From: Flexibacter flexilis DSM 6793
GTDB lineage: Bacteria > Bacteroidota > Bacteroidia > Cytophagales > Flexibacteraceae
Reading direction: 5' to 3'
Length of the DNA stretch: 64,000 bases
NCBI RefSeq assembly: GCF_900112255.1
Contig: NZ_FOLE01000009.1
Coordinates: forward strand, 124,001-188,000
Shown: positions 1-64,000 of the stretch, piece by piece
Layout of the letters: each line of letters opens with the position of its first letter
How positions within the stretch are numbered: the first letter of the stretch is position 1
The notes under the pieces: model-generated
Told to the model about the DNA's origin: nothing
The model's database searches: none
What the model saw: only the letters and a program-made list of their open reading frames with translations
Made by a program: the position numbers and the translations under genes

Positions 1-644
1 GTTCTCAGTTTAATGGTGCGCATTACGTGGCCAAATATTGGAAAAATGGCGTAGCAAAGAACATAACGGATGGCTCAACAAATGCGCATTTTAATTCGGT
101 GTTCGTGTCGGGAAGTGATGTATATCTTGCTGGTTATGAAGAAAAGACTAATGGCAAAAAAGTGGCGAAACTTTGGAAAAACGGTGTGGCTTGGGCCATG
201 TCTGGCGGCAGTAATGATGCCATTGCAGTCAAGATTTTGATTTCGGGTAGCGATGTATATGCCGTAGGTTATGAATTTAATAGCGAAAAAACGGTGGCTG
301 TTCTTTGGAAAAATGGTCTTTATACGGGCCTCACCGACGGCTATAATGATGCCCAAGCAAGAGACATTGTACTTGTTGGTAGCGATGTGTACGTGGCTGG
401 TTATGAGTCGAATGGTTCTAAAACAGTGGCTAAATATTGGAAAAATGGCGTGGCCGTTAGCCTGACCAATGGTACGAATAATGCTGGAGCCAATACACTC
501 TATGTACATGAAGGCAATGTATATGTGGCTGGTTTCGAGTCGAATGGCTCTAAAAACGTGGCGAAGATTTGGAAAAACGGCGTAGCTACTGCGCTTTCTG
601 ATGGCCAAAACAATGCAGTAGTTCGTAGTTTGGTCGTGAAATAA
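1..644 (+). CDS. WKNG-repeat protein, 5' end outside window
   Basis: The reading frame is open to the first base (first full codon at 3), so this is the 3' part of a longer gene; the GTG at 27 is only an internal valine. The visible part has five repeats of about 44 residues, each with W-K-N-G and a later SGSDVYVAGYE-like strand, and it ends in the same way as the next three genes (R-S-L-V-V-K, stop). It is the fourth visible member of a tandem paralogue array. Only 32 bases separate its stop from the next ATG, with no terminator between, so they are probably co-transcribed. By analogy with its neighbours it should start with a lipoprotein signal and contain seven repeats. Function unknown; surface beta-propeller is an inference. 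Confidence 0.85.
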   Translation, partial: SQFNGAHYVAKYWKNGVAKNITDGSTNAHFNSVFVSGSDVYLAGYEEKTNGKKVAKLWKNGVAWAMSGGSNDAIAVKILISGSDVYAVGYEFNSEKTVAVLWKNGLYTGLTDGYNDAQARDIVLVGSDVYVAGYESNGSKTVAKYWKNGVAVSLTNGTNNAGANTLYVHEGNVYVAGFESNGSKNVAKIWKNGVATALSDGQNNAVVRSLVVK

Positions 645-676
645 AAGCTTCTAAATCAATTTTTTAATCAAAAATT

Positions 677-1711
677 ATGAAAAAATCTTTATTCCCAATG
701 CTGGTGGCTGTTTTGCTGCTAGCATTGGGTGCTACGTCTTGCAAAGACGATGATGATGAAACTGAATACATCAATCCAAATCCAGATGTGTATATGGTTG
801 GTTATCAACTCAAATCAATGGGGGTATTTGCTGGAAAAATTTGGAAAAATGGTGTTGATTCCGTGTATGGAGATACAACGAAAAGTCCTTTTCTCAATAA
901 AATATTTGCTTCTGGTAAAGACCTGTACGTGGCAGGAGAGATGCGCAATGTTGACAAATTCGCGGCCACGCTTTGGAAAAATGGCGTGGTAATGCCGTTG
1001 GCATTGGATAATAAGAATTATTCCAGTGCTTCAAACGTATTTGTGTCAGGCAACGATGTGTATGTATCAGGCCTTGTGAGCAAGGGCGGATACAATGTTG
1101 CTCACTATTGGAAAAATGGTGTGGGGCACGATTTAGCTGACAGTACCACAAACTCGCAAGCTTATTCCATTTATTCCTCTGGCAAAGATGTTCATGCGGT
1201 TGGTTATGAGTATAGAGGTTCTAAATCCGTAGCTAAATATTGGAAAAATGGTGTGGCGACGAATCTAACTGACGGTCAAAACGACGCGGCCGCGATTGGT
1301 GTAGTGGTCTCTGGTAGTGATGTATATATCGCAGGAAGAGTATCAAATGGAAGTAAGGGCGTGGCCACACTTTGGAAAAATGGTGTAGCAACCAATCTGA
1401 CCAATGGCCAAAACGAAGCCAGCGTGTCGGGCTTAGCGGTAGCTGGAAAAGACGTTTACGTGTCTGGTTGGGAGGACATTGGGACTAAATCGGTGGCTAA
1501 GTATTGGAAAAATGGCGTGGCCGTAAATTTGGGTGACGGCACAACAAAGACTTTGGCTACTTGTATTTGTGTGTACGGAGGGAATGTCTATGTCGGAGGT
1601 TACGAATGGGATGGCGTTCGTTATGTAGCCAAATGCTGGAAAAACGGTGCGGCTACTGTTCTTCCTAATCCTAAATCAAACTGTGTTGTTACAGGCATTG
1701 CCGTGAAATAA
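677..1711 (+). CDS. WKNG-repeat lipoprotein, predicted 7-bladed propeller
   Basis: 344 residues. It begins with a lipoprotein signal peptide ending L-G-A-T-S-C; the cysteine is followed by K-D-D-D-D-E, which resembles the lipoprotein export signal that sends Bacteroidota lipoproteins to the cell surface. The rest is seven repeats of about 40-45 residues, each with W-K-N-G followed by an alternating strand of type G-x-D-V-Y-V-x-G. The chain starts with a half repeat (D-V-Y-M-V-G) and ends just before the matching half (G-I-A-V-K), the pattern expected for the closing blade of a beta-propeller. The upstream A-rich tract is typical of this phylum and shows no Shine-Dalgarno. The stop overlaps an ATG at 1711, but the next gene more likely starts at 1744. 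Ligand and role are unknown. Confidence 0.9.
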   Translation: MKKSLFPMLVAVLLLALGATSCKDDDDETEYINPNPDVYMVGYQLKSMGVFAGKIWKNGVDSVYGDTTKSPFLNKIFASGKDLYVAGEMRNVDKFAATLWKNGVVMPLALDNKNYSSASNVFVSGNDVYVSGLVSKGGYNVAHYWKNGVGHDLADSTTNSQAYSIYSSGKDVHAVGYEYRGSKSVAKYWKNGVATNLTDGQNDAAAIGVVVSGSDVYIAGRVSNGSKGVATLWKNGVATNLTNGQNEASVSGLAVAGKDVYVSGWEDIGTKSVAKYWKNGVAVNLGDGTTKTLATCICVYGGNVYVGGYEWDGVRYVAKCWKNGAATVLPNPKSNCVVTGIAVK

Positions 1712-1743
1712 TGAAGTGTATCAACTATTCTCAAATTAAAATC

Positions 1744-2796
1744 ATGAAAAAGTATTCTTTTAAAATAATCGTAGTTGCGGTAGCCCTAGCCTTGGGTGCA
1801 ACGTCTTGCAAAGATGATGACGACGAAACGAAGGCAGACCCAGTGGTTTATGTTGCAGGTTATGAGTACAATGATAACCTCTCGGCGTATGTGGCCAAAT
1901 TATGGAAAAACGGCGTGGCTACCAATATTGCTAATAGTTCCAGTAGTACTGGTGGCCGATCTACGGGGTATGTGGCTAATTCTATTGCGGTTGCCAATAA
2001 CGATATTTATGTAACAGGCTATGAGAAGAAAGTTGTTGAAGGCGTGAGCGTTAAATATGTAGCTAAGCTTTGGAAAAATGGCGTAGCTACTACGCTTTCG
2101 GATACTTCTAAGCGTGGATATGGCGAACAAGTATTTGTGTCGGGTAGTGATGTGTATGTGGCTGGTTCAGAGAATAATGGCTCGGCGTACGTGGCTAAAT
2201 TGTGGAAAAATGGCGTAGCCAAAAACATCACATCTGGTACAAATGCAGCTAACTTGTACACGGTGTTTGTGTCGGGAAGTGATGTGTATGTGGGCGGCTA
2301 TGAATACAATAGTGCCAATAAACTCGTCGCGAAAATTTGGAAAAACGGCGTGGCTACTTCACTTTCTGATGGTAGCAGCGATGCAACCGTTTATTCAATG
2401 TTAGTTTTTGGTGGTAATGTGTATGCCGTTGGTTATAAGTCGATTGGGGATAACAAGATTGCGACCCTTTGGAAAAATGGCGTAGCCAGTAGCTTAACAG
2501 ACGGCAACAAGGAAGCCAGTGCCAATTCAATATTTTTGGACGGCAATGATGTTTATGTGGCTGGTTATGAGGGAAATAATGATAAATATGCTGCCAAATA
2601 TTGGAAAAATGGTGTAGCTGTAAACCTAACCGATGGCACAAACTATGCCCAAGCAACCTCCATATGTGTGCATAATGGCGATGTGTACGTGGGCGGTTAT
2701 GAAAAAAATATAGCCAAACTTTGGAAAAATGGTGTGGTTACTACGCTTTCCGATGGCCAGTACGACACACAAATAACAAGCCTTTGTGTTAAATAA
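1744..2796 (+). CDS. WKNG-repeat lipoprotein, predicted 7-bladed propeller
   Basis: 350 residues from ATG 1744. The in-frame ATG at 1711 would add 11 residues in front of a good lipoprotein signal (M-K-K-Y-S-F-K then a hydrophobic core and L-G-A-T-S-C), and it overlaps the previous stop, so 1744 is preferred. The cysteine is followed by K-D-D-D-D-E-T-K, again an export-signal-like acidic stretch. There are seven W-K-N-G repeats; the first linkers are longer than in the sister proteins. DNA similarity to the preceding gene is visible in the signal-peptide end (GGTGCAACGTCTTGCAAAGA) and in all repeats, so the genes arose by tandem duplication. Function unknown. Confidence 0.9.
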   Translation: MKKYSFKIIVVAVALALGATSCKDDDDETKADPVVYVAGYEYNDNLSAYVAKLWKNGVATNIANSSSSTGGRSTGYVANSIAVANNDIYVTGYEKKVVEGVSVKYVAKLWKNGVATTLSDTSKRGYGEQVFVSGSDVYVAGSENNGSAYVAKLWKNGVAKNITSGTNAANLYTVFVSGSDVYVGGYEYNSANKLVAKIWKNGVATSLSDGSSDATVYSMLVFGGNVYAVGYKSIGDNKIATLWKNGVASSLTDGNKEASANSIFLDGNDVYVAGYEGNNDKYAAKYWKNGVAVNLTDGTNYAQATSICVHNGDVYVGGYEKNIAKLWKNGVVTTLSDGQYDTQITSLCVK

Positions 2797-2825
2797 AACG
2801 CTCATTATTTCTAAAACTAAAAATC

Positions 2826-3869
2826 ATGAAAAAGTCTTTTCTATCAATATTAGTAGTGGCAGCTATCATTGCCTTGGGCGCAACTTCTTGCAAAAAAGAC
2901 GATGACGTCAAACCCAACCCTGATGTACATGTGATTGGTATGCAATCTCGTAAGAATAATGGCGCATTTACAGTCAAATACTGGAAAAATGGCGTCGTGG
3001 AAAATTGGACAAGTGCCGACGAGCATAACTCTGATGATGCCTCCGCCAATGCCTTGCTCGTTTCGGGTAATGATGTATATGCAGCGGGTTATTATTGGCC
3101 ATTAAACTCAACATCAGGTAATAAGCGGGCAACTTACTGGAAAAATGGTACACCTGTTTTTGTTTCTACAGAAGCCCAAGAGGCGGTGCTTACTGGTATT
3201 GCGGTAGTGGGTTCGGATGTTTATGTAGGCGGACGCGAAGAGATAGGCCTTGGTGCAAGGGCAAGGCTCTGGAAAAATGGCACACCAATTACCTTAGTAG
3301 ATGATGCTTATAATTCTGAAGTATGGTGCTTAACTTCTTCTGGAACAGATGTATATGCTTGCGGAAGATATGGTAAATTTGCTACTTATTGGAAAAATGG
3401 CGTAGCCACACGCCTCAACGATGGTACAAACTATGCTGTACTTATGGGCATGGCTATTTCGGGTACGAATGTTTATGCCATAGGTTACGAACGTGATAAT
3501 ACTACGCAACGCGATATAGCCAAATATTGGAAGAATGGCGTAGGTATTGCACTACTCAAAAGTAGTGATATTCAATACGATTCGTATGCCACTAGGATAG
3601 TTTTGTCTGGCAATGATGTACACATATTGGGGACAAAAGATGGTGCCGCCACTTATTGGAAAAATGGCGTAGAAACTGACATTAGTTTTACGAAGTCTGC
3701 TTCTACGAGTTTATCGGGCTTGGCAGTGGTAGGTTCAGATGTGTATTTTTCGGGTTGTCAGCGATTTGCGCCTAATAAATATATGGCTAAATATTGGAAG
3801 AATGGCGTAGCTGTAAATCTAACAGATACTGCCATGGCTGCGTATGCTTCCGATATAATTGTAAAGTAA
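2826..3869 (+). CDS. WKNG-repeat lipoprotein, predicted 7-bladed propeller
   Basis: 347 residues, last gene of the array. Lipoprotein signal ends L-G-A-T-S-C and is followed by K-K-D-D-D. It has seven W-K-N-G or W-K-N-G-T repeats but is the most diverged member: several blades have W-K-N-G-T-P, and loops vary in length. The final residues D-I-I-V-K match the truncated half repeat seen at the end of the other three. It is followed by a clear hairpin terminator at 3896, so the array is probably one transcript ending here. Function unknown; the predicted structure is a surface-anchored beta-propeller. Confidence 0.9.
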   Translation: MKKSFLSILVVAAIIALGATSCKKDDDVKPNPDVHVIGMQSRKNNGAFTVKYWKNGVVENWTSADEHNSDDASANALLVSGNDVYAAGYYWPLNSTSGNKRATYWKNGTPVFVSTEAQEAVLTGIAVVGSDVYVGGREEIGLGARARLWKNGTPITLVDDAYNSEVWCLTSSGTDVYACGRYGKFATYWKNGVATRLNDGTNYAVLMGMAISGTNVYAIGYERDNTTQRDIAKYWKNGVGIALLKSSDIQYDSYATRIVLSGNDVHILGTKDGAATYWKNGVETDISFTKSASTSLSGLAVVGSDVYFSGCQRFAPNKYMAKYWKNGVAVNLTDTAMAAYASDIIVK

Positions 3870-3895
3870 AATATATTTGTGTTTATTTAAATGAG

Positions 3896-3929
3896 AAAGC
3901 CGTTATCCTGATTTCAGGTAACGGCTTTT
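3896..3929 (+). terminator. Rho-independent terminator of the WKNG array
   Basis: Hairpin with arms AAAGCCGTTA and TAACGGCTTT around a short loop, then T residues. It lies 27 bases after the last stop codon. Confidence 0.85.
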
Positions 3930-4171
3930 GGTCATTACAACACGAGGCACGTATCTTTAATTTTCTTTAGGATTAAATTGAAATGATAGCAACCGATTGA
4001 CCAAATAGTTTGAAGGAACCAACTTGACATTTTGATATAAGGTAACGAAAGTAAAAGCACGTACTTTTGGGTTGTGGCCTGATGATGTACGAAGAATAAT
4101 AGCTCAAACAGCTTCGGCTTTTTTTGCTACCTTTGCTCCCATAATTTTATTATCTACACATCAAAGCAACC
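3930..4171. other. Intergenic region with promoter, no gene seen
   Basis: Together with the terminator this is a 302-base non-coding stretch. A short open frame (4072-4323) that overlaps the next gene in another frame looks accidental. The only signal I see is the -7 box at 4128. Confidence 0.6.
4128..4135 (+). promoter_or_regulatory. -7 promoter box TACCTTTG
   Basis: Exact match to the Bacteroidota sigma-A -7 consensus TAnnTTTG, 36 bases before the ATG at 4172. I see no clear -33 TTTG at the usual distance. Confidence 0.6.
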
Positions 4172-5404
4172 ATGAATTACTTAAAGTTAGGCTTAATTCG
4201 AGAATACAAAAACCCACCAGACAAAAGGGTGGCATTACTGCCAGAGCAGTGCCTCGAACTGCAAGCTCAGTATCCTTTTTTGCAAGTAAAAGTAGAATCC
4301 AGTTCGATACGTTGTGTTCCTGACGATGCCTATACCCAATTGGGAATTGAGGTAGGAGATGATATGAGTGACTGTGATTTACTCTTAGGAATTAAAGAAG
4401 TTCCCGTAGATAAACTTTTGTCAAATAAGACGTATTTGTTTTTTTCGCATACCATCAAAAAACAAGCACATAATCGTAAATTATTACAAACGGTTATTAA
4501 AAAAAATGTAAAGCTTGTTGATTATGAGTGCCTTACTAATGAGCGTGGCGAACGAATCGTTGCATTTGGCTACTACGCAGGTATCGTTGGAGCTTATAAC
4601 GGAATACGTGGTTATGGGTTGCGTTATAGCCTTTTCAATCTTAAACCCGCCAATCAGTGCCATTCGATGGCAGAAATGATTAGTACGGAATACCCCAAAG
4701 TGGCTGCGCTGCCTGCTATCAAAATAGCATTGGTAGGCAAGGGGCGTGTCGGAAAAGGAGCTAAAGATGTGTTAGATGGCATGAATATAAAGCAGGTAAG
4801 CCCAGAAGAATATTTAACGCAAACATTCTCAGAGCCTGTTTATACGCAAATCAGTTCGGCTGATTATTATGCTCGTAAAGATGGAAAAACATGGGATAGC
4901 CAATATTTTCACCAAAATCCAGCGCAAGTATATAGTACTTTTGAACGATTTGCCGCTCTAACGGATATTTTGATTACTACGGCATTTTGGCATCCAAGTA
5001 CGCCTTCCTTGTTTTCTTTGGAAGCACTGAAATCCACTGATTTTCGTATCAAGGTAATTGCAGATATTACTTGCGACATAGAAGGTTTCGTGCCATGTAC
5101 GCTCAAGGCATCAACAATAACAGAGCCATTTTTTGATTACCAACCTCATACGCATAGTCTGACAGATGCATTTTCTAATGAAAATCATGTTACACTGATG
5201 TCCATTGATAATCTTCCTTGTGAACTTCCCTACGATGCTTCCCGCGCTTTCGGTCGTCAACTTTTGGATAATGTCTTTCCTCATTTGCTTGTTGGGCACG
5301 ATTCTGAAAAGGTAGTAAAACGCGCCACAATCGCCGAAAAGAATGCACTTACTGGTTACTTCGAATATTTGAGCGACTATATTTATAGTAAAAAAGACGA
5401 ATAA
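4172..5404 (+). CDS. Saccharopine/alanine dehydrogenase-like oxidoreductase
   Basis: 410 residues. The N-terminus (L-I-R-E-Y-K-N-P then R-V-A-L-L-P) is the start of the alanine dehydrogenase/transhydrogenase N-terminal fold, and the middle has a nucleotide-binding stretch V-G-K-G-R-V-G-K-G near residues 188-196. The C-terminal part (D-I-T-C-D-I-E-G near 310, then S-I-D-N-L-P-C-E-L-P and D-A-S-R-A-F-G) is typical of Lys1-type saccharopine dehydrogenase (NAD+, L-lysine-forming) relatives. It is therefore a soluble NAD(P)-dependent amino-acid dehydrogenase; the true substrate in this phylum is uncertain. It stands alone with its own promoter box and is convergent with the BspA-like gene across a shared terminator. 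Confidence 0.85.
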   Translation: MNYLKLGLIREYKNPPDKRVALLPEQCLELQAQYPFLQVKVESSSIRCVPDDAYTQLGIEVGDDMSDCDLLLGIKEVPVDKLLSNKTYLFFSHTIKKQAHNRKLLQTVIKKNVKLVDYECLTNERGERIVAFGYYAGIVGAYNGIRGYGLRYSLFNLKPANQCHSMAEMISTEYPKVAALPAIKIALVGKGRVGKGAKDVLDGMNIKQVSPEEYLTQTFSEPVYTQISSADYYARKDGKTWDSQYFHQNPAQVYSTFERFAALTDILITTAFWHPSTPSLFSLEALKSTDFRIKVIADITCDIEGFVPCTLKASTITEPFFDYQPHTHSLTDAFSNENHVTLMSIDNLPCELPYDASRAFGRQLLDNVFPHLLVGHDSEKVVKRATIAEKNALTGYFEYLSDYIYSKKDE

Positions 5405-5415
5405 TTTTTTTGACG

Positions 5416-5458
5416 AAAAAAGCCTCTCATTGATTATACTTCAATGAGAGGCTTTTTT
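5416..5458. terminator. Bidirectional terminator between convergent genes
   Basis: Perfect 18-bp stem AAAAAAGCCTCTCATTGA / TCAATGAGAGGCTTTTTT with a 7-base loop; T runs on both strands serve the genes ending at 5404 and 5471. Confidence 0.92.
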
Positions 5459-5470
5459 CAGATCAATATT

Positions 5471-8400
5471 TTACTTCCCGATACTTACTTTTTTGGTTTT
5501 CGTTCCGTTGTCAGAAACAAGCCTTACCAAATAAATGCCGCTGCTGTAGCCCGATAAATCCAGTTGGGTATTTTCTTCTTTGTTAATGGCCATTTCGAGT
5601 ACCTTTTTACCCAACGCATATGTTACCGTAATGCGTGCATTGGCTGTGGTGCTGTTTACATAAAAAATTCCGCTGGCCGAAGGGTTCGGGTAAACCTCAA
5701 AAACATCTGCTCCTTTACCGCTGCAATTGCTTGTAGCCGTTGGCGAATAGCTGTATTTTCCATCAAAATCTGTTTGTTTGAGACGATAATAGGACGTTTC
5801 GGAAAGCGGATTTTTATCCATAAAAGCATATTGCTGCGCTTGGTTAGAGTTGCCCAAGCCTTTCAACGTACCGATTACTTCCCAGTTTTTGGTGTCCAAG
5901 CTGCGCTCAATGGCAAAAGATTCGTTGCTGGTTTCGGAAGCCGTAGCCCAACGAAGCGTTACGTTATTTTGCTGGCAATCAGCCTTAAACGAGATGAGCT
6001 TGATAGGTAAAATCGTAGTAGCGTAGCTATAAAATCCAAAGGTACTAAAGCTGCTTACTTTAAATTCAGCATACTTGATGCCTGACTCTATCCCTGTGGC
6101 TGTTGGCGTGATAAATTCTGCATTGTTGAGGCCAAGCGTTGTCATGTCGTTGACTACGTCTTGCGCCGAGCTACCCGAATGCTTGAACCAACCCGACGTA
6201 ACCGACGGTGTGGCATTGTCTGGCCAAGTATCAGTAGTCATCAAACTGTTTTCCGAAGAACTATAATACACGCGTACAATTACGCCGCCGTTGGTGGTGT
6301 AGCTACCTGGCGCAACGATTGTGTTGAGGCGTTTGCTTATGCGCAGCGTATTGCCGCCGTCCGAGAGCTGATAATAACCAGTAGGTATATTGGTAAACGA
6401 GCCAGTGCCGCCGCCAATCAAATTTCCTTGATTGTTAATGGTTATGGAGGCAGGCAAAAAACTGTTGCCATTGGCGTTCAGGGTCATATATTTGGTGGTA
6501 GCATTGGCGTTTCTAACATAATAATTGGGTTCGCAAGAAGGAATAATAGTTAGGGGTGTTACGCCAGAACTTAACAATACTGGTGCAGGCGCAAAAACAG
6601 CATCCCCCGCAATCGTCCAGCCTTTGCCGCTTACCAAATTGGTACGAAAAGCCACCGCCGCAGTTGAATATTTTCGGCCTGTTGCTCCCAAACCTCTGCC
6701 CGTAGGCGTGGCTGCATTATTACTCCAACCCGTAAGCGTAGCCGAATAATTACTACAATTCATACCGCAGTTGTTGAGCATACTGTTCATGTTTACGGCG
6801 GCGTTGAGCGTCCAAGCCCCAAGGTCTTGATTAAAGGCCGTCGCACTTGAAAACATACTCGACATATCAATCACATTGGCTGTACTCCAGCCACCAATAT
6901 TTTGATTAAAGGCCGTCGCGCTGATGAACATCGCATACATTGATATTACATTGGCTGTATTCCAAGCACTAATATTTTGATTGAAAGCCGTTGCGCCATT
7001 AAACATCGCCGCCATGTTGGTTACTTTGGCCGTATTCCAACCGCCAATATTTTGGTTGAAGGCTGGTGCACTCTGAAACATATAGGACATATTTAGCACA
7101 TTGGCCGTGTTCCAAGCCCCAATATTTTGGTTAAAAACAGTAGCTCCATTAAACATTCCTTCTATGGCCGTGACGCTACCCGTATTCCAACTACCAATAT
7201 TTTGGTTGAAAGCAATTGCCCCCTGAAACATATAAGCCATGTTCGTCACATTAGCCGTATTCCAAGCACTGATATTTTGATTAAAGGCTTTGGCCAAACT
7301 AAACATAGCGTACATACTACCTACGTTGGCCGTGTTCCAAGTGCTGATATTTTGATTAAAAACCGTTGCGCCATTAAACATATTGCTCATGTTCGTGACG
7401 CTGGTCGTGTTCCATGCTCCAATATTTTGATTAAAAACCGAAGCCCCATTAAACATGGCGGCCATAGTGTTTACATTGGCCGTATTCCAAGCGTTAAGAC
7501 TTTGGTTAAAACTCGTGGCACTCTTAAACATGCCGTCCATGGCGGTTACATTGGCCGTATTCCAAGCGTTAAGATTTTGGTTAAAGGCCGTAGCTCCGTG
7601 AAACATATAGCCCATATTGGTTACGCTCCCTGTGTTCCAGCCGCCAATATTTTGGTTAAAACTCGTAGCCGCCGCAAACATTCCGTACATAGACAATACA
7701 TTAGCCGTATTCCAAGTCCCAATGTTTTGGTTGAAAGCCGTGGCGGTATTAAACATATTGGCCATATTCGTCACATTGGCTGTATTCCACGCGCCAATAT
7801 TTTGATTAAAAACCGTTGCCCCGTTAAACATGTGGCTCATATTGGTTACGTTGGTGGTATTCCAAGCCGCAATATTTCCGTTAAAGCTCGTCGTAAATCG
7901 GAACATCCCATCCATTAAAATGGCGTTACTGGTGTTCCAAGCGTTAAGGTTTTGGTTAAAAGCTGCCGCCCCCGAAAACATATAACCCATGTTAGTTACT
8001 TTGCTCACGTCCCAAGTGCCAATATTTCCATTAAAAGCGGTTGCGCCTGCAAACATTCCGTACATGGTGGTTACATTACTCGTATTCCAGCCACCAATAT
8101 TCTGATTAAAAACCAATGCCCCATTCAACATATTCGACATATTGGTTACTTTGGTAGTGCTCCACGCGCCAATATTTCCATTAAACGCTTTGGCATTGTA
8201 AAACATATTACCCATAGTGGTTACGTTGGCTGTATTCCAGCTACCAATATTTTGATTAAAATTTTCGGCATTCCAAAACATTGCTTCCATGCTCACGGCT
8301 TTAGCTGTATTCCAGCCACCAATATTTTGATTAAAAGCCGTAGCCCCCGAAAACATATAGGAGATATTAATTACATTGGCCGTATTCCACGCGCTAATGC

Positions 8401-9040
8401 CTTGATTAAAAGCTACTGCATTTGTAAACATGGCATACGTACTGACAACATTGGCCGTATTCCAGCCGCCAATATTTTGGTTAAAAGCCGTCGCCCCCTG
8501 AAACAGCGAAGCCATATTGGTAATGCTACCCGTATTCCAACTATTGATGTTGGTAGGGGAATTAAGCGTCGTGCAATTATAAAACATCCCCCCCATGTCT
8601 GTTACACCAGCCAAATTAGGAACGTCTGTTGCAGAAATTTGTAGATTGGAGCAGCCATAAAAAGCACTATTCATGCTTGTCCAAGCCACTGCGCCCCATT
8701 GACTTACGTCTGTGAGGCGGTCGCGGTCTGCGCCGTTACTGATATTGATTCTTTGGAAATTGGTGGGGCTGATTTCTAAACGAATGTTAGTACTTGCTGG
8801 CAAACCTGTAATCGTAAGTGTTGTGCCGCTCCATGAGCCACTACCCGAAGCCCCCGACGGGAGTTGCTGCCAAGTGTAATTTACTGTGCCACTGGTGGCC
8901 GTGCCTATGCTTAGTTGCGTTGCTCCCGAACCTGCGGTAGCTAAATTCCATTGCGTAATAAAGTTTTGGGCAATAGCTGAATTATGTCCCAAAAAACAAA
9001 GTATAGCCAACAGGACTATGCTTTTGTAAATATTTTGCAT
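5471..9040 (-). CDS. BspA-type repeat surface protein with T9SS sorting domain
   Basis: 1189 residues. A signal peptide of about 24 residues ends in A-I-A-Q. The core, residues 185-759, is 23 tandem copies of a 25-residue unit of type AFNQNIGGWNTANVTNM-x2-MF-x-GAT, the DUF285/BspA-like leucine-rich-repeat family known in surface proteins of mycoplasmas and Bacteroidetes. After the repeats come a linker (about 760-1030), a fibronectin-like stretch, and a C-terminal T9SS type A sorting domain containing V-Y-P-N-P-S and ending K-K-V-S-I-G-K. The protein is thus predicted to be secreted through the type IX system and bound at the cell surface, possibly for adhesion (inference). A -7 box on the minus strand lies just upstream at 9081-9088. 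Confidence 0.92.
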   Translation of the reverse strand: MQNIYKSIVLLAILCFLGHNSAIAQNFITQWNLATAGSGATQLSIGTATSGTVNYTWQQLPSGASGSGSWSGTTLTITGLPASTNIRLEISPTNFQRINISNGADRDRLTDVSQWGAVAWTSMNSAFYGCSNLQISATDVPNLAGVTDMGGMFYNCTTLNSPTNINSWNTGSITNMASLFQGATAFNQNIGGWNTANVVSTYAMFTNAVAFNQGISAWNTANVINISYMFSGATAFNQNIGGWNTAKAVSMEAMFWNAENFNQNIGSWNTANVTTMGNMFYNAKAFNGNIGAWSTTKVTNMSNMLNGALVFNQNIGGWNTSNVTTMYGMFAGATAFNGNIGTWDVSKVTNMGYMFSGAAAFNQNLNAWNTSNAILMDGMFRFTTSFNGNIAAWNTTNVTNMSHMFNGATVFNQNIGAWNTANVTNMANMFNTATAFNQNIGTWNTANVLSMYGMFAAATSFNQNIGGWNTGSVTNMGYMFHGATAFNQNLNAWNTANVTAMDGMFKSATSFNQSLNAWNTANVNTMAAMFNGASVFNQNIGAWNTTSVTNMSNMFNGATVFNQNISTWNTANVGSMYAMFSLAKAFNQNISAWNTANVTNMAYMFQGAIAFNQNIGSWNTGSVTAIEGMFNGATVFNQNIGAWNTANVLNMSYMFQSAPAFNQNIGGWNTAKVTNMAAMFNGATAFNQNISAWNTANVISMYAMFISATAFNQNIGGWSTANVIDMSSMFSSATAFNQDLGAWTLNAAVNMNSMLNNCGMNCSNYSATLTGWSNNAATPTGRGLGATGRKYSTAAVAFRTNLVSGKGWTIAGDAVFAPAPVLLSSGVTPLTIIPSCEPNYYVRNANATTKYMTLNANGNSFLPASITINNQGNLIGGGTGSFTNIPTGYYQLSDGGNTLRISKRLNTIVAPGSYTTNGGVIVRVYYSSSENSLMTTDTWPDNATPSVTSGWFKHSGSSAQDVVNDMTTLGLNNAEFITPTATGIESGIKYAEFKVSSFSTFGFYSYATTILPIKLISFKADCQQNNVTLRWATASETSNESFAIERSLDTKNWEVIGTLKGLGNSNQAQQYAFMDKNPLSETSYYRLKQTDFDGKYSYSPTATSNCSGKGADVFEVYPNPSASGIFYVNSTTANARITVTYALGKKVLEMAINKEENTQLDLSGYSSGIYLVRLVSDNGTKTKKVSIGK
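6764..8488 (-). repeat. 23 tandem 75-bp coding repeats
   Basis: The alanine codon that opens the first AFNQ unit ends at 8488 and the one opening the last unit ends at 6838, exactly 22 x 75 bp away, so no net insertion or deletion has occurred in 23 units. Units differ at many positions (GGW, SAW, NAW, TW variants; FNQ or FNG). Confidence 0.9.
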
Positions 9041-9080
9041 ACGATGTATGTTTTAGGTTTTATTGTGTTCAAATCAGGCA

Positions 9081-9088
9081 CAAATATA
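9081..9088 (-). promoter_or_regulatory. -7 promoter box TATATTTG (minus strand)
   Basis: CAAATATA on the plus strand is TATATTTG on the minus strand, about 40 bases before the BspA-like ATG at 9040. No convincing -33 element is seen. Confidence 0.5.
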
Positions 9089-9229
9089 GATTCAATTTGA
9101 GTATTTTATATTTTTTATTTAAAAATAATAATATTGTTTTGTTTTTATTTTATCATTCAAAAAGTTTAATGTATAATACTAATATGGCAAAATTTTATGC
9201 GGTTTTCTTAATCTAAAACATCATTCAAT

Positions 9230-9481
9230 ATGCTTTCTTCTGCTATCAATCTCGACGAGATAAACCAAAAAAATCCCCAAAATTATTTGTGGGATGGCTT
9301 TTGGATAGACAGTTTCAAACGCAAAACACTGAACATTTCGGCTTCTTTCGACCGCATTTATTACCGCGACATCATGATTGTGTATAAAGGCGTTACGTTT
9401 TTCAACTTGCCGAGCCAATGGCGCGATTACGAATTGGCTTACACCGACCCTTTGCCCAATGAGCATTACACCCAAACGTGA
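9230..9481 (+). CDS. Small hypothetical protein, 83 aa
   Basis: I do not recognise this protein. It is an 83-residue, aromatic-rich soluble frame (W-D-G-F-W-I-D-S-F, R-I-Y-Y-R-D, L-P-S-Q-W-R-D-Y) without a signal peptide or membrane segment. An antisense frame covers nearly the same bases (9221-9475), but the plus-strand frame has an ATG after an A-rich leader and a more protein-like composition. It stands between the divergent promoter side of the BspA-like gene and the cyclophilin gene, with no visible operon partner. It may be a small conserved protein or a remnant of a longer one. Confidence 0.5.
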   Translation: MLSSAINLDEINQKNPQNYLWDGFWIDSFKRKTLNISASFDRIYYRDIMIVYKGVTFFNLPSQWRDYELAYTDPLPNEHYTQT

Positions 9482-9664
9482 TTTGCCAACCGCGTGCCGC
9501 TACTAAAAAGGTGAAGAGGTGGTTAGCATAATTAAATTTCCGATATTTTGAGTGCCTATAATTTTATAATTGGAGGCCTCAAATCAATGGATATGCAAGA
9601 TTAAATGCTTGGAGCGGGCTTTGTGCAGAGAATTTTTATCTTTACCCCAAAACAACCTTGGGTT

Positions 9665-10321
9665 ATGTATTCTTTTGCTAAAAAACTTTTTTTGATGATG
9701 ATGGTCGTGGCTGTGCTGGCAGGTTGCTCGCAGAGCTACGACATCGACCCCGCCAAAGTGCGCGAAGTTCTGACCGAATATGGTAAACAAAATCCTGAAA
9801 ATCAGGTGCAAATCCAAACTTCTTACGGTAATATTACGCTGCGCCTTTATGATGATACGCCACTGCATCGGGCCAATTTTATTAGGCTAATTAAGCAGGG
9901 TTTTTATGATAATGGCGCAGATTTTTACCGCGTGATTTATGCGTTTATGGTGCAGGGTGGGAGAGGAGCAGGTTACGACAGCTATTTGGTGCCGCCCGAA
10001 TTTACACCCAACCATTTCCACAAACGCGGTGCGTTGGCGATGGCACACGGCGACAATCCCGAAAATGCGTCCGCACCAACGGAATTTTATATCGTGCAAG
10101 GCCAACGCCAAGACAGCACCGAAATAGATTTAACACAACTTACACCCGAACAAATTCGCACGTACACCACTTTGGGCGGCAGCCCGAATCTGGACGGAAA
10201 ATATACGGTGTTTGGCGAAGTAACCGAAGGCATGGACGTGGTACAGAAAATTGCGGAAGTGGAAACCTACAGCGAAAAACCGCTCAAACGTATTCCGCTT
10301 AAGCTGGTAGTTTTGCCCTAA
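9665..10321 (+). CDS. Cyclophilin-type peptidyl-prolyl isomerase lipoprotein
   Basis: 218 residues from ATG 9665, which gives a compact lipoprotein signal (M-Y-S-F-A-K-K, hydrophobic core, L-A-G-C with lipid cysteine 21). An in-frame ATG at 9605 would add 20 residues ahead of that signal and is less likely. The cyclophilin domain follows: T-S-Y-G-N-I-T-L, then F-Y-R-V-I and F-M-V-Q-G-G with the catalytic-type arginine, and A-M-A-H plus E-F-Y-I-V for the substrate groove. It should catalyse cis-trans proline isomerisation in envelope proteins, anchored to a membrane and facing the periplasm. It precedes the PBP1A gene but has its own leader; PBP1A has a separate promoter box. Confidence 0.9.
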   Translation: MYSFAKKLFLMMMVVAVLAGCSQSYDIDPAKVREVLTEYGKQNPENQVQIQTSYGNITLRLYDDTPLHRANFIRLIKQGFYDNGADFYRVIYAFMVQGGRGAGYDSYLVPPEFTPNHFHKRGALAMAHGDNPENASAPTEFYIVQGQRQDSTEIDLTQLTPEQIRTYTTLGGSPNLDGKYTVFGEVTEGMDVVQKIAEVETYSEKPLKRIPLKLVVLP

Positions 10322-10433
10322 AACCCCGAAATAGGCTATTGCTTTGAGTGATAAAAAACTGATGCTAAGGGCTTTGATTTTAAATTTGATTAAGATTGTA
10401 CCAAAATATTGCAGCCTTCACGCCCAAAAATAC

Positions 10434-10441
10434 TACCTTTG
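10434..10441 (+). promoter_or_regulatory. -7 promoter box TACCTTTG
   Basis: Exact TAnnTTTG match 72 bases before the PBP1A ATG. A TTG at 10409-10411 lies 22 bases upstream and could be the -33 element. Confidence 0.6.
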
Positions 10442-10513
10442 CTAGTTGAGAGTTTGGCGCGGTGATGCGCTCAGGCTTTGTATTTTAAATTTGTGTCTAT
10501 CTTTTTTTGAGTT

Positions 10514-12820
10514 ATGTCAATACCCTCACCCGCCGCACTGGTACGAATACTTTGGATTGGCTTTGTGGCTACTGTCGCCTTTGTCGTGTTTTATGTATAT
10601 GCCGTTTCTGTTGATTTGGGGGGATTTTTTGGGGGAATGCCAGGCATTGATAAATTAGCCAACCCGACGCTGGAGCGTGCCTCCATCGTGTATAGTGCCG
10701 ACAATCAGATTTTGGGTAAATATTTCCGCGAAAACCGCGAAGACGTGAAGTTTGAGCAAATTTCACCCAACCTTATCAAAGCCCTGTACGCCACCGAAGA
10801 CGTACGTTTTGATGAGCATTCGGGCATAGATATGAAAGGTACATTTACGATTGTGCCGTATTTGTTGATTGGCAAAAAACGCGGTTCGAGTACCATTTCC
10901 CAACAGTTAGCCAAAAACTTGTTCCAGACCAGAGGCGAGGAATATTCGGGACGTTTGGCCGAGTGGGGTTTCAGTAAAATCGCGACCGTGATTGCCAAAA
11001 GCAAAGAATGGATTACGGCCATCAAACTCGAACGCGCCTACACCAAACGCGAGATTTTGACGATGTATCTCAATACCGTTGATTTTGGTAGTAATGCTTA
11101 CGGAATCAAAGTAGCCGCTAAAACTTTTTTTGGTACAACACCCGACCAATTGTCTGTCTCTCAGGCGGCTATTTTGGTTGGTTTGCTCAAAGGCCCGACA
11201 CTTTATAGCCCTATTCTGAATCCAGAACGCTGCAAAGCGCGTCGCAATACGGTGTTGGAGCAAATGGAAAAATACGATTATATCACGGAAGAAGAATTTG
11301 AACAGCTTTCAGCCTTGCCGATTGATAACAACAATTATAAAGTTGAAAATGCAAATGATGGCCTTGCGCCATATTTCCGTGCTGAGTTGCGCAAGGATTT
11401 GATCGCTTTTTGTAAAGAAAATAATTACGATTTGTTTTCGGATGGCCTGAAAATTTACACGACAATAGATTCGCGTATGCAACGCTATGCGGAAGCTGCC
11501 GTAGAACGCCACATGAAAAAATTACAAGCCAAATTCTTTGATTATTGGAAAGGAAGAGCTCCTTGGGTGGACGAAAATGGCAAAGTAATTCCTAATTTTA
11601 TAGAAAATGCCGCCAAACGTACCGAAACCTACAAAGAATACATGGAGCTGTATGGCGGCAACGAAGATTCGGTAATGGCAAAGCTGAATATGCCTGTGAA
11701 TCGTCGTTTATTTAGTTGGAAAACAGAGCGTTATGCGATTGATACTACGCTGAGTTTCATGGATTCTATTCGTTATACCAAACGCTTTTTGCACGCGGGT
11801 CTGATGTCTATGGAGCCGCATTCGGGACACATTAAGGCGTGGGTTGGGGGAATAAATTTCCGTGCCTTTAAGTACGACCACGTGCGACAAGGTCGCCGCC
11901 AACCTGGTTCTACGTTCAAGCCGTTTGTGTATGCAGCGGCTTTGGATTTGGGTTATCATCCTTGCAACGAAATGGTAGATGCGCCGTTTACGATTACCGA
12001 CGGGAGTACGGGCAAAAGCTGGACACCTAAAAACAGCGATGGCGTTTATTCGGGCGAACGCAAAACCTTGCGTTTGGCTATGGCACAGTCTATCAACACG
12101 ATAGCCGTACAATTGATAGAGAAAATCACGCCGCAAACCGTCGTGGATTATGCGCACCGCTTAGGGATTGAAAGCCCTTTAGACCCTGTGCCTGCTTTGG
12201 CCTTGGGCGTAAGTGATGTGTCGCTGTACGAGTTGGTGGGTGCGTATAGCACTTTTGTGAATCAAGGCACTTGGACGAAGCCGTATTACATTACGCGCAT
12301 CGAAGACAAAAGTGGCAATTTGATAAAAAGTTTTAAACCAGCGCAAAAAGAAGTACTCAGTCCCGAAACGGCCTTTTTGATGGTGTATATGCTCAAAGGT
12401 AGCACGACGGAGCGAAACGGTACGGCTCTTGGGCTTTATAATTTGGGTAAAACACTGTACAGCAACGAAGTAGGTGCGAAAACAGGTACAACTTCTAACT
12501 ATTCGGATGGCTGGTTTATGGGTGTAACCGAAGAGTTGGTAACAGGTGTTTGGGTTGGTGGCGACGATCGCAGTATTCACTTCCATACATCCAATCTGGG
12601 ACAAGGCGCACGTATGGCCATGCCTATTTGGTCGTATTACATGGACGCAGTGTATGAAGACAAAACTTTGCCTGTGAAAAAGAAAATGTTTAAACGTGTA
12701 ACGAACATAGACGAACGCGAGCAACTAAACTGCAAGAAAGTGAATGCACCTGCGCCAGATTCTTTGCAAACCGATTCGGCCAGCCAAGTATATAAACAGC
12801 AAAACGACGGCATCGAATAA
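10514..12820 (+). CDS. mrcA: Class A penicillin-binding protein (PBP1A)
   Basis: 768 residues. A single N-terminal membrane anchor (about 11-35) is followed by a GT51 glycosyltransferase domain with catalytic glutamate in A-T-E-D-V-R-F (E95) and G-S-S-T-I-S-Q-Q-L-A-K-N (about 124-135). The transpeptidase domain has the acyl-enzyme serine in S-T-F-K (S466), S-I-N (S526) and K-T-G-T (K656). It polymerises lipid II and cross-links peptidoglycan from the outer face of the inner membrane. All catalytic motifs are intact. It ends one base before the DUF4129 gene, so the two are probably co-transcribed. Symbol assigned by family; paralogues in this phylum are not always distinguished. Confidence 0.93.
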   Translation: MSIPSPAALVRILWIGFVATVAFVVFYVYAVSVDLGGFFGGMPGIDKLANPTLERASIVYSADNQILGKYFRENREDVKFEQISPNLIKALYATEDVRFDEHSGIDMKGTFTIVPYLLIGKKRGSSTISQQLAKNLFQTRGEEYSGRLAEWGFSKIATVIAKSKEWITAIKLERAYTKREILTMYLNTVDFGSNAYGIKVAAKTFFGTTPDQLSVSQAAILVGLLKGPTLYSPILNPERCKARRNTVLEQMEKYDYITEEEFEQLSALPIDNNNYKVENANDGLAPYFRAELRKDLIAFCKENNYDLFSDGLKIYTTIDSRMQRYAEAAVERHMKKLQAKFFDYWKGRAPWVDENGKVIPNFIENAAKRTETYKEYMELYGGNEDSVMAKLNMPVNRRLFSWKTERYAIDTTLSFMDSIRYTKRFLHAGLMSMEPHSGHIKAWVGGINFRAFKYDHVRQGRRQPGSTFKPFVYAAALDLGYHPCNEMVDAPFTITDGSTGKSWTPKNSDGVYSGERKTLRLAMAQSINTIAVQLIEKITPQTVVDYAHRLGIESPLDPVPALALGVSDVSLYELVGAYSTFVNQGTWTKPYYITRIEDKSGNLIKSFKPAQKEVLSPETAFLMVYMLKGSTTERNGTALGLYNLGKTLYSNEVGAKTGTTSNYSDGWFMGVTEELVTGVWVGGDDRSIHFHTSNLGQGARMAMPIWSYYMDAVYEDKTLPVKKKMFKRVTNIDEREQLNCKKVNAPAPDSLQTDSASQVYKQQNDGIE

Positions 12821-12821
12821 C

Positions 12822-13577
12822 ATGAAAATCAGGGCTTTATTTCTGGGCATAAGTTTACTAATAGCTGTACAGGTATTAGGCCAAGAAAGCATGCCTCAAG
12901 ATACCGCAGTTTCGCAATCTGCTGTAAAAGAGGCGGTTGCTTTGGACACTGCTGCTGCTCCTGTTCGGACTTTCGACAAAAAGACATTAGAGCCGTACGC
13001 TGCCGATAAAGATTATAATTACGGCCACGATGTAGTAGAAGTGCCTACGCTGTGGGAACGTTTTAAAGCGTGGCTGCTGAGCCGTTTGTTATTGCTGCTT
13101 TTTGACAAGAATGCAGGTACATTTTGGTTGGTGTTGCGCTATACGTTGGCCGTGTCGGTGGTTTTGTTGTTTGCGTACATGATTTACAAAAACCAATGGC
13201 GCACATTGTTTCTGGGTGGTAAAAAAAGCAAAGACAAGGCACTGGATTATACGGTAGAAAGAGACAACATTCACGCTATTGCGTTTGAGGAAGAAATTCG
13301 TAAGGCTATCGCCGCGCAAATGTACGGACGTGCCACACGTTTGTATTATTTGCAAACACTCAAAACCCTGAATGACAAAGGCTTAATTGATTGGAAAAAA
13401 GAAAAAACGAATCAGGATTATTTACAAGAATTTAAGTTGAAAAAGCCTAATTCCGTAGATTTTCAGCAATTGACTCAAACCTTTGAATATGCGTATTACG
13501 GTGATTTCCCGATAGATGCCACGACATTTGAATCAATCCAAGAACATTTTAAGACATTTAGTGGCACTTTAAAATAA
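12822..13577 (+). CDS. DUF4129-like envelope protein
   Basis: 251 residues from ATG 12822, one base after the PBP1A stop; an upstream in-frame start at 12744 lies inside PBP1A and would bury the signal peptide. It has a signal peptide ending near V-L-G-Q-E, a periplasmic stretch of about 80 residues, one membrane segment (about residues 103-123, F-W-L-V-L-R-Y-T-L-A-V) and a cytoplasmic C-terminal domain with the DUF4129 pattern R-A-T-R-L-Y-Y-L-Q-T-L then L-I-D-W. In other Bacteroidota DUF4129 proteins usually sit in MoxR/BatA-type clusters; coupling to a PBP here suggests a cell-wall role (inference). A strong palindromic terminator follows. Confidence 0.8.
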   Translation: MKIRALFLGISLLIAVQVLGQESMPQDTAVSQSAVKEAVALDTAAAPVRTFDKKTLEPYAADKDYNYGHDVVEVPTLWERFKAWLLSRLLLLLFDKNAGTFWLVLRYTLAVSVVLLFAYMIYKNQWRTLFLGGKKSKDKALDYTVERDNIHAIAFEEEIRKAIAAQMYGRATRLYYLQTLKTLNDKGLIDWKKEKTNQDYLQEFKLKKPNSVDFQQLTQTFEYAYYGDFPIDATTFESIQEHFKTFSGTLK

Positions 13578-13625
13578 AAAGCAATGTGGGGCGCGGCAGA
13601 TTCTGCCGCGCCCCACATTGCTTTT
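13577..13625. terminator. Long perfect hairpin terminator
   Basis: Arms of 23 bp that are perfectly complementary (AAAAGCAATGTGGGGCGCGG and three further bases, and its reverse complement) with a 3-base loop ATT, ending in T residues. It begins at the last base of the DUF4129 stop and sits between convergent genes. Confidence 0.88.
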
Positions 13626-13638
13626 GGTTCTATAAGGT

Positions 13639-14067
13639 TTATCCCACTTGTTTGCTGGCAAGTGAGTATTCAACTTCCTTTATCCATACGGTGGCTTGTG
13701 TGTAATTGTCGAAAAAATGTACAGTAAATTTATTTTTGTCCAAATCATTTACAATTTTCTTCACGGCCATATCACGGAAAATATCTTTAGGTACTACTAC
13801 TGCCGAAGTACGAAATCCTGCTGCAAATGCTTTCGGAAACCAAACGTCATTCATCCATTGTTGGTCTTCGGATTTTAATACTTTGGCTTTGGTATTGTCG
13901 GCGATCATTTTGTCTGCGCCTTTTTGGATAAGCAACTCCAATGAGGCGTTGCAGGCTTCCCGAAACTCGTCGGAGTTACAAAAGCCGTCCCAATCCAAAT
14001 GTACGCATCTAGATTCTTCGATGTAGTAGATTTTGCAATATCTTTTATTGAAAAATAAGGTTTCCAT
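13639..14067 (-). CDS. Hypothetical protein, STAS/SpoIIAA-like
   Basis: 142 residues, no signal peptide or membrane segment. The alternation of strands and helices, with K-I-Y-Y-I-E-E-S-R-C-V-H-L-D-W at the start, a central K-G-A-D-K-M-I-A-D-N-T-K and A-V-V-V-P-K-D-I-F near residue 90, resembles the SpoIIAA/STAS-like proteins common in Cytophagales. That assignment is by pattern only. It lies 24 bases downstream of the patatin gene on the same strand and is probably co-transcribed with it. No catalytic motif is visible. Function unknown. Confidence 0.75.
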   Translation of the reverse strand: METLFFNKRYCKIYYIEESRCVHLDWDGFCNSDEFREACNASLELLIQKGADKMIADNTKAKVLKSEDQQWMNDVWFPKAFAAGFRTSAVVVPKDIFRDMAVKKIVNDLDKNKFTVHFFDNYTQATVWIKEVEYSLASKQVG

Positions 14068-14091
14068 TGTCGTAAAAATTTTAGGAATGAA

Positions 14092-15111
14092 CTAGATAAA
14101 TGAGTATGAAAGTTGATTTTTTTGGCTTAAAGTGGTAAGCGCATCGCGGTAGCCTGTACGGAAACGTAGATTCATGGCGGCTGGCGTAAAATCGTCAGTT
14201 CCTTCCACGCCTTCGGCTTCGTACTGCAACACGGTGTGTTTATTAATTTTTTTATGGTTCATGAGTTTCTGGTAGGCTGGCTCTTGCTTGATGGGGCTGT
14301 CGGCTGGCAAAACGGCATCTATCTTATGAATCAGGTCTATGTAGCTATCCATTGCGGCAAAAGTGCGGTTGTCCAAAGCCAATTTGCTTTCAAACATCAA
14401 TTCTTTGATGCGGTTAGAAATCTGGTCTATGTTGGTAGGCATGGCTGCATTTTTTCGAAATAGATTGATAATTAATAACTCACGTTCGATGTTATGCCCT
14501 TCAATTGCTTCCAGATAATTAATGGCGGGAGCCAATGGCATATTGGCAAACAAACCACCGTCCCAATAGTAGTTGTTATCTACTTTTACGGCAGGAAAAT
14601 TGGGCGGAATGCTCATACTTGCCACGATTTTATCTAAACTAATGCCGTCTTTGTCGTGGTTGCTAAACGGCACTAAATCGCCAGTTTCTACGTTTACGGC
14701 TTCTACGACCAATTTGGTTTCGAGGCTATTAAGTTTTTGTATATCAATGAGTTTTTCGAGCAATCCCCAAAACGGAGCTAAGTCATAAATGTTCAGCGCA
14801 GTAAGCGGCGAGGCCAGAAAAAACGGATTGATGTAGTACATATTCGGGTTGGCAATCTTAGATTCTTTGGCTTGCCAGCTTTGCGGTAAAAACGGATTAA
14901 CGCGCATTTGGATAGTCGTCCAAAGCGTATCCAACGCTTCTACGCCACCACTCAAATACACGGCGGCATTGATTGCTCCAATGGAAACGCCCGTAACAAT
15001 ACAAGGATCAAACGATGATTGCTCTTCAAATGCTTTAATCGCCCCCCACTGATAAGCCCCTAACGCGCCACCGCCTTGGAGCACAAGTCCTGTTTTGATT
15101 GTTTTTGCCAT
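14092..15111 (-). CDS. Patatin-like phospholipase
   Basis: 339 residues. The oxyanion loop is L-Q-G-G-G-A-L-G-A-Y (11-20), the nucleophile elbow is G-V-S-I-G with S43, and the catalytic aspartate is in Y-W-D-G-G-L (D184), so the Ser-Asp dyad is complete. There is no signal peptide, so it is predicted to be a cytoplasmic or inner-membrane-associated lipid acyl hydrolase. The start at 15111 is immediately before the conserved N-terminal strand. It is followed after 24 bases by a small SpoIIAA-like gene. Physiological lipid substrate is unknown. Confidence 0.92.
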   Translation of the reverse strand: MAKTIKTGLVLQGGGALGAYQWGAIKAFEEQSSFDPCIVTGVSIGAINAAVYLSGGVEALDTLWTTIQMRVNPFLPQSWQAKESKIANPNMYYINPFFLASPLTALNIYDLAPFWGLLEKLIDIQKLNSLETKLVVEAVNVETGDLVPFSNHDKDGISLDKIVASMSIPPNFPAVKVDNNYYWDGGLFANMPLAPAINYLEAIEGHNIERELLIINLFRKNAAMPTNIDQISNRIKELMFESKLALDNRTFAAMDSYIDLIHKIDAVLPADSPIKQEPAYQKLMNHKKINKHTVLQYEAEGVEGTDDFTPAAMNLRFRTGYRDALTTLSQKNQLSYSFI

Positions 15112-15442
15112 ACGCTTAAAATGTAATTATTTGTATATTGAACATAGTTTTAGATTTTGCATTGATAAGTTTTTGGTTCTGGTTATAGATAAGACGTTTC
15201 TCGGCAGCAAAAAGGGTTACAAGCTTTTGATATTTTTTTTGAATAATATGTTAATTGTTTGATTACTAGTAATTTATATTCTTTATTTTTTCAAAAATAT
15301 TTTTATATTTTTGGCCAATAGAATAAATCCCCCCAATAACATCAAATGTAATCGTATGCTTGAATGTGTTATTTTGGATTATTTTTAGTGAAAAAACTAC
15401 CGCATATATTGCACCCAATTATTTCAATTCAATAAAAAGATT
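15112..15442. other. Divergent intergenic region, no gene seen
   Basis: 331 AT-rich bases between the divergent patatin and ftcD genes, with long T and A runs around 15230-15320. It must hold both promoters, but I find no clean TAnnTTTG on either strand; ATATATTGC near 15396 is only a partial match. I see no RNA gene or coding frame. Confidence 0.5.
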
Positions 15443-17107
15443 ATGATACAACTCATTGAGTGTGTTCCCAATTTCTCAGAAGGCCGCAACTTGGCCATTA
15501 TCAAACAAATCACGGATGTCATAGAAAGTGTAGAAGGCATTAAGTTACTGGATGTTGATCCAGGGGCGGCTACTAATCGCACCGTCGTTACGTTTGTAGG
15601 GCAGCCACAACCTGTCATGGAAGCTGCTTTCAGGGCTATGCAAAAAGCCAAAGAGCTGATAGACATGAGCAAACACAAAGGCGAACATCCGCGTTTTGGC
15701 GCAACAGACGTTTGCCCGTTTGTGCCCGTGAGCAATATTACGTTGGAAGAAACTGCCGCTTACGCTCGCCAATTGGCCGAAAGAGTAGGCCGTGAATTAG
15801 AATATCCTGTGTATTTGTACGAAAGTGCCGCCTCGCGTCCAGAACGCAAGAATTTGGCAACGGTGCGTGCTGGCGAATACGAAGGTTTGGCCAAAAAACT
15901 CGAAGACCCGAACTGGATGCCCGATTTTGGTGGCAATACTTTCCGCCCGACGGTTGGCGCAACAGCCATCGGTGCACGTGATTTCTTGATTGCGGTTAAT
16001 TTTAACCTTAACACTACTTCTACGCGCCGCGCCAATTCGGTGGCTTTTGATGTGCGTGAGGCTGGCCGTTTGGTAAAACAAACCAATCCTGCCACTGGCC
16101 AAACGGAAGAAGTACGGGTAGCGGGTTCGCTAAAGGCTTGTAAAGCAATTGGTTGGTATATAGCCGAATACGGTGTGGCGCAAGTTTCCATGAACCTTAC
16201 CGACATAGGCATTACGCCAATTCACGTGGCTTTTGATGAGGTGAACAAATCGGCCACGGCGCGTGGTTTGCGCGTAACGGGCACAGAAATCGTAGGCCTT
16301 TTGCCGCTAAAAGCCCTCACGGAAGCAGGCAAATATTTCTTGCGCAAACAAGAACGTTCGGTGGGTGTTTCAGAAAAAGAATTGATTAAGATTGCCGTCA
16401 AGTCGATGGGGCTTGATGAGCTAAGACCTTTTGAGCCAGAGAAAAAAATTATTGAATACATACTCAAAGATGCCAATAGTTCGCCACTGATTAACATGAA
16501 CTTAGAGGCGTTTGCAGACGAAACGGCTTCCGAATCTCCAGCCCCAGGGGGCGGTTCTATTGCGGCGTATTGCGGTGCGTTGGGTGTGTCGTTGGGAACG
16601 ATGGTAGCCAATTTGTCGTCGCACAAACGCGGCTGGGACGAACGTTGGGAAGAGTTTTCGGACTGGGCAGAAAAAGGCGAAAAACTCAAAAAACAATTGC
16701 TTTACTGCGTGGACGAAGATACACGCGCCTTCAATCGCATCATGGACGCGTTCGGGTTGCCCAAATCCTCTGATGCCGAAAAACAAGCCCGCAAAGCAGC
16801 CATTCAAGCCGCAACGCGCAATGCTATCGAAGTGCCTTTCAAGGTGATGGAATTGTCTTTTGAGTCAATGGAAATGCTCAAAGCGATGGCCGAAACAGGC
16901 AATCCAAATTCTGTGAGTGATGCAGGCGTTGGGGCTTTGTGTGCGCGTACTGCCGTGTGGGGTGCGTGGCTCAATGTCAAAATCAATGCCGCTTCTTACG
17001 ATGACGAGGTTTTCAAATCAGATATTTTAGCCAAAGCAAAAATGTTGGCAGAAGCTGCTGCCGCTGCCGAAACCGCTATTTTGGCGATTGTGGAAAGTAA
17101 ATTGTAA
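15443..17107 (+). CDS. ftcD: Bifunctional glutamate formimidoyltransferase / cyclodeaminase
   Basis: 554 residues, two fused domains. Residues 1 to about 300 are the formiminotransferase (E-C-V-P-N-F-S-E-G-R at 6-15, H-P-R-F-G-A-T-D near 80), which moves the formimino group of N-formimino-L-glutamate to tetrahydrofolate. Residues from about 350 are the cyclodeaminase (F-A-D-E-T-A-S then P-A-P-G-G-G-S), which releases ammonia and forms 5,10-methenyl-tetrahydrofolate. This is the last step of one histidine degradation route. The fusion is full length, as in the animal enzyme. No other histidine-utilisation gene is in the window, so it stands alone here. A palindromic hairpin follows. Confidence 0.95.
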   Translation: MIQLIECVPNFSEGRNLAIIKQITDVIESVEGIKLLDVDPGAATNRTVVTFVGQPQPVMEAAFRAMQKAKELIDMSKHKGEHPRFGATDVCPFVPVSNITLEETAAYARQLAERVGRELEYPVYLYESAASRPERKNLATVRAGEYEGLAKKLEDPNWMPDFGGNTFRPTVGATAIGARDFLIAVNFNLNTTSTRRANSVAFDVREAGRLVKQTNPATGQTEEVRVAGSLKACKAIGWYIAEYGVAQVSMNLTDIGITPIHVAFDEVNKSATARGLRVTGTEIVGLLPLKALTEAGKYFLRKQERSVGVSEKELIKIAVKSMGLDELRPFEPEKKIIEYILKDANSSPLINMNLEAFADETASESPAPGGGSIAAYCGALGVSLGTMVANLSSHKRGWDERWEEFSDWAEKGEKLKKQLLYCVDEDTRAFNRIMDAFGLPKSSDAEKQARKAAIQAATRNAIEVPFKVMELSFESMEMLKAMAETGNPNSVSDAGVGALCARTAVWGAWLNVKINAASYDDEVFKSDILAKAKMLAEAAAAAETAILAIVESKL

Positions 17108-17115
17108 CGACAAAT

Positions 17116-17155
17116 TTTGTAGTAGATACGCACTGAAGTGCGTATCTACTACAAA
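17116..17155. terminator. Perfect 19-bp palindromic hairpin
   Basis: TTTGTAGTAGATACGCACT, loop GA, then the exact reverse complement. It lies 8 bases after the ftcD stop and 3 bases before the stop of the convergent TolC-family gene. It can act as a terminator for both, though T runs are short; it also resembles the dispersed palindromes found between genes in some Bacteroidota. Confidence 0.7.
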
Positions 17156-17158
17156 TGT

Positions 17159-18589
17159 TTACTGTTGTTCCAGCTCATTTTGGCCTGCTGCCCACAAAAG
17201 CATGGCCATTGCTTTGCGGTATTTGGCTTGCAACGAAGCCATTTTTACTTGTGCGTCCAAAAACTTGCTTTCACGCGAATTAATCAAAAACAAAGAACTT
17301 TCGCCTTCTTCGTATTTGCGCAACTCGGCATTTCGCAGACGTTCGTAGTCTTGTGTAATGCGTTGCTGCATTTGCAAAAGTGTCGTGAGATTTTGCAAAT
17401 CGTTGTATTGCGCCTGAATATCGTTCATTATCTCGCGGTTGGTTTGGCTTTGTTCCCAGCGCGTTTGTGTTTGCTTTACTTTGATGAGTTGCAGCTTGCC
17501 GCGTTCTTTGCGTAGCAACAACGGAAACGAAAAATCTATGCCTACTTTGTAGTTGTTGGTATAATAGGCTTGTTGGAAATTTTCGCCAGCCGTAGGCGTG
17601 GCACTCAGTAAATTATAATTGACATTGAGCGCAGGTTTGAGCATTTCGCGCCCCAAACGGCGTTGTATTTCGAGCTGTTGAATTTTGTATTCAAACTTTT
17701 TGAGTTCGGGGTGATTGGCCAGCGCATTTTCTTTCAAATGGCTTAATTTTTCTTCTGTTACCAACGGTTGCACTGCAAACGCTTCGGGCTGCAAACTGGC
17801 TTGCACTTCTACGGGTTGATTTTCTTCATTCCATAAATAATTGGAAACTACCAAACGCGCATTTTGCAAAGCCACATCGGCCTGTTGGCGTTGGATGATG
17901 CGTTCTTGCCAAATAATAAAAGCCTCCACCGTGTCGATGGCCGCAATTTCGCCAACGGCTGCTCTTTCCCGAACGCCTTTGTAACGAATATCAGCCAGTT
18001 TTTCGGCATCTTTCCAAGCGTTGTACGTTTGTTGTGCCGTAAACCATTCCCAATAGTCTTTGGCTGCCGAAAGCATGATTTTGTTAATGGTTTTGACTTG
18101 GTCGGCTTGCGCAATTTGCTGAAACAGTTGCGCTTGGCGCAGCGTAGAGCGGCGTTCGTCGATAAATAATCCTTGCCCGACGGGTACAGAAATTCCGATA
18201 TAACTCAAGCCGTCGGCGGGCGTGCGGTATTGATTGCTCAAATAAACCCCGTTGTTGCGTTCGTACCCGATTTTGAGGTCAGTTCCCGTCCAAACGGGAA
18301 CTTTCAGGTGCGCATCAAACAGGTTGTAATAGCTTGTTCCGTTGTATTCTTTGCGCGTGAGCGAGCTATTCAGTTTGGGGTCAAAGCCACCGCGAGCAAT
18401 GCGCAATTCTTGTTGTGCCGCTTCGGGCAAGGATTTGGCCTGCTTGACGATGGGGTGATTATTGGCAATAATTTGATAAAATTCTTTGAGACTAAGTGTC
18501 TTATTTTCTGCGTTTTGGGCAAAGCTGCTCGGCCATAGCCCCAAGGAGAGCAAGACAAAAATGCTAAATTTTTTATGTGATAATTTCAT
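17159..18589 (-). CDS. TolC-family outer membrane efflux protein
   Basis: 476 residues. A signal peptide (M-K-L-S-H-K-K, hydrophobic core, S-S-F-A-Q) is followed by two long helical/coiled-coil repeats typical of the outer membrane factor family, with N-H-P near residue 43 (I-I-A-N-N-H-P-I-V-K-Q-A) and again L-A-N-H-P-E-L-K-K-F in the second half. These duplicated N-H-P-x-(V/L) segments are characteristic of TolC-like channels. It forms the outer membrane and periplasmic tunnel of a tripartite exporter. It follows the HlyD-like adaptor gene by 30 bases, so the pair is an operon. No inner-membrane pump gene is next to it. Confidence 0.9.
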   Translation of the reverse strand: MKLSHKKFSIFVLLSLGLWPSSFAQNAENKTLSLKEFYQIIANNHPIVKQAKSLPEAAQQELRIARGGFDPKLNSSLTRKEYNGTSYYNLFDAHLKVPVWTGTDLKIGYERNNGVYLSNQYRTPADGLSYIGISVPVGQGLFIDERRSTLRQAQLFQQIAQADQVKTINKIMLSAAKDYWEWFTAQQTYNAWKDAEKLADIRYKGVRERAAVGEIAAIDTVEAFIIWQERIIQRQQADVALQNARLVVSNYLWNEENQPVEVQASLQPEAFAVQPLVTEEKLSHLKENALANHPELKKFEYKIQQLEIQRRLGREMLKPALNVNYNLLSATPTAGENFQQAYYTNNYKVGIDFSFPLLLRKERGKLQLIKVKQTQTRWEQSQTNREIMNDIQAQYNDLQNLTTLLQMQQRITQDYERLRNAELRKYEEGESSLFLINSRESKFLDAQVKMASLQAKYRKAMAMLLWAAGQNELEQQ

Positions 18590-18619
18590 ACAAACAAAAA
18601 GATCATTTTGAGAAAAACC

Positions 18620-19978
18620 TTATTTCTTCGCGCCTTTCGCGTCGTCTTTGGCGGGTTCTGCTTTCAGACTTGGCGGGAAGCCGTTGAGTTGTCGCCAGAT
18701 TTCGTACCAAATCGGCACTTCGTCGAGCATTGCCCAGCCGAACACACCCGAACCCACACGTAATTGCATCGGCCAAGGGTCATCGTTGGGGTCTGGTTTT
18801 ACCAAAATTCTATAATTTCCGTCTGCACTATTCACATAATCAATTACTTGCACCACGCCGCCAAACGTCCCGACAGCCACACTCGGCCAACCCGAAAACT
18901 GTAATGCTGGCCAACCATCGAACTGCAAACGCACTTTCCGACCCTTCGAGAGCAAAGGCACGTCCATGGGACGAATGTATAACTCAACGGCTTTCATGGG
19001 AATATCAGGCATGACGGTAACGACGGCCTCGCCTTCTTTGATGGTTTCGCCGATACCCGCTTTCAGGGCTTTGACGATGTGGCCATCTTGTGGGGCAATG
19101 AGGGCGTGTTGTTCGGTACGAACTTTTACGTTCACGATTTTATTTTTCACCTTCGAGAGTTCGCCTTTGGCATCGGCGATGTAGGCAAGTTTGGCGTTTA
19201 GCTCTGACTCGGCCTTCGATATTTTGTCTGTGTATTCGGCTTGCAACGAATTAAGCTCAATCAGGGCATTGGTCATTTCGTTTTGCGAAACCAAATATTT
19301 GTTCTTTACGGACATTAGTTTGGCCGAACTTTCTTGCAGCTTGAGGCGACGACGTTCCAAATCGGTCAGGGAAATCAGGCCGTCTTTGGCGTGCAGGCGT
19401 TCGTAACGTTCAAACTGCGCTTTTGCGATTTGATAATTTATTTTTTCGGCCTCGTAGTCGGTACTATCGCTTACGTTTTTGAGGGAAGTTTGTTTGTACT
19501 TGTTTCGGGCTTTGTTGAGGCTGAACTGCAAACCCGATTTGAGCGCGCCGATTTGCCGCGACACGGCGGCGGCTTGTTGTTCCGTTGCTCCGATGCTGGT
19601 TTCTTTGGCGTTCTGCTGTTCGCCTAATCGCGTAAGAAGCTCAGGGTCAAAGTAATCGTCTTTGATTTCGGTCAGCGTCAGGATGGTATCGCCTTTGTTT
19701 ACAAAATCTCCTTCCTGTACTTTCCAGTCTTCGATACGCCCCGCAATGGCCGTCTGAACTGTTTGGGGTCGGTCGCGCGGGTCGAGTGCAGTTACTTTGC
19801 CCGTGCCGTCAATGTTTTGTTGCCAAGGCAAAAAAAGCATGAAAAAGAAAATAGCCGCAATAGCCATGAGCCAATACGCCAGCACACGCCCCGAACGCGG
19901 CGTGTTCAGTGTGTTGAGCGAGTAAAGTTTGTAAGACTTTACTTTGTTTGAAACTGATTTTGGTGAAATGTTAAGCAT
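18620..19978 (-). CDS. HlyD-family membrane fusion (adaptor) protein
   Basis: 452 residues from the ATG at 19978 (M-L-N-I-S-P-K). A longer frame starting at 20032 adds 18 residues, but the minus-strand -7 box at 20030-20037 would lie inside it, so 19978 is chosen. One N-terminal membrane helix (about 32-51) is followed by a lipoyl/barrel-sandwich half (A-G-R-I-E-D-W-K-V-Q-E-G-D-F-V), a long coiled-coil hairpin (about 120-270), the second lipoyl half (I-A-P-Q-D-G-H-I-V) and a beta-barrel. This links an inner-membrane transporter to TolC. It is first gene of an operon with the TolC-like protein; the transporter is presumably encoded elsewhere. Confidence 0.9.
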   Translation of the reverse strand: MLNISPKSVSNKVKSYKLYSLNTLNTPRSGRVLAYWLMAIAAIFFFMLFLPWQQNIDGTGKVTALDPRDRPQTVQTAIAGRIEDWKVQEGDFVNKGDTILTLTEIKDDYFDPELLTRLGEQQNAKETSIGATEQQAAAVSRQIGALKSGLQFSLNKARNKYKQTSLKNVSDSTDYEAEKINYQIAKAQFERYERLHAKDGLISLTDLERRRLKLQESSAKLMSVKNKYLVSQNEMTNALIELNSLQAEYTDKISKAESELNAKLAYIADAKGELSKVKNKIVNVKVRTEQHALIAPQDGHIVKALKAGIGETIKEGEAVVTVMPDIPMKAVELYIRPMDVPLLSKGRKVRLQFDGWPALQFSGWPSVAVGTFGGVVQVIDYVNSADGNYRILVKPDPNDDPWPMQLRVGSGVFGWAMLDEVPIWYEIWRQLNGFPPSLKAEPAKDDAKGAKK

Positions 19979-20029
19979 CTTGTATATGATAAGTTTGTAT
20001 AGCTGGCTCCAAAAGCCATGTTGAAGTAA

Positions 20030-20037
20030 CAAAATTA
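20030..20037 (-). promoter_or_regulatory. -7 promoter box TAATTTTG (minus strand)
   Basis: CAAAATTA on the plus strand. It is 52 bases upstream of the adaptor ATG at 19978 and argues against the longer start at 20032. Confidence 0.5.
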
Positions 20038-20269
20038 ACGAAGATTTGGGCTTATAGTTTATAATTATTCTAAAAAACGCGCAAAAAAAACATACATGAA
20101 CCTTTCATCAGTTTAGGCGAATGGCAAAAAAAAGCGTGATAAGCTATGTTTTTGGCACATCTACAAATAATTGATTGTCAAATTTTTATTTAATAAAAAC
20201 ATACTTTTATGTGCTTTGATTATGCTAAATAAATCAGGCTTTGGGGCAATGCTTTTCGGGCGAGTTATT

Positions 20270-20277
20270 TACCTTTG
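20270..20277 (+). promoter_or_regulatory. -7 promoter box TACCTTTG
   Basis: Exact TAnnTTTG match 22 bases before ATG 20299. An in-frame TTG at 20275 lies inside this box, so it cannot be the translation start. Confidence 0.6.
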
Positions 20278-20298
20278 CGCTTTCACCAATCTGATTTT

Positions 20299-22326
20299 AT
20301 GATGACAAAAAGACTATTAGCGGCGGCCTTATTGCTGCCAACTTTAGCCATGGCACAAGAAAAATTAACCCCCGAAAAACTTTGGCAATTGGGGCGCGTG
20401 AGCGAAGAGCAAGTTTCACCAGACGGCAAACAAATCGTTTTTGGCGTAACCAATTATGACCTTTCGGCCAACAAAGGCAACAAAGATTTATACATTGTAT
20501 CGGCGCAAGGCGGCGAACCCAAACGCCTTACCAACCTGACAGGCAGCGAGTTTAATCCGCGTTTCAGACCAGACGGCAAAAAAATTGGCTTTTTGGCTGC
20601 CCAAAACGGCCAAGTGCAACTTTGGGAAATGAACCCCGACGGCACGGAGCAAGTCGTGGTGAGCCACGTGGAAGGCGGCATTACGGGTTTTGAATATTCG
20701 CCTACCATGCAGCACATTCTTTACACGGCAGACGTGAAGTTAGACGCGACCGTTACGGAAGTGTATAAAGATTTGCCCAAAGCCGATGCTCGCATTATTG
20801 ATGGCCTGATGTATCGCCACTGGGCAGACTGGCACGACTACGCTTACAGTCATGTGTTTGTAGCCGCGTATAAAAACGGCGAAGTAGCCAAAGAAGCAAC
20901 CGATTTGCTAAAAGATGAGCGTTTTGACGCGCCAACCGCGCCAATGGGCGGCATGGAAGAAATCGCTTGGAGCAAAGACGGCAAAACCATTGCTTACACT
21001 TGCAAAAAACTTAACGGGACGGCGGCAGCCATCAGCACCAACAGCGACATTTATTTGTACGATGTAGCCACGGGCAAAACCCGCAACGCTTCCGAAGGCA
21101 TGAACGGCTACGACAAAGAGCCTGTTTTCTCGCCAGACGGCAAAAAATTAGTGTGGCAAAGCATGGCTAACGCTGGTTTTGAGTCGGACAAGACAAGCAT
21201 TATTTTGTTTGATTTGGCCACAGGTAAAAGAGAAAATATTACCGAAACGATGGAAGAAGCGGCCAACAGTTTGGTTTGGAGTGCCGACAGCCGTTACATT
21301 TATTTTACTTCTGGCCTAAAAGCAACGGTACAAGCCTTTGAAATTGAGGTAAAAACCAAGAAAATCCGCCAAATCACGCAAGGAACGCACAATTACAATT
21401 CGTTGGCATTGGCTGGCAAAACATTGATTGCCGAAAAAACAACAATGAGCCAACCAACCGAACTTTACGCCATTGATCTCAAAACTGGCCAAGACCGCGC
21501 CATTACCAAAACCAATGAAACGGCTTTAGGTAAATTGAAAATGGGCAAAGTGGAACAACGTTTTGTAAAAACTACCGACAACAAGGATATGCTCGTTTGG
21601 GTGATTTATCCGCCAGATTTCGACGCAAAGAAAAAATATCCGACGCTTTTGTATTGTCAAGGTGGCCCACAAAGCACTGTTAATCAAAGTTTTTCGTATC
21701 GTTGGAATTTTCAGCTAATGGCTGCCAACGGCTACATTGTTGTTGCGCCAAACCGCAGAGGTTTGCCAAGTTTCGGTAAGGCTTGGAACGATGACATTAG
21801 CGGCGATTGGGGCGGCCAACCTATCCGCGACTATTACAGTGCCATCGACGCTTTGGCCAAAGAACCATTCGTGGACAAAGACCGTTTGGGCGCAGTGGGT
21901 GCAAGTTATGGCGGCTATTCGGTGTATCAGTTGGCCGGTACGCACAACAAACGTTTCAAAACCTTTATTGCGCATTGCGGCTTGTTCAATTTGGAAAGCT
22001 GGTACGGCACAACCGAAGAAATGTTTTTTGCAAACTGGGACATCAAAGGTGCGTACTGGCAAACGCCACAGCCGAAAAGCTACGAGCAATTTTCTCCACA
22101 CAAATTTGTAAAGAACTGGGACACACCTATTTTGGTGATTCATGGTGGCAAAGATTTCCGTGTGCCTGAGTCGCAGGGTATGGAAGCGTTCCAAGCCGCA
22201 CAACTCAAAGGGATTCCGAGCAAATTTTTGTATTTCCCCGAAGAAGGCCACTGGGTAACTAAGCCACAAAACAGTGTGGTTTGGAACAGAGTATTTTTTG
22301 AGTGGTTGGATAAATGGTTGAAATAA
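20299..22326 (+). CDS. S9 family prolyl oligopeptidase-type peptidase
   Basis: 675 residues from ATG 20299 (a second ATG follows directly). A signal peptide ends A-M-A-Q, so it is periplasmic or secreted. The N-terminal half is a beta-propeller with PD40-like strands (S-P-D-G-K-Q-I-V-F-G, R-P-D-G-K-K-I-G-F, S-P-D-G-K-K-L-V-W). The C-terminal alpha/beta hydrolase has the complete triad: S536 in G-A-S-Y-G-G, D619 in G-G-K-D-F-R-V-P and H651 in E-G-H-W. It is like acylaminoacyl- or dipeptidyl-peptidases and should cleave short peptides, probably for peptide nutrition. It is transcribed from its own promoter, divergent from the adaptor/TolC operon. Confidence 0.93.
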   Translation: MMTKRLLAAALLLPTLAMAQEKLTPEKLWQLGRVSEEQVSPDGKQIVFGVTNYDLSANKGNKDLYIVSAQGGEPKRLTNLTGSEFNPRFRPDGKKIGFLAAQNGQVQLWEMNPDGTEQVVVSHVEGGITGFEYSPTMQHILYTADVKLDATVTEVYKDLPKADARIIDGLMYRHWADWHDYAYSHVFVAAYKNGEVAKEATDLLKDERFDAPTAPMGGMEEIAWSKDGKTIAYTCKKLNGTAAAISTNSDIYLYDVATGKTRNASEGMNGYDKEPVFSPDGKKLVWQSMANAGFESDKTSIILFDLATGKRENITETMEEAANSLVWSADSRYIYFTSGLKATVQAFEIEVKTKKIRQITQGTHNYNSLALAGKTLIAEKTTMSQPTELYAIDLKTGQDRAITKTNETALGKLKMGKVEQRFVKTTDNKDMLVWVIYPPDFDAKKKYPTLLYCQGGPQSTVNQSFSYRWNFQLMAANGYIVVAPNRRGLPSFGKAWNDDISGDWGGQPIRDYYSAIDALAKEPFVDKDRLGAVGASYGGYSVYQLAGTHNKRFKTFIAHCGLFNLESWYGTTEEMFFANWDIKGAYWQTPQPKSYEQFSPHKFVKNWDTPILVIHGGKDFRVPESQGMEAFQAAQLKGIPSKFLYFPEEGHWVTKPQNSVVWNRVFFEWLDKWLK

Positions 22327-22347
22327 AAATCTAAGTTCAGATGAAGT

Positions 22348-22420
22348 ATTAGGACTTTTACTAAAACAAAGTAAGCTGATAAACAAGGCTTTATGTTTGG
22401 GTTGAAGTCCTAATTTTTTG
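22348..22420 (+). terminator. Possible terminator with long loop
   Basis: ATTAGGACTT (22348-22357) pairs perfectly with AAGTCCTAAT (22405-22414), followed by TTTTTTG. The loop is long (47 bases), so confidence is moderate. Confidence 0.5.
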
Positions 22421-22462
22421 TAAATTGCTTGCTGAAAACCACCATTTTAGACAGAAGACATT

Positions 22463-23419
22463 ATGAGAGCGAAATACGTTAATCCATTTACTGATTTTGG
22501 TTTTAAGAAAATCTTTGGGGAAGAGGCCAGCAAGCCACAACTCATTGATTTTCTGAATGCATTATTGCCGCCAATCAACAAAATAAAAGACCTTTCGTTC
22601 AAAAATACGGAGCAACTCGGCCAAACCGAAGCCGACCGCAAAGCCATTTACGACATTTATTGCGAGGCGGAAAACGGCCAAAAATTCATTGTAGAACTTC
22701 AGAAAGCCAAGCAAAATTATTTCAGAGAACGCACGATTTATTATTCTACCTTCCCGATTCGGGAGCAAGCCGAAAAAGGCAATTGGAATTATAATTTGTC
22801 GGCGGTGTTTTGCATCGGGATTCTGGACTTTACGTTTGATGATTACTTGGCCAGCGAACATAAAGACGAGGTTTTGCATACGATTAAGCTCAAGAATCAA
22901 CACGGCAAAGTATTTTACGATAAGCTCACGTACATTTATCTGGAGATGCCCAACTTCCGCAAAAGCGAACAGGAGTTGGAAACTCGTTTGGATAAGTGGC
23001 TGTATTTCATCAAAAATTTAGAGGATTTCCAGCAGATTCCGAGTATTTTTAAAGAAACGGTTTTTGTGGAAGCCTTCGAGAAGGCCGCGATTGCCAATTT
23101 CAGGCAGGCCGAGTTGGACAGCTATGAGGCGAGTCTGAAGATTTTCCGTGATAACAAAGCCGTGTTCGATTATGCCCAAGAAACAGCCTATAACGAGGGA
23201 CGAACCGCAGGCATACAAGACGGTAGAATAGAAGGAATAAAAGAAGGCATAAAAGAGGGAATAAAAGAAGGTTTGCAAGCGGGTATAAAAGAGGGACTGG
23301 AGCAAGGTCGCAAAAATGCGGTTATTGAAATGGCTAAGGCCATGAAAACTAAGGGTTTGCCTGCGCAAACTATTGCCGAACTCACAGGGCTTTCGGAGCA
23401 AGAAATAAACCAAATTTAA
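22463..23419 (+). CDS. Rpn/PD-(D/E)XK nuclease family protein
   Basis: 318 residues. The start V-N-P-F-T-D-F-G-F-K-K-I-F-G is the signature of the Rpn / 'PD-(D/E)XK nuclease family transposase' group (PF12784-like). The candidate nuclease residues are D64 in A-I-Y-D-I-Y-C and E78-x-Q80 in F-I-V-E-L-Q. Rpn proteins are DNA endonucleases linked to RecA-independent recombination. The C-terminal part has a G-I-K-E repeat run (about 250-285) and then a helix-turn-helix-like tail (L-P-A-Q-T-I-A-E-L-T-G-L-S). There are no inverted repeats or target duplications around it, so nothing marks it as a mobile insertion sequence. Its cellular role is uncertain. Confidence 0.88.
   Translation: MRAKYVNPFTDFGFKKIFGEEASKPQLIDFLNALLPPINKIKDLSFKNTEQLGQTEADRKAIYDIYCEAENGQKFIVELQKAKQNYFRERTIYYSTFPIREQAEKGNWNYNLSAVFCIGILDFTFDDYLASEHKDEVLHTIKLKNQHGKVFYDKLTYIYLEMPNFRKSEQELETRLDKWLYFIKNLEDFQQIPSIFKETVFVEAFEKAAIANFRQAELDSYEASLKIFRDNKAVFDYAQETAYNEGRTAGIQDGRIEGIKEGIKEGIKEGLQAGIKEGLEQGRKNAVIEMAKAMKTKGLPAQTIAELTGLSEQEINQI
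23222..23310 (+). repeat. In-frame 12-bp GIKE repeats
   Basis: Units of the type GGAATAAAAGAA encode Gly-Ile-Lys-Glu four times with variants (G-R-I-E, G-L-Q-A). Because the unit is 12 bp, slippage would change length without a frameshift. Confidence 0.7.
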
Positions 23420-23507
23420 CCAAAAAGTAAAGGAGTAATCTTGTTTAAATTAAATTTTATCGCTTATTTGGCAGTGATTAATAATCATCAATTTTCCCTT
23501 TACGAAC

Positions 23508-23837
23508 ATGGAAGAATTAGTAAAATTAGTATCTGAAAAAACAGGTATTTCGGCAGAACAAGCCAAATCTGCTGTTGAAGCGGTATTAGGTGCAGTAAAA
23601 ACAAAATTGCCTGCTTCGGTAGCAGGTCAGGTAGATAACTTGTTGGCTGGCAAAGAGTTTGATTACAATGCTGTATTGAAAGGCCAATTGGAAAATCTAA
23701 AGGGCGAAGCCTCAGAAAAATTTGCGGATTTGAAAGAAACAGCTTCTGAGAAATTAGAAGACTTCAAAGAATCTGCTTCCGAAAAATTGGAAGATTTGAA
23801 AGATGATGCAGAAGGTTTTATCAAAAAATTATTCTAA
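23508..23837 (+). CDS. Small amphipathic helical repeat protein, 109 aa
   Basis: I cannot name a function. Residues 1-60 form a compact helical part (E-E-L-V-K-L-V-S-E-K-T-G-I-S, then V-L-G-A-V-K-T-K-L-P) resembling small DUF2267-like or helical bundle proteins. Residues 68-100 are three 11-residue repeats of type A-S-E-K-L-E-D-L-K-E-S, an amphipathic pattern like that of apolipoprotein or LEA-type helices. There is no signal peptide or membrane segment. It has its own leader after the Rpn gene and a strong terminator behind it, so it may be a single transcript. A stress or membrane-surface role is possible but unproven. Confidence 0.8.
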   Translation: MEELVKLVSEKTGISAEQAKSAVEAVLGAVKTKLPASVAGQVDNLLAGKEFDYNAVLKGQLENLKGEASEKFADLKETASEKLEDFKESASEKLEDLKDDAEGFIKKLF

Positions 23838-23863
23838 TCTGAAAGTCATTTTTGTTCAAAACA

Positions 23864-23897
23864 AAAAGCGTTGTATCCGAAAGAGTACAACGCTTTT
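23864..23897. terminator. Bidirectional terminator
   Basis: Perfect 12-bp stem AAAAGCGTTGTA / TACAACGCTTTT with a 10-base loop between convergent genes ending at 23837 and 23927. Confidence 0.88.
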
Positions 23898-23926
23898 GCA
23901 TTTATGAGTAATTGGTATTAAAAGTG

Positions 23927-24790
23927 TTAAGGTTTGCAAATAATAGAAGCCGAACTCAAACCCACGCAACGGAAATAACCAACCGCTTTTTTATTTGAAG
24001 AGGCATTGCTATTCACAATGTTGGTGCGCACGTTGGCAAATGGTGGCGAAAATGGCCCGCCACCGCTTTGCATTTGGCTTTGAAGTTCCAAATAAAATTG
24101 GTAGGTGTCATCGGTTAGCGAAAGTGTTTCTATTTTCACGGTGTCGCCTTCTTCGCATGGCTCGGAACTTAGTTCGAGGTCATCAATATAATTTCCGTCC
24201 ACAAGCTGGTCAGAAGTAAAGGCCAAATCGCTGGGTTGGTTGCGCAATTTGCCATTCACGTACATTTTGAAGCGGTAATAATCTCCAGAACCTACGGGTT
24301 CGGGGCCAAAATATTGGATATAATATCCTTTGTCATAAATTCCTGTATTTTCTGGGCGATAATTTGTTTTGAGCGAATCTATTGGCGGTACGCGTTTGAG
24401 CAATGAAGCAGCCGTAAACGTCTCACTTTCATAGCCGTTGCCTTGTACGTTGCTAATGTTTATGGTATAAGTTTTGCCTACTTCTCCCACAAATGTTTGG
24501 TTCACATATTTGCCTGACTTCTCGGCTGTTTCTGCAAAAACGTAGGTTGCGCCATCGCTGCTATTTACTTTTACGGTTGCGCCTGTGGCGGCAGGCAATG
24601 GCTTATTGACAAAATAACTACCAGTCCATTTCAACAAAATAGTGTCGGGTTGCGCGGCACTGTTGTCGAGTTGGCCATCTACGACCAACTGAATGGGGCC
24701 ATCGTTCAAATCAAGGTCAATGACATCATCACAAGAACTAAACGCCACCAACACGGCTAACAATTGGAAATAAAATTTAATATTTTTCAT
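23927..24790 (-). CDS. DUF4249 family lipoprotein
   Basis: 287 residues. A lipoprotein signal (M-K-N-I-K-F, hydrophobic core, F-S-S-C-D-D) is followed by the DUF4249 pattern I-D-L-D-L-N-D-G and L-V-V-D-G-Q-L near residues 24-42, then a beta-rich domain. DUF4249 genes nearly always follow a TonB-dependent receptor in Bacteroidota, and here the receptor gene ends 27 bases upstream on the same strand. It is probably an outer-membrane lipoprotein partner of that receptor, analogous to SusD, helping capture an unknown ligand. The acidic residues after the lipid cysteine suit surface exposure. Confidence 0.9.
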   Translation of the reverse strand: MKNIKFYFQLLAVLVAFSSCDDVIDLDLNDGPIQLVVDGQLDNSAAQPDTILLKWTGSYFVNKPLPAATGATVKVNSSDGATYVFAETAEKSGKYVNQTFVGEVGKTYTINISNVQGNGYESETFTAASLLKRVPPIDSLKTNYRPENTGIYDKGYYIQYFGPEPVGSGDYYRFKMYVNGKLRNQPSDLAFTSDQLVDGNYIDDLELSSEPCEEGDTVKIETLSLTDDTYQFYLELQSQMQSGGGPFSPPFANVRTNIVNSNASSNKKAVGYFRCVGLSSASIICKP

Positions 24791-24817
24791 TTTATCTGAA
24801 ATAAAATTGAGTTCTTC

Positions 24818-27205
24818 TTAGAATTTGAAATTGTAAGTAACAGAAGGAATAAAGCTGCCAAAAATAGAAAGACGATGTGCTTCCGTAATGTATGGTGATG
24901 CGTCTTTGTCGTTGTTTATCTTCTGTTGCAAGCTGATAGAGAATGGGTTACGGCGTGCGTAGGCGTTATAGACTGAGAACACCAATTCTCCTTGATACTT
25001 TTTGCTAATGTTTGCCTTGCGCGTCGCGCCCAAGTCCAAACGGTGATAAGCAGGGATACGGTCTCCGTTGCGGCTGTCGTTGGAATTATGCGCTACAATC
25101 AGGCCATCAAATTCGTAACGAGAATTAGGGAACGTAACTGGCGTGCCTGTCGCATAAGTGAAAGTAGCAGAAAGCGACCATTTGTCGTTGAGTTCGTACA
25201 TTCCGACTACTACCACGTTGTGAGGGCGGTCAAACTTGGACACATACCATTCGTTGTTGTTGATGCCGTTTACTTGGCGTTCGGTGCGCGAAAGTGTGTA
25301 GCTAATCCAGCCTGTGAGTTTGCCCGTATTTTTCTTTACATAAAGCTCCAAACCGTAAGCACGACCTTTGCCCGAAAGTAACTGACTTTCAAGGTTTCTG
25401 TTCAATAAAAGCTCTGCGCCGTTGATATAGTCTATTTGGTTTTGCATGGTTTTGTAATAGATTTCGGCGGAAGTTTCGTAGTCGTCATCTTCACCCAAAT
25501 TCTTGAAAAGCCCTAAAGCCACTTGGTCGGCGATTTGCGGTTTGAGGTTGTTGGTGCTTGGTGTCCAAACGTCAATTGGCGTAGCGGCGGTGCTGTTAGA
25601 AATCAAGTGAATGTATTGCGTGGTGCGGTTGTAGCTGGCTTTCAGGGAAGTACGTTCGTCCAACGAGTAGTTTACCGAGAAGCGAGGCTCAAAGTTGTTG
25701 TAAAATTTCACGGATTGATACTTGTCCATATAGTCCAGATTTTTCTGGTCTATTGCTTTTTCGTCGCCTTCTTTTACCGTTTTGTAAGTATATAAAGTGT
25801 CTTTGTTGCCACGATAATCGAACATAGAGAAACGCATGCCGTAGTGGAACGATAGGCGAGGAGAGGCTTTATACTCGTCGCTGCCATAGATGGCGTATTC
25901 AAGTGCCTGTTGGTTTGGCAGTTGTTGAGAATTGAAAATACTTTCGCCGCCGCCCGTTACTTTGCCAGGTTTGAAGGTGTAGCGAATGGCACTTGCACCA
26001 AAGTTAAAGGTGTTGTCTGGTGTAATGTAATAGTTGAAATCCGCTTTCGCGCTGTGATTCACGATATTCGAAACCCACTTGAATTTTTGTGTTCCAGACG
26101 GAACGCCCAGCGAATAATCGTAGTTGCTGTAATAGGTAGTGAAGTTGGCGAAAAGTTTTTGGTTAAAAATGTGATTCCAACGCAGTGTTCCTGTGGCATT
26201 TCCCCAATTAAATTGAAATTCGCTCCCAAAACGCATTACATCGCGACCCGCGTAGCCCGACATGAAAACCGTGTTTTTGTCGTCTATCTTGTAGTTGATT
26301 TTTCCGCTCAGGTCATAGAAAAACAAACGACTTTTGGCTAAATCTTTTTTCAAAAATGGTTTGGCCAATACGTCGATGTACGAACGTCGCGCCGCTACCA
26401 CATACGAAATTTTGTCTTTTTTGATAGGGCCTTCCACCGACAAACGCGTCATAATCGTACCGATACCGCCCGAAACTTGTGTCTTTTTGGTGTTGCCTTC
26501 TTTCATACGAATATCCAGCAACGAAGCCAAGCGGCCACCGTAAGCGGCAGGGATTCCGCCTTTGTAAAGTTTGAGGTCTTTTACGGCATCAGGGTTAAAC
26601 ACCGAGAAAAAGCCCATCAAGTGCGAGGCATTATAAACGGGGGCTTCGTCCAACAAAATAAGGTTGTGGTCCACGCTACCGCCGCGCACGTTGAAACCCG
26701 TCGCGCCTTCACCGACACTCGTAACCCCTGGTAGCAATTGCACGGCACGAATCACATCTACTTCCCCAAATACCGCAGGGATTTGCTTGATGGTTTTCAT
26801 CTCCATTTTGTTTACGCTCATTTGCGTACTGGTTACGTTTTCTTGGCGTTCTTTGCGCTCCGCCGAAACGACCACTTCTTGCATTTGGGTAGATTCTGCA
26901 CCAAGCTCTATGCTTTTGGTGAGGTTGGCGTTAAGTGTAACTTGTTCTGTTTTAGAAGAATAGCCCACATACGAGTACGTGATGTTGTATGTGCCTTTGG
27001 GAAGTGTGATGGAATAAAAGCCGTACACGTTGGTCGTAGTGCCGCCTTTGAGTTCTTTCACATAAATACTTGCGCCAACCATGGATTCGCCGTTGGAAGC
27101 GTCCTTCATGTAGCCACTGAGCGTAACTTTTTCTTGGGCTTGAGAAGGGATAATAAAAAACAATGTCAGGCATAAACCCAACAACCAGCAAACAGGGTTT
27201 TTCAT
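24818..27205 (-). CDS. TonB-dependent receptor with carboxypeptidase-like N-domain
   Basis: 795 residues from the ATG at 27205 (M-K-N-P-V-C-W); a longer frame to 27301 adds 32 residues before a good signal peptide ending P-S-Q-A-Q, so it is rejected. Order: signal peptide; CarboxypepD_reg-like domain (L-S-G-Y-M-K-D-A-S-N-G-E-S, about 30-110); plug (G-F-N-V-R-G-G-S-V-D-H-N-L-I-L-L-D near 190); 22-strand-type barrel ending in F-K-F. The outer membrane receptor should import a ligand using TonB energy. It is first gene of an operon with DUF4249. A possible minus-strand -7 box is at 27391. Confidence 0.93.
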   Translation of the reverse strand: MKNPVCWLLGLCLTLFFIIPSQAQEKVTLSGYMKDASNGESMVGASIYVKELKGGTTTNVYGFYSITLPKGTYNITYSYVGYSSKTEQVTLNANLTKSIELGAESTQMQEVVVSAERKERQENVTSTQMSVNKMEMKTIKQIPAVFGEVDVIRAVQLLPGVTSVGEGATGFNVRGGSVDHNLILLDEAPVYNASHLMGFFSVFNPDAVKDLKLYKGGIPAAYGGRLASLLDIRMKEGNTKKTQVSGGIGTIMTRLSVEGPIKKDKISYVVAARRSYIDVLAKPFLKKDLAKSRLFFYDLSGKINYKIDDKNTVFMSGYAGRDVMRFGSEFQFNWGNATGTLRWNHIFNQKLFANFTTYYSNYDYSLGVPSGTQKFKWVSNIVNHSAKADFNYYITPDNTFNFGASAIRYTFKPGKVTGGGESIFNSQQLPNQQALEYAIYGSDEYKASPRLSFHYGMRFSMFDYRGNKDTLYTYKTVKEGDEKAIDQKNLDYMDKYQSVKFYNNFEPRFSVNYSLDERTSLKASYNRTTQYIHLISNSTAATPIDVWTPSTNNLKPQIADQVALGLFKNLGEDDDYETSAEIYYKTMQNQIDYINGAELLLNRNLESQLLSGKGRAYGLELYVKKNTGKLTGWISYTLSRTERQVNGINNNEWYVSKFDRPHNVVVVGMYELNDKWSLSATFTYATGTPVTFPNSRYEFDGLIVAHNSNDSRNGDRIPAYHRLDLGATRKANISKKYQGELVFSVYNAYARRNPFSISLQQKINNDKDASPYITEAHRLSIFGSFIPSVTYNFKF

Positions 27206-27390
27206 TTTAAGTGAATGAATTAGTAAAAGAGAATTTAGTAAACTATATAATTGTATTAAATAAGTACGATTTTTTATGAAATCGGCAACAAATAAATCCA
27301 AAGACTACATTTAGCACAAATTATTACAGATGAATCCTATAATTTTACATCTGAATGGACAAATTAAAAGGTTCTACGGTTCGGGCGCGA

Positions 27391-27398
27391 CAAAATTA
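27391..27398 (-). promoter_or_regulatory. Possible -7 box TAATTTTG (minus strand)
   Basis: CAAAATTA on the plus strand, about 186 bases before the TonB receptor ATG. The distance implies a long leader, so this is tentative. Confidence 0.3.
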
Positions 27399-27472
27399 GA
27401 ATCTATAAATGACCATTTTCTTAACTTAAGATAAAATATTAAATATTATAGAATAAAAACGCTAAATAAATA

Positions 27473-28909
27473 ATGCAACCGTCTAACCGCTTACCCTATT
27501 GGTATTATGTTTGGCCAAGTGCCGTGTACGCGCTGCTTACTTTGCTTTGTGCCGACAACAGTTTCTTTTGGGATAATATCATGCAAGCTTCCAAAGCTGG
27601 CCAATGGTACTATAATACGAATCTGAGTACCCTAATATTGCCTACGGAATTAGATGCAGGGCATCCGCCGCTATTTGGTTTGTATTTGGCTGCTGTCTGG
27701 AAACTCATGGGGCAAAGTTTGGCGGTCAGTCATTGGGCGATTTTTCCGCTTTTGTTGGGGATTGGTTGGCAAGCTACGCGCTTAGCTGCTTTGGTGAGTC
27801 CCGACCGCAAATGGGTTGTGCTTATCACTGCTTTTTTGTTGGCTGATACTGCTTTGTTGGCGCAGGCTTCGCAAGTTTCGCCAGACCTCGCCCTTACGTT
27901 TTTTGCGCTTTGGGCGGTGGCCAATATTCTGACGCACTCGCGCCGCGAATGGTTGGCTATTTCTTTGCTGGGCTTGGTGATGGTGAGTACGCGCGGGATT
28001 TTGTTGGGTTTTGGAATTGGTTTGGCTGAGCTTATTATCTTGGTTTTTATAGAAAAAGCACCGAACACCCAGACGCTTCTCAAACGATTGGGGGCGTATA
28101 TTCCCGCTATTTTGTTGGTGCTGGCGTGGCTGTGGTGGCACTATCACCAAACGGGTTGGGTGGGTTATAATCCAGCTTCGCAATGGAGTGCCAATTATGA
28201 ACGCGTAGGTGTGGCGGGTTTTTTCCGTAACATTATCATTATGAAAGCGCGTTTGTTGGAGCTTGGCCGTGTGGCTACTTGGTTGGTGATGACTTTGGCG
28301 GCGGTAGTCTGGTGGCGCAAACGCGTACTTTTGCCGCTTATTTCCCTGAAAATATTTGCTTTTTTGGTCGGAATAATGGTAGTGCTGGCTATTTTTATGC
28401 TGCCTTACGCCAACCCGATTGGTCACCGTTATTTGATTTTGCCTGCGCTGATGGCCAGTTTGTTGGCCATGCAATTACTTCTGTTTTTGTGGGAAGATGG
28501 CACGCAACGCCGCTGGATTTATCGCGGGGCGTTGTTGGTTTTGTTGTCGGGGCATTTGTGGATTTATCCTGCGGGTGTGGCCATGGGTTGGGACTCAACG
28601 CTGGCGCATATCCCGTATTTTGGCTACCGCAAACAAGCTGTTGCGCACCTGAAAGCCTACCAAATTCCTGCGGGAACGGTGGGTTCGGATTTCCCGAATT
28701 TGGCCAGTTTCTGGGACACCGATTTGATGCAAGAGCCTTATTTTTTCAAAGAAAAAAACTTGAAAAAAGATGATTTCGTGCTGGAATCCAATATTATGAA
28801 TGGATTTTCGGACGAAGAGTTGGCAGACTTGCGCCAACACTGGCAAGTGCGCCGAGAGTGGGGTGGCTGGCCTGTGTATATGCGTTTGTACGAACGCAAA
28901 CCGCACTAA
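27473..28909 (+). CDS. GT39/ArnT-like membrane glycosyltransferase
   Basis: 478 residues, with about ten hydrophobic membrane helices. The first extramembrane loop contains W-D-N-I-M-Q-A-S-K-A and, further on, E-L-D-A-G-H-P-P-L-F-G, matching the first-loop acidic motif and the H-P-P segment of the GT-C fold (PMT/ArnT, glycosyltransferase family 39). These enzymes move sugars from polyprenyl phosphate donors to lipids or proteins on the periplasmic side. Acceptor unknown. The stop codon overlaps the stop of the convergent universal stress gene by 4 bases, and no terminator hairpin is visible there. Confidence 0.82.
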   Translation: MQPSNRLPYWYYVWPSAVYALLTLLCADNSFFWDNIMQASKAGQWYYNTNLSTLILPTELDAGHPPLFGLYLAAVWKLMGQSLAVSHWAIFPLLLGIGWQATRLAALVSPDRKWVVLITAFLLADTALLAQASQVSPDLALTFFALWAVANILTHSRREWLAISLLGLVMVSTRGILLGFGIGLAELIILVFIEKAPNTQTLLKRLGAYIPAILLVLAWLWWHYHQTGWVGYNPASQWSANYERVGVAGFFRNIIIMKARLLELGRVATWLVMTLAAVVWWRKRVLLPLISLKIFAFLVGIMVVLAIFMLPYANPIGHRYLILPALMASLLAMQLLLFLWEDGTQRRWIYRGALLVLLSGHLWIYPAGVAMGWDSTLAHIPYFGYRKQAVAHLKAYQIPAGTVGSDFPNLASFWDTDLMQEPYFFKEKNLKKDDFVLESNIMNGFSDEELADLRQHWQVRREWGGWPVYMRLYERKPH

Positions 28910-29745
28910 TGCACGTGCTTATTTTCTTTGATTAACAGCAAGTTAGTAGGCAAATCGGACAGTAAATAATGTAGTTCGCGGTGAATCCATCTGTCCACCA
29001 ACGGCCAATGTGTTTGCGGCGCACTGAGTACAAGCAAATCGGCTTGTTGTTTTTGGGCAATGTATTTGAGGGCATGGCCTTCGCGGGCAGACGTAATGCT
29101 GATATTGAGGTTTAATTTTTTGGTTTTAATCCCCGAAAAAATCTCTTCGATGGCCTCTGTTTCGGCTACAACGGTGCGCTCCGAAGGCGGCGCGGGCACA
29201 CTCGAAAACGACCAAAGCGGTTCTACTTCTCGGATAATCTGCAATTGTTGGGCTTTTTCTTTTCTGGCCAAACGCGCCGCGTGATACAGCGTAAGTGGCC
29301 GCACGGGTTCGGGTCTGGCACTGACGATAATTTGCTGAAAACGACGTACTTTGCGGCTCGGTTCTGTGAAAATAAGCACCGAACAAGGCGCGTGCATCGT
29401 GATGTAACGCGCCACCGAACCTAAATAAAAATTCAATAAATTTTCTTTGCGCAAAGCACCAGCCACCAACAAATCTACTTGTTCGTGGCGGCAAATTTCC
29501 ACGATTTTCTGGGCAGGAAGGCCTTTTCCCCAGCAGATGTGTACTTTGTCGTGTGGGATTTTATAATCGTCGATGAGCGCGTCTAATTGCACCAGTTTGT
29601 TTTCTTGTTTTTCGCCAATGTGAATGAGTATTAACTCCGCGTCGTAAAGCTCGCGTAGGTGCGCCGCCTCAAACAAAACGGCCTCGCGGCGTGGCGAAAA
29701 AGCAATGGCAACGGCTATGCGCCTGAATGGTACTTGATGCAACAT
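28906..29745 (-). CDS. Tandem universal stress protein (UspA family)
   Basis: 279 residues with two UspA-type halves. The first half starts R-R-I-A-V-A-I-A-F-S-P and ends with D-L-L-V-A-G-A-L then N-F-Y-L-G-S-V-A-R-Y-I-T-M-H-A-P-C-S-V-L-I-F, close to the G-x2-G-x9-G-S nucleotide loop but with G-A-L-R. The second half is less conserved (A-D-L-L-V-L-S-A-P) and lacks the G-S loop, so it probably does not bind ATP. It is cytoplasmic. The start at 29745 gives a short N-terminus before strand 1. It is divergent from the AbiH-like gene and overlaps the end of the GT39-like gene by 4 bases. Confidence 0.88.
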   Translation of the reverse strand: MLHQVPFRRIAVAIAFSPRREAVLFEAAHLRELYDAELILIHIGEKQENKLVQLDALIDDYKIPHDKVHICWGKGLPAQKIVEICRHEQVDLLVAGALRKENLLNFYLGSVARYITMHAPCSVLIFTEPSRKVRRFQQIIVSARPEPVRPLTLYHAARLARKEKAQQLQIIREVEPLWSFSSVPAPPSERTVVAETEAIEEIFSGIKTKKLNLNISITSAREGHALKYIAQKQQADLLVLSAPQTHWPLVDRWIHRELHYLLSDLPTNLLLIKENKHVH

Positions 29746-29807
29746 GATTTTTTACTTAATAACAAAACTTTCCGACAAGATAAAAAAAACTATCAAACCT
29801 TGCGGGG

Positions 29808-29837
29808 TTTGGGATTGAAAAGCAATGATTATATTTG
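29808..29837 (+). promoter_or_regulatory. Promoter of the AbiH-like gene (TTTG-N18-TATATTTG)
   Basis: TTTG at 29808-29811, an 18-base spacer and TATATTTG at 29830-29837 fit the Bacteroidota -33/-7 promoter well, 43 bases before ATG 29881. Confidence 0.65.
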
Positions 29838-29880
29838 TGCTATATATAATTTAAACTTTAAAAATAACACGCTATACAAG

Positions 29881-31152
29881 ATGCCTAAAATACTGATAAC
29901 TGGTAATGGTTTTGATTTAAACCTAAACTTACCAACCGCCTACCAAGACTTTATTCGGATTACAAGTTTTGTGCAAGCAACAAATGTGAAAAAGTGGAAA
30001 TTTGATGATGTATATAAAAATGTTGGAGATTGGAAGTATAATAAACTTAAAGAAAATATTGATAAGGATTTCTCTTTTGATAAGAATAATATTGAAGCAT
30101 TGAAAGAGAAAATAATTGGAAATGTATGGTTTGATTTCTTTGAAACTGAATTAGAAATAGAAACATGGATAGACTTTGAAACAAAAATTAATTATGTATT
30201 GAATATAATTGTAGATTCTACTACTTTGATAAATAGAATATTATTTTTAACAAATCAAGAAACTAACCCAAAATACCCAAAAGGGCAAATAATATCTTCG
30301 CTATTAAATGGTAATGTAGAGTATTACAAAATACTAACTACTTTTCAATTGATTACAATCAATGATTATGCAAAGACAGAGGAAATAAATGAAGAATATT
30401 TAATTCAAAAATATGATTCATTTTTAGGCTTTAATCATGAAAAAATAACAAACTTTCTTCACGAACAATTAAATGAATTTATTGAAATATTTTGTATGTA
30501 TTTCAGAATATTTGTGTATCCGTTGTATGACTATGTAAAACAACATGTTAATAATGACTGGTTTAAGGAAATAGATTATCATTTTACATTTAACTATACA
30601 CCATCTTTTGAGAAGCTATATAATAGTTCTAAAAAGACAAAAACGTTCTTTTTACATGGAAAAATAGAAAGTGATAAAAATAATATTGTGCTTGGCGTAA
30701 ATGAAATGCCAGAAAGCGTTATAAATCGTAAATTTTATTTTCCTTTTACCAAATATTATCAAAAATTAAATAAAGATACTGATTATCAATTTTTGAATAC
30801 CTTAAAGTATCGTGATACAATGAATATTGAGCTTTATATTTGGGGACATTCTTTAGATATTTCTGATGCTGATTACATCAATGAAATATTTGATTTTATT
30901 GATAAAAAGAAAAAGGATATACAGACTGTTAGAAAAATAGTAGTAATTTACCATAATAAAGATTCTAAATCAAATTTATTGCTCAATTTGTTGCATATTC
31001 GAGGTAAAAATGATATAGAAAGTAAAATGAAAGATGAGAAGCTACTTTTTATTGAATCTACTTCATCTGAATTAAAAACGCTACTTAATAAGGAATTAGA
31101 ACCAGATTATAATTCTTCTTATAGGCCAGTAGCTCCTTCTATTTCTTATTAA
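29881..31152 (+). CDS. abiH: AbiH-like abortive infection protein
   Basis: 423 residues from ATG 29881; upstream in-frame starts lie in or before the promoter and are rejected. The N-terminus I-L-I-T-G-N-G-F-D-L (4-13) with A-Y-Q-D-F is the AbiH family signature. Further family features are F-N-Y-T-P-S-F-E-K-L-Y (237-247), F-L-H-G (H259), V-L-G-V-N-E and W-G-H-S-L-D (H323). AbiH is known as an abortive-infection phage resistance protein; its mechanism is not settled. Base composition is far more AT-rich than neighbours (53 G+C in the first 180 bases, against 31 of 60 in one line of the adjacent stress gene), with long A/T codon runs, which suggests horizontal transfer. It has a clear promoter and no partner gene. 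Confidence 0.85.
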   Translation: MPKILITGNGFDLNLNLPTAYQDFIRITSFVQATNVKKWKFDDVYKNVGDWKYNKLKENIDKDFSFDKNNIEALKEKIIGNVWFDFFETELEIETWIDFETKINYVLNIIVDSTTLINRILFLTNQETNPKYPKGQIISSLLNGNVEYYKILTTFQLITINDYAKTEEINEEYLIQKYDSFLGFNHEKITNFLHEQLNEFIEIFCMYFRIFVYPLYDYVKQHVNNDWFKEIDYHFTFNYTPSFEKLYNSSKKTKTFFLHGKIESDKNNIVLGVNEMPESVINRKFYFPFTKYYQKLNKDTDYQFLNTLKYRDTMNIELYIWGHSLDISDADYINEIFDFIDKKKKDIQTVRKIVVIYHNKDSKSNLLLNLLHIRGKNDIESKMKDEKLLFIESTSSELKTLLNKELEPDYNSSYRPVAPSISY

Positions 31153-31201
31153 AGTATAAAAAGAAGCCTCTATAGCTCACTAAGGAAGTTTTGCTTCACA
31201 T

Positions 31202-33496
31202 CTACTTCACCACCATCACTTTCCCGACAAATTTTTGTTCGCCCGTATCGTCGGAGCTAAACACCAAATAAACGCCGCTTTCGGCTTCTGCACCTGTGTA
31301 ATTTTTCTTGTTCCAAGTGGCTGTGCCGCCTTGCGCGGTGGTCTCGTACATGAGCTTGCCCGACACGTCCGTAATTTTGACGGTGGCGTTATTGACAAGT
31401 CCAGAAATGGCCACATATCCCTCAAAATCAGGCTTTACGGGGTTCGGGAAAATCTTCACGTTTTCGTGCGTTTCGGTGCCTGCCGTAGCGGTAGTTCTGT
31501 ACGAACAAATGCCTTTGTCGGTACTAACAAACAGCTCGCCTGTACTGGCGTTGATGCCCAAAGCCATGATGTTATCCGAAGGCAAAGGACTATTTTCTGT
31601 ATAAAAATGGGCTAATGCTTTTTGGCAATCAGCATCAAAAAGCCAAATGCCGTTGGTGCGTGTGCCTACCCATTTGCGATTGCCGCCGTCTATGGCAATG
31701 GCCGAGACAACGTCTGTTTCCAGCACGGGGCGGCCATCAATAATCGGCAAACGAGCATTCACAGAACCACTTAGCACCGTACTTGGATTGTCGAAGACCA
31801 CCATTCCTTTGCCCGTTCCGACCCACATACTGCCCTCTAAGTCTTTGGTAATGCAATAAACAGAACCATCAGGAAGGCCGCCAATATTAGTGGTGGTCGT
31901 GAGTTGCCGAGAAACGCCAGCGTCATTAAACACAATGATACTGCCGCCTCCACGCGGCGAAACACGCAGCCATTTATCATTGTTATCCGCAATTTCTATA
32001 TCCAGCACAAATTGCTCTTGTGAGGAATTGAAATAAAAAGTTTTCCATTGGTCAGAGCCGTTGGGCTTGGTGTGAATGGCAGGTTTTTGGCTTTGCAAAT
32101 AACTTACCGCCCACAAATTATTATTGTTATCAACTTTTATATCCGAAATACGAAGCGTAGGGTAATTAGGATCATTAAGGATTTCGACAAATTGAGAGCC
32201 TGCCGTTTGGTGGTTAATGAGGCCGTAGGAAGTGTCTTTGAGTGTCAGGATTCCATGACTAAAAGAAGCAAAATATAAAGTGTTGTCTTTGGCCGAATAC
32301 GCAGCACTCACCAAATCTTGCACATAAGGCATATTCGGTGTGCCTTCGGCTGCACCATAACTTTTCCATTCGTTATTTTCAAATACCCCATATCCTGTTG
32401 TTTTGGTAAGTGGCGCATTGATTCCCAAGTCATAGCCGCCATACATAGCTACCATTTTCCCGTTGTAATAATAAAAACGTTGGCAAGCATCTTCGTAAGG
32501 AGAATTGATCGTGTAGTTTTGAATTTCTGCATTGTTATTAGTCAATGTCCTCAGACCTTTCCATCCGTCGGCAATCCAATATTTGCCTGTGGCATCAAGT
32601 AATGCGTCATTAAAGTTCTGATTGCTTGTGGCATAGATTTGAGTGCTGGTATTGTTTGTTAAATCTGCATAATAAACATTGTTATATTCGGCCAATACCA
32701 ACCCAGTGCCATTGTTTGCCAGTTTCATACTTCGGATATTGTAGTTCATGTACAAACCCGTGTTGCTCCATCTATTGCCGCTGCCCGTAAGCAAATTGTT
32801 ATTTTGGCTCAAATACAATTTGTTATTGGCGGTAATGATATTACTAACATTACTTACGCTTGAAGAAACACTCCACAACGTAGTATTGAGGATATTTTTG
32901 GAAAGGCTGATGTATTTGAGACCTTCGGAGGTGAGGCAGTAAAGTGTGTCGCGCAATAGAGCCGAATTACTCACGGCAATCTGACTTGTGCCACTATTGC
33001 CGAGCATCGTATTACTTTCTTTGATTTCTTTCTTAGCGATATTGAGTACCACCAAGCCAAAAGCAGTGGACAAATACGCATAATCGCCTTGAATCGTAAT
33101 GTTATTAATTTGCTTTGACCCAATAATGCTGGCCCTGCGAATGTCGGAAAGGATTGTTATTGTTCCATCGTCAGCAATAAAATCCAGAAGACCATCAGCA
33201 TAACCCACTACCAAAAGTTTGTGTGCGGGACTGTAACGTAAGGCCGTGATATTTAGCCCCGACAAACCGTCCATTTTGGTAAAAGAGGTTAGTTCAGTGC
33301 TTTTTTTGTCGAAATAAAATAAGCTGTTGGCGGTGGTAGTGTAAATGCGCGAAGGCGTTTCTTCTAATGTGAGTGCTTGATTATAAGCAAAATGCATTCG
33401 CCAAGTACCAACAGGAATATCTTTGTAAGGTTGGCTAAAAGCATTGTTCCAACCCAATATCAAAATCAGTAAAATAAGTATGCTATATTTTTTCAT
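31202..33496 (-). CDS. porZ: PorZ-like T9SS beta-propeller protein
   Basis: 764 residues from the ATG at 33496 (M-K-K-Y-S-I-L); the frame extends 6 codons upstream to 33514, but the signal peptide begins at 33496. The mature start P-V-G-T-W-R-M-H-F-A-Y-N and the following L-F-Y-F-D, M-D-G-L-S-G-L-N-I-T and K-Q-I-N-N-I-T-I are typical of PorZ, whose two beta-propellers belong to the type IX secretion attachment complex and help deliver A-LPS for cargo anchoring. The C-terminal 85 residues are a T9SS-type sorting domain (V-K-I-F-P-N-P-V). The presence of PorZ fits the sorting domain on the BspA-like protein. It stands alone. Confidence 0.88.
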   Translation of the reverse strand: MKKYSILILLILILGWNNAFSQPYKDIPVGTWRMHFAYNQALTLEETPSRIYTTTANSLFYFDKKSTELTSFTKMDGLSGLNITALRYSPAHKLLVVGYADGLLDFIADDGTITILSDIRRASIIGSKQINNITIQGDYAYLSTAFGLVVLNIAKKEIKESNTMLGNSGTSQIAVSNSALLRDTLYCLTSEGLKYISLSKNILNTTLWSVSSSVSNVSNIITANNKLYLSQNNNLLTGSGNRWSNTGLYMNYNIRSMKLANNGTGLVLAEYNNVYYADLTNNTSTQIYATSNQNFNDALLDATGKYWIADGWKGLRTLTNNNAEIQNYTINSPYEDACQRFYYYNGKMVAMYGGYDLGINAPLTKTTGYGVFENNEWKSYGAAEGTPNMPYVQDLVSAAYSAKDNTLYFASFSHGILTLKDTSYGLINHQTAGSQFVEILNDPNYPTLRISDIKVDNNNNLWAVSYLQSQKPAIHTKPNGSDQWKTFYFNSSQEQFVLDIEIADNNDKWLRVSPRGGGSIIVFNDAGVSRQLTTTTNIGGLPDGSVYCITKDLEGSMWVGTGKGMVVFDNPSTVLSGSVNARLPIIDGRPVLETDVVSAIAIDGGNRKWVGTRTNGIWLFDADCQKALAHFYTENSPLPSDNIMALGINASTGELFVSTDKGICSYRTTATAGTETHENVKIFPNPVKPDFEGYVAISGLVNNATVKITDVSGKLMYETTAQGGTATWNKKNYTGAEAESGVYLVFSSDDTGEQKFVGKVMVVK

Positions 33497-33718
33497 AAAA
33501 TAAATGCTGACCATTAGCCCAACGAAAGTGGCTATAATTTATTGCCAAAGCAACTCCTACGGGCAGATTGGCATTTTCGTATAATTTAGGTTATTGGGCA
33601 ATAGCAAGAATGTTTTTCCTGAAAAGCAATAAAAATAAAGTAAACGCTTGATATTCTGCAATATATTCAGGACTTTAGCGTTACAAAGTCATATTTTTAT
33701 CTAAAACAATTTTCAGGC

Positions 33719-34174
33719 ATGAAAAAAAGCATTTTATCTCTTTTGGTCGTGGGATTTTTTGTTGCTGCGGCTCTTAGTTCTTGCGAAACACAAGGTTGCT
33801 TAGATGGCGCCCCAACTCCTAAAAAAGAAGTTTGTATCAATTCATCTTCTTCAAGTAGCGATACAGCCAGCAATAGCAGTCGTGTGTTAGACGAAGGAAC
33901 ATTAACAGATGTTTCTGAAATTAAAACCGACGAAGATGCAGCACTTGCCTTTGCTTTTATCGAAGAAAATCAGTGTGTTGTGCTTACTGACAAAGCCAAT
34001 GGCGACATTGATTATACGTTTTATGAGGTGCAACAAACAGGTACTTTCCATGCAAAATGTGTTTTTAAGCAAGCCAAACCAGATTTGCAAATGGCGCAAA
34101 ACGTCATTAGTACGATACGCCAAAGAGGTTCGATAAAGATTACGCGTCTCAATGGCGTTTATATCGTGCAATAA
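33719..34174 (+). CDS. Small lipoprotein of unknown function
   Basis: 151 residues. The signal peptide M-K-K-S-I-L-S-L-L-V-V... with L-S-S-C resembles those of the WKNG lipoproteins, but the mature part has no WKNG repeat. After the lipid cysteine come a second cysteine (T-Q-G-C), a low-complexity serine linker (about 41-55) and a small C-terminal domain with two more cysteines (N-Q-C-V-V-L and H-A-K-C-V-F) that could form a disulfide. I do not recognise the family. It is flanked by its own terminator and is probably monocistronic. Confidence 0.75.
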   Translation: MKKSILSLLVVGFFVAAALSSCETQGCLDGAPTPKKEVCINSSSSSSDTASNSSRVLDEGTLTDVSEIKTDEDAALAFAFIEENQCVVLTDKANGDIDYTFYEVQQTGTFHAKCVFKQAKPDLQMAQNVISTIRQRGSIKITRLNGVYIVQ

Positions 34175-34197
34175 GCTATGAGATAAAAATATATACG

Positions 34198-34225
34198 AAA
34201 GAGAGGTCTAATCGCCTCTCTTTTT
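34198..34225 (+). terminator. Terminator after the small lipoprotein gene
   Basis: AAAGAGAGG / CCTCTCTTT hairpin with an 8-base loop and T run. Confidence 0.8.
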
Positions 34226-34349
34226 GCATTTTGGGCATAGCCGTACAGTAATTCAAGGACTTGCCCATAATTTTTGGGGCAATTGTGCGCATAATGTGGC
34301 ATCGTTTTTGCATTTTTGCACATCAAACCATCATAAGCTACCCTTTTAT

Positions 34350-35465
34350 ATGAAATACATTGCCAAGCAAGATGCTTTTTTGCTTCTCGAAGATGGCAGC
34401 CTTTTTAAAGGTCAGGCTGTCGGGAAAATAGGAACAACGGGCGGAGAACTCTGCTTCAATACGGGCATGACGGGTTATCAGGAAATTTATACTGATCCGT
34501 CGTACACAGGACAACTTATTGTCCAAACAGTTGCGCACATCGGCAATTACGGGGTTCATGTTACCGAAACAGAGTCGAGCAGTGTAAAATTTGCGGGGTT
34601 GGTCTGCGGTACTTTTGCAGATGTTTACTCGCGCACAGTGTCGGAGGGTAGCCTTCAACAATACTTAGAAAAAGCGGGTATTGTGGGCATTAGTGGCTTA
34701 GACACGCGTCAAATCGTGCGCCACATTCGCAGTAAAGGAGCCATGAACGCGGTTATTTCTTCGGAAATGAGCGACCAGGAGCAACTCCAAGCCTATTTGC
34801 GTAGTGTTCCGTCTATGAGTAACTTGGAACTTTCTTCGCAAGTAAGCACGCCTCACGCCTACACGGTGGGTAGCGAGACGGCCTCTTGGCGCGTTGCGGT
34901 GCTGGATTTGGGTGTGAAGGAAAGCATTATCAAAAATTTGGTAGCCCGTGGCGTACAATGCCGCGTATTTCCTGCCAAAACTACTTTTGAGCAAATGCAA
35001 GCATGGCAACCCGACGGCTATTTTATTTCAAATGGCCCTGGCGATCCTGCCGCGATGGATTATGCCGTTGAGACCGTACAAGCCATTTTGGCTTCGGGCA
35101 AACCACTTTTCGGGATTTGCTTAGGTCATCAGATTTTGGCCAGAGCCTGTGGTATTAGCACTTACAAAATGCACCACGGACACAGAGGCCTGAATCATCC
35201 AGTCAAGAATTTGCGCACAGGCCGCACGGAAATCACTTCCCAAAATCATGGTTTTGCAGTAAACAAAGCTGATTTGCTGGCCAATGCCGAAGTAGAACTT
35301 ACGCATCTGAACCTTAACGACGATACCGTAGAAGGTTTGGCACTACTTCATAAGCCTGCGTTTTCGGTGCAATATCATCCCGAATCTTCGCCAGGTCCAC
35401 ACGATTCTACTTATTTGTTTGATGATTTTGTTGCACTTATCGCCAATAATGCGGTTTTAGCTTAA
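34350..35465 (+). CDS. carA: Carbamoyl-phosphate synthase small subunit
   Basis: 371 residues from ATG 34350; the longer frame to 34224 has no matching family sequence. The N-terminal domain has L-E-D-G-S-L-F-K-G and F-N-T-G-M-T-G-Y-Q-E-I; the C-terminal class I glutamine amidotransferase has the nucleophile C257 in G-I-C-L-G-H-Q and the H343/E345 pair in H-P-E-S-S-P-G-P. It releases ammonia from glutamine for the CarB subunit, which makes carbamoyl phosphate for pyrimidines and arginine. carB is not in the window, which is common where the two genes are separated. It is cytoplasmic and complete. Confidence 0.95.
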   Translation: MKYIAKQDAFLLLEDGSLFKGQAVGKIGTTGGELCFNTGMTGYQEIYTDPSYTGQLIVQTVAHIGNYGVHVTETESSSVKFAGLVCGTFADVYSRTVSEGSLQQYLEKAGIVGISGLDTRQIVRHIRSKGAMNAVISSEMSDQEQLQAYLRSVPSMSNLELSSQVSTPHAYTVGSETASWRVAVLDLGVKESIIKNLVARGVQCRVFPAKTTFEQMQAWQPDGYFISNGPGDPAAMDYAVETVQAILASGKPLFGICLGHQILARACGISTYKMHHGHRGLNHPVKNLRTGRTEITSQNHGFAVNKADLLANAEVELTHLNLNDDTVEGLALLHKPAFSVQYHPESSPGPHDSTYLFDDFVALIANNAVLA

Positions 35466-35538
35466 AATTTTTCAGACAAATAAAAGGCTGTGCATCATCG
35501 TTTTATATTTTTTGTACCACATAATACGCTACAATTCA

Positions 35539-36693
35539 ATGAAAAAGTACATTCTTTCTCTGCTTATAGCAGGTAGCCTCCCGACCACTGTTTCGGTTTT
35601 GGCTCAAACCAAACAACAGGCATTAGATTTACTAATGAAGAAAAAAGCTGTTTTGGAAGCCAAAGAAGCCATAGACAAAGTAACAGAGGGTTCGGGTAAA
35701 AGCGATGCGGAAGCATGGTTTTACAGAGGTATGATTTACAAGAGTTTATATGACGATGATGCACTTCGCCAAAATAACAAAGAAGCGGATTTGGAGGCTT
35801 ACAAAGCCTATAAAAAATCAATCAAGATGGGCGATGCGGAAGACGAAAATTTACAGCAGTCGCGCGAAGATATGTTTGAGTTGGCCGCAGGCTTTGTAAG
35901 CACAGCCACTAACTATTACGAAGATGGCATGAAAGGCGAGCAATTGGCCTTGAAAAAAGCTATTGAGTATTTTGATGCGTTCATTGATATTTATAACACT
36001 GTAACTGTAGAACAGGCCAATATTGATAAAAATCTAAAAGATAATGAGTTGGATTTTGCGAAAGTAAAATACATGGCCGCGCAAGCCAAAGAACGCGTAA
36101 AAGATATTGCGGGAGCTGAAAAATATTATCAAGAATTGGTAGATGCAAAGTTTAATGAACCTGCTTTGTATCTGAATTTGAGTAATTTATACATCGGCGA
36201 TGGCAAACGGGACAAAGCCGAAAAAGTGTTGATAGACGGCAGAAAACGCTTGCCCGAAGCCACCGAAATTTCGTTGGCTTATGCCAAACTTATCAGTGAT
36301 GACAAACGCTACCAAGAAGCCATCGACATTGCTCAAAAAGCCTCCAAACGAGACAAAAACAGCGGTTTGCCTTGGGCTACTTTGGGTGAGATTTACGAAA
36401 AAATGGTAGATTATCCGAAAGCCGAAGAAGCCTTCAAGAAAGGAATTGATGTTGCGCCAGACGATTTTGAGCCGACACACAATTTTGGTTGTTACTACTA
36501 CCGCCGCGCCGAAGCAAAAGCCAAGAAAAATGATGAATCGGCCAAAGAAGATTATTTAGCGGCTATCACATTTTTTGAGTCGGCCAACCGCGCAGACCCT
36601 AAAAATCAAGATAATTTGAGTAAATTGTACGACTGTTATTTAAAGACTGAAAATCAGCGCAAAGCCGACCAAATCAAGTTGCGTATGCGCTAA
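35539..36693 (+). CDS. Secreted tetratricopeptide-repeat protein
   Basis: 384 residues from ATG 35539; a TTG at 35512 would add nine residues before the signal peptide and is rejected. The signal peptide ends S-V-L-A-Q. The rest is helical with TPR-type units, for example [12 protein letters not shown] near 60, [15 protein letters not shown] near 205, [12 protein letters not shown] near 285, and [12 protein letters not shown] near 320. Such periplasmic TPR proteins usually scaffold protein complexes. It lies 73 bases after carA and 56 before the CoA-transferase gene; functional linkage to either is not evident. Confidence 0.85.
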
Positions 36694-36749
36694 GATTTTG
36701 CTCAAAAAAAAATTTCATTAAAACTAAAACTAAAACTACGAAAATAATC

Positions 36750-37406
36750 ATGCTCGATAAAAATGGCATTGCTAAGCGTATCGCACGCGAATTGCGCGAC
36801 GGCTATTATGTAAATTTGGGTATCGGAATCCCGACTTTGGTGGCCAACTATATTCCAGAAGGCGTAAATGTAGTGTTACAGTCAGAAAATGGCTTGCTCG
36901 GCATCGGGCCGTTTCCGCACGAAAACGAAGTAGATGCAGACCTTATCAACGCTGGTAAACAGACGGTTACGATGGTTGATGGCTCTGCCTTGTTTAGTTC
37001 TGCCGAAAGTTTTGCCATGATTCGCGGCGGCCACGTACACCTGACTATTTTGGGCGCAATGGAAGTATCCGAAAACGGAGACATTGCAAACTGGAAAATC
37101 CCTGGCAAAATGGTAAAAGGCATGGGTGGCGCGATGGATTTGGTGGCTTCTGCCGAAAATATCATTGTGGCCATGCAGCACCGCAGCAAAGACGGACAAT
37201 CTAAACTCCTGAAAAAATGTGAGTTGCCGATTACGGGTTTGGGTTGCGTGAAGAAAGTAGTAACAGAATTGGCCGTGCTTGACGTGTTGCCTGAAGGCGG
37301 ATTTAAGTTGCTGGAACGCGCACCAGGGGTTTCGGTTGAAGAAATTAAGGCTGCCACCGAAGGCAAACTCATTGTAGAAGGCGAAATTCCTGAAATGGTA
37401 TTATAA
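36750..37406 (+). CDS. scoB: 3-oxoacid CoA-transferase subunit B
   Basis: 218 residues, normal for the beta subunit of succinyl-CoA:3-oxoacid CoA-transferase. Early residues ([19 protein letters not shown]) and the active-site glutamate in [10 protein letters not shown] (about E47) are conserved, as are G-A-M-E-V-S and [11 protein letters not shown]-like segments. With subunit A it transfers CoA between succinate and acetoacetate. No subunit A gene lies beside it: upstream is the TPR gene and downstream a convergent lipoprotein gene, so the partner must be elsewhere. A strong terminator follows. Confidence 0.93.
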
Positions 37407-37430
37407 AATTTGCTTATATATCTCAACAAC

Positions 37431-37464
37431 AAAAAAGCCAAGACGATAACATCTTGGCTTTTTT
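37431..37464. terminator. Terminator after scoB
   Basis: Perfect stem AAAAAAGCCAAGA / TCTTGGCTTTTTT, 8-base loop, T run. Confidence 0.9.
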
Positions 37465-37615
37465 CGTAATCAACAGTAAGTTTACCTAACCTTGTAATTG
37501 CAAGCCCGAAGGCTGCATTATTGTTTTATCAAATTTGATGCCAAAGCATTTTTTAGATAAAAGGTTAAGCAAAAAGCTGTTGCAAAATATTTTTATTTAT
37601 CTGAAAATCAGGTAA

Positions 37616-38017
37616 TTACTGGTTTTTTACTAAACGATTGATTTGGCCTAAGCTCTCGTAATTAAGTGTATCGGCTGTTACCGAATAATTCCAAGTTGCC
37701 ATATTGTAAGACTTCATTACGATTTTATGCGTAGAGTCAGCTTTGCGGTAGCCAGTCATCGTAAACATGATATTGTTGCGTTTGGAATCTACTTCATAAG
37801 TTCCGAAAATGCTGTCAGCGTTGGCCGTATCTTTTACTGATGAGGTTTTGCGTAGAATCAACTGCCCAAAAGAACCGTCTTCTTTAAACTCAAATCTTTC
37901 GCCTACGCTACCCCATTTGCCATACAATTGGGTGTCTGGGGAAATGCTTACAGTTTCGCAAGCCAATGCAAATGCAGCGATTACAGTAGTTACAGCGATT
38001 TGTCTAAAATATCTCAT
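37616..38017 (-). CDS. Small lipocalin-like lipoprotein
   Basis: 133 residues. A hydrophobic N-terminus ends A-L-A-C-E, a plausible lipobox with cysteine near residue 20. The mature part begins L-Y-G-K-W-G-S-V-G-E-R-F-E-F-K-E-D-G-S-F, the pattern of lipocalin-like domains (K-W then an extended barrel), and continues as alternating strands. Ligand unknown. It ends about 150 bases from the scoB terminator and lies 20 bases downstream of the beta-barrel gene on the same strand, so the two are probably one operon. Confidence 0.75.
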   Translation of the reverse strand: MRYFRQIAVTTVIAAFALACETVSISPDTQLYGKWGSVGERFEFKEDGSFGQLILRKTSSVKDTANADSIFGTYEVDSKRNNIMFTMTGYRKADSTHKIVMKSYNMATWNYSVTADTLNYESLGQINRLVKNQ

Positions 38018-38037
38018 TGTTATTGTGTTTCAGGGAA

Positions 38038-38751
38038 TTAGAAAATGATACCAATCGATGGAGCCAAGTAAAGCGAGAAAATAGTACCGTCGTCGTCAAA
38101 ACCTACGATAGCACCGCCATTAAGATTGGCTACCAAATGGCGAGTTGGCATAATAAACTGATAACCAACACCTAAACTCCCTCTGTATGGCTTTAGTTCT
38201 GCAAATGGAACAGCTACGTTAGGTTGCTTAAATTCGCGTGGACGTACAATCATCGAATAAGGTTTGATAGTGCCGTCTCCGTACAACAAATTACCGTAAC
38301 CAGCATTGAGGTAGCCATAAAAGCCTGCAGGAGCTTCGCCTGTAAAATAGTATTTGAGAGCAACTTCCGCCAAATAGCCATTTTTCATGAAAGATTCTTC
38401 GTATTTCTGCATGGCGTTATTCTTTTTGCTGTCGGTGGTTCCCAACTTCCCAAAAACATTTACACCAAAAGACATCTTGTTGTTAATTGGAAATTCAAAT
38501 TCCAAACCTGCTGTATTCCAAAGAAATCCAGGCGCAAATTTTACGTTTATGCCACTTCCATCGTGCTTGATGGGGGCGTGATGTTCTGAGCTTGCGCCAT
38601 CTTCTTCGCCTCCATCGGCTGAGGATTTGCCTTTTTTCTTAGAAGATTTTTTGGCGGGTTTTCTTTTTTGTGCAGCAGCTTCATGCCCCGAGACCATCAA
38701 AAAACAAAACAATAAACTTAAACAGCCAATTAAGTAAAAATGTCTTTTCAT
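38038..38751 (-). CDS. Outer membrane beta-barrel protein
   Basis: 237 residues from the ATG at 38751; the frame opens two codons earlier. A signal peptide ends A-A-A-Q. Next is a charged linker rich in Lys and Ser (K-R-K-P-A-K-K-S-S-K-K-K), then a barrel of about eight strands with alternating aromatic residues (G-L-E-F-E-F-P-I, V-A-L-K-Y-Y-F-T-G, G-V-G-Y-Q-F-I-M) ending in S-I-G-I-I-F, with a terminal phenylalanine typical for outer membrane insertion. Function unknown; the basic linker could touch peptidoglycan or LPS (inference). A good promoter lies upstream at 38819. Confidence 0.82.
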   Translation of the reverse strand: MKRHFYLIGCLSLLFCFLMVSGHEAAAQKRKPAKKSSKKKGKSSADGGEEDGASSEHHAPIKHDGSGINVKFAPGFLWNTAGLEFEFPINNKMSFGVNVFGKLGTTDSKKNNAMQKYEESFMKNGYLAEVALKYYFTGEAPAGFYGYLNAGYGNLLYGDGTIKPYSMIVRPREFKQPNVAVPFAELKPYRGSLGVGYQFIMPTRHLVANLNGGAIVGFDDDGTIFSLYLAPSIGIIF

Positions 38752-38818
38752 ATACAATTTTATGTTTTTGGTATTTCACTACACCTAAGTAACTTCTATC
38801 AGACTCTATTTTTTAAAT

Positions 38819-38851
38819 CAAAAGTAAAGCCTTAGTCAGTAAGACTGCAAA
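38819..38851 (-). promoter_or_regulatory. Promoter TTTG-N21-TACTTTTG (minus strand)
   Basis: On the minus strand TTTG (38851-38848), a 21-base spacer and TACTTTTG (38826-38819) match the Bacteroidota consensus, about 70 bases before the beta-barrel ATG. Confidence 0.6.
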
Positions 38852-39088
38852 TGTAATATTTTTTATAAAAAACAAGAAGTATTATTTTTCTATTTTATGT
38901 AAAATAAGGATAAATATCTGATTGTTAGTTGATTATAATTCAATAAATATATAGGTCATGTCTAGGCCAATTCCTAAAGTCTCTTTATATCACAAAACAA
39001 CGCAACTGTTTTATAGTGTTATACAGCAAAAAGGCTCATTACATTGCATCACAATTAGTTAAATCAGGTGGTTTTGAGAAACAAAGCC

Positions 39089-39096
39089 TACCTTTG
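39089..39096 (+). promoter_or_regulatory. -7 promoter box TACCTTTG
   Basis: Exact TAnnTTTG, 43 bases before ATG 39140. An earlier in-frame start at 39068 would lie upstream of the transcript start, so it is rejected. Confidence 0.6.
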
Positions 39097-39139
39097 CCCC
39101 ACAATTCTATATTATATACCTAAATTCCTCCGAATACAC

Positions 39140-40051
39140 ATGAAAAACATTGCCTCTTGGGACGACGCGCTGCTGGATTTTAAGAATTATATGCGCTTGG
39201 AAAGGAGTATGTCCGACAACTCCATCGAAGCCTATTTGCGCGACGTAGAGCGTTTTCGACAATTTCTTGCGCTCGACAACAAAAAAACAGAGCCTTTGGC
39301 CATACAAGCCAACGACATTCGTAACTTCTTGATTTACATTGCTGAATTGGGAATGTCGGCCACCTCACAGGCGCGTATGCTTTCGGGCCTCAAGGCGTTT
39401 TTTAAGTTTATGATGTACGAGCATCAGCTTAGCATCGACCCGACCCAAAACATACAAGGTCCTCAGATCGGCAAGAAACTCCCTGAAGTGCTGGAAGTAC
39501 ACGAAGTCGAACAGATTTTGGCCGCGATAGATGTTTCTAAACCAGAAGGTATCCGTAACCGCGCCATGCTCGAAACGCTGTACAGTTCGGGGTTACGCGT
39601 GTCCGAGCTGATAGATTTGCGCATCAGTAACCTGTTTTTTGATATTGGTTTTATCAAGGTAATCGGGAAAAATAACAAAGAACGCTTTGTGCCAATCGGC
39701 GAAGAAGCCATCAAACACATTGGCTTGTACATGAAGCATGTGCGTGCCAATTGGGACATACAAAAAGGCAGTGAAGATGTGGTGTTTGTGAACCGACGCG
39801 GCAGCCAACTCACGCGCGTGATGGTTTTTGCTATTATCAAAGACCTAACACTCAAAGCGGGAATTACAAAAAGTGTGAGTCCGCATACATTCCGACATTC
39901 GTTTGCTACGCACTTGCTCGAAGGCGGCGCAGACCTCAGAGCCATTCAAGAAATGCTCGGTCACGAGTCCATTATTACCACCCAAATTTATACACATTTG
40001 GATGTGGAATATCTCAAACAAGTAATCAAAGAATTTCATCCAAGAAGTTAG
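39140..40051 (+). CDS. xerD: Tyrosine recombinase XerD
   Basis: 303 residues, normal for XerC/XerD. The N-terminal SAM-like core-binding domain (about 8-95) is followed by the catalytic domain with all six residues: R153 (G-L-R-V-S-E-L), K177 (I-G-K-N-N-K), H249 and R252 (P-H-T-F-R-H), H275 (L-G-H) and nucleophile Y284 (I-Y-T-H). It resolves chromosome dimers at dif together with XerC and the FtsK translocase. XerD is chosen over XerC from overall motif likeness and the usual neighbourhood; a XerC-like paralogue elsewhere cannot be excluded. No att site or mobile DNA surrounds it, so it is a housekeeping recombinase. Confidence 0.9.
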   Translation: MKNIASWDDALLDFKNYMRLERSMSDNSIEAYLRDVERFRQFLALDNKKTEPLAIQANDIRNFLIYIAELGMSATSQARMLSGLKAFFKFMMYEHQLSIDPTQNIQGPQIGKKLPEVLEVHEVEQILAAIDVSKPEGIRNRAMLETLYSSGLRVSELIDLRISNLFFDIGFIKVIGKNNKERFVPIGEEAIKHIGLYMKHVRANWDIQKGSEDVVFVNRRGSQLTRVMVFAIIKDLTLKAGITKSVSPHTFRHSFATHLLEGGADLRAIQEMLGHESIITTQIYTHLDVEYLKQVIKEFHPRS

Positions 40052-40072
40052 TTTTCAGATTTTATAAAAAAC

Positions 40073-40113
40073 AAAAAGCCGCGTTGAATATCAGATTTCA
40101 ACGCGGCTTTTTT
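40073..40113. terminator. Bidirectional terminator
   Basis: Perfect 16-bp stem AAAAAGCCGCGTTGAA / TTCAACGCGGCTTTTT between convergent xerD and the amidase gene. Confidence 0.9.
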
Positions 40114-40124
40114 GGGTAACTATT

Positions 40125-40910
40125 TTAGTTTTGTTCCATTTCCTCGCGATAGTCGCGAATGGCTCTATAAATTCCTGAAGCTAAATAAACTTGTCCTAGT
40201 TCGTTGTTCAAATATTTTTCTTCGTCGCGGTTGGTCAAGTAGCCCGTTTCGATGAGTACGCTCGGCATAGCGGTACGCCAAAGCACCAAGAAACCTGCTT
40301 GTTTTACGCCTCGACTGTTGCGGCCAACGCGTTTTTTGAACTGATTTTCAATTTTTTCGGCCAAAATTAAAGAACTTGCCACGTGTGCATTTTGCATTTG
40401 TGCAAAGAAAATATGTGCCAGTGGCGATTTTGGGTCAAAGCCTTCGTATTTCTGCAAATAGTTGTCTTCCTGCAAAACTACGTCATTTTCGCGTTTGGCT
40501 ACTTCTAAGTTGCCTTTGGTGGTATGCAAACCCATCGTGTAGGTTTCTGAGCCATAAATATGCTTGGGTCCAGAGTTGCAGTGAATAGAAATGAAAAGGT
40601 CGGCATTATTTTTGTTGGCAATGCCTGCGCGGTCGTGTAGCTCTACGAAATGATTGGTTTTGCGTGTGTAAATGACTTTCACATCAGGCATATACGTGTT
40701 GAGGGTTTTGCCCAACTCCAGCGCGATTTTGAGCGTAACTTCACCTTCTTTGGATTTGGCACCCAAACAACCAGGGTCTTTGCCGCCATGCCCCGCATCA
40801 ATAACAATGGTGCGTAATTTATAGTGGCCTTTGGATTTCTCTAAAGTAGTAAACGAACCCAATACAACAACTGAAGCAATAAGACAGATAGAAACAATAT
40901 TTTTGAGCAT
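40125..40910 (-). CDS. N-acetylmuramoyl-L-alanine amidase (Amidase_3)
   Basis: 261 residues. A short signal peptide or membrane anchor (2-20) precedes the zinc amidase domain: V-I-D-A-G-H-G-G-K-D-P-G with zinc ligand H41, E57 in G-E-V-T-L, H110 in I-S-I-H-C-N-S and the catalytic glutamate in V-L-I-E-T-G-Y-L. It cuts the amide bond between N-acetylmuramic acid and the peptide stem in the periplasm (AmiA/B/C type). Its ATG (complement of 40908-40910) interlocks with an ATG on the plus strand at 40909 in a CATG palindrome; the divergent lptD gene probably starts farther downstream. Confidence 0.92.
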   Translation of the reverse strand: MLKNIVSICLIASVVVLGSFTTLEKSKGHYKLRTIVIDAGHGGKDPGCLGAKSKEGEVTLKIALELGKTLNTYMPDVKVIYTRKTNHFVELHDRAGIANKNNADLFISIHCNSGPKHIYGSETYTMGLHTTKGNLEVAKRENDVVLQEDNYLQKYEGFDPKSPLAHIFFAQMQNAHVASSLILAEKIENQFKKRVGRNSRGVKQAGFLVLWRTAMPSVLIETGYLTNRDEEKYLNNELGQVYLASGIYRAIRDYREEMEQN

Positions 40911-40936
40911 GACACGGCAAAAAAAGAGTTATTCCC

Positions 40937-40944
40937 TATTTTTG
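40937..40944 (+). promoter_or_regulatory. -7 promoter box TATTTTTG of lptD
   Basis: Matches TAnnTTTG 37 bases before the TTG at 40981. If used, the ATG at 40909 is upstream of the transcript, which decides the start choice. Confidence 0.5.
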
Positions 40945-40980
40945 TGCAAAATTGTAAATTTTTGGCTAAAAGGTAAACAA

Positions 40981-43647
40981 TTGTTACGCAAATTCGACCT
41001 GAAAGGAACATTATTCCTTTGCACAATGCTGTTAGCTCTGGGAGCTGCCGCACAAAACAACACGAGTAGTCCGAAAACAAAGACTGCTCCACCAACAGAC
41101 ACTACGCGCACCGACAGCTTGAAAGCCAAGCAGATAGGCGATGTAAAGACAACCGTAACCTACACGGCTACCGACTCGATGCGTTTTGATATTGATACAA
41201 AAAAAGTATATCTGTACGGACAAGCCGATATAGATTACGGCGACATTTCACTCAATGCCGACCGCGTAGAAATCAATTGGGAAAATAATACGCTCAAAGC
41301 AACAGGTACACCCGACTCGGCTGGAGGGAAAGAACACGGCACACCCGTATTCAAACAAGGGGCAGATCAATATGTTGCCAAAGTCATTAAATACAATTTT
41401 AAAACCAAGCAAGGCCATATTTCCGAAATCGTAACACAGCAAGGCGAAGGCTATTTGCACGGCGAAACCGTCAAGAAAGCGGCCAACGACGAAATGTTTG
41501 TGCAACACGCTCAATACACTACCTGTAATTTGGCGCACCCGCACTTTTATATCAATGCCCAAAAAATTAAGATGATACCGAAAGATAAACTTATTTCGGG
41601 GCCTTTTAATTTGGTACTGGCCGATGTGCCTACGCCGCTGGGCTTTTTTATGGGAATTTTCCCGACTCCAGAGTCAAGGTCTTCGGGCATTATTATTCCG
41701 ACTTACGGCGAGGCTACCGACAGAGGTTTTTATCTGCGCGATGGTGGCTATTATTGGTCTGTAAATGACAATATTGGCATTAACTTTTTAGGCCAAATTT
41801 ATTCTAAAGGAAGTTATGGCTTGTCGGTGGCTTCGCAGTACAAAAAACGCTATGCCTACGACGGTAATTTTGCCATCAGACACAACTACCGTAAAACAGG
41901 CGACGAAAGTAACCCTGATATTTTTAAAGATTATTGGATAGAATGGTCGCACAGGCCTGTTACGCGTAAAAGTAGCAGTTTCTCGGCTTCCGTTAATGCA
42001 GGTTCGTCGGGCTACAACAACCGTAACTCATTCAATGCCAACAACTATTTGGCGGCTTCATTTAGCTCGCGCGTTTCTTATTCCAAAACCTTTACGGGTA
42101 CGCCTTTTAGTTTGGGGGTAAATGCTTCGCAGCAACAAAGCAGTTCGGGTGTTATGAATTTCACATTGCCCGATGTGGCCTTCAACATGATGAGTATTTA
42201 TCCGTTCAGAGGCAAAACGGGCAGCCAAAATAATTGGTATCAGAACATCAACATGAGTTATGCCATGACCTCGCAAAACTCCATTTCCAACAACCGACTT
42301 ATCAGACCGACTTTTACAGACATCGACGAAAAATTATACAATCGCGATTTGAATACAATGTTGGTCTTGAAAGAATCAAGTACTTCTGATGTACTGAAAC
42401 GTATGAATACAGGCGTTTCGCACCGTATCCCGATTTCGACTACGTTTAGAATTTTGAATAACATTAACGTTTCGCCTTCGGTGAGCTATTCAGAAAACTG
42501 GTATTTCAGACGTTTTAAGTTTAATACGGTAAATTATGGAAGTGTGTTAGGCGACAGTATCAACGCCGATACAACCAATGGTTTTTATCGCGTGTATAAC
42601 TACAATACTTCTATCAGCCTTAATACGCGTATGTACGGAACATTCTATACACGTCGTAGTAAAAAAATTGAGGCATTCCGCCATACGATTAACCCAAACG
42701 TAGGTTTTTCGTATCAACCAGACTTTTCGGATACACGTTACGGAATGTACAAACGCGTAACAGCCAACAATAAAGAATATGTACTTGACCCGTATCAGGG
42801 CAGTTTGTACGGTGGCGCATCGCGCGGCAAATCAGCCAGTATGTCGTTTGGCCTCACCAACTCATTGGAAATGAAGCTACGCGCCAAACCTGACACCAAC
42901 GCCAAAGCAGACGCCAAGCCACCCAAAGGCAAGAAAGTTTCGTTGATTGATAACTTCTCGATTAACAGTGCTTACAACTTTGCGGCGGACTCTTTCAATC
43001 TTTCGCCTATTTCGATGCGTGCGCAAACCAATATTTTGGGACGTTTTGCCCTCAACGTAGGCGCGACACTCGACCCGTATATTTATGTGATTGACGATAA
43101 AAATACGACCACAGGCACGCGCATTAACAAGTTTGCTTGGGATACGAAAGGCAAAGGCCTTGGGCAGTTTTCTAATTTTATGGCAACGCTTTCTACGAGC
43201 CTAAACCCTGCGGCACTCAAGCCAAAGACGTTGGCCAAAGCCCAAAACGATCCGAATTTGCAATCCGAATTAGATTTTATTAATGCCAACCGCGATTTGT
43301 ACGTGGACTTTACGGTGCCTTGGAATTTGAGTATCAACTACGCGTTCTATTATAGCAAAACAGGTTATGCGGCCTCGAACATTACGCAATCCGTAACCGT
43401 ATCGGGCGATATTAGCATTACCAAAAACTGGAAAATCACTTCTAATTCGGGTTACGATTTCAAATCAAAACAGTTTGTTTACCCGAATATTGGGATTTTC
43501 AGGGAAATGCACTGCTGGCAAATGCGCTTCGACTGGACACCGACAGGTACACGTGGCGGATCGTTTAGCATCAACATTAGCCCGAAAGCCTCTATCCTGC
43601 AAGACCTCAAGTTTACGCGCCGCCGTAGCTGGTACGATAACTATTAA
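40981..43647 (+). CDS. lptD: LPS-assembly protein LptD homologue
   Basis: 888 residues with the TTG start at 40981, which gives a normal signal peptide (M-L-R-K-F-D-L-K-G-T then hydrophobic, G-A-A-A-Q). ATG 40909 gives 24 more residues but lies before the -7 box; ATG 41026 would leave an unusually short signal. The N-terminal part (about 50-210) has the OstA/LptA beta-jellyroll pattern (D-T-K-K-V-Y-L-Y-G-Q-A-D-I-D-Y, V-E-I-N-W-E-N-N), followed by a large outer membrane barrel ending near R-R-R-S-W-Y-D-N-Y. It inserts lipopolysaccharide in the outer leaflet. The Bacteroidota form is only distantly like that of E. coli. No lptE neighbour is evident. Confidence 0.87.
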   Translation: MLRKFDLKGTLFLCTMLLALGAAAQNNTSSPKTKTAPPTDTTRTDSLKAKQIGDVKTTVTYTATDSMRFDIDTKKVYLYGQADIDYGDISLNADRVEINWENNTLKATGTPDSAGGKEHGTPVFKQGADQYVAKVIKYNFKTKQGHISEIVTQQGEGYLHGETVKKAANDEMFVQHAQYTTCNLAHPHFYINAQKIKMIPKDKLISGPFNLVLADVPTPLGFFMGIFPTPESRSSGIIIPTYGEATDRGFYLRDGGYYWSVNDNIGINFLGQIYSKGSYGLSVASQYKKRYAYDGNFAIRHNYRKTGDESNPDIFKDYWIEWSHRPVTRKSSSFSASVNAGSSGYNNRNSFNANNYLAASFSSRVSYSKTFTGTPFSLGVNASQQQSSSGVMNFTLPDVAFNMMSIYPFRGKTGSQNNWYQNINMSYAMTSQNSISNNRLIRPTFTDIDEKLYNRDLNTMLVLKESSTSDVLKRMNTGVSHRIPISTTFRILNNINVSPSVSYSENWYFRRFKFNTVNYGSVLGDSINADTTNGFYRVYNYNTSISLNTRMYGTFYTRRSKKIEAFRHTINPNVGFSYQPDFSDTRYGMYKRVTANNKEYVLDPYQGSLYGGASRGKSASMSFGLTNSLEMKLRAKPDTNAKADAKPPKGKKVSLIDNFSINSAYNFAADSFNLSPISMRAQTNILGRFALNVGATLDPYIYVIDDKNTTTGTRINKFAWDTKGKGLGQFSNFMATLSTSLNPAALKPKTLAKAQNDPNLQSELDFINANRDLYVDFTVPWNLSINYAFYYSKTGYAASNITQSVTVSGDISITKNWKITSNSGYDFKSKQFVYPNIGIFREMHCWQMRFDWTPTGTRGGSFSINISPKASILQDLKFTRRRSWYDNY

Positions 43648-43658
43648 GTCGTTTGTTT

Positions 43659-43716
43659 TCGGTGCTGTTGGGTTTGAGTTGAATTAACTAACAGCACTGA
43701 AAATGAGTTTTTTATG
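43659..43716 (+). terminator. Probable terminator after lptD
   Basis: TCGGTGCTGTT pairs with AACAGCACTGA (one G-T pair), followed after 7 bases by TTTTTT. Confidence 0.5.
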
Positions 43717-43797
43717 AAAAATAAAAAATTAATTGCGGTAAAAATGGAAACTGTTTTTGTTTTTCTTGGATAAATAATACAGATTTGCACCGCAAAC

Positions 43798-43874
<77 letters not shown>

Positions 43875-43881
43875 AACACTA

Positions 43882-43919
43882 AAAAGACCTAAGTCACGCG
43901 GCTTAGGTCTTTTCTTTTT
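43882..43919. terminator. Terminator shared by tRNA-Ala and the ABC transporter
   Basis: AAAAGACCTAAG / CTTAGGTCTTTT, loop of 8 bases, T-rich tails on both strands. Confidence 0.88.
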
Positions 43920-46900
43920 AGTCCATCATCTTGGCCAAATAAGCAACTATTTTGCTCAACAACTCGTAATACAGTGCCGCATATGCCACCAAACACATGA
44001 GCCAAATAACGAGCAAGTTGAACCATAACGTACTGATTTTGTAACCCAACCAACTTTTTTCGGCAGCAAAAAAATGGCTTCTTACGCTCCAAACGGGCGT
44101 ATCAGGTGTGTTTGGGCGATAAATGGGATAAAGTTTTTGATAAAATTGCGTTTCGGCTTCTTCCATGCGTTCGGTTTGGCTGGTATTTTTGACCATCTCG
44201 GCCACTGCCGAATTGCTATACAATTGTTTTCGCTCCAACCAAAGCCGCGAGGAAGTCGGCGTAGCCGTCTTGATGGCGATGTACATTTGCTTGTCTTGCA
44301 GCGTTCTGTTATAAATATCCGACTGATAATCAGTGAGTTTTTGGATAAAAAACAAAGCACTGTCGGCCACTGCCGCCGTAAAATGATCGGCAGTGAGGTT
44401 GTGCATAAAAAGTGGCTGAGGTATGGCCAGTAGCTCGGCTTCTTGCGCCAAATGTGTATTCAGAATAGTTAAATCATGTGTTAATTTAGCGGTTTTGTTT
44501 GCTACCCCAATCAAATCTTTGGCTTCTTGTGCCTTGTTGGCTAATGCAGGATACAAATACACTTTTTTAAATTCGGCCTGATTGATTTGGCGATCATAGT
44601 CGAAAAGCGGCTGCATATACGGATTGTAGCGGAATTGGCTCACCATCACGGCCTCAAACGCCCAACGCGAAACCATCATGTCGCCCAGAAATGGCACTTT
44701 GTCGCCGCTGCTCATGGCGGGGTTTATTTTATCAAATTTCACGACGATGCCACCCAATACCAGTTGAGGAATGAGCAAAATAGGAATCATAATATAAATC
44801 GTTACCGCCGAGTTGAAAGCCGAGGAAATATTGAGTCCGAGTATGTTGGCAAAACAAGAAACTGAAAACAAAATAAGCCATTCCACCAGCGTAAAATCCC
44901 GAATATCCAAAATCAAATTGCTGACTAACACAAACATAAGTGTCTGAATCGCAGACATCGTGAATAGCACCGCAATTTTTGAAAGCAAATAACCGCTTCG
45001 GCTCAAATCCAAAAAGGCCTCGCGTTTGAGCATTCGGCGGTCATGAAAAATTTCTTCGGCACTGACCACCAAGCCCATAAACAATGCCACGATAATGCCA
45101 ATAAAAAAGAAGACGGGAATGTTTTCGTTTTCTCCAAAAATATAACCCTGCCCATCGCTTGTGTTTTTGTAATAACGATTCACGAAGGCCAACACAAATG
45201 CCAGCAAAGGAGCTTGTATAAAATTGATAATCAAATATTGCTTGTCATTGATTTTGGATAAAAAATCCCGTTGCAAGAATAATTGCCACTGTTTGAGCCA
45301 GTTCGCTACGTGCAAATTGCCTGTGATGGGCGATTTGATGACCTTAAATTCTTGGTCTTTTTGTATTTCTACAAAATGTTGATTCCAGGTTTCGGGCAAA
45401 AATTTACGCTTACTCGTAAACCTGCCGTACTGATTGACGATACGCGTTTCCACGATGTCAAAAATCTGTTCTGGGTTCACGTTCCCGCATTCCGAACAAA
45501 CCGTTTGTTGTTTATTAATTTGGTTTACAAGGCTTTTGAAATAAACAATGGCTTCGATGGGATTGCCGTAGTAAATCGGGTAGCCGCCCGTATCTATGAT
45601 AACAAGTTTGTCGAACATCTTGAAAATATCCGAAGAGGGTTGATGGATTACGACAAAAACTAACTTCCCCGAAAGCGTCAGTTCTTTGAGTAAGTCCATG
45701 ATATTGAGCGAGTCGCGTGAGGAAAGGCCAGAAGTTGGCTCGTCCACGAACAGCACCGACGGGGCGCGCAGCAACTCCAAACCAATATTGAGGCGTTTGC
45801 GCTCGCCGCCGCTAATACTTTTGTCTAAAGCTGTGCCTACTTTCAGTTGGGCTATGTCCGAAAGTCCCAAACTGAGCAGTGTTTTATCTACCAACTCATC
45901 TATTTGAGTTTTTGAATAATTACCGAAGCATAGCCGCGCCGCGTAGTAAAGATTTTGATAAACGGTTAGTTCTTCGATGAGCAAATCGTCTTGCGGCACG
46001 TAGCCGATTACGCCTTTGATGTCTTTGGGATATTTGTGAATATCTACACCATTGAGCAGCACTTGGCCGTGAGTGGGGGGCATATTTCCATTCAGGATTT
46101 CTAATAAAGTAGATTTGCCTGCTCCACTTGCACCCATTAAACCCACCAACTTGCCTGAGTCTTCGCTAATACTGAGGTTGTGCAGCCCAACCCGACCACT
46201 TGTAAACTGGTAAGAAATGTTCAGTGCCGTGAAGTTGATATGTTCGTGGCCTTCGGTATCCAAAAATTTACTGACAATGTCGCTATAATAAATGGCGTGT
46301 AAATGGTCGCCTTTAATTACGCTGCCCGATTCTAAGGCATAAATTTCCCCCGAAAACATTTGTAAACCATTAAGATAATACACGCCTGCACCATCAAACC
46401 GTACCATGTACATTCCGATGGCGGCCACGCGCATGACCGTAATTTCGCCCTCCAGATGCGGGGCTACAATATGACGACTAATGTTGTATTGGCGTTGGCG
46501 TTTGGACGAAATTAAAAGCAAATCTTCCATGTCGGCCTCGTGCAGTTGCTTGCTCCACGCAAATGTTTCGATGAGCTTAAACTCTTTAATACTGATATTG
46601 AATATGTCTGCCACGGTGGTCAGAAATTCATATTCGATGGCCGAAATATGGTCGTCCGCTCGAATCAGCGAAAATAATGTAAACAATACGACTACTTTTT
46701 GCCGCTGGCTCAATTCCTGATTGATGCGCGTACAAATCAAGAGCATTTTCGAAGAATCGCGCACGGTAAGTCGTACATTTTCCGTGACATTTTTGGGCGT
46801 TTTGCGCACACGGCTATGCTCTTCGAGGTATTGGTCAAAAAATGACAGGTATTTTTCGCTGTCTTCTAAGTTTAGTTGATTGTTCAGAAACAACGCCACC

Positions 46901-46986
46901 ACGTTGCGTTCTTCTGCTTTCGTGCCGTCGAGCTTGGCAATGATAGCAAAAAGCTGCATGAGGCTTTGTAAGAGTTCTTCGCTCAT
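43918..46986 (-). CDS. TerB-like / ABCG-type transporter fusion
   Basis: 1022 residues. Residues 1-145 are helical and TerB-like (L-F-A-I-I-A-K-L-D-G-T-K-A-E-E, then L-I-R-A-D-D-H-I-S-A-I-E-Y-E). Residues 170-245 form a small beta domain (FHA-like in pattern only). The ATPase follows: Walker A G-A-S-G-A-G-K-S-T (285-293), signature I-S-G-G-E-R-K-R (391-398), Walker B V-L-F-V-D-E (411-416). The C-terminal half is an ABC2-type membrane domain of about six helices with a large extra loop (about 790-960). Domain order ATPase-then-membrane is that of ABCG half transporters. All ATPase motifs are intact. Substrate unknown. It is the only gene of its transcript as far as visible. Confidence 0.87.
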   Translation of the reverse strand: MSEELLQSLMQLFAIIAKLDGTKAEERNVVALFLNNQLNLEDSEKYLSFFDQYLEEHSRVRKTPKNVTENVRLTVRDSSKMLLICTRINQELSQRQKVVVLFTLFSLIRADDHISAIEYEFLTTVADIFNISIKEFKLIETFAWSKQLHEADMEDLLLISSKRQRQYNISRHIVAPHLEGEITVMRVAAIGMYMVRFDGAGVYYLNGLQMFSGEIYALESGSVIKGDHLHAIYYSDIVSKFLDTEGHEHINFTALNISYQFTSGRVGLHNLSISEDSGKLVGLMGASGAGKSTLLEILNGNMPPTHGQVLLNGVDIHKYPKDIKGVIGYVPQDDLLIEELTVYQNLYYAARLCFGNYSKTQIDELVDKTLLSLGLSDIAQLKVGTALDKSISGGERKRLNIGLELLRAPSVLFVDEPTSGLSSRDSLNIMDLLKELTLSGKLVFVVIHQPSSDIFKMFDKLVIIDTGGYPIYYGNPIEAIVYFKSLVNQINKQQTVCSECGNVNPEQIFDIVETRIVNQYGRFTSKRKFLPETWNQHFVEIQKDQEFKVIKSPITGNLHVANWLKQWQLFLQRDFLSKINDKQYLIINFIQAPLLAFVLAFVNRYYKNTSDGQGYIFGENENIPVFFFIGIIVALFMGLVVSAEEIFHDRRMLKREAFLDLSRSGYLLSKIAVLFTMSAIQTLMFVLVSNLILDIRDFTLVEWLILFSVSCFANILGLNISSAFNSAVTIYIMIPILLIPQLVLGGIVVKFDKINPAMSSGDKVPFLGDMMVSRWAFEAVMVSQFRYNPYMQPLFDYDRQINQAEFKKVYLYPALANKAQEAKDLIGVANKTAKLTHDLTILNTHLAQEAELLAIPQPLFMHNLTADHFTAAVADSALFFIQKLTDYQSDIYNRTLQDKQMYIAIKTATPTSSRLWLERKQLYSNSAVAEMVKNTSQTERMEEAETQFYQKLYPIYRPNTPDTPVWSVRSHFFAAEKSWLGYKISTLWFNLLVIWLMCLVAYAALYYELLSKIVAYLAKMMD

Positions 46987-47103
46987 AGCTGGAGATATAT
47001 GTGTCGTGCCTTTGAAGCTATGAAAATAAGGCGAATCTTTAAAAAAAACAATGCCAATAAAAATTTACGAAGAATCCGTTTTCTTAGGGATAAAATATTG
47101 AAT

Positions 47104-47143
47104 AAAAAGGCACAAGGTAAAATCGTATCCCTTGTGCCTTTTT
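47104..47143 (-). terminator. Terminator of the DOMON-like gene
   Basis: AAAAAGGCACAAGG / CCTTGTGCCTTTTT with a 12-base loop, 2 bases after the minus-strand stop at 47146. Confidence 0.88.
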
Positions 47144-47145
47144 GC

Positions 47146-48033
47146 TTATTGTGCGCCTGCCAATTTGAATTTTACTTTGGTGCGGGTCGTTTCCGTAATG
47201 GGGTTGGTTGTGGACATATCGCCACCTTCGCCCATCGGTGGTGGGCCCCCACCCATCTCGCCCCCACCCATCGGTGGGCCTCCGCCTCCCATGTCGCCGC
47301 CGCCTTGTGGAGCTCTGCCACCGTTACGGGCTTGGCTACCTTGTGGCATTTCCAATCCTTTTATTTCAAAAATCAAACTCAATTTTTGTTTGGGATTAAT
47401 GCTGGCCAATGGTTTATAAAAGCTGCTAATGCGTATGGCATACTCGATATTGAGCGAACCCGAACCGTCTATTTGTGCCGCAATGTGTACATTTTCCGAG
47501 CTGTTATTGGCATACATTCCGTCTGGGAAATAAAATCCTTGTAGTTTGAAATGCTCAAAAGCTCTTGGCAAATGCTGTTGTAGGCGTTTTTGCATCATCT
47601 CCGAAGCGTTATTGCCTTTAGCCGCTTGGCGGTCAGGACGCTGACCACCGTCAAAACCATTGGGCTGCTGGCCTTGCATTTCCGCAAAGTTTTCGGGTGG
47701 CATTTCTCCGCGAGAAATGGGACAGAAAATCGCAATGGTTTGTTTCTTTTTGCCCGTCGTGTCCAGATACAACGTCAGCCCGCCATCTATTACTTTGGAT
47801 TGATAAGTGGCCTCATTCAGGCGGGCACAAATATACAGCCAGTCGGCATCGTTGGCTACCGAATATTGCAAATGTGCGTCGGAGTCGTAATAATTGAGAG
47901 GTACGCTCCAGTCCGTAACGATGCCATCTACTTGCTTCGTGCCATAGGCTGCATTAATTGTTTTTTGAGAAAAAGCCGAAGGCAAACACGCCAAAAACGC
48001 TGCTGCGGTCAGCAGCGAGAACCGTAAAAACAT
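47146..48033 (-). CDS. Secreted CBM9/DOMON-like protein with Gly-Pro-Met-rich tail
   Basis: 295 residues. A signal peptide ends S-A-F-S-Q. Residues 25-110 (V-D-G-I-V-T-D-W, then A-N-D-A-D-W-L-Y-I-C-A-R-L, L-T-L-Y-L-D-T-T-G-K) follow the pattern of the family 9 carbohydrate-binding/DOMON-like beta-sandwich. Residues about 120-150 are Gln/Asn/Arg-rich, and about 235-275 are strongly enriched in Gly, Pro and Met (G-G-D-M-G-G-G-G-P-P-M). It ends with a short strand, with no T9SS domain. It may be a periplasmic or exported binding protein; ligand unknown. Confidence 0.78.
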   Translation of the reverse strand: MFLRFSLLTAAAFLACLPSAFSQKTINAAYGTKQVDGIVTDWSVPLNYYDSDAHLQYSVANDADWLYICARLNEATYQSKVIDGGLTLYLDTTGKKKQTIAIFCPISRGEMPPENFAEMQGQQPNGFDGGQRPDRQAAKGNNASEMMQKRLQQHLPRAFEHFKLQGFYFPDGMYANNSSENVHIAAQIDGSGSLNIEYAIRISSFYKPLASINPKQKLSLIFEIKGLEMPQGSQARNGGRAPQGGGDMGGGGPPMGGGEMGGGPPPMGEGGDMSTTNPITETTRTKVKFKLAGAQ

Positions 48034-48169
48034 AAGATAATTTCATAGAAAGTAAAAACATAACAAAAGATTATACCAGTAAAAAACTATCTTATTAGAG
48101 AGCCACAAGGCAAGCGGCAAGACAAACACTCACCCTGCAACTACTCGTATTTACGAAAAAAAAACACTT

Positions 48170-49177
48170 TTATTTTATCCAAAGCACACCATTTTTGCAG
48201 CTTTGTTGGCGGAGTTTGTTTTGTTTGAATAAATCCAACAAGCGATTTTGCGCAACAGCAAACGAACTCCCCGTTAGCACTGCAAACTCTTGTGTGCTCA
48301 GTGTCGGGTATTTAGCAAACAAACTTTCCCAATCTGCCGCGAAAGGCTGAGCCGTTGCCGTCGGATATAGGCGTTTAAGCGCATCTACATACGCCTCATA
48401 AGGCCTAAATCCATAAACAGTCAGGCGGTTGCCGTCGGCATCCGTAAAAAACATGGTCGGGAAGCCGCGCACACTCATTTGCCTGCCCAATGCCAAATCT
48501 TGTTCAAAAAGGGTTTGGGCTTTGCCTCCAATGTCTTGGGCTAATTGCTTGGCATCTAAGCCCGACTGCGTGGCAGCAGTAGCGATATGTTCAGGTTTGG
48601 TAATGTTCTTTTTCTCCAAAAAAACCATTTCGCGCAGGCGGCGCATAAACGCAATGGCTTTCGTGCCGTCTTGCATTTGGGCGGCTTTGAACGCCACCGA
48701 CGGCGGATAAGACGAAGGCAATGGGTCTTGCAGCCACACATCGCCATCAATGGGCATTTGGTAATACGCGCTTGCTTCGTCCCAGTGCTGCGCCACGTCC
48801 GAAGGCTTGCTGATGCCGCCGCTGTTATAGATTTCCCACGAAGGCAGCAGGCCGCCCATGCGGTATTCAATGTCCAGATACGCGCCGTATTCGAGCTTTA
48901 AGCGACGCAATTGCGGTTCTATTCCCCAACAGCTTGAGCATATTGGGTCGGTGAAATAAATAATTTTGACGGGTTTGCCCGCCGTAGTTTCAGGGGTAAT
49001 CGTAGCCTCCGAAGGATTGGCCGTGTGTGCGGTTTCGGGCATGGCACAAGTGCCGCTGGCCGTGTCGCAAAGCAAGGGATTTTGGGGTGTTGTCATGGAT
49101 TGAGAAGTGTTGGGTCTGCTGCACGCCCAGCCACCGAAGGCAAGCACACAGCAGAGAATCAGCCAATATTTTATCAT
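48170..49177 (-). CDS. DsbA-family (FrnE-like) thiol oxidoreductase lipoprotein
   Basis: 335 residues from the ATG at 49177; the frame runs to 49348 but that would overlap the divergent HxlR gene and mask the signal peptide. The lipoprotein signal ends G-G-W-A-C (lipid cysteine 19). The thioredoxin-fold core starts K-I-I-Y-F-T-D-P-I-C-S-S-C-W-G with active-site C80-S-S-C83, contains a helical insertion, and has the cis-proline in R-G-F-P-T-M-F-F. It probably oxidises or isomerises disulfides in the periplasm. The gene is divergent from an HxlR-type regulator, which may control it. Confidence 0.87.
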   Translation of the reverse strand: MIKYWLILCCVLAFGGWACSRPNTSQSMTTPQNPLLCDTASGTCAMPETAHTANPSEATITPETTAGKPVKIIYFTDPICSSCWGIEPQLRRLKLEYGAYLDIEYRMGGLLPSWEIYNSGGISKPSDVAQHWDEASAYYQMPIDGDVWLQDPLPSSYPPSVAFKAAQMQDGTKAIAFMRRLREMVFLEKKNITKPEHIATAATQSGLDAKQLAQDIGGKAQTLFEQDLALGRQMSVRGFPTMFFTDADGNRLTVYGFRPYEAYVDALKRLYPTATAQPFAADWESLFAKYPTLSTQEFAVLTGSSFAVAQNRLLDLFKQNKLRQQSCKNGVLWIK

Positions 49178-49194
49178 CGAATGGGGTTTACTGC

Positions 49195-49202
49195 TAACTT
49201 TG
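49195..49202 (+). promoter_or_regulatory. -7 promoter box TAACTTTG of the HxlR gene
   Basis: TAnnTTTG match, 48 bases before ATG 49250. It lies 18 bases from the start of the divergent DsbA gene, so regulator binding here could affect both. Confidence 0.5.
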
Positions 49203-49249
49203 TGCAAAGCTCCATGTATCGTGTTACACTTACAATAAGTCAGAAAAAT

Positions 49250-49555
49250 ATGACCAACACCACCCCGCCGCCCCAATGCCCCGCCGAAACGCTGCTCAAA
49301 TTGCTTTCGGGCAAATGGAAACCCCAAATCTTTAGAATGGCCACCCAAAACGCCCTGCGTTTCAGTGTGTTGCTCAAAACATTAGAAGGCGCAAACAAAC
49401 AAAGTATTGCCGTTGCTCTCAAAGAACTCGAACAAGCCGACCTGCTCCACAAACAAATTATTTCCCAAAAACCGCTGCACATCGAATACAGGCTTTCGGC
49501 CAGAGGCCAACAAATGATACCTGTGTTTGAGCAGTTAGAAAAGCTATTGGGGTAA
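49250..49555 (+). CDS. HxlR-family winged-helix transcription regulator
   Basis: 101 residues from ATG 49250; ATG 49214 is also in frame but would leave almost no leader after the -7 box. The domain has the HxlR/MarR-like signature: C-P-A-E-T-L-L-K-L-L-S-G-K-W-K-P-Q-I-F near the start (with the conserved N-terminal cysteine often used for redox or electrophile sensing), R-F-S-V-L-L-K-T-L-E-G-A-N-K-Q for helix 2-3, and E-Y-R-L-S-A-R-G wing. It binds DNA as a dimer. Divergent to a DsbA-like gene, it is a plausible regulator of it. Confidence 0.9.
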   Translation: MTNTTPPPQCPAETLLKLLSGKWKPQIFRMATQNALRFSVLLKTLEGANKQSIAVALKELEQADLLHKQIISQKPLHIEYRLSARGQQMIPVFEQLEKLLG

Positions 49556-49608
49556 TGGATTGATGATTTGTTAATTAGAATATTTAAAACACAACAATCT
49601 TAAACCTG

Positions 49609-50148
49609 ATGAATACGCTACTACTTACATTTTTATTGTCATTCAAATCTGGACTTTTGCCGCCGCCAGGGACGGTTCGTCTCAACGATTCTCTTTTTAT
49701 TGACGAACAAATTATTACTGTTCTCGACTGGAAAGAATACGTTTATTATCAAACACAAGACAATCAAAAAGCCATTTTACCAGACACCGCCATCAGGTAC
49801 AAAGGCCGTAATTATTATAACAGTGGCGATTTTGACGAATATCCTGTTTTGGGCATTGATGAGAAAGCTATCAATGCGTATTGTGTGTGGCGCAGCCAGT
49901 TGGTAACCAATACGATTCGAACTTATACCAAAGACAATCCGTGCCAAAGCCCGTTTTATGTGCAGAATATGGGTAAAAAGATAAAAGTAACTTACCGAAA
50001 AGCACAAGACAATGAGATAGTGGCCGCTACGAAAAAAGGCATTCTTCAATCAAACCCATTTTGTAAGAAAAACCTCGCTTGGCTCAATGCCCAAAACCTA
50101 AAATGTACGTTTAGGTGCGTGGCCGTAATGAAAAAATTAAATCCATAA
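49609..50148 (+). CDS. Short SUMF1/formylglycine-enzyme-like protein
   Basis: 179 residues. It starts with a weak signal-like hydrophobic segment (M-N-T-L-L-L-T-F-L-L-S-F), then P-P-G-T-V-R-L-N-D-S-L-F-I-D-E-Q-I-I-T-V-L-D-W-K-E-Y, which follows the opening of the SUMF1 fold (P-G-T-x-F-x-I-D-x-x-E-V-T-x-x-x-Y). Later comes Y-P-V-L-G-I-D-E-K-A-I-N-A-Y-C-V-W-R, the family V-x-x-V-x-W-x-x-A-x-x-Y-C-x-W block with W replaced. The normal fold needs about 250 residues, so this is a short or degenerate member, like some GldK/GldJ relatives in domain only. Several cysteines in the C-terminus are unusual. Catalysis is unlikely. Confidence 0.7.
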   Translation: MNTLLLTFLLSFKSGLLPPPGTVRLNDSLFIDEQIITVLDWKEYVYYQTQDNQKAILPDTAIRYKGRNYYNSGDFDEYPVLGIDEKAINAYCVWRSQLVTNTIRTYTKDNPCQSPFYVQNMGKKIKVTYRKAQDNEIVAATKKGILQSNPFCKKNLAWLNAQNLKCTFRCVAVMKKLNP

Positions 50149-50185
50149 GGTTTTTTGAAATCTTACAGGTTTGCAAAGAATCAAC

Positions 50186-50193
50186 TATTTTTG
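50186..50193 (+). promoter_or_regulatory. -7 promoter box TATTTTTG close to parC ATG
   Basis: TAnnTTTG match ending only 5 bases before ATG 50199. If active, the transcript begins at or next to the start codon, so translation may be leaderless. Confidence 0.45.
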
Positions 50194-50198
50194 CGGCT

Positions 50199-52727
50199 AT
50201 GGAAAAAAACAAAGACCTCGACGACAAACTAAGCGACATCGGCCCTGTGTCTGGAATGTACGAAAACTGGTTTCTTGACTATGCCTCGTATGTAATTCTG
50301 GAACGTGCCGTGCCTGCCGTAGAAGATGGACTCAAACCCGTACAACGCCGCATCATGCACGCCATGTACGAGATGGACGATGGTCGCTATAACAAAGTAG
50401 CCAACGTCATCGGACAAACCATGCAGTATCACCCGCACGGCGATGCTTCCATCGGCGACGCTATTGTTAATTTAGGACAAAAAGATTTACTCATAGATAC
50501 ACAAGGTAACTGGGGCGATATGCGCACGGGCGACGGTGCGGCAGCTCCTCGTTACATTGAGGCGCGTTTGTCGAAGTTCGCCAACGACATACTTTTTAAC
50601 CCCCAAACCACCAACTGGCAAGTTTCTTACGATGGCCGTAAACGCGAACCCGTTACTTTGCCTGTTAAGTTCCCGTTGTTGCTCGCGCAAGGCGTAGAAG
50701 GCATTGCCGTAGGTTTGGCAACCAAAATTTTGCCACACAATTTTTGTGAGCTAATAGAAGCGTCGATTGATTTGCTTAATAATCAGCCTATCACATTGCA
50801 CCCCGACTTCCCGACGGGTGGCATGATAGACGTAAGCAATTACAACGACGGCCAAAAAGGTGGCAAAGTGCGCATCAGGGCACGCATTGAGGATGTGGAC
50901 AAAAAAATGTTGGTGATTCGTGATATTCCGTTTAGCACCACCACCACCAGCCTCATGGAATCCATCGTGAAAGCCAGCGATGCGGGCAAAATCAAAATCA
51001 AGAAAGTAGTTGATAACACGGCCAAAGACGTTGAGATACAAGTACATTTAGCACCAGGCGTTTCGCCAGATATTACCATAGATGCCTTGTATGCCTTCAC
51101 GGACTGCGAAGTTTCTATTTCGCCGAACGCCTGCGTGATTATTGACGAAAAACCGCATTTTGTGAGTGCTTCGCAAATTTTGCGCTACAATACGGAGCAA
51201 ACCATGGAGCTTTTGCGCCGCGAGTTGGAAATCAAACGCGGGGAATTGCTCGAAAAGATTTTGTTCTCATCTTTGGAGAAAATTTTTATCGAAAATAAAA
51301 TTTACAGAGACATAGAAGAGTGCGAAACGTGGGAAGCTGTTCTGAAAACAATTGATGCTGGTTTAGAGCCATTCAAACCACAATTTTACAGAATTATCAC
51401 GGAAGAAGACCTCGTAAAATTGACCGAAATACGCATCAAACGTATTTCAAAATTCGATGCTTTCAAAGCCGACGAACTGATGCGCGGCCTGCAAGCCGAA
51501 CTGGAGGAAACCGAAAAGCAATTAGCCAATTTGCGCACTTATACGATTCGTTATTACCGCGATTTGCTCAAAAAATATGGCAAAGGCCGTGAGCGCAAAA
51601 CCGAAATTCGCACTTTCGACGTAATCGCCGCCAACGTGGTAGCGGCCAACAACCAAAAGTTGTATGTCAATCGTACAGATGGTTTTATTGGTTATGGCTT
51701 GAAAAAAGATGAGTTCGTGTGCGACTGTTCCGACCTTGACGACGTGATTATTTTCCGCCGCGATGGAGTGTTTAAGGTGGTGAAAATCGGGGAAAAAGTT
51801 TTTGTGGGAAAAGACATTTTGTATGTGAATGTTTTCCGCAAAAACGATGAACGCATGGTATATAACATGGTCTATTTGGACGGCGATTCGGGTTACACGA
51901 TGGCCAAGCGTTTTCAGGTGCTGGCCATTACGCGCGACCGCGAATATGACCTTACCAAAGGCGGTAAAGGGTCAAAATGTTTACATTTCTCGGCCAACCC
52001 GAACGGCGAAGCCGAATCGGTAACCGTGCAACTTTCGCAAGGCTCAAAGGCCAAAATTAAGTCTTTGGACTACGATTTTGCGGGGCTGGACATCAAAGGC
52101 CGCCAATCGCAAGGCAACATCGTAACCAAACATCCCGTGCGTAAAGTGGTATTCAAAGCGGCAGGCGTTTCTACGCTTGGAGGCCTGAATCTCTGGTACG
52201 ATGAAGTAATTGGCCGCCTCAACACCGACCAACGTGGCAAGTTTTTGGGGAATTTTTCGGGCGCGGATACGCTGCTTTTCGTAACCAAAAATGGCCAATA
52301 CGAACTGACTTCTTTTGAGCTAACCAACCGTTACGAACCAGAAAATTTGGTGCTTTTGGAGAAATATAACCCCGAAAAAATATTGTCGGTGGTGTATTAT
52401 GAAGGCGAAACCAAAAATCATTTTGTAAAACGCTTCAAAATAGAAACCTCGACAGTAGGCAAACCGTTTGGCTTTATTGGTGAACACAAAGATTCTAAAG
52501 TGTTGGTAGCAAGCACTGAAGCGCAACCGCAAATCCAAGTGGCATACCGCAAAGACAAGAAAATGCCGCAAGAAGTGACCTTGTATGATGTGGATGTGTT
52601 GGCGGAAGTGAAAGGCTGGAAAGCGATTGGTTCGCGATTGAGCCAATACATTGTGCAGCAAGTAATGTTGGTCAATGGCCAAGAATCGGACGAGGCCAAG
52701 CAACTCGGACTTTGGCAGCAACAGTAA
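50199..52727 (+). CDS. parC: Topoisomerase IV subunit A (ParC/GyrA family)
   Basis: 842 residues from ATG 50199; 28 upstream codons in frame overlap the previous gene and have no family likeness. The DNA-cleaving domain has S-G-M-Y-E-N-W-F-L-D-Y-A-S-Y-V-I-L, P-V-Q-R-R-I and the catalytic A-P-R-Y pair R118/Y119. The quinolone region reads H-P-H-G-D-A-S-I-G-D-A-I-V (78-90), the ParC form usual in Bacteroidota rather than GyrA. The C-terminal pinwheel lacks an obvious GyrA box. With ParE it decatenates daughter chromosomes. parE is not in the window. The -7 box abuts the start codon. Confidence 0.92.
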   Translation: MEKNKDLDDKLSDIGPVSGMYENWFLDYASYVILERAVPAVEDGLKPVQRRIMHAMYEMDDGRYNKVANVIGQTMQYHPHGDASIGDAIVNLGQKDLLIDTQGNWGDMRTGDGAAAPRYIEARLSKFANDILFNPQTTNWQVSYDGRKREPVTLPVKFPLLLAQGVEGIAVGLATKILPHNFCELIEASIDLLNNQPITLHPDFPTGGMIDVSNYNDGQKGGKVRIRARIEDVDKKMLVIRDIPFSTTTTSLMESIVKASDAGKIKIKKVVDNTAKDVEIQVHLAPGVSPDITIDALYAFTDCEVSISPNACVIIDEKPHFVSASQILRYNTEQTMELLRRELEIKRGELLEKILFSSLEKIFIENKIYRDIEECETWEAVLKTIDAGLEPFKPQFYRIITEEDLVKLTEIRIKRISKFDAFKADELMRGLQAELEETEKQLANLRTYTIRYYRDLLKKYGKGRERKTEIRTFDVIAANVVAANNQKLYVNRTDGFIGYGLKKDEFVCDCSDLDDVIIFRRDGVFKVVKIGEKVFVGKDILYVNVFRKNDERMVYNMVYLDGDSGYTMAKRFQVLAITRDREYDLTKGGKGSKCLHFSANPNGEAESVTVQLSQGSKAKIKSLDYDFAGLDIKGRQSQGNIVTKHPVRKVVFKAAGVSTLGGLNLWYDEVIGRLNTDQRGKFLGNFSGADTLLFVTKNGQYELTSFELTNRYEPENLVLLEKYNPEKILSVVYYEGETKNHFVKRFKIETSTVGKPFGFIGEHKDSKVLVASTEAQPQIQVAYRKDKKMPQEVTLYDVDVLAEVKGWKAIGSRLSQYIVQQVMLVNGQESDEAKQLGLWQQQ

Positions 52728-52738
52728 TTTAATTTCTC

Positions 52739-52782
52739 CAAACCCTTACAGACTTTCTAAACTTGTAAGGGTTTGTTTTTTT
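52739..52782 (+). terminator. Terminator after parC
   Basis: CAAACCCTTACA / TGTAAGGGTTTG hairpin, loop of 13 bases, then TTTTTTT. Confidence 0.88.
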
Positions 52783-52833
52783 GAAAAGTCATTGATTTAT
52801 AGTAATTTATAACATAAAATTTAATTCAAGAAA

Positions 52834-53319
52834 ATGGTAGGAATCATTATGGGCAGTCAGTCGGATTTGGTGGTAATGCAAGCCGCCGCCGACGTGTTGG
52901 AGCAACTCGGTGTTGCTTATGAGCTTAATATCGTTTCGGCGCATCGCACGCCGTTGCGTATGGTCGAATATGCCCAAACTGCCGCAGCCAAAGGCATCAA
53001 AGTAATTATTGCGGGTGCGGGAGGTGCAGCGCATTTGCCAGGGATGGTGGCTTCGCTCACGGTGTTGCCTGTGGTGGGCGTGCCTGTCAAATCCAGTAAT
53101 TCCATAGATGGCTGGGACTCGGTGCTTTCTATTCTGCAAATGCCGTCGGGCGTGCCTGTGGCCACGGTGGCACTCAATGGCGCGACCAATGCGGGACTTT
53201 TGGCTGCGCAAATCATGGCCACTTCCGATGTGGCACTTACCGACCGATTGATTGCCTACAAACAATCGCTACACGATAAAGTAATGGATTCGGTAGCCGC
53301 TTTGCAGTCAAAAAAGTAG
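52834..53319 (+). CDS. purE: 5-(carboxyamino)imidazole ribonucleotide mutase
   Basis: 161 residues, the normal length of class I PurE. G-I-I-M-G-S-Q-S-D (3-11) binds the phosphate, S-A-H-R-T-P near 40 holds the catalytic histidine, and A-G-A-G-G-A-A-H-L-P-G-M-V-A with V-G-V-P-V-K-S form the active-site loops. It moves the carboxylate of N5-CAIR to C4 in purine synthesis. Usually coupled to purK, which is not in the window; purE here stands alone between two terminators. Confidence 0.95.
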   Translation: MVGIIMGSQSDLVVMQAAADVLEQLGVAYELNIVSAHRTPLRMVEYAQTAAAKGIKVIIAGAGGAAHLPGMVASLTVLPVVGVPVKSSNSIDGWDSVLSILQMPSGVPVATVALNGATNAGLLAAQIMATSDVALTDRLIAYKQSLHDKVMDSVAALQSKK

Positions 53320-53337
53320 TCTAAATGTTTTTTGATG

Positions 53338-53375
53338 AAACCTTATAGGCACTCAAAACCTATAAGGTTTTTGTT
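53338..53375 (+). terminator. Terminator after purE
   Basis: Perfect stem AAACCTTATAGG / CCTATAAGGTTT, loop of 9 bases, T run. It precedes the next ATG by 21 bases. Confidence 0.88.
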
Positions 53376-53395
53376 TCGTTTTCCCAACAACTCCC

Positions 53396-54631
53396 ATGAG
53401 TAATTCCAAAACCGTGATAGTGATAGGAGCAGGGGCGGCAGGTTTTTTTGCGGCTATCCGATGCGCTACTGTTTCGCCTGATTGTCAGGTGATTATTTTA
53501 GAAAAAACAACAAAAGTTTTATCCAAAGTAAAAGTGTCGGGCGGCGGACGCTGCAATGTTACGCACGCTTGTTTTGATATAAAAAAGCTCTTGTCATTTT
53601 ACCCGCGTGGCGGCAAATTCCTCCGACCTGTATTCAAAAATTTTAGCCCGACCCAAACCGTCGAATGGTTTGAGCAGCGAGGCGTTCCGCTCAAAACCGA
53701 AGCCGATAACCGCATTTTTCCCGTTTCGGATAGCTCACAAAGTATCATTGATTGTTTGGAAGAAGAAGCCAAGCATTTGGGCGTACAAGTACGTTTGCAA
53801 AGTGCTGTAATTGATATTCAAAAAACAGAAAATCAGGATTTTATAATTCAAACGCCTACGCAACAATACATTTGTCAGAAAGTAATTTTGGCGGCTGGCG
53901 GCCATCCGCAACCCCAACATTACCAAATTGCGGCGGCTTTGGGACACCAAATCGTTGAGCCTGTGCCGTCGTTGTTTACGTTCAACACGCCTAACAGTCC
54001 GTTTCTGGAATTGGCTGGCGTTTCTACGCCCGAAAGTAAAGTGAAAATTTCGGGTGTGGACATGGAGCAAACCCAACCGCTACTCATTACGCATTGGGGT
54101 TTTAGTGGCCCTGCCGTGCTGAAACTCTCGGCATGGGCGGCGCGTGAGTTGGCGGAAAGAAACTATCGCTTTGATTTTCAGATACATTGGTTGCCAAAAT
54201 ACAACCAAGAACAATTGTTACAGATTTTACAAACCAAAAAACAAGACAGCCCGCAACAGCAAGTAAGCAGTCATTCGGTGGAAGGTTTGCCGCTTCGTTT
54301 GTGGAAAAGTTTGTGTGCGCAGGCGGGCATCGAAGCCGCGCAACGCTGGGTAGATTTACCCAAAAAGAATTTGAACAAATTGCTGGATTTGCTCACGCGT
54401 ACCGTGTTGCAGGCCGAAGGCAAAACGACTTTTAAAGAGGAATTTGTAACGGCTGGCGGCATTAGTGCTGAAGACATCGACTGGAATACGATGGAAAGCC
54501 GTGTGTGCAAAGGCTTGTATTTTGCGGGGGAAATAATTGATATTGACGGCGTTACGGGAGGTTTTAACTTTCAGGCCGCTTGGGCGACGGGCTTTGTGGC
54601 GGGTACGAATGCCGCGCAAATGCTTTCCTGA
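53396..54631 (+). CDS. BaiN/HI0933-type FAD-dependent oxidoreductase
   Basis: 411 residues. The FAD-binding Rossmann start is V-I-V-I-G-A-G-A-A-G-F-F-A-A-I (8-22), followed by K-V-S-G-G-G-R-C-N-V-T-H (47-58), the hallmark of the HI0933/BaiN family, then S-G-V with the inserted domain, and C-terminal L-Y-F-A-G-E-I-I-D-I-D-G-V-T-G-G-F-N-F-Q-A-A-W, which closes the flavin site. It is a cytoplasmic flavoprotein; relatives are linked to reduction of steroid-type or other substrates, but physiological function here is unknown. It has no operon partner and is closed by a terminator. Confidence 0.9.
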   Translation: MSNSKTVIVIGAGAAGFFAAIRCATVSPDCQVIILEKTTKVLSKVKVSGGGRCNVTHACFDIKKLLSFYPRGGKFLRPVFKNFSPTQTVEWFEQRGVPLKTEADNRIFPVSDSSQSIIDCLEEEAKHLGVQVRLQSAVIDIQKTENQDFIIQTPTQQYICQKVILAAGGHPQPQHYQIAAALGHQIVEPVPSLFTFNTPNSPFLELAGVSTPESKVKISGVDMEQTQPLLITHWGFSGPAVLKLSAWAARELAERNYRFDFQIHWLPKYNQEQLLQILQTKKQDSPQQQVSSHSVEGLPLRLWKSLCAQAGIEAAQRWVDLPKKNLNKLLDLLTRTVLQAEGKTTFKEEFVTAGGISAEDIDWNTMESRVCKGLYFAGEIIDIDGVTGGFNFQAAWATGFVAGTNAAQMLS

Positions 54632-54656
54632 AAATAAATTTTTATTGATCAAAAAT

Positions 54657-54695
54657 AAAAAACCTCAAACAGTTGTGTATCTGCTTGAGGTTTTT
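54657..54695. terminator. Bidirectional terminator
   Basis: AACCTCAAACAG / CTGCTTGAGGTT stem with one mismatch, T-rich on both sides, between convergent genes ending at 54631 and 54737. Confidence 0.82.
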
Positions 54696-54736
54696 GTTTT
54701 AGTAAGCAAAATGTGCCTTTTGGGGCGCATGGTGGA

Positions 54737-55084
54737 CTATACCAAACGGTTGTTGTTGTCTGGGAAAGCTAAGGATGGTTTGAAGGTTTTGGCTGCTTCA
54801 AAATCCATGTAGCCGTAGCCGATGATAATCACAATGTCACCTACTTGGGCTTTGCGTGCCGCAGGCCCATTGAGGCAAATAATACCGCTATTGCGTTCAC
54901 CTTTAATCACATACGTTTCCAAACGCTCGCCGTTGTTTACATTCACGACTTGCACTTTTTCGTTTTCGATAAGGTTGGCCGCGTCCATAAGAGCCTCGTC
55001 GATGGTGATACTTCCCACGTAATGCAATTCGGCTTGCGTTACGCGTGCGCGGTGAATTTTTGATTTACAAACTTCTATTAACAT
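54737..55084 (-). CDS. panD: Aspartate 1-decarboxylase
   Basis: 115 residues, normal size. The proenzyme cleavage site is G24-S25 in H-Y-V-G-S-I-T-I-D; self-cleavage makes the pyruvoyl group on S25. Other conserved blocks are [19 protein letters not shown] and N-G-P-A-A-R. It forms beta-alanine for pantothenate synthesis. It lies 54 bases downstream of panC on the same strand, so panC-panD is an operon. Confidence 0.95.
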
Positions 55085-55138
55085 AGTTGAATTAAATAAA
55101 AAGCTGGCTTGCAGCCAATTAGATACACAATGAAGTGT

Positions 55139-56011
55139 TTATTTTTCAATTAAAATATTATCAATGAGCCTTACATCGCCCAAGAATGCGGCGATACAAA
55201 GCGCAATAGATTTTTCGGGTGAATAATGTTTTATTGATTCGAGTGTCTGGCCGTCGGCAATTTCAAAATATTCCAGTTTAAAACTTGGTTCGGTGGCCAA
55301 CAGTGCGGCTACTTCTTCTTGAATTTGACCAAAATCTTTGGTAGCCAAAAGGCTTTCTGCCTTTTGAAGTGCTTTATACAAAAGTGGCGCAATGGCTCTT
55401 TGCGTGGCGGTCAGGCGTTTGTTACGCGAAGACATGGCCAAGCCGTCTTCGTCGCGGATAATGGGGCAACCAATGATTTGGACAGGAAATCCCAAATCTG
55501 CTACTAGTTGTTTTACCACCAAATATTGTTGTAGGTCTTTGAGACCGAAATAGGCTTTGTCGGGTTGCACCAAGTGCAATAATTTTGAGACGATAATCCC
55601 CACGCCATTGAAATGCCCAGCGCGAAAAGCCCCTTCCATGACCGTTTCCAATGCGCCAAAGTCGAAACGTGTGCGCGGCGTGCCTGTGGGATACATGGTT
55701 TCGCTGGTAGGCAAAAATAAGTAATCGCAGCCTGCCTCTTGCAGTAGTTGGGTGTCCTGTTCGATGGTTTTGGGGTAATGTAGAAAGTCGTCGGGGTTGT
55801 TAAATTGTGTCGGATTGACGAAAATACTACATACGGTTACATCGTTTTCGTTCCACGATTTTTCGATAAGTGAGGCATGTCCGTCGTGTAATGCACCCAT
55901 TGTAGGCACAAAACCGATGCTTGCCCCTTGTCTTTTACGCTCGTTGAGGAGTGCTTGGAGTTCGTGGGGCTGATGTATAACAGATAACATAGGCTTTAGG
56001 GTAGTAGCCAT
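55139..56011 (-). CDS. panC: Pantothenate synthetase
   Basis: 290 residues. The nucleotidyltransferase motif P-T-M-G-A-L-H-D-G-H-A-S-L (about 35-47) is complete, as is K-D-L-Q-Q-Y and the later S-S-R-N-K-R-L-T (K-M-S-K-S type loop). It joins pantoate and beta-alanine with ATP. ATG 56011 is used; M-L-S-V seven codons later is an alternative. It heads the panC-panD operon. Upstream on the opposite strand is the glycogen-synthase-like gene, a neighbourhood I recall as common in Bacteroidota. Confidence 0.94.
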   Translation of the reverse strand: MATTLKPMLSVIHQPHELQALLNERKRQGASIGFVPTMGALHDGHASLIEKSWNENDVTVCSIFVNPTQFNNPDDFLHYPKTIEQDTQLLQEAGCDYLFLPTSETMYPTGTPRTRFDFGALETVMEGAFRAGHFNGVGIIVSKLLHLVQPDKAYFGLKDLQQYLVVKQLVADLGFPVQIIGCPIIRDEDGLAMSSRNKRLTATQRAIAPLLYKALQKAESLLATKDFGQIQEEVAALLATEPSFKLEYFEIADGQTLESIKHYSPEKSIALCIAAFLGDVRLIDNILIEK

Positions 56012-56102
56012 TTGTGTGTAAAAATGCTACAATATGTTCAAAATCAGTTGTTTATAGAATACGTGTGTGCTTGCAAGCTTGCGAGGCCTAAGATAGGCGG
56101 CG

Positions 56103-56110
56103 CAAAGCTA
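56103..56110 (-). promoter_or_regulatory. -7 promoter box TAGCTTTG of panC (minus strand)
   Basis: CAAAGCTA on the plus strand, about 92 bases before the panC ATG. No good -33. Confidence 0.4.
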
Positions 56111-56133
56111 CATTTTATTGCAAACAAAAAAAG

Positions 56134-56164
56134 TTGAGAAATGATATTTTTTTTGTTAATTTTG
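56134..56164 (+). promoter_or_regulatory. Promoter TTG-N20-TAATTTTG
   Basis: TTG (56134-56136), 20-base spacer, TAATTTTG (56157-56164); it starts transcription of the GT5-like gene about 45 bases upstream of ATG 56211. Confidence 0.6.
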
Positions 56165-56210
56165 CGTTCCCAAACTTTTGTCTAATAGCATTTTATTAGA
56201 GTATATATAT

Positions 56211-57026
56211 ATGTCGAAACTACGGATACTTTATGTAGCGAGCGAAATCAACCCGTTTTTGCAAACTACCCAAGTGGCAGATTTCTTGCGCAAGCTACCG
56301 CAAGCCATGCAAGAAAAAGGAATGGAAATCAGAATTTTAATTCCGCGTTTTGGTTTGATAAATGAAAGAAGAAATAAATTGCACGAAGTGGTGCGTCTTT
56401 CAGGAATCAACATATCGGTAGGAGATGAGGAGAAACCGTTAGTCATCAAAGTTGCATCTATCCCCAACGCGCGTTTGCAAGTCTATTTCATTGATAATGA
56501 AGATTATTTCCAGCGCAAATCAGTATTTTTTGATAAAGATAACCGCTTTTATGCCGACAACGACGAAAGAGCTATCTTTTTCTGCAAAGGCGTGTTAGAA
56601 ACGGTGAAAAAATTAGGTTGGTCGCCAGACATCGTGCATTGCAACGATTGGATGACAAGTCTGATACCCATGTATCTGAAAACCACCTACAAAAAAGACC
56701 CTGTTTTTAAAGATACCAAAACAGTGTTCTCTGTGTACAATAATTCATTTGATTATAAGTTTGATAGTAGTCTGGTGGAGAAAGTAAAAATGATGGACAT
56801 AGAAGACTCAATGTTGTCTGCTTTGCTTTCTGCCGATTATGAGGGATTTGTGAAAATAGGAGCAGAGTACGCTGATGCGTGCATCAAAGCTCCCGAAGAA
56901 GCAAATCCAAGCCTTGATAAACTATTTTCAGAACTTCATAACGCAAAAAAAATTGAACACATTCTCGAATCAGAAGAAGATGTCGTCGAATCTTACTTCA
57001 ATCTTTACACAGAACTTATGGGCTAA
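56211..57026 (+). CDS. Glycogen-synthase-like protein, N-terminal GT5 half only
   Basis: 271 residues from ATG 56211; upstream codons in frame are in the leader. It matches the N-terminal Rossmann half of starch/glycogen synthase (L-R-I-L-Y-V-A-S-E-I-N-P-F at 4-16, I-L-I-P-R-F-G, P-D-I-V-H-C-N-D-W-M-T near 145) but lacks the whole C-terminal half. In addition, the ADP-glucose-binding K-x-G-G-L motif after P15 is replaced by Q-T-T-Q-V (18-22). So it should not make glycogen; a structural or regulatory role is inferred. The end overlaps the DUF4270 start by 47 bases, which suggests translational coupling. Confidence 0.85.
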   Translation: MSKLRILYVASEINPFLQTTQVADFLRKLPQAMQEKGMEIRILIPRFGLINERRNKLHEVVRLSGINISVGDEEKPLVIKVASIPNARLQVYFIDNEDYFQRKSVFFDKDNRFYADNDERAIFFCKGVLETVKKLGWSPDIVHCNDWMTSLIPMYLKTTYKKDPVFKDTKTVFSVYNNSFDYKFDSSLVEKVKMMDIEDSMLSALLSADYEGFVKIGAEYADACIKAPEEANPSLDKLFSELHNAKKIEHILESEEDVVESYFNLYTELMG

Positions 57027-58392
57027 CGCCAAAATGGGGCTAATAATATGTTTATTAGCCCTTTATACTTTACCTTCTTGCGAAGACCCCAACCGCATAG
57101 GGCTTGACGTTCAGCCCGAAGAAGATTTAATCAATGCCATTTATTTGGATAACCTGCCTGTTAATACCTACACCATGATGCGTGATTCTGTTTATACGTA
57201 TTCTTCTGGTGGGTATTTGGTAGGCTCTTATCTAGACCCTCAATTTGGCCGTACTACTGCTGAGGCTTATGGTCAAATATACACAACAAGTATTAGCTTT
57301 CCTGCAGGAGAAACGCGCACGTTGGACTCTATTGTCATGATTCTTGATTATGCGTATAATTATTATGGAGACACAAGTAAAATACAGCATTTCAAGATAT
57401 ACCAACTACAAGATACGCTTACAGCACCGTTGTATGCCAATTCTGAAAAAGCCGTAAAAGCTGGAGCGGCTTTGTTGGGCGAGACATCATTCAAACCTAA
57501 TCCAGGGGGTACCGATGCGGTGGCTCGGATTAAGTTAAATCCTGCATTGGGTAATCAGATTCTCAACAAACAAACTTGGACATACACGGAGCTTTCACGT
57601 GATTTTCCTTCATGGTTTGTTATAAAACCTGATATTGATAATAACACATGTATATTAGATTTTGCTATCCTGAAGAATGAAACAACAACTGATAGTAAAT
57701 CAGAAGTGAAAATCTATTATAAAGGAACAACTGGTGTTACTACTACTGCTAAGACACTTTCGCTTAACATTATTAATGGCAATAGATTTAATCAAATAAA
57801 AGGAAATAGGGCTGGTACATTTTTGAGTAATGTCAGTGCCCCTAATTTGGTAAGTTCTAGTACTACGAATCAATTAGTGGCGGTGCAAAGCGGTACTGGT
57901 ATCAGAGGGTATCTAAATTTCCCATTCTTGGATAATATTCCTCAGTATTTTAATGGAGCGAATAAAATAAAGATAGTGAAGGCTGAATTGGAGTTGAAGA
58001 GCCAATATGCTACGGGAGAAATGATAGCTCCTGCCGCACTGTATCTGTCGCAACCCCGAGAAAAGTATCCGCAGACGCGTGTGCCTCTGATAGATGTAGA
58101 TACAACAATAGGGCTTAAAACTGAATCGTATATGTATAATTCATCAGGAACTACCTATTATACTGCTTCTCGCACAATACTAAGCAAGCAGGATACTATC
58201 AATCATTTATACACTTATACACTTCCGCTTACTTCGTATTTTAATGATGTTTTGCAGGGGCAAGTGGATAATAATGGGTTAATTATTACAAGTGCCAGTA
58301 CCAGAACGTCTGTTTCTCGTTTACTTTTTGGCGATCAAAATAATACGACAAATCCCCTACGTTTGAAACTATACTATATAAAATTAGACTAA
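56980..58392 (+). CDS. DUF4270 family lipoprotein
   Basis: 470 residues from ATG 56980 (M-S-S-N-L-T). The start lies inside the GT5-like gene; an alternative ATG at 57034 lies after it but leaves no charged residue before the hydrophobic core. Lipobox L-P-S-C-E; mature start D-P-N-R-I-G-L-D-V-Q-P. The long beta-rich body (T-L-D-S-I-V-M-I-L-D-Y near 125, F-P-F-L-D-N-I near 310) is the DUF4270 pattern seen across Bacteroidota. Function unknown; the position between the GT5-like protein and GlmS hints at an envelope polysaccharide or glycan role (inference). Composition is more AT-rich than average. Confidence 0.88.
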   Translation: MSSNLTSIFTQNLWANAKMGLIICLLALYTLPSCEDPNRIGLDVQPEEDLINAIYLDNLPVNTYTMMRDSVYTYSSGGYLVGSYLDPQFGRTTAEAYGQIYTTSISFPAGETRTLDSIVMILDYAYNYYGDTSKIQHFKIYQLQDTLTAPLYANSEKAVKAGAALLGETSFKPNPGGTDAVARIKLNPALGNQILNKQTWTYTELSRDFPSWFVIKPDIDNNTCILDFAILKNETTTDSKSEVKIYYKGTTGVTTTAKTLSLNIINGNRFNQIKGNRAGTFLSNVSAPNLVSSSTTNQLVAVQSGTGIRGYLNFPFLDNIPQYFNGANKIKIVKAELELKSQYATGEMIAPAALYLSQPREKYPQTRVPLIDVDTTIGLKTESYMYNSSGTTYYTASRTILSKQDTINHLYTYTLPLTSYFNDVLQGQVDNNGLIITSASTRTSVSRLLFGDQNNTTNPLRLKLYYIKLD

Positions 58393-58501
58393 TGGGTTAC
58401 TTTTTTTAAAATAATTGTATAGAATTGCAGGTGTTTTTAACACACAATTAAAATTAACGCTAGGAAACATTTTTTAATATTTAACTCATTACGACCAATT
58501 T

Positions 58502-60337
58502 ATGTGTGGAATCGTAGCTTATGTTGGCCATAGAGAAGCCTATCCGATTATTGTTAAGGGTCTAAAACGCCTTGAATATCGCGGTTATGATAGTGCAGGT
58601 ATTGCTCTTTTGAACGGCGGCCTGAATGTATATAAGAAAAAAGGTAAAGTTGTTGATCTTGAAGCAACACTTACAGAAGAAGAGTTGAGCAGTAAAATTG
58701 GTATTGGTCATACGCGTTGGGCTACACATGGCGAACCTAATGACAGAAATGCCCACCCGCATTATTCTTCTAATAAAAATTTAGCCATCATTCACAACGG
58801 AATCATAGAAAACTATGATTCTTTGAAAAAGGAGCTAACGGCACGCGGGCACGTATTTCATAGCGATACGGATTCAGAAGTTTTTATTCACTTCATTGAT
58901 GATATTTACCAAAATACAAAATGTAGTTTGGAAGAAGCTGTTCGTTTGGCTTTGAATAAAGTTGTAGGAGCTTACGCCATTGTTATTATTGACGAAAATG
59001 CACCAAACCAACTTATTGCAGCTCGCAAAGGCAGCCCGTTAGTGTTGGGTATAGGCAAAGATGAATTTTTCTTGGCTTCGGATGCTACGCCAATTATTGA
59101 ATATACTAATGAGGTGGTGTATCTGAACGATTATGAAATTGCAACGATCCGTGATGGTTCGTTAAGTATTCGTAACGTGGAAGATATTCCTTCTACTCCT
59201 TACATTCAGAAGTTGGAAATGCAACTGGAAGCTATCGAAAAAGGTGGTTATGAGCACTTCATGCTGAAGGAAATTTTTGAGCAACCACGTTCGATAAGTG
59301 ACTGTATGCGTGGTCGTTTGGACGCAAACAGAGGCCATTTGGTGTTGGGTGGCTTGCGCGAATACATTAATAAGATTGTTAATGCAGACCGCATTTTGAT
59401 TGTGGCCTGTGGTACATCTTGGCATGCAGGCACAGTAGCCGAATATATTTTTGAAGAATTTACGCGCATTCCTGTGGAAGTAGAGTATGCTTCAGAGTTT
59501 CGTTACCGTAACCCAATTATCAAAGAAGGTGATGTGGTGATTGCTATTTCTCAATCAGGCGAAACGGCGGACACATTGGCGGCTATTGAGTTGGCTAAAT
59601 CTAAAGGAGCAATTATTTTTGGTGTGTGTAATGTGGTGGGTTCTTCCATTGCAAGAGCATCGCATGCAGGTTCTTATACGCACGCTGGCCCTGAAATTGG
59701 GGTAGCAAGTACCAAAGCATTTACAGCTCAAGTTACAGTACTTACAATGGTTGCCTTATTAGTAGCACATCGTAAAGGTTCTATTACGGAGGCGCGTTAT
59801 CATGAGTTATTGACTGACTTGGAGCAAATTCCAGTAAAAGTAGAAAAAGCCTTGGCTCTCAATAAGCAGATTGAGTATATCGCTGATATTTTCAAGGATG
59901 CGCGTAATTTCTTGTATTTGGGTCGTGGGTATAATTTCCCTGTGGCTTTGGAAGGAGCATTGAAGCTAAAAGAAATTTCTTATATCCATGCGGAAGGTTA
60001 CCCTGCGGCAGAAATGAAGCACGGACCAATTGCTTTGATAGATGAAGAAATGCCAGTGGTATTTATTGCTACGCATGATAGTTCTTACGAAAAAATAGTT
60101 TCGAATATTCAGGAAGTAAAAGCGCGTAAAGGAAAAGTAATAGCTGTGGTAACTGAAGGCGATACCCTTATTCCTAAAATGGCTGATTTTATTATTGAAG
60201 TTCCTGCTACGAACGAAGCTATTATGCCACTAATTTCTGTAATTCCATTGCAATTGCTTTCATATCACATTGCCGTGATGCGTGGTTGTAATGTGGATCA
60301 GCCTCGTAACTTGGCTAAATCTGTAACAGTAGAATAA
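58502..60337 (+). CDS. glmS: Glutamine--fructose-6-phosphate aminotransferase (isomerizing)
   Basis: 611 residues, full length. The nucleophile is C2 of M-C-G-I-V-A-Y-V-G, followed by the class II glutaminase blocks R-G-Y-D-S-A-G, H-T-R-W-A-T-H-G and H-N-G-I-I-E-N. Two SIS domains follow (A-C-G-T-S-W-H-A-G near 300; S-Q-S-G-E-T-A-D-T near 350; K-E-I-S-Y-I-H-A-E) and it ends N-L-A-K-S-V-T-V-E. It makes glucosamine-6-phosphate for peptidoglycan and LPS. I see no glmS ribozyme in the 109-base leader. Same strand as DUF4270; a terminator follows. Confidence 0.96.
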   Translation: MCGIVAYVGHREAYPIIVKGLKRLEYRGYDSAGIALLNGGLNVYKKKGKVVDLEATLTEEELSSKIGIGHTRWATHGEPNDRNAHPHYSSNKNLAIIHNGIIENYDSLKKELTARGHVFHSDTDSEVFIHFIDDIYQNTKCSLEEAVRLALNKVVGAYAIVIIDENAPNQLIAARKGSPLVLGIGKDEFFLASDATPIIEYTNEVVYLNDYEIATIRDGSLSIRNVEDIPSTPYIQKLEMQLEAIEKGGYEHFMLKEIFEQPRSISDCMRGRLDANRGHLVLGGLREYINKIVNADRILIVACGTSWHAGTVAEYIFEEFTRIPVEVEYASEFRYRNPIIKEGDVVIAISQSGETADTLAAIELAKSKGAIIFGVCNVVGSSIARASHAGSYTHAGPEIGVASTKAFTAQVTVLTMVALLVAHRKGSITEARYHELLTDLEQIPVKVEKALALNKQIEYIADIFKDARNFLYLGRGYNFPVALEGALKLKEISYIHAEGYPAAEMKHGPIALIDEEMPVVFIATHDSSYEKIVSNIQEVKARKGKVIAVVTEGDTLIPKMADFIIEVPATNEAIMPLISVIPLQLLSYHIAVMRGCNVDQPRNLAKSVTVE

Positions 60338-60358
60338 AGAATTTTATACTAATCTATC

Positions 60359-60404
60359 AATAGCGACTAAGGCAAATAAAGTGTTTTTAGTCGCTATTAT
60401 TTTT
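60359..60404 (+). terminator. Terminator after glmS
   Basis: Perfect 12-bp stem AATAGCGACTAA / TTAGTCGCTATT, 16-base loop, T-rich tail. Confidence 0.8.
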
Positions 60405-60415
60405 AACCAAAGGTC

Positions 60416-61219
60416 ATGATAAAGAATTTACAAACTGCTTTTTGTTTTTGCTTATTTGTTTGCTTATCGGTTTCTTGTATTCCGAGGAAAAGTTATATTT
60501 ATCTTCAGAGTAAAGTAAAACCTGAGCCTGATTCTGTCTTTTTGAAAGTAGAAAAACAAAAATATTTAGTAAGACCTGGAGATATTTTATATATAACAGT
60601 TTTGTGCCCAGATCAAGAAGCTGTTGCTTTATTTAATATTGAGAGTGCTAGAAATAGTACGACAGGAAATAGTTCTAGCAATATGGGTGCTGGGGGAGGA
60701 TATTTTAGTGGATATATTATCAATGATAGTGGCGAAATTCGTATGCCGATGATTGGTAAAATCAATGTACAAGGTCTCCCGCTGGATTCTATTGATGCTC
60801 GTATTTCTCGTAAATTATCTTTGTATTTAAATGATGTAATTGTAAAAGTAAGGTTATATAGCTTTAAAATTACGGTTTTAGGAGATGTCAAAAATCCTGG
60901 AGTTCAAAATGTTATGGCAGAGCGATTTACTATTTTAGAGGCTATTGGAAATGCCAATGATTTGACGGATTATGGTGATAGAAAACGGATAGAATTGTTG
61001 CGAGCTACACCAGATGGTTATATGGTACATAAAATAGATCTGACTGATCAAGACTTAGTTAAATCTCCGTACTTTTTCATGGCTCCTAATGATATATTGT
61101 ATGTCAAGCCAATTACGGCCAAGATGGTACGTTTAAATTACCCTGTATATGGTTATATAACAACAGGGGTTAGTGCCATATTATTGGCCTTGTCTTTATT
61201 TAATAGATTTTCTAACTAA
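60416..61219 (+). CDS. Wza-like polysaccharide export lipoprotein
   Basis: 267 residues. Lipoprotein signal ends L-S-V-S-C (cysteine 21). The polysaccharide export domain starts Y-L-V-R-P-G-D-I-L-Y-I (near 51-61) and runs to G-E-I-R-M-P-M-I-G-K-I; an SLBB-like part follows (V-L-G-D-V-K-N-P-G-V near 155). The C-terminus has one hydrophobic helix (about 243-262), as in Wza, which would span the outer membrane. Such proteins export capsule or exopolysaccharide. Unusually no Wzc tyrosine kinase or other polysaccharide gene follows. Base composition is low in GC compared with PspA next door. Confidence 0.9.
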   Translation: MIKNLQTAFCFCLFVCLSVSCIPRKSYIYLQSKVKPEPDSVFLKVEKQKYLVRPGDILYITVLCPDQEAVALFNIESARNSTTGNSSSNMGAGGGYFSGYIINDSGEIRMPMIGKINVQGLPLDSIDARISRKLSLYLNDVIVKVRLYSFKITVLGDVKNPGVQNVMAERFTILEAIGNANDLTDYGDRKRIELLRATPDGYMVHKIDLTDQDLVKSPYFFMAPNDILYVKPITAKMVRLNYPVYGYITTGVSAILLALSLFNRFSN

Positions 61220-61288
61220 AAAATATTAGATATTTTGCTAAATTTCTGATATTTTTATCGCATCATTTAATCTTTATTTTTATAAAAA

Positions 61289-62047
61289 ATGGGAATATTC
61301 TCAAGATTCGTTGATATTTTCAAGGCAAATGCCAACGATTTGGCCGACAAAGCCGAAGACCCCGAAAAAATGATTAAACTCATGGTCGTGGAAATGCGCG
61401 AAGGTCAAGTAAAAGCAACCGCCGCATTAGCACAGGCAATGGCCAATGAAAAACGTTTGGAGGCGCAAACAGCTAACTTCAAAAGACTGGCCGAGGAAAT
61501 GCACGGCAAAGCCGTAAAAGCATTGCAAGGCGGTAATGAAGAACTTGCAAAAGCTGCTTTGGCCAAAAAAGCACAAGCAGACCAGCAATATGCGCAGTAC
61601 AAACAAATGTTTGAATCGGCGCACGCTACGACTTCCCAAATCAAAGAACAAGTAGATAGACTCAAAGCCAAACTTGATGAGGCGGTAATGAAGGAATCTA
61701 TGTTGATTGCCCGCAGCCAAAATGCGAAAGCACAATCTGATGTAGCCAAGAAATTGGGCGGTTTGGACAATAGTTCTTTTGCGAAATTTGATAAATTTGA
61801 GGAAAAAATTCTTAAAATCGAAGCTGAGGCACAGGCATTTACGCAACTTGCTGACGAAAACACTTCGATTGATGAAGAGTTGCGCAAAATGGAGAAAAAC
61901 ACTCAAGTGGACGACGAGTTTGCCAAACTTAAAGCCCAACTTGCGGGCGGCTCAAATCCTACGGCTATCGGAACGGGCGGCACAACGGCTACTCCTTCGG
62001 CAGACGATGAGTTGGCCAAACTCAAAGCCCAATTAGGTCAACAGTAG
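61289..62047 (+). CDS. pspA: PspA/IM30 family membrane-stress protein
   Basis: 252 residues. Typical start M-G-I-F-S-R-F-V-D-I-F-K-A-N (amphipathic helix for membrane binding) and D-P-E-K-M-I-K-L-M, followed by a long coiled coil (about 25-190). The C-terminus has a low-complexity Gly/Thr linker and then a second copy of D-E-x-A-K-L-K-A-Q-L (near 205-212 and again at the end), a small duplication. PspA polymers protect the inner membrane. It precedes a YbjN-like gene by 38 bases and probably shares its transcript. No PspF or PspB/C gene is near. Confidence 0.93.
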   Translation: MGIFSRFVDIFKANANDLADKAEDPEKMIKLMVVEMREGQVKATAALAQAMANEKRLEAQTANFKRLAEEMHGKAVKALQGGNEELAKAALAKKAQADQQYAQYKQMFESAHATTSQIKEQVDRLKAKLDEAVMKESMLIARSQNAKAQSDVAKKLGGLDNSSFAKFDKFEEKILKIEAEAQAFTQLADENTSIDEELRKMEKNTQVDDEFAKLKAQLAGGSNPTAIGTGGTTATPSADDELAKLKAQLGQQ

Positions 62048-62085
62048 GTTTTTAGTTTTACTTTTCTCTATCAAAAATCAAGAAA

Positions 62086-62532
62086 ATGCCTAAGTTTCAG
62101 ATATTAAAAGAAGGTGTAAATGAAGCAATTATTGCTTCTACAAACCAAAACATTGAGCATTATCTTTCACAACTTTTCGACGAATACGAAATCGTGAAAG
62201 TAGATGATATTTATTCGTTTAGTTTCGGAACGGTTACAGTTTGTATTCGTGTAGTGCCTTGGCACAGCGAAGATGCCTTGGTTTCGGTATTCTCATATTT
62301 GGCCGAAAACGTAACTGTTTCAGAAGAATTTGCTAAAGAATTGTTGCATCTGAACGCAACCATTCCGTTTGGTAGCTTCGGGCTAAGCTTTGACTCAGTA
62401 GTATTTACTTACTCATTGCCAGCCAGTAACTTAGACTTTAGCGAATTTTCGGCAGCCGTTCAAACGGTAGCCTATATTGCTGACGAATACGACGAAATGG
62501 TAAAAGAAAAAGGCGGTATTGTTACGCTATAA
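62086..62532 (+). CDS. YbjN-like / secretion-chaperone-fold protein
   Basis: 148 residues, soluble, no signal. The pattern of strands and helices (I-E-H-Y-L-S-Q-L-F, F-S-F-G-T-V-T-V-C-I-R-V, L-L-H-L-N-A-T-I-P-F-G-S-F-G-L-S, V-V-F-T-Y-S-L-P-A) matches the YbjN family, which has a type III secretion chaperone-like fold. L-N-x-x-x-x-x-G is the conserved segment. It follows pspA after 38 bases and precedes a terminator, so the two form an operon; the partner role for PspA is an inference. Confidence 0.82.
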   Translation: MPKFQILKEGVNEAIIASTNQNIEHYLSQLFDEYEIVKVDDIYSFSFGTVTVCIRVVPWHSEDALVSVFSYLAENVTVSEEFAKELLHLNATIPFGSFGLSFDSVVFTYSLPASNLDFSEFSAAVQTVAYIADEYDEMVKEKGGIVTL

Positions 62533-62551
62533 TTTTGCCCTAAAAAGATAG

Positions 62552-62596
62552 AAAATGCCTCTGTTTACTTTGGTGAGTCAGAGGCATTTTTGTTTT
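62552..62596. terminator. Bidirectional terminator
   Basis: AAAATGCCTCTG / CAGAGGCATTTT with a 15-base loop between YbjN-like and carbonic anhydrase genes. Confidence 0.88.
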
Positions 62597-63257
62597 ATTT
62601 CTTCTCTTCTTCGGCTTTGAAGTCAAATTTATAAATGTCGTCGAGACTATTGTTACTTTTGAGCGTAAAATCCAGATTTTTGATAAGCCCATTTCCCAAA
62701 TCATAAACCCAGCCATGTAACACAGGTGATGGGCCTTCTTGCCATGCGCGTTGGATTGATGTAATCTTCGATAAGTTATACACTTGCTCCAAAACATTTA
62801 ATTCACTTAGACGATTGGCTCTTATATTTTCGTCTTCGATGGCCTCCAATTCGCGGTCGTGCAGGCGGTACACTTCTTTGATATTACTGAGCCAGTTATC
62901 CAAAATACCAACGGTACTGTTGCTCATGGCAGCTCTTACACCTCCGCATTGATAATGGCCACAAACAATAATGTGCTTTACTTTCAACACACGAACGGCA
63001 TAATCAACCACACTCAATACATTCATATCGGTATTAACGACCAAGTTGGCAATGTTGCGGTGTACGAAAAGTTCGCCTGGCTCTGCACCCGAAATGCTTT
63101 CGGCAGGTACGCGGCTGTCCGAGCAACCTATCCACAAGATAGAAGGCGATTGCCCTTGCGATAAATCCTCAAAATAACTGGGGTCTGTTTTGAGGCGTTC
63201 CTCCACCCACTGTTTATTGTTGTCTAAGAGTTGATGTATGATGCTGCTGTCTGTCAT
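62595..63257 (-). CDS. Beta-class carbonic anhydrase
   Basis: 220 residues from the ATG at 63257, which lines up with the E. coli Can N-terminus; ATG 63278 is seven codons earlier. Zinc ligands C45, H101 and C104 are present (I-G-C-S-D-S-R-V and C-G-H-Y-Q-C-G-G), with the D47/R49 dyad. P-G-E-L-F-V-H-R-N-I-A-N and V-L-H-G-W are conserved. It interconverts CO2 and bicarbonate in the cytoplasm, feeding carboxylases such as CarAB and fatty-acid synthesis. Confidence 0.95.
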   Translation of the reverse strand: MTDSSIIHQLLDNNKQWVEERLKTDPSYFEDLSQGQSPSILWIGCSDSRVPAESISGAEPGELFVHRNIANLVVNTDMNVLSVVDYAVRVLKVKHIIVCGHYQCGGVRAAMSNSTVGILDNWLSNIKEVYRLHDRELEAIEDENIRANRLSELNVLEQVYNLSKITSIQRAWQEGPSPVLHGWVYDLGNGLIKNLDFTLKSNNSLDDIYKFDFKAEEEKK

Positions 63258-63308
63258 ATAAAATTGATTGGGTGTCAAATGTTGTTGCTCATTGAAAATA
63301 GATTCTTA

Positions 63309-63316
63309 CAAAAATA
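63309..63316 (-). promoter_or_regulatory. -7 promoter box TATTTTTG (minus strand)
   Basis: CAAAAATA on the plus strand, about 52 bases before the carbonic anhydrase ATG at 63257. Confidence 0.45.
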
Positions 63317-63372
63317 TAGCAAAAAGTTAAAGGGTAAGTATTTTTTATACAAAATTTATAAAATCTAAATCG

Positions 63373-63401
63373 TTTGCCCTACTTTTCATTTAATATATTT
63401 G
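63373..63401 (+). promoter_or_regulatory. Promoter TTTG-N17-TATATTTG
   Basis: TTTG at 63373-63376 and TATATTTG at 63394-63401, about 120 bases upstream of the DUF1573 gene ATG. Confidence 0.55.
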
Positions 63402-63522
63402 CAAATATTACTTGAATAAATTTTGACTAAAATGTTTGAACTTTTTAACCGATAAATTGTTGTTTAACACTGTTTTAGTATCTTATTTATTCACTAAAAT
63501 TATAAAATAATACTATAAAAAT

Positions 63523-64000
63523 ATGAATAAACAAGTCATTGCCTTTTCATTTGTTTTGGCGAGCCTGACGGCTACCGCACAGCCTTTGCGTTCGTTGGTA
63601 GCACCAACGCCTCAGCCTGCCGCTACACAACAACCTGTTAATGTTGCTCCCGTTCAAAACACACAACCTGTTATTGAATTTGAGAAATTAAAACATGATT
63701 TCGGGACAATTCGTGAAGAAGGTGGGCCACAGAAATACCGCTTTGTTTTTACCAACAAAGGAAAATCGCCTTTGAATATTAAAAACGTACAGGCTTCGTG
63801 CGGTTGCACTACGCCCGACTGGACAAAAACGCCAGTAGCTCCAGGCAAAAAAGGTTTTGTGGAAGCTGCCTACGATCCGAATCATAGACCAGGTAATTTT
63901 GATAAACAATTGACCGTGACCAGTGATGCAACTGCGCCAGTAATCGTGTTGGGCATAAAAGGAACGGTAACGCCGCGCGTGAAAACACCAGCAGATTTGT
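63523..64000 (+). CDS. DUF1573 family protein, 3' end outside window
   Basis: Open from ATG 63523 to the last base (159 codons visible). A signal peptide (M-N-K-Q-V-I-A-F-S-F, ending T-A-T-A-Q) is followed by a Pro/Gln-rich linker and then the DUF1573 domain: F-E-K-L-K-H-D-F-G-T-I, Y-R-F-V-F-T-N-K-G-K-S-P-L-N-I and the hallmark A-S-C-G-C-T-T-P. Such Ig-like domains are common in Bacteroidota periplasmic or surface proteins. Whether a second copy of the domain or a longer protein follows cannot be seen. Confidence 0.88.
   Translation, partial: MNKQVIAFSFVLASLTATAQPLRSLVAPTPQPAATQQPVNVAPVQNTQPVIEFEKLKHDFGTIREEGGPQKYRFVFTNKGKSPLNIKNVQASCGCTTPDWTKTPVAPGKKGFVEAAYDPNHRPGNFDKQLTVTSDATAPVIVLGIKGTVTPRVKTPADL

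Follow-up and report, generated by a model that had tools for sequence, protein, structure and literature searches.

Tandem WKNG-repeat lipoproteins of Flexibacter flexilis, predicted seven-bladed propellers whose relatives tend to lie near signalling genes

Propellers have been described on Bacteroidota surface lipoproteins, as in BtuG of Bacteroides (PDB codes 8blw, 8ptf), and in enzymes such as CylK, a 653-residue cyanobacterial protein that catalyses Friedel-Crafts alkylation (propeller domain, PDB code 7fh8). Surface export of lipoproteins is associated with a short signal after the lipidated cysteine: one study gives C-X-K-(D/E)2-X as the optimal form in C. canimorsus and SDDDD as the form in B. 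fragilis (PMC5080379). As for signalling, a second report presents P. gingivalis PorA as a surface protein proposed to signal to the PorXY two-component system and the ECF sigma factor SigP (PMC7712824). Here we compare with these systems an array of repeat lipoprotein genes in Flexibacter flexilis DSM 6793, found at the start of a 64,000-nucleotide stretch (contig NZ_FOLE01000009.1, positions 124,001 to 188,000; hereafter the window).

The WKNG array and its predicted fold

Four tandem genes for WKNG lipoproteins, spaced 29-32 bases apart, all lie on the forward strand. Copy 1 begins upstream of the window, with its 3' part at positions 1-644; it is complete in the genome assembly (G000, contig C9, 123607-124644; 11607-12644 of locus L009) and encodes 345 residues with seven repeats, six WKNG and one WTNG. 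The first-pass annotation had counted seven W-K-N-G motifs in each complete protein, and this is true of copies 2 (677-1711, 344 residues), 3 (1744-2796, 350 residues) and 4 (2826-3869, 347 residues). Copy 3 is read here from the ATG at 1744, its mechanically called reading frame starting at 1711. Copy 4 is the most divergent of the four: a strict repeat HMM finds six of its seven blades, and both motif count and model give seven.

A forward-strand hairpin 3' of copy 4 (3890-3936; fold z -5.38 and -4.24) is a possible transcription terminator, and a comparable one, judged by folding, lies 5' of copy 1 inside L009:11505-11550. The four genes are probably transcribed as a single unit. Within window positions 1-5600, a sigma-70 promoter scan performed no better than chance, as did a terminator scan, which needs a longer T run than the copy 4 hairpin has and did not report it. 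The four genes are the only family matches in the 4.25 Mb assembly. In the family tree copies 1 and 3 pair with 99% SH-aLRT, and copies 2 and 4 are placed elsewhere with weak support, a placement that neither shows nor excludes a single local origin of the four.

AlphaFold predicts closed seven-bladed propellers, and no open ring, for copies 3 (pLDDT 93.2, pTM 0.88) and 4 (pLDDT 93.3, pTM 0.88), in agreement with the ring proposed earlier from the repeats, and on these models the fold is near-certain. The proposed closure by half repeats is also reproduced: each model begins at strand B and finishes at strand A, with 28 strands arranged 3 + 6x4 + 1, a 3+1 closure. Compared with PDB structures, the copy 3 model has propellers as its top matches (the YVTN protein 1l0q at Z 24.9). 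A PDB sequence search with one array protein gave no match, and a profile search gave eight weak ones (best E 0.021) that we judged not credible.

Pfam and NCBIfam models do not cover the repeat in the four proteins, in keeping with the initial failure to name a described family. SBBP (PF06739) has no match above its gathering cut-off in the genome and, at E <= 1, is not listed for any of the four array proteins; it is the nearest named blade tested, since hhalign against three SBBP proteins gives probability 93.3 and E 2.6e-7 (reversed control 0.1). The HAF repeat (TIGR02913), of comparable length and, by eye, similar motif order, has no match in the genome by the NCBIfam cut-off, is unlisted for the four proteins and reaches probability 0.3 in whole-domain profile comparison. 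SBBP is separated from HAF by whole-domain profiles only, single-repeat hhalign being uninformative (HAF 0.1, SBBP 18.2, WG 0.2). Kelch (PF13964) is listed for copy 3 alone among the four, at 11.6 bits against a cut-off of 25.3; among relatives, 15 of 81 match it by E-value rather than by the cut-off (whole-protein E <= 0.01, best 2.5e-7), and some of these may belong to it. The WG repeat (PF14903) has 14 matches in the genome, none of them on contig C9.

Predicted lipidation, distribution and blade number

A lipobox (GATSC, by eye) is present in all four copies, followed after the cysteine by S-K-D-D-E in copy 1, K-D-D-D-D in copies 2 and 3 and K-K-D-D-D in copy 4. Of the four, copies 1 and 4 alone fit the C. 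canimorsus consensus (PMC5080379) exactly; the other two are akin to the looser acidic form, B. fragilis SDDDD. The earlier reading of lipoprotein signals with an acidic stretch like the Bacteroidota export signal thus stands, with an amendment of position: the K-D-D-D-D-E copies, described as the first two, are copies 2 and 3, the first two complete genes inside the window (in copy 2 GATSC is followed by KDDDDE). Judging from these signals, the array lipoproteins probably sit in the outer membrane and are likely to be shown on the cell surface. Across the family, a crude pattern assigns a lipobox to 89 proteins, of which 39 have at least two acidic residues at positions +2 to +6. Two members, one in L066 and the other in L072, lack a lipobox by the same pattern and carry a T9SS sorting tail; these tails support surface display. 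Stalk-like domains (Big_2, TIG, He_PIG, fn3, collagen), which precede the propeller among the ten proteins scanned, point the same way.

The suggestion that the family is lineage-specific proved wrong, as its relatives span Bacteroidota. They are encoded in 252 stretches elsewhere at E <= 1e-3, a number far above chance, and the best 78 loci elsewhere comprise, by title, 76 from Bacteroidota and 2 from Acidobacteriota. Distribution is patchy. Of the 295 genomes sampled in the class, at least 13 carry the family, a lower bound because seven candidates were scored per genome under a strict cut-off. None of the ten other genomes searched from the same taxonomic family has a full-length member. 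Weak matches lie inside long open reading frames of two genomes, G007 and G008. Phage records gave no match. Searches of the literature, with most subscription journals outside their coverage, found nothing on WKNG repeat lipoproteins or on SBBP beta-propellers in Bacteroidetes. The family is widespread in Bacteroidota and apparently unnamed.

Repeat counts depend on the method. The filtered HMM adopted here gives exactly seven repeats in 102 of 117 family proteins and more than seven in none; without the coverage filter, fragmented matches raise 27 of the 117 above seven, and the loose motif W-x-[NDG]-x yields eight or nine repeats in 19. The ring size of seven is near-fixed. Below about 60% identity between proteins, equivalent blades are barely more similar than non-equivalent ones, which indicates concerted blade evolution; since the blades have no index-specific conservation, no unique binding site is visible.

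Signalling genes near the propellers

A gene for a TPR membrane regulator (C9:120913-122745) lies 0.9 kb upstream of the array, with one gene and a hairpin in between. Regulators of this type give nine matches in eight open reading frames of the genome, the array neighbour included. The predicted topology comprises a signal peptide, TPRs, one hydrophobic span near residue 400 and an output domain, which would place the TPR domain in the periplasm and the HTH-like end in the cytoplasm.

Family genes elsewhere also tend to lie near signalling genes, a linkage that is a new finding. Their neighbours include sensor kinases, LytTR or NarL regulators, and ECF sigma sets with a TPR-CHAT protein. Among 66 thinned loci, 21 have signalling neighbours and 45 have none by the same clusters; 44 of 468 open reading frames within four genes are signalling genes, vs 2 of 319 farther away, a comparison that favours near genes because the discovery clusters were picked for recurrence in family loci. 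Pfam finds Response_reg in 6, AraC HTH in 5, HATPase_c in 3 and Sigma70_r2 in 3 of 129 near proteins; all four are outside the best 25 families listed, from those with at least two members, for 129 far proteins. TPR_12 occurs in 6 near vs 2 far proteins, and the far set also holds PAS families in two proteins. A small second set agrees: 9 of 85 open reading frames are signalling genes vs 3 of 311 in control regions, or by locus 5 of 11 further loci vs 1 of 20 control regions (p 0.013). Two locus pairs in this set come from one genome each, L125 is 66% identical to L020, and without L131, identified from a 123-residue fragment, the count is 4 of 11 (p 0.042). The sensor cluster mixes TPR kinases with LytS-like kinases, and that at L063 (352 residues, five hydrophobic spans) apparently has no TPR. 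The frequent proximity of propeller genes to sensor and regulator genes suggests a role in sensing or responding to the surroundings.

Possible role and comparison with known systems

The best reading is that these are surface propellers that bind a ligand and feed, or are controlled by, the neighbouring signalling systems. We lean tentatively, at somewhat under even chances, towards a specific form of it, in which the array encodes surface propellers that act as receptor or co-receptor with the adjoining trans-envelope signalling module. The lipoprotein export signal, or in some relatives the T9SS tail, would bring the propeller to the cell surface, where it would bind an extracellular ligand, possibly via loops repeated around the ring. 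The bound state would then be relayed to a periplasmic sensor, as proposed for PorA to PorXY-SigP: here the TPR regulator, elsewhere a sensor kinase with a LytTR or NarL regulator, or an ECF sigma / anti-sigma-like / TPR-CHAT set. We consider it rather unlikely that the family goes further and forms the receptors of an undescribed Bacteroidota signalling class, with an interchangeable receptor, homogenised blades, a ring held at seven and several transducers (TPR one-component regulators, TPR or LytS kinases, or a relay of ECF sigma factor, anti-sigma factor and membrane TPR-CHAT protease).

The propellers could instead be regulated outputs, surface adhesins or lectins switched on by neighbouring sensors and with no sensing role of their own. 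We think this possible, at roughly one chance in three: a target gene beside its own regulator gives identical linkage, near-identical blades suit multivalent carbohydrate binding, and relatives have T9SS tails and, ahead of the propeller, Ig-like, TIG and collagen stretches of the kind common in adhesins. However, the four proteins match no lectin family in Pfam or NCBIfam, no binding residues were identified, and the use of sigma / anti-sigma-like / TPR-CHAT sets together with varied kinases is left unexplained. Concerted blade evolution, patchy distribution and tandem expansion (four genes here, and nine in L017) would also suit a low-constraint surface filler that binds little specifically and serves as a variable coat or a decoy for phages, its blades being easily duplicated and homogenised. 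We regard this as improbable, given a near-invariant repeat number, the pairing of copies of one array with counterparts in other genera (Maribacter, Cellulophaga), and the signalling linkage, which it leaves unexplained. A nutrient-binding lipoprotein of the BtuG or SusD kind, passing its ligand on to a TonB-dependent transporter, is very unlikely: BtuG propellers resemble the model (Z about 22), but no transporter was recognised among the genes adjoining the array. A SusC-like cluster (representative L039_364, about 1,014 residues, likened to SusC/TonB proteins by eye from the start of the protein) occurs in four clustered loci (L039, L079, L085, L091).

Linkage to sensor genes points to a function that experiments can test, and makes the propellers a candidate missing input for Bacteroidota TPR sensors and for a sigma / TPR-CHAT relay. 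A phylum-wide propeller family for which we found no curated model merits a name and a model, and its blades, which have lost individual identity in a ring of near-constant size, are a natural example that bears on propeller evolution.

The likeness to PorA concerns the proposed signalling route, and homology is not claimed: as described in PMC7712824, PorA belongs to the T9SS-type proteins and has a FimH-like domain in place of a propeller. In structure CylK comes closest (Z 30.8, with rmsd 2.8 and 18% identity over 287 residues), whereas the array proteins have no sign of its alkylating activity. BtuG1 (PDB code 8blw), a Bacteroidota surface lipoprotein that is also a propeller, aligns with the model at Z 22.8 (265 residues, rmsd 3.1), but BtuG proteins are 11-12% identical to the array proteins, and no BtuB-like partner gene was recognised beside the array. 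SBBP has a similar blade layout, with strand A, an N-V-Y-V-x-G strand B and a V-A-K-x-N-x-x-G strand C; the array blades carry WKNG where SBBP has its own C-D hairpin, and unlike SBBP the array family consists of short lipoproteins with a near-fixed seven blades.

Array and flanking genes

Four consecutive plus-strand genes (copies 1-4; window 1-644, 677-1711, 1744-2796 and 2826-3869) encode lipoproteins of 344-350 amino acids with seven W-K-N-G repeats apiece, one of which reads W-T-N-G in copy 1. Copy 1 begins upstream of the window, at position 123607 of the contig (C9). Searches of the F. flexilis genome, whose assembly comprises 4.25 Mb in 48 contigs, found no further WKNG copies beyond the array. 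T9SS sorting tails, together with the relatives recovered, indicate a Bacteroidota genome. With gaps of only 32, 32 and 29 bases by their coordinates, the four copies look like a single operon. Copy 4 is followed by a strong hairpin (folding z -5.38) at 3890-3936; it is not listed by the terminator scan, so that calling it a terminator is a guess. Another (z -4.24) precedes copy 1, within 11505-11550 of L009, the locus stretch in which copy 1 occupies 11607-12644. Copies 1, 2 and 4 are 57%, 47% and 38% identical to copy 3, so the duplications are old.

The array is followed by a gene for an AlaDh/PNT-like dehydrogenase of 410 residues (4172-5404, +), whose N-terminal domain scores above cut-off and C-terminal domain slightly below it. 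A very strong hairpin at 5400-5470 (z -8.89), probably a terminator common to both genes, separates it from a convergent gene at 5471-9040 (-). This encodes a DUF285/PARCEL-repeat protein of 1,189 residues with a T9SS tail (Pfam DUF285 at 1000 bits, 21 TIGR02167 stretches), and its DNA is built on tandem repeats of 75 bases. PARCEL families are best known in surface proteins of the mycoplasma and Listeria type. Upstream of the window, L009:3390-5282 (-) is an ORF of 630 residues with, by eye, a SIR2-type domain and then TPR repeats, adjoined by a short ORF made up of NKSF repeats (L009:5234-5674, -).

Predicted fold and family identity

The first-pass annotation proposed a seven-bladed propeller closed by half repeats, and the predicted structures bear this out: AlphaFold2 models of copy 3 (81-sequence alignment; mean pLDDT 93.2, pTM 0.88) and copy 4 (49 sequences; 93.3, 0.88) each show 28 strands, three N-terminal, six sets of four and one C-terminal, giving a 3+1 closure. 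A PDB structure search with the copy 3 model ranks propellers at the top: CylK (Z 30.8, 2.8 Å across 287 residues), YVTN 1l0q (Z 24.9) and, lower in the list, BtuG1 (Z 22.8), where the propeller is carried by a surface lipoprotein. By the strand limits of the copy 3 model, W-K-N-G forms the tight turn joining blade strands three and four, and hence is probably a structural signature rather than a binding site in its own right.

Against Pfam and NCBIfam, the four proteins yielded no model that covers their repeat. Among 81 relatives, scattered families match at low E-values, including Kelch_6 (15 proteins, best 2.5e-7), Mpt_N (11) and TyrRSs_C (8, best 1.3e-12); these are whole-protein values, not scores set against curated cut-offs, and because the families are mutually unrelated and mostly non-propeller, we read them as small scores added up across repeats. 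When whole-domain profiles were compared with hhalign, SBBP repeat proteins matched with probability 93.3 (E 2.6e-7; reversed control 0.1), whereas HAF repeat proteins did not (0.3). Each value is a single pairwise comparison and the SBBP profile derives from three proteins, which makes common descent of the WKNG and SBBP propellers a lead, not proof. The WKNG array is real and, as a family, uncatalogued in Pfam and NCBIfam.

Distribution and evolution of the ring

A degenerate-pattern scan of a collection with one genome per species gave 252 confirmed stretches, the best 80 of which yielded 78 loci. By record title, 76 of these lie in Bacteroidota, and the earlier description of the family as lineage-specific was wrong; the other two (L038, L080) are from Holophagaceae MAGs. 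The family is broad yet patchy: among 11 genomes of its own family, itself counted, F. flexilis alone has full-length members, and at least 13 of 295 genomes of the class, F. flexilis included, pass E 1e-20. Tandem sets occur elsewhere (nine copies in L017, three each in L033 and L040), and some copies group in the tree with counterparts from other genera. The WKNG proteins at L064:7878-8957 (Xanthomarina) and L081:4744-5826 (Mesonia) are near-identical (tree path ~0.04), perhaps through recent intergeneric transfer.

By a coverage-filtered HMM of the B-C unit, 102 of 117 proteins have exactly seven repeats; the other 15 have fewer, and no protein exceeds seven. Looser counts give extra motifs in some proteins. 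As several of the 15 are complete in length, the HMM probably overlooked a degenerate blade. Blades 2 to 7 were compared at 19 variable positions. In protein pairs 60-80% identical, equivalent blades are more alike than non-equivalent ones (0.617 vs 0.499); the gap is nearly gone at 50-60% (0.404 vs 0.397), 45-50% (0.321 vs 0.314) and 40-45% (0.271 vs 0.267). Likeness within one protein is 0.382, and in 7,111 of 8,953 draws a blade was closer to its sister blades than to another protein's. Blade homogenisation or re-amplification explains this pattern; uniform constraint combined with a protein-wide bias in composition could add to it. Pereira and Lupas (PMC9218822) describe propellers as continually amplified out of single blades.

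Signalling neighbours and a possible surface receptor

ORF clustering over the 78 loci and the F. flexilis locus returned recurrent clusters of sensor kinases (19 loci), ECF sigma factors (10), LytTR regulators (9), a small anti-sigma-like protein (9; labelled from gene place and a single span, not from Pfam), TPR-CHAT proteins (8) and NarL regulators (7). Pfam domains of the cluster representatives are TPR + HisKA_3 + HATPase_c, a response regulator with GerE, a response regulator with LytTR, Sigma70_r2/r4, TPR in a small protein, and CHAT + TPR. With close relatives removed, signalling clusters account for 44 of the 468 ORFs lying no more than four genes away, vs 2 of 319 farther out (Fisher p 1.2e-8, computed on ORFs, which are non-independent); 21 of 66 loci have a near signalling neighbour after thinning. 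Signalling domains also head the Pfam list of 129 near proteins, vs PAS families and TPR in two proteins each among 129 far ones.

Since these clusters had been picked for recurrence, a second set was taken: 11 further loci of class members, including two pairs that each share a genome and one locus (L125) resembling L020 (66%), vs 20 arbitrary regions of such genomes. Signalling ORFs number 9 of 85 near the WKNG genes and 3 of 311 in controls, all three from one region; by locus this is 5/11 vs 1/20 (p 0.013), or 4/11 (p 0.042) without one weak fragment.

In F. flexilis itself, a TPR protein of 611 residues (C9:120913-122745) that has a single span and is HTH-like at its C terminus (Sigma70_r4_2, under cut-off) is followed by a secreted protein of 176 residues and then the array; nine matches within eight ORFs of the genome, this one counted, are of its type. 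In this regulator and in L059, hydropathy places the single span near residue 400, after a signal peptide and TPR and ahead of the output domain. The L063 kinase apparently lacks TPR, as five spans fill its 352 residues. The TPR-CHAT protein has a hydrophobic stretch at its N terminus and a span at its C terminus, which may leave its protease domain on the periplasmic side. Sets of ECF sigma, anti-sigma-like and TPR-CHAT genes recur by WKNG genes in L062 (the one scanned for Pfam and spans), L077, L078, L033, L040, L044, L047 and L054, an arrangement that suggests a sigma factor freed by a periplasmic protease.

The residues after the lipid cysteine are SKDDE, KDDDD, KDDDD and KKDDD in copies 1 to 4. 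The export-signal optimum reported for C. canimorsus is C-X-K-(D/E)2-X, and the B. fragilis-derived SDDDD works too (PMC5080379). Across the family, a crude lipobox pattern accepts 89 of 105 proteins; the 16 misses are due in part to truncated or atypical N termini, and the pattern also takes some signal peptides that probably escape lipidation (e.g. two of L072). Of the 89, K is at +3 in 54 and at least two acids are at +2 to +6 in 39. Of ten proteins scanned, one from L066 and one from L072 carry Por_Secre_tail, and in others the propeller is preceded by Big_2, TIG, He_PIG, fn3 or collagen stretches.

It is the signalling linkage that deserves pursuit. We favour a propeller that would act as a surface receptor or co-receptor and inform a sensor domain in the periplasm; a regulated adhesin has almost the same likelihood. 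If the propeller is such a receptor, an OmpA-type protein is one speculative candidate for the link to the periplasmic TPR, the cluster of an OmpA-domain representative occurring in five loci. A precedent is the surface-to-regulator signalling proposed for PorA and PorXY-SigP (PMC7712824), which the WKNG proposal would resemble in that a signal is passed from the surface to a regulator.
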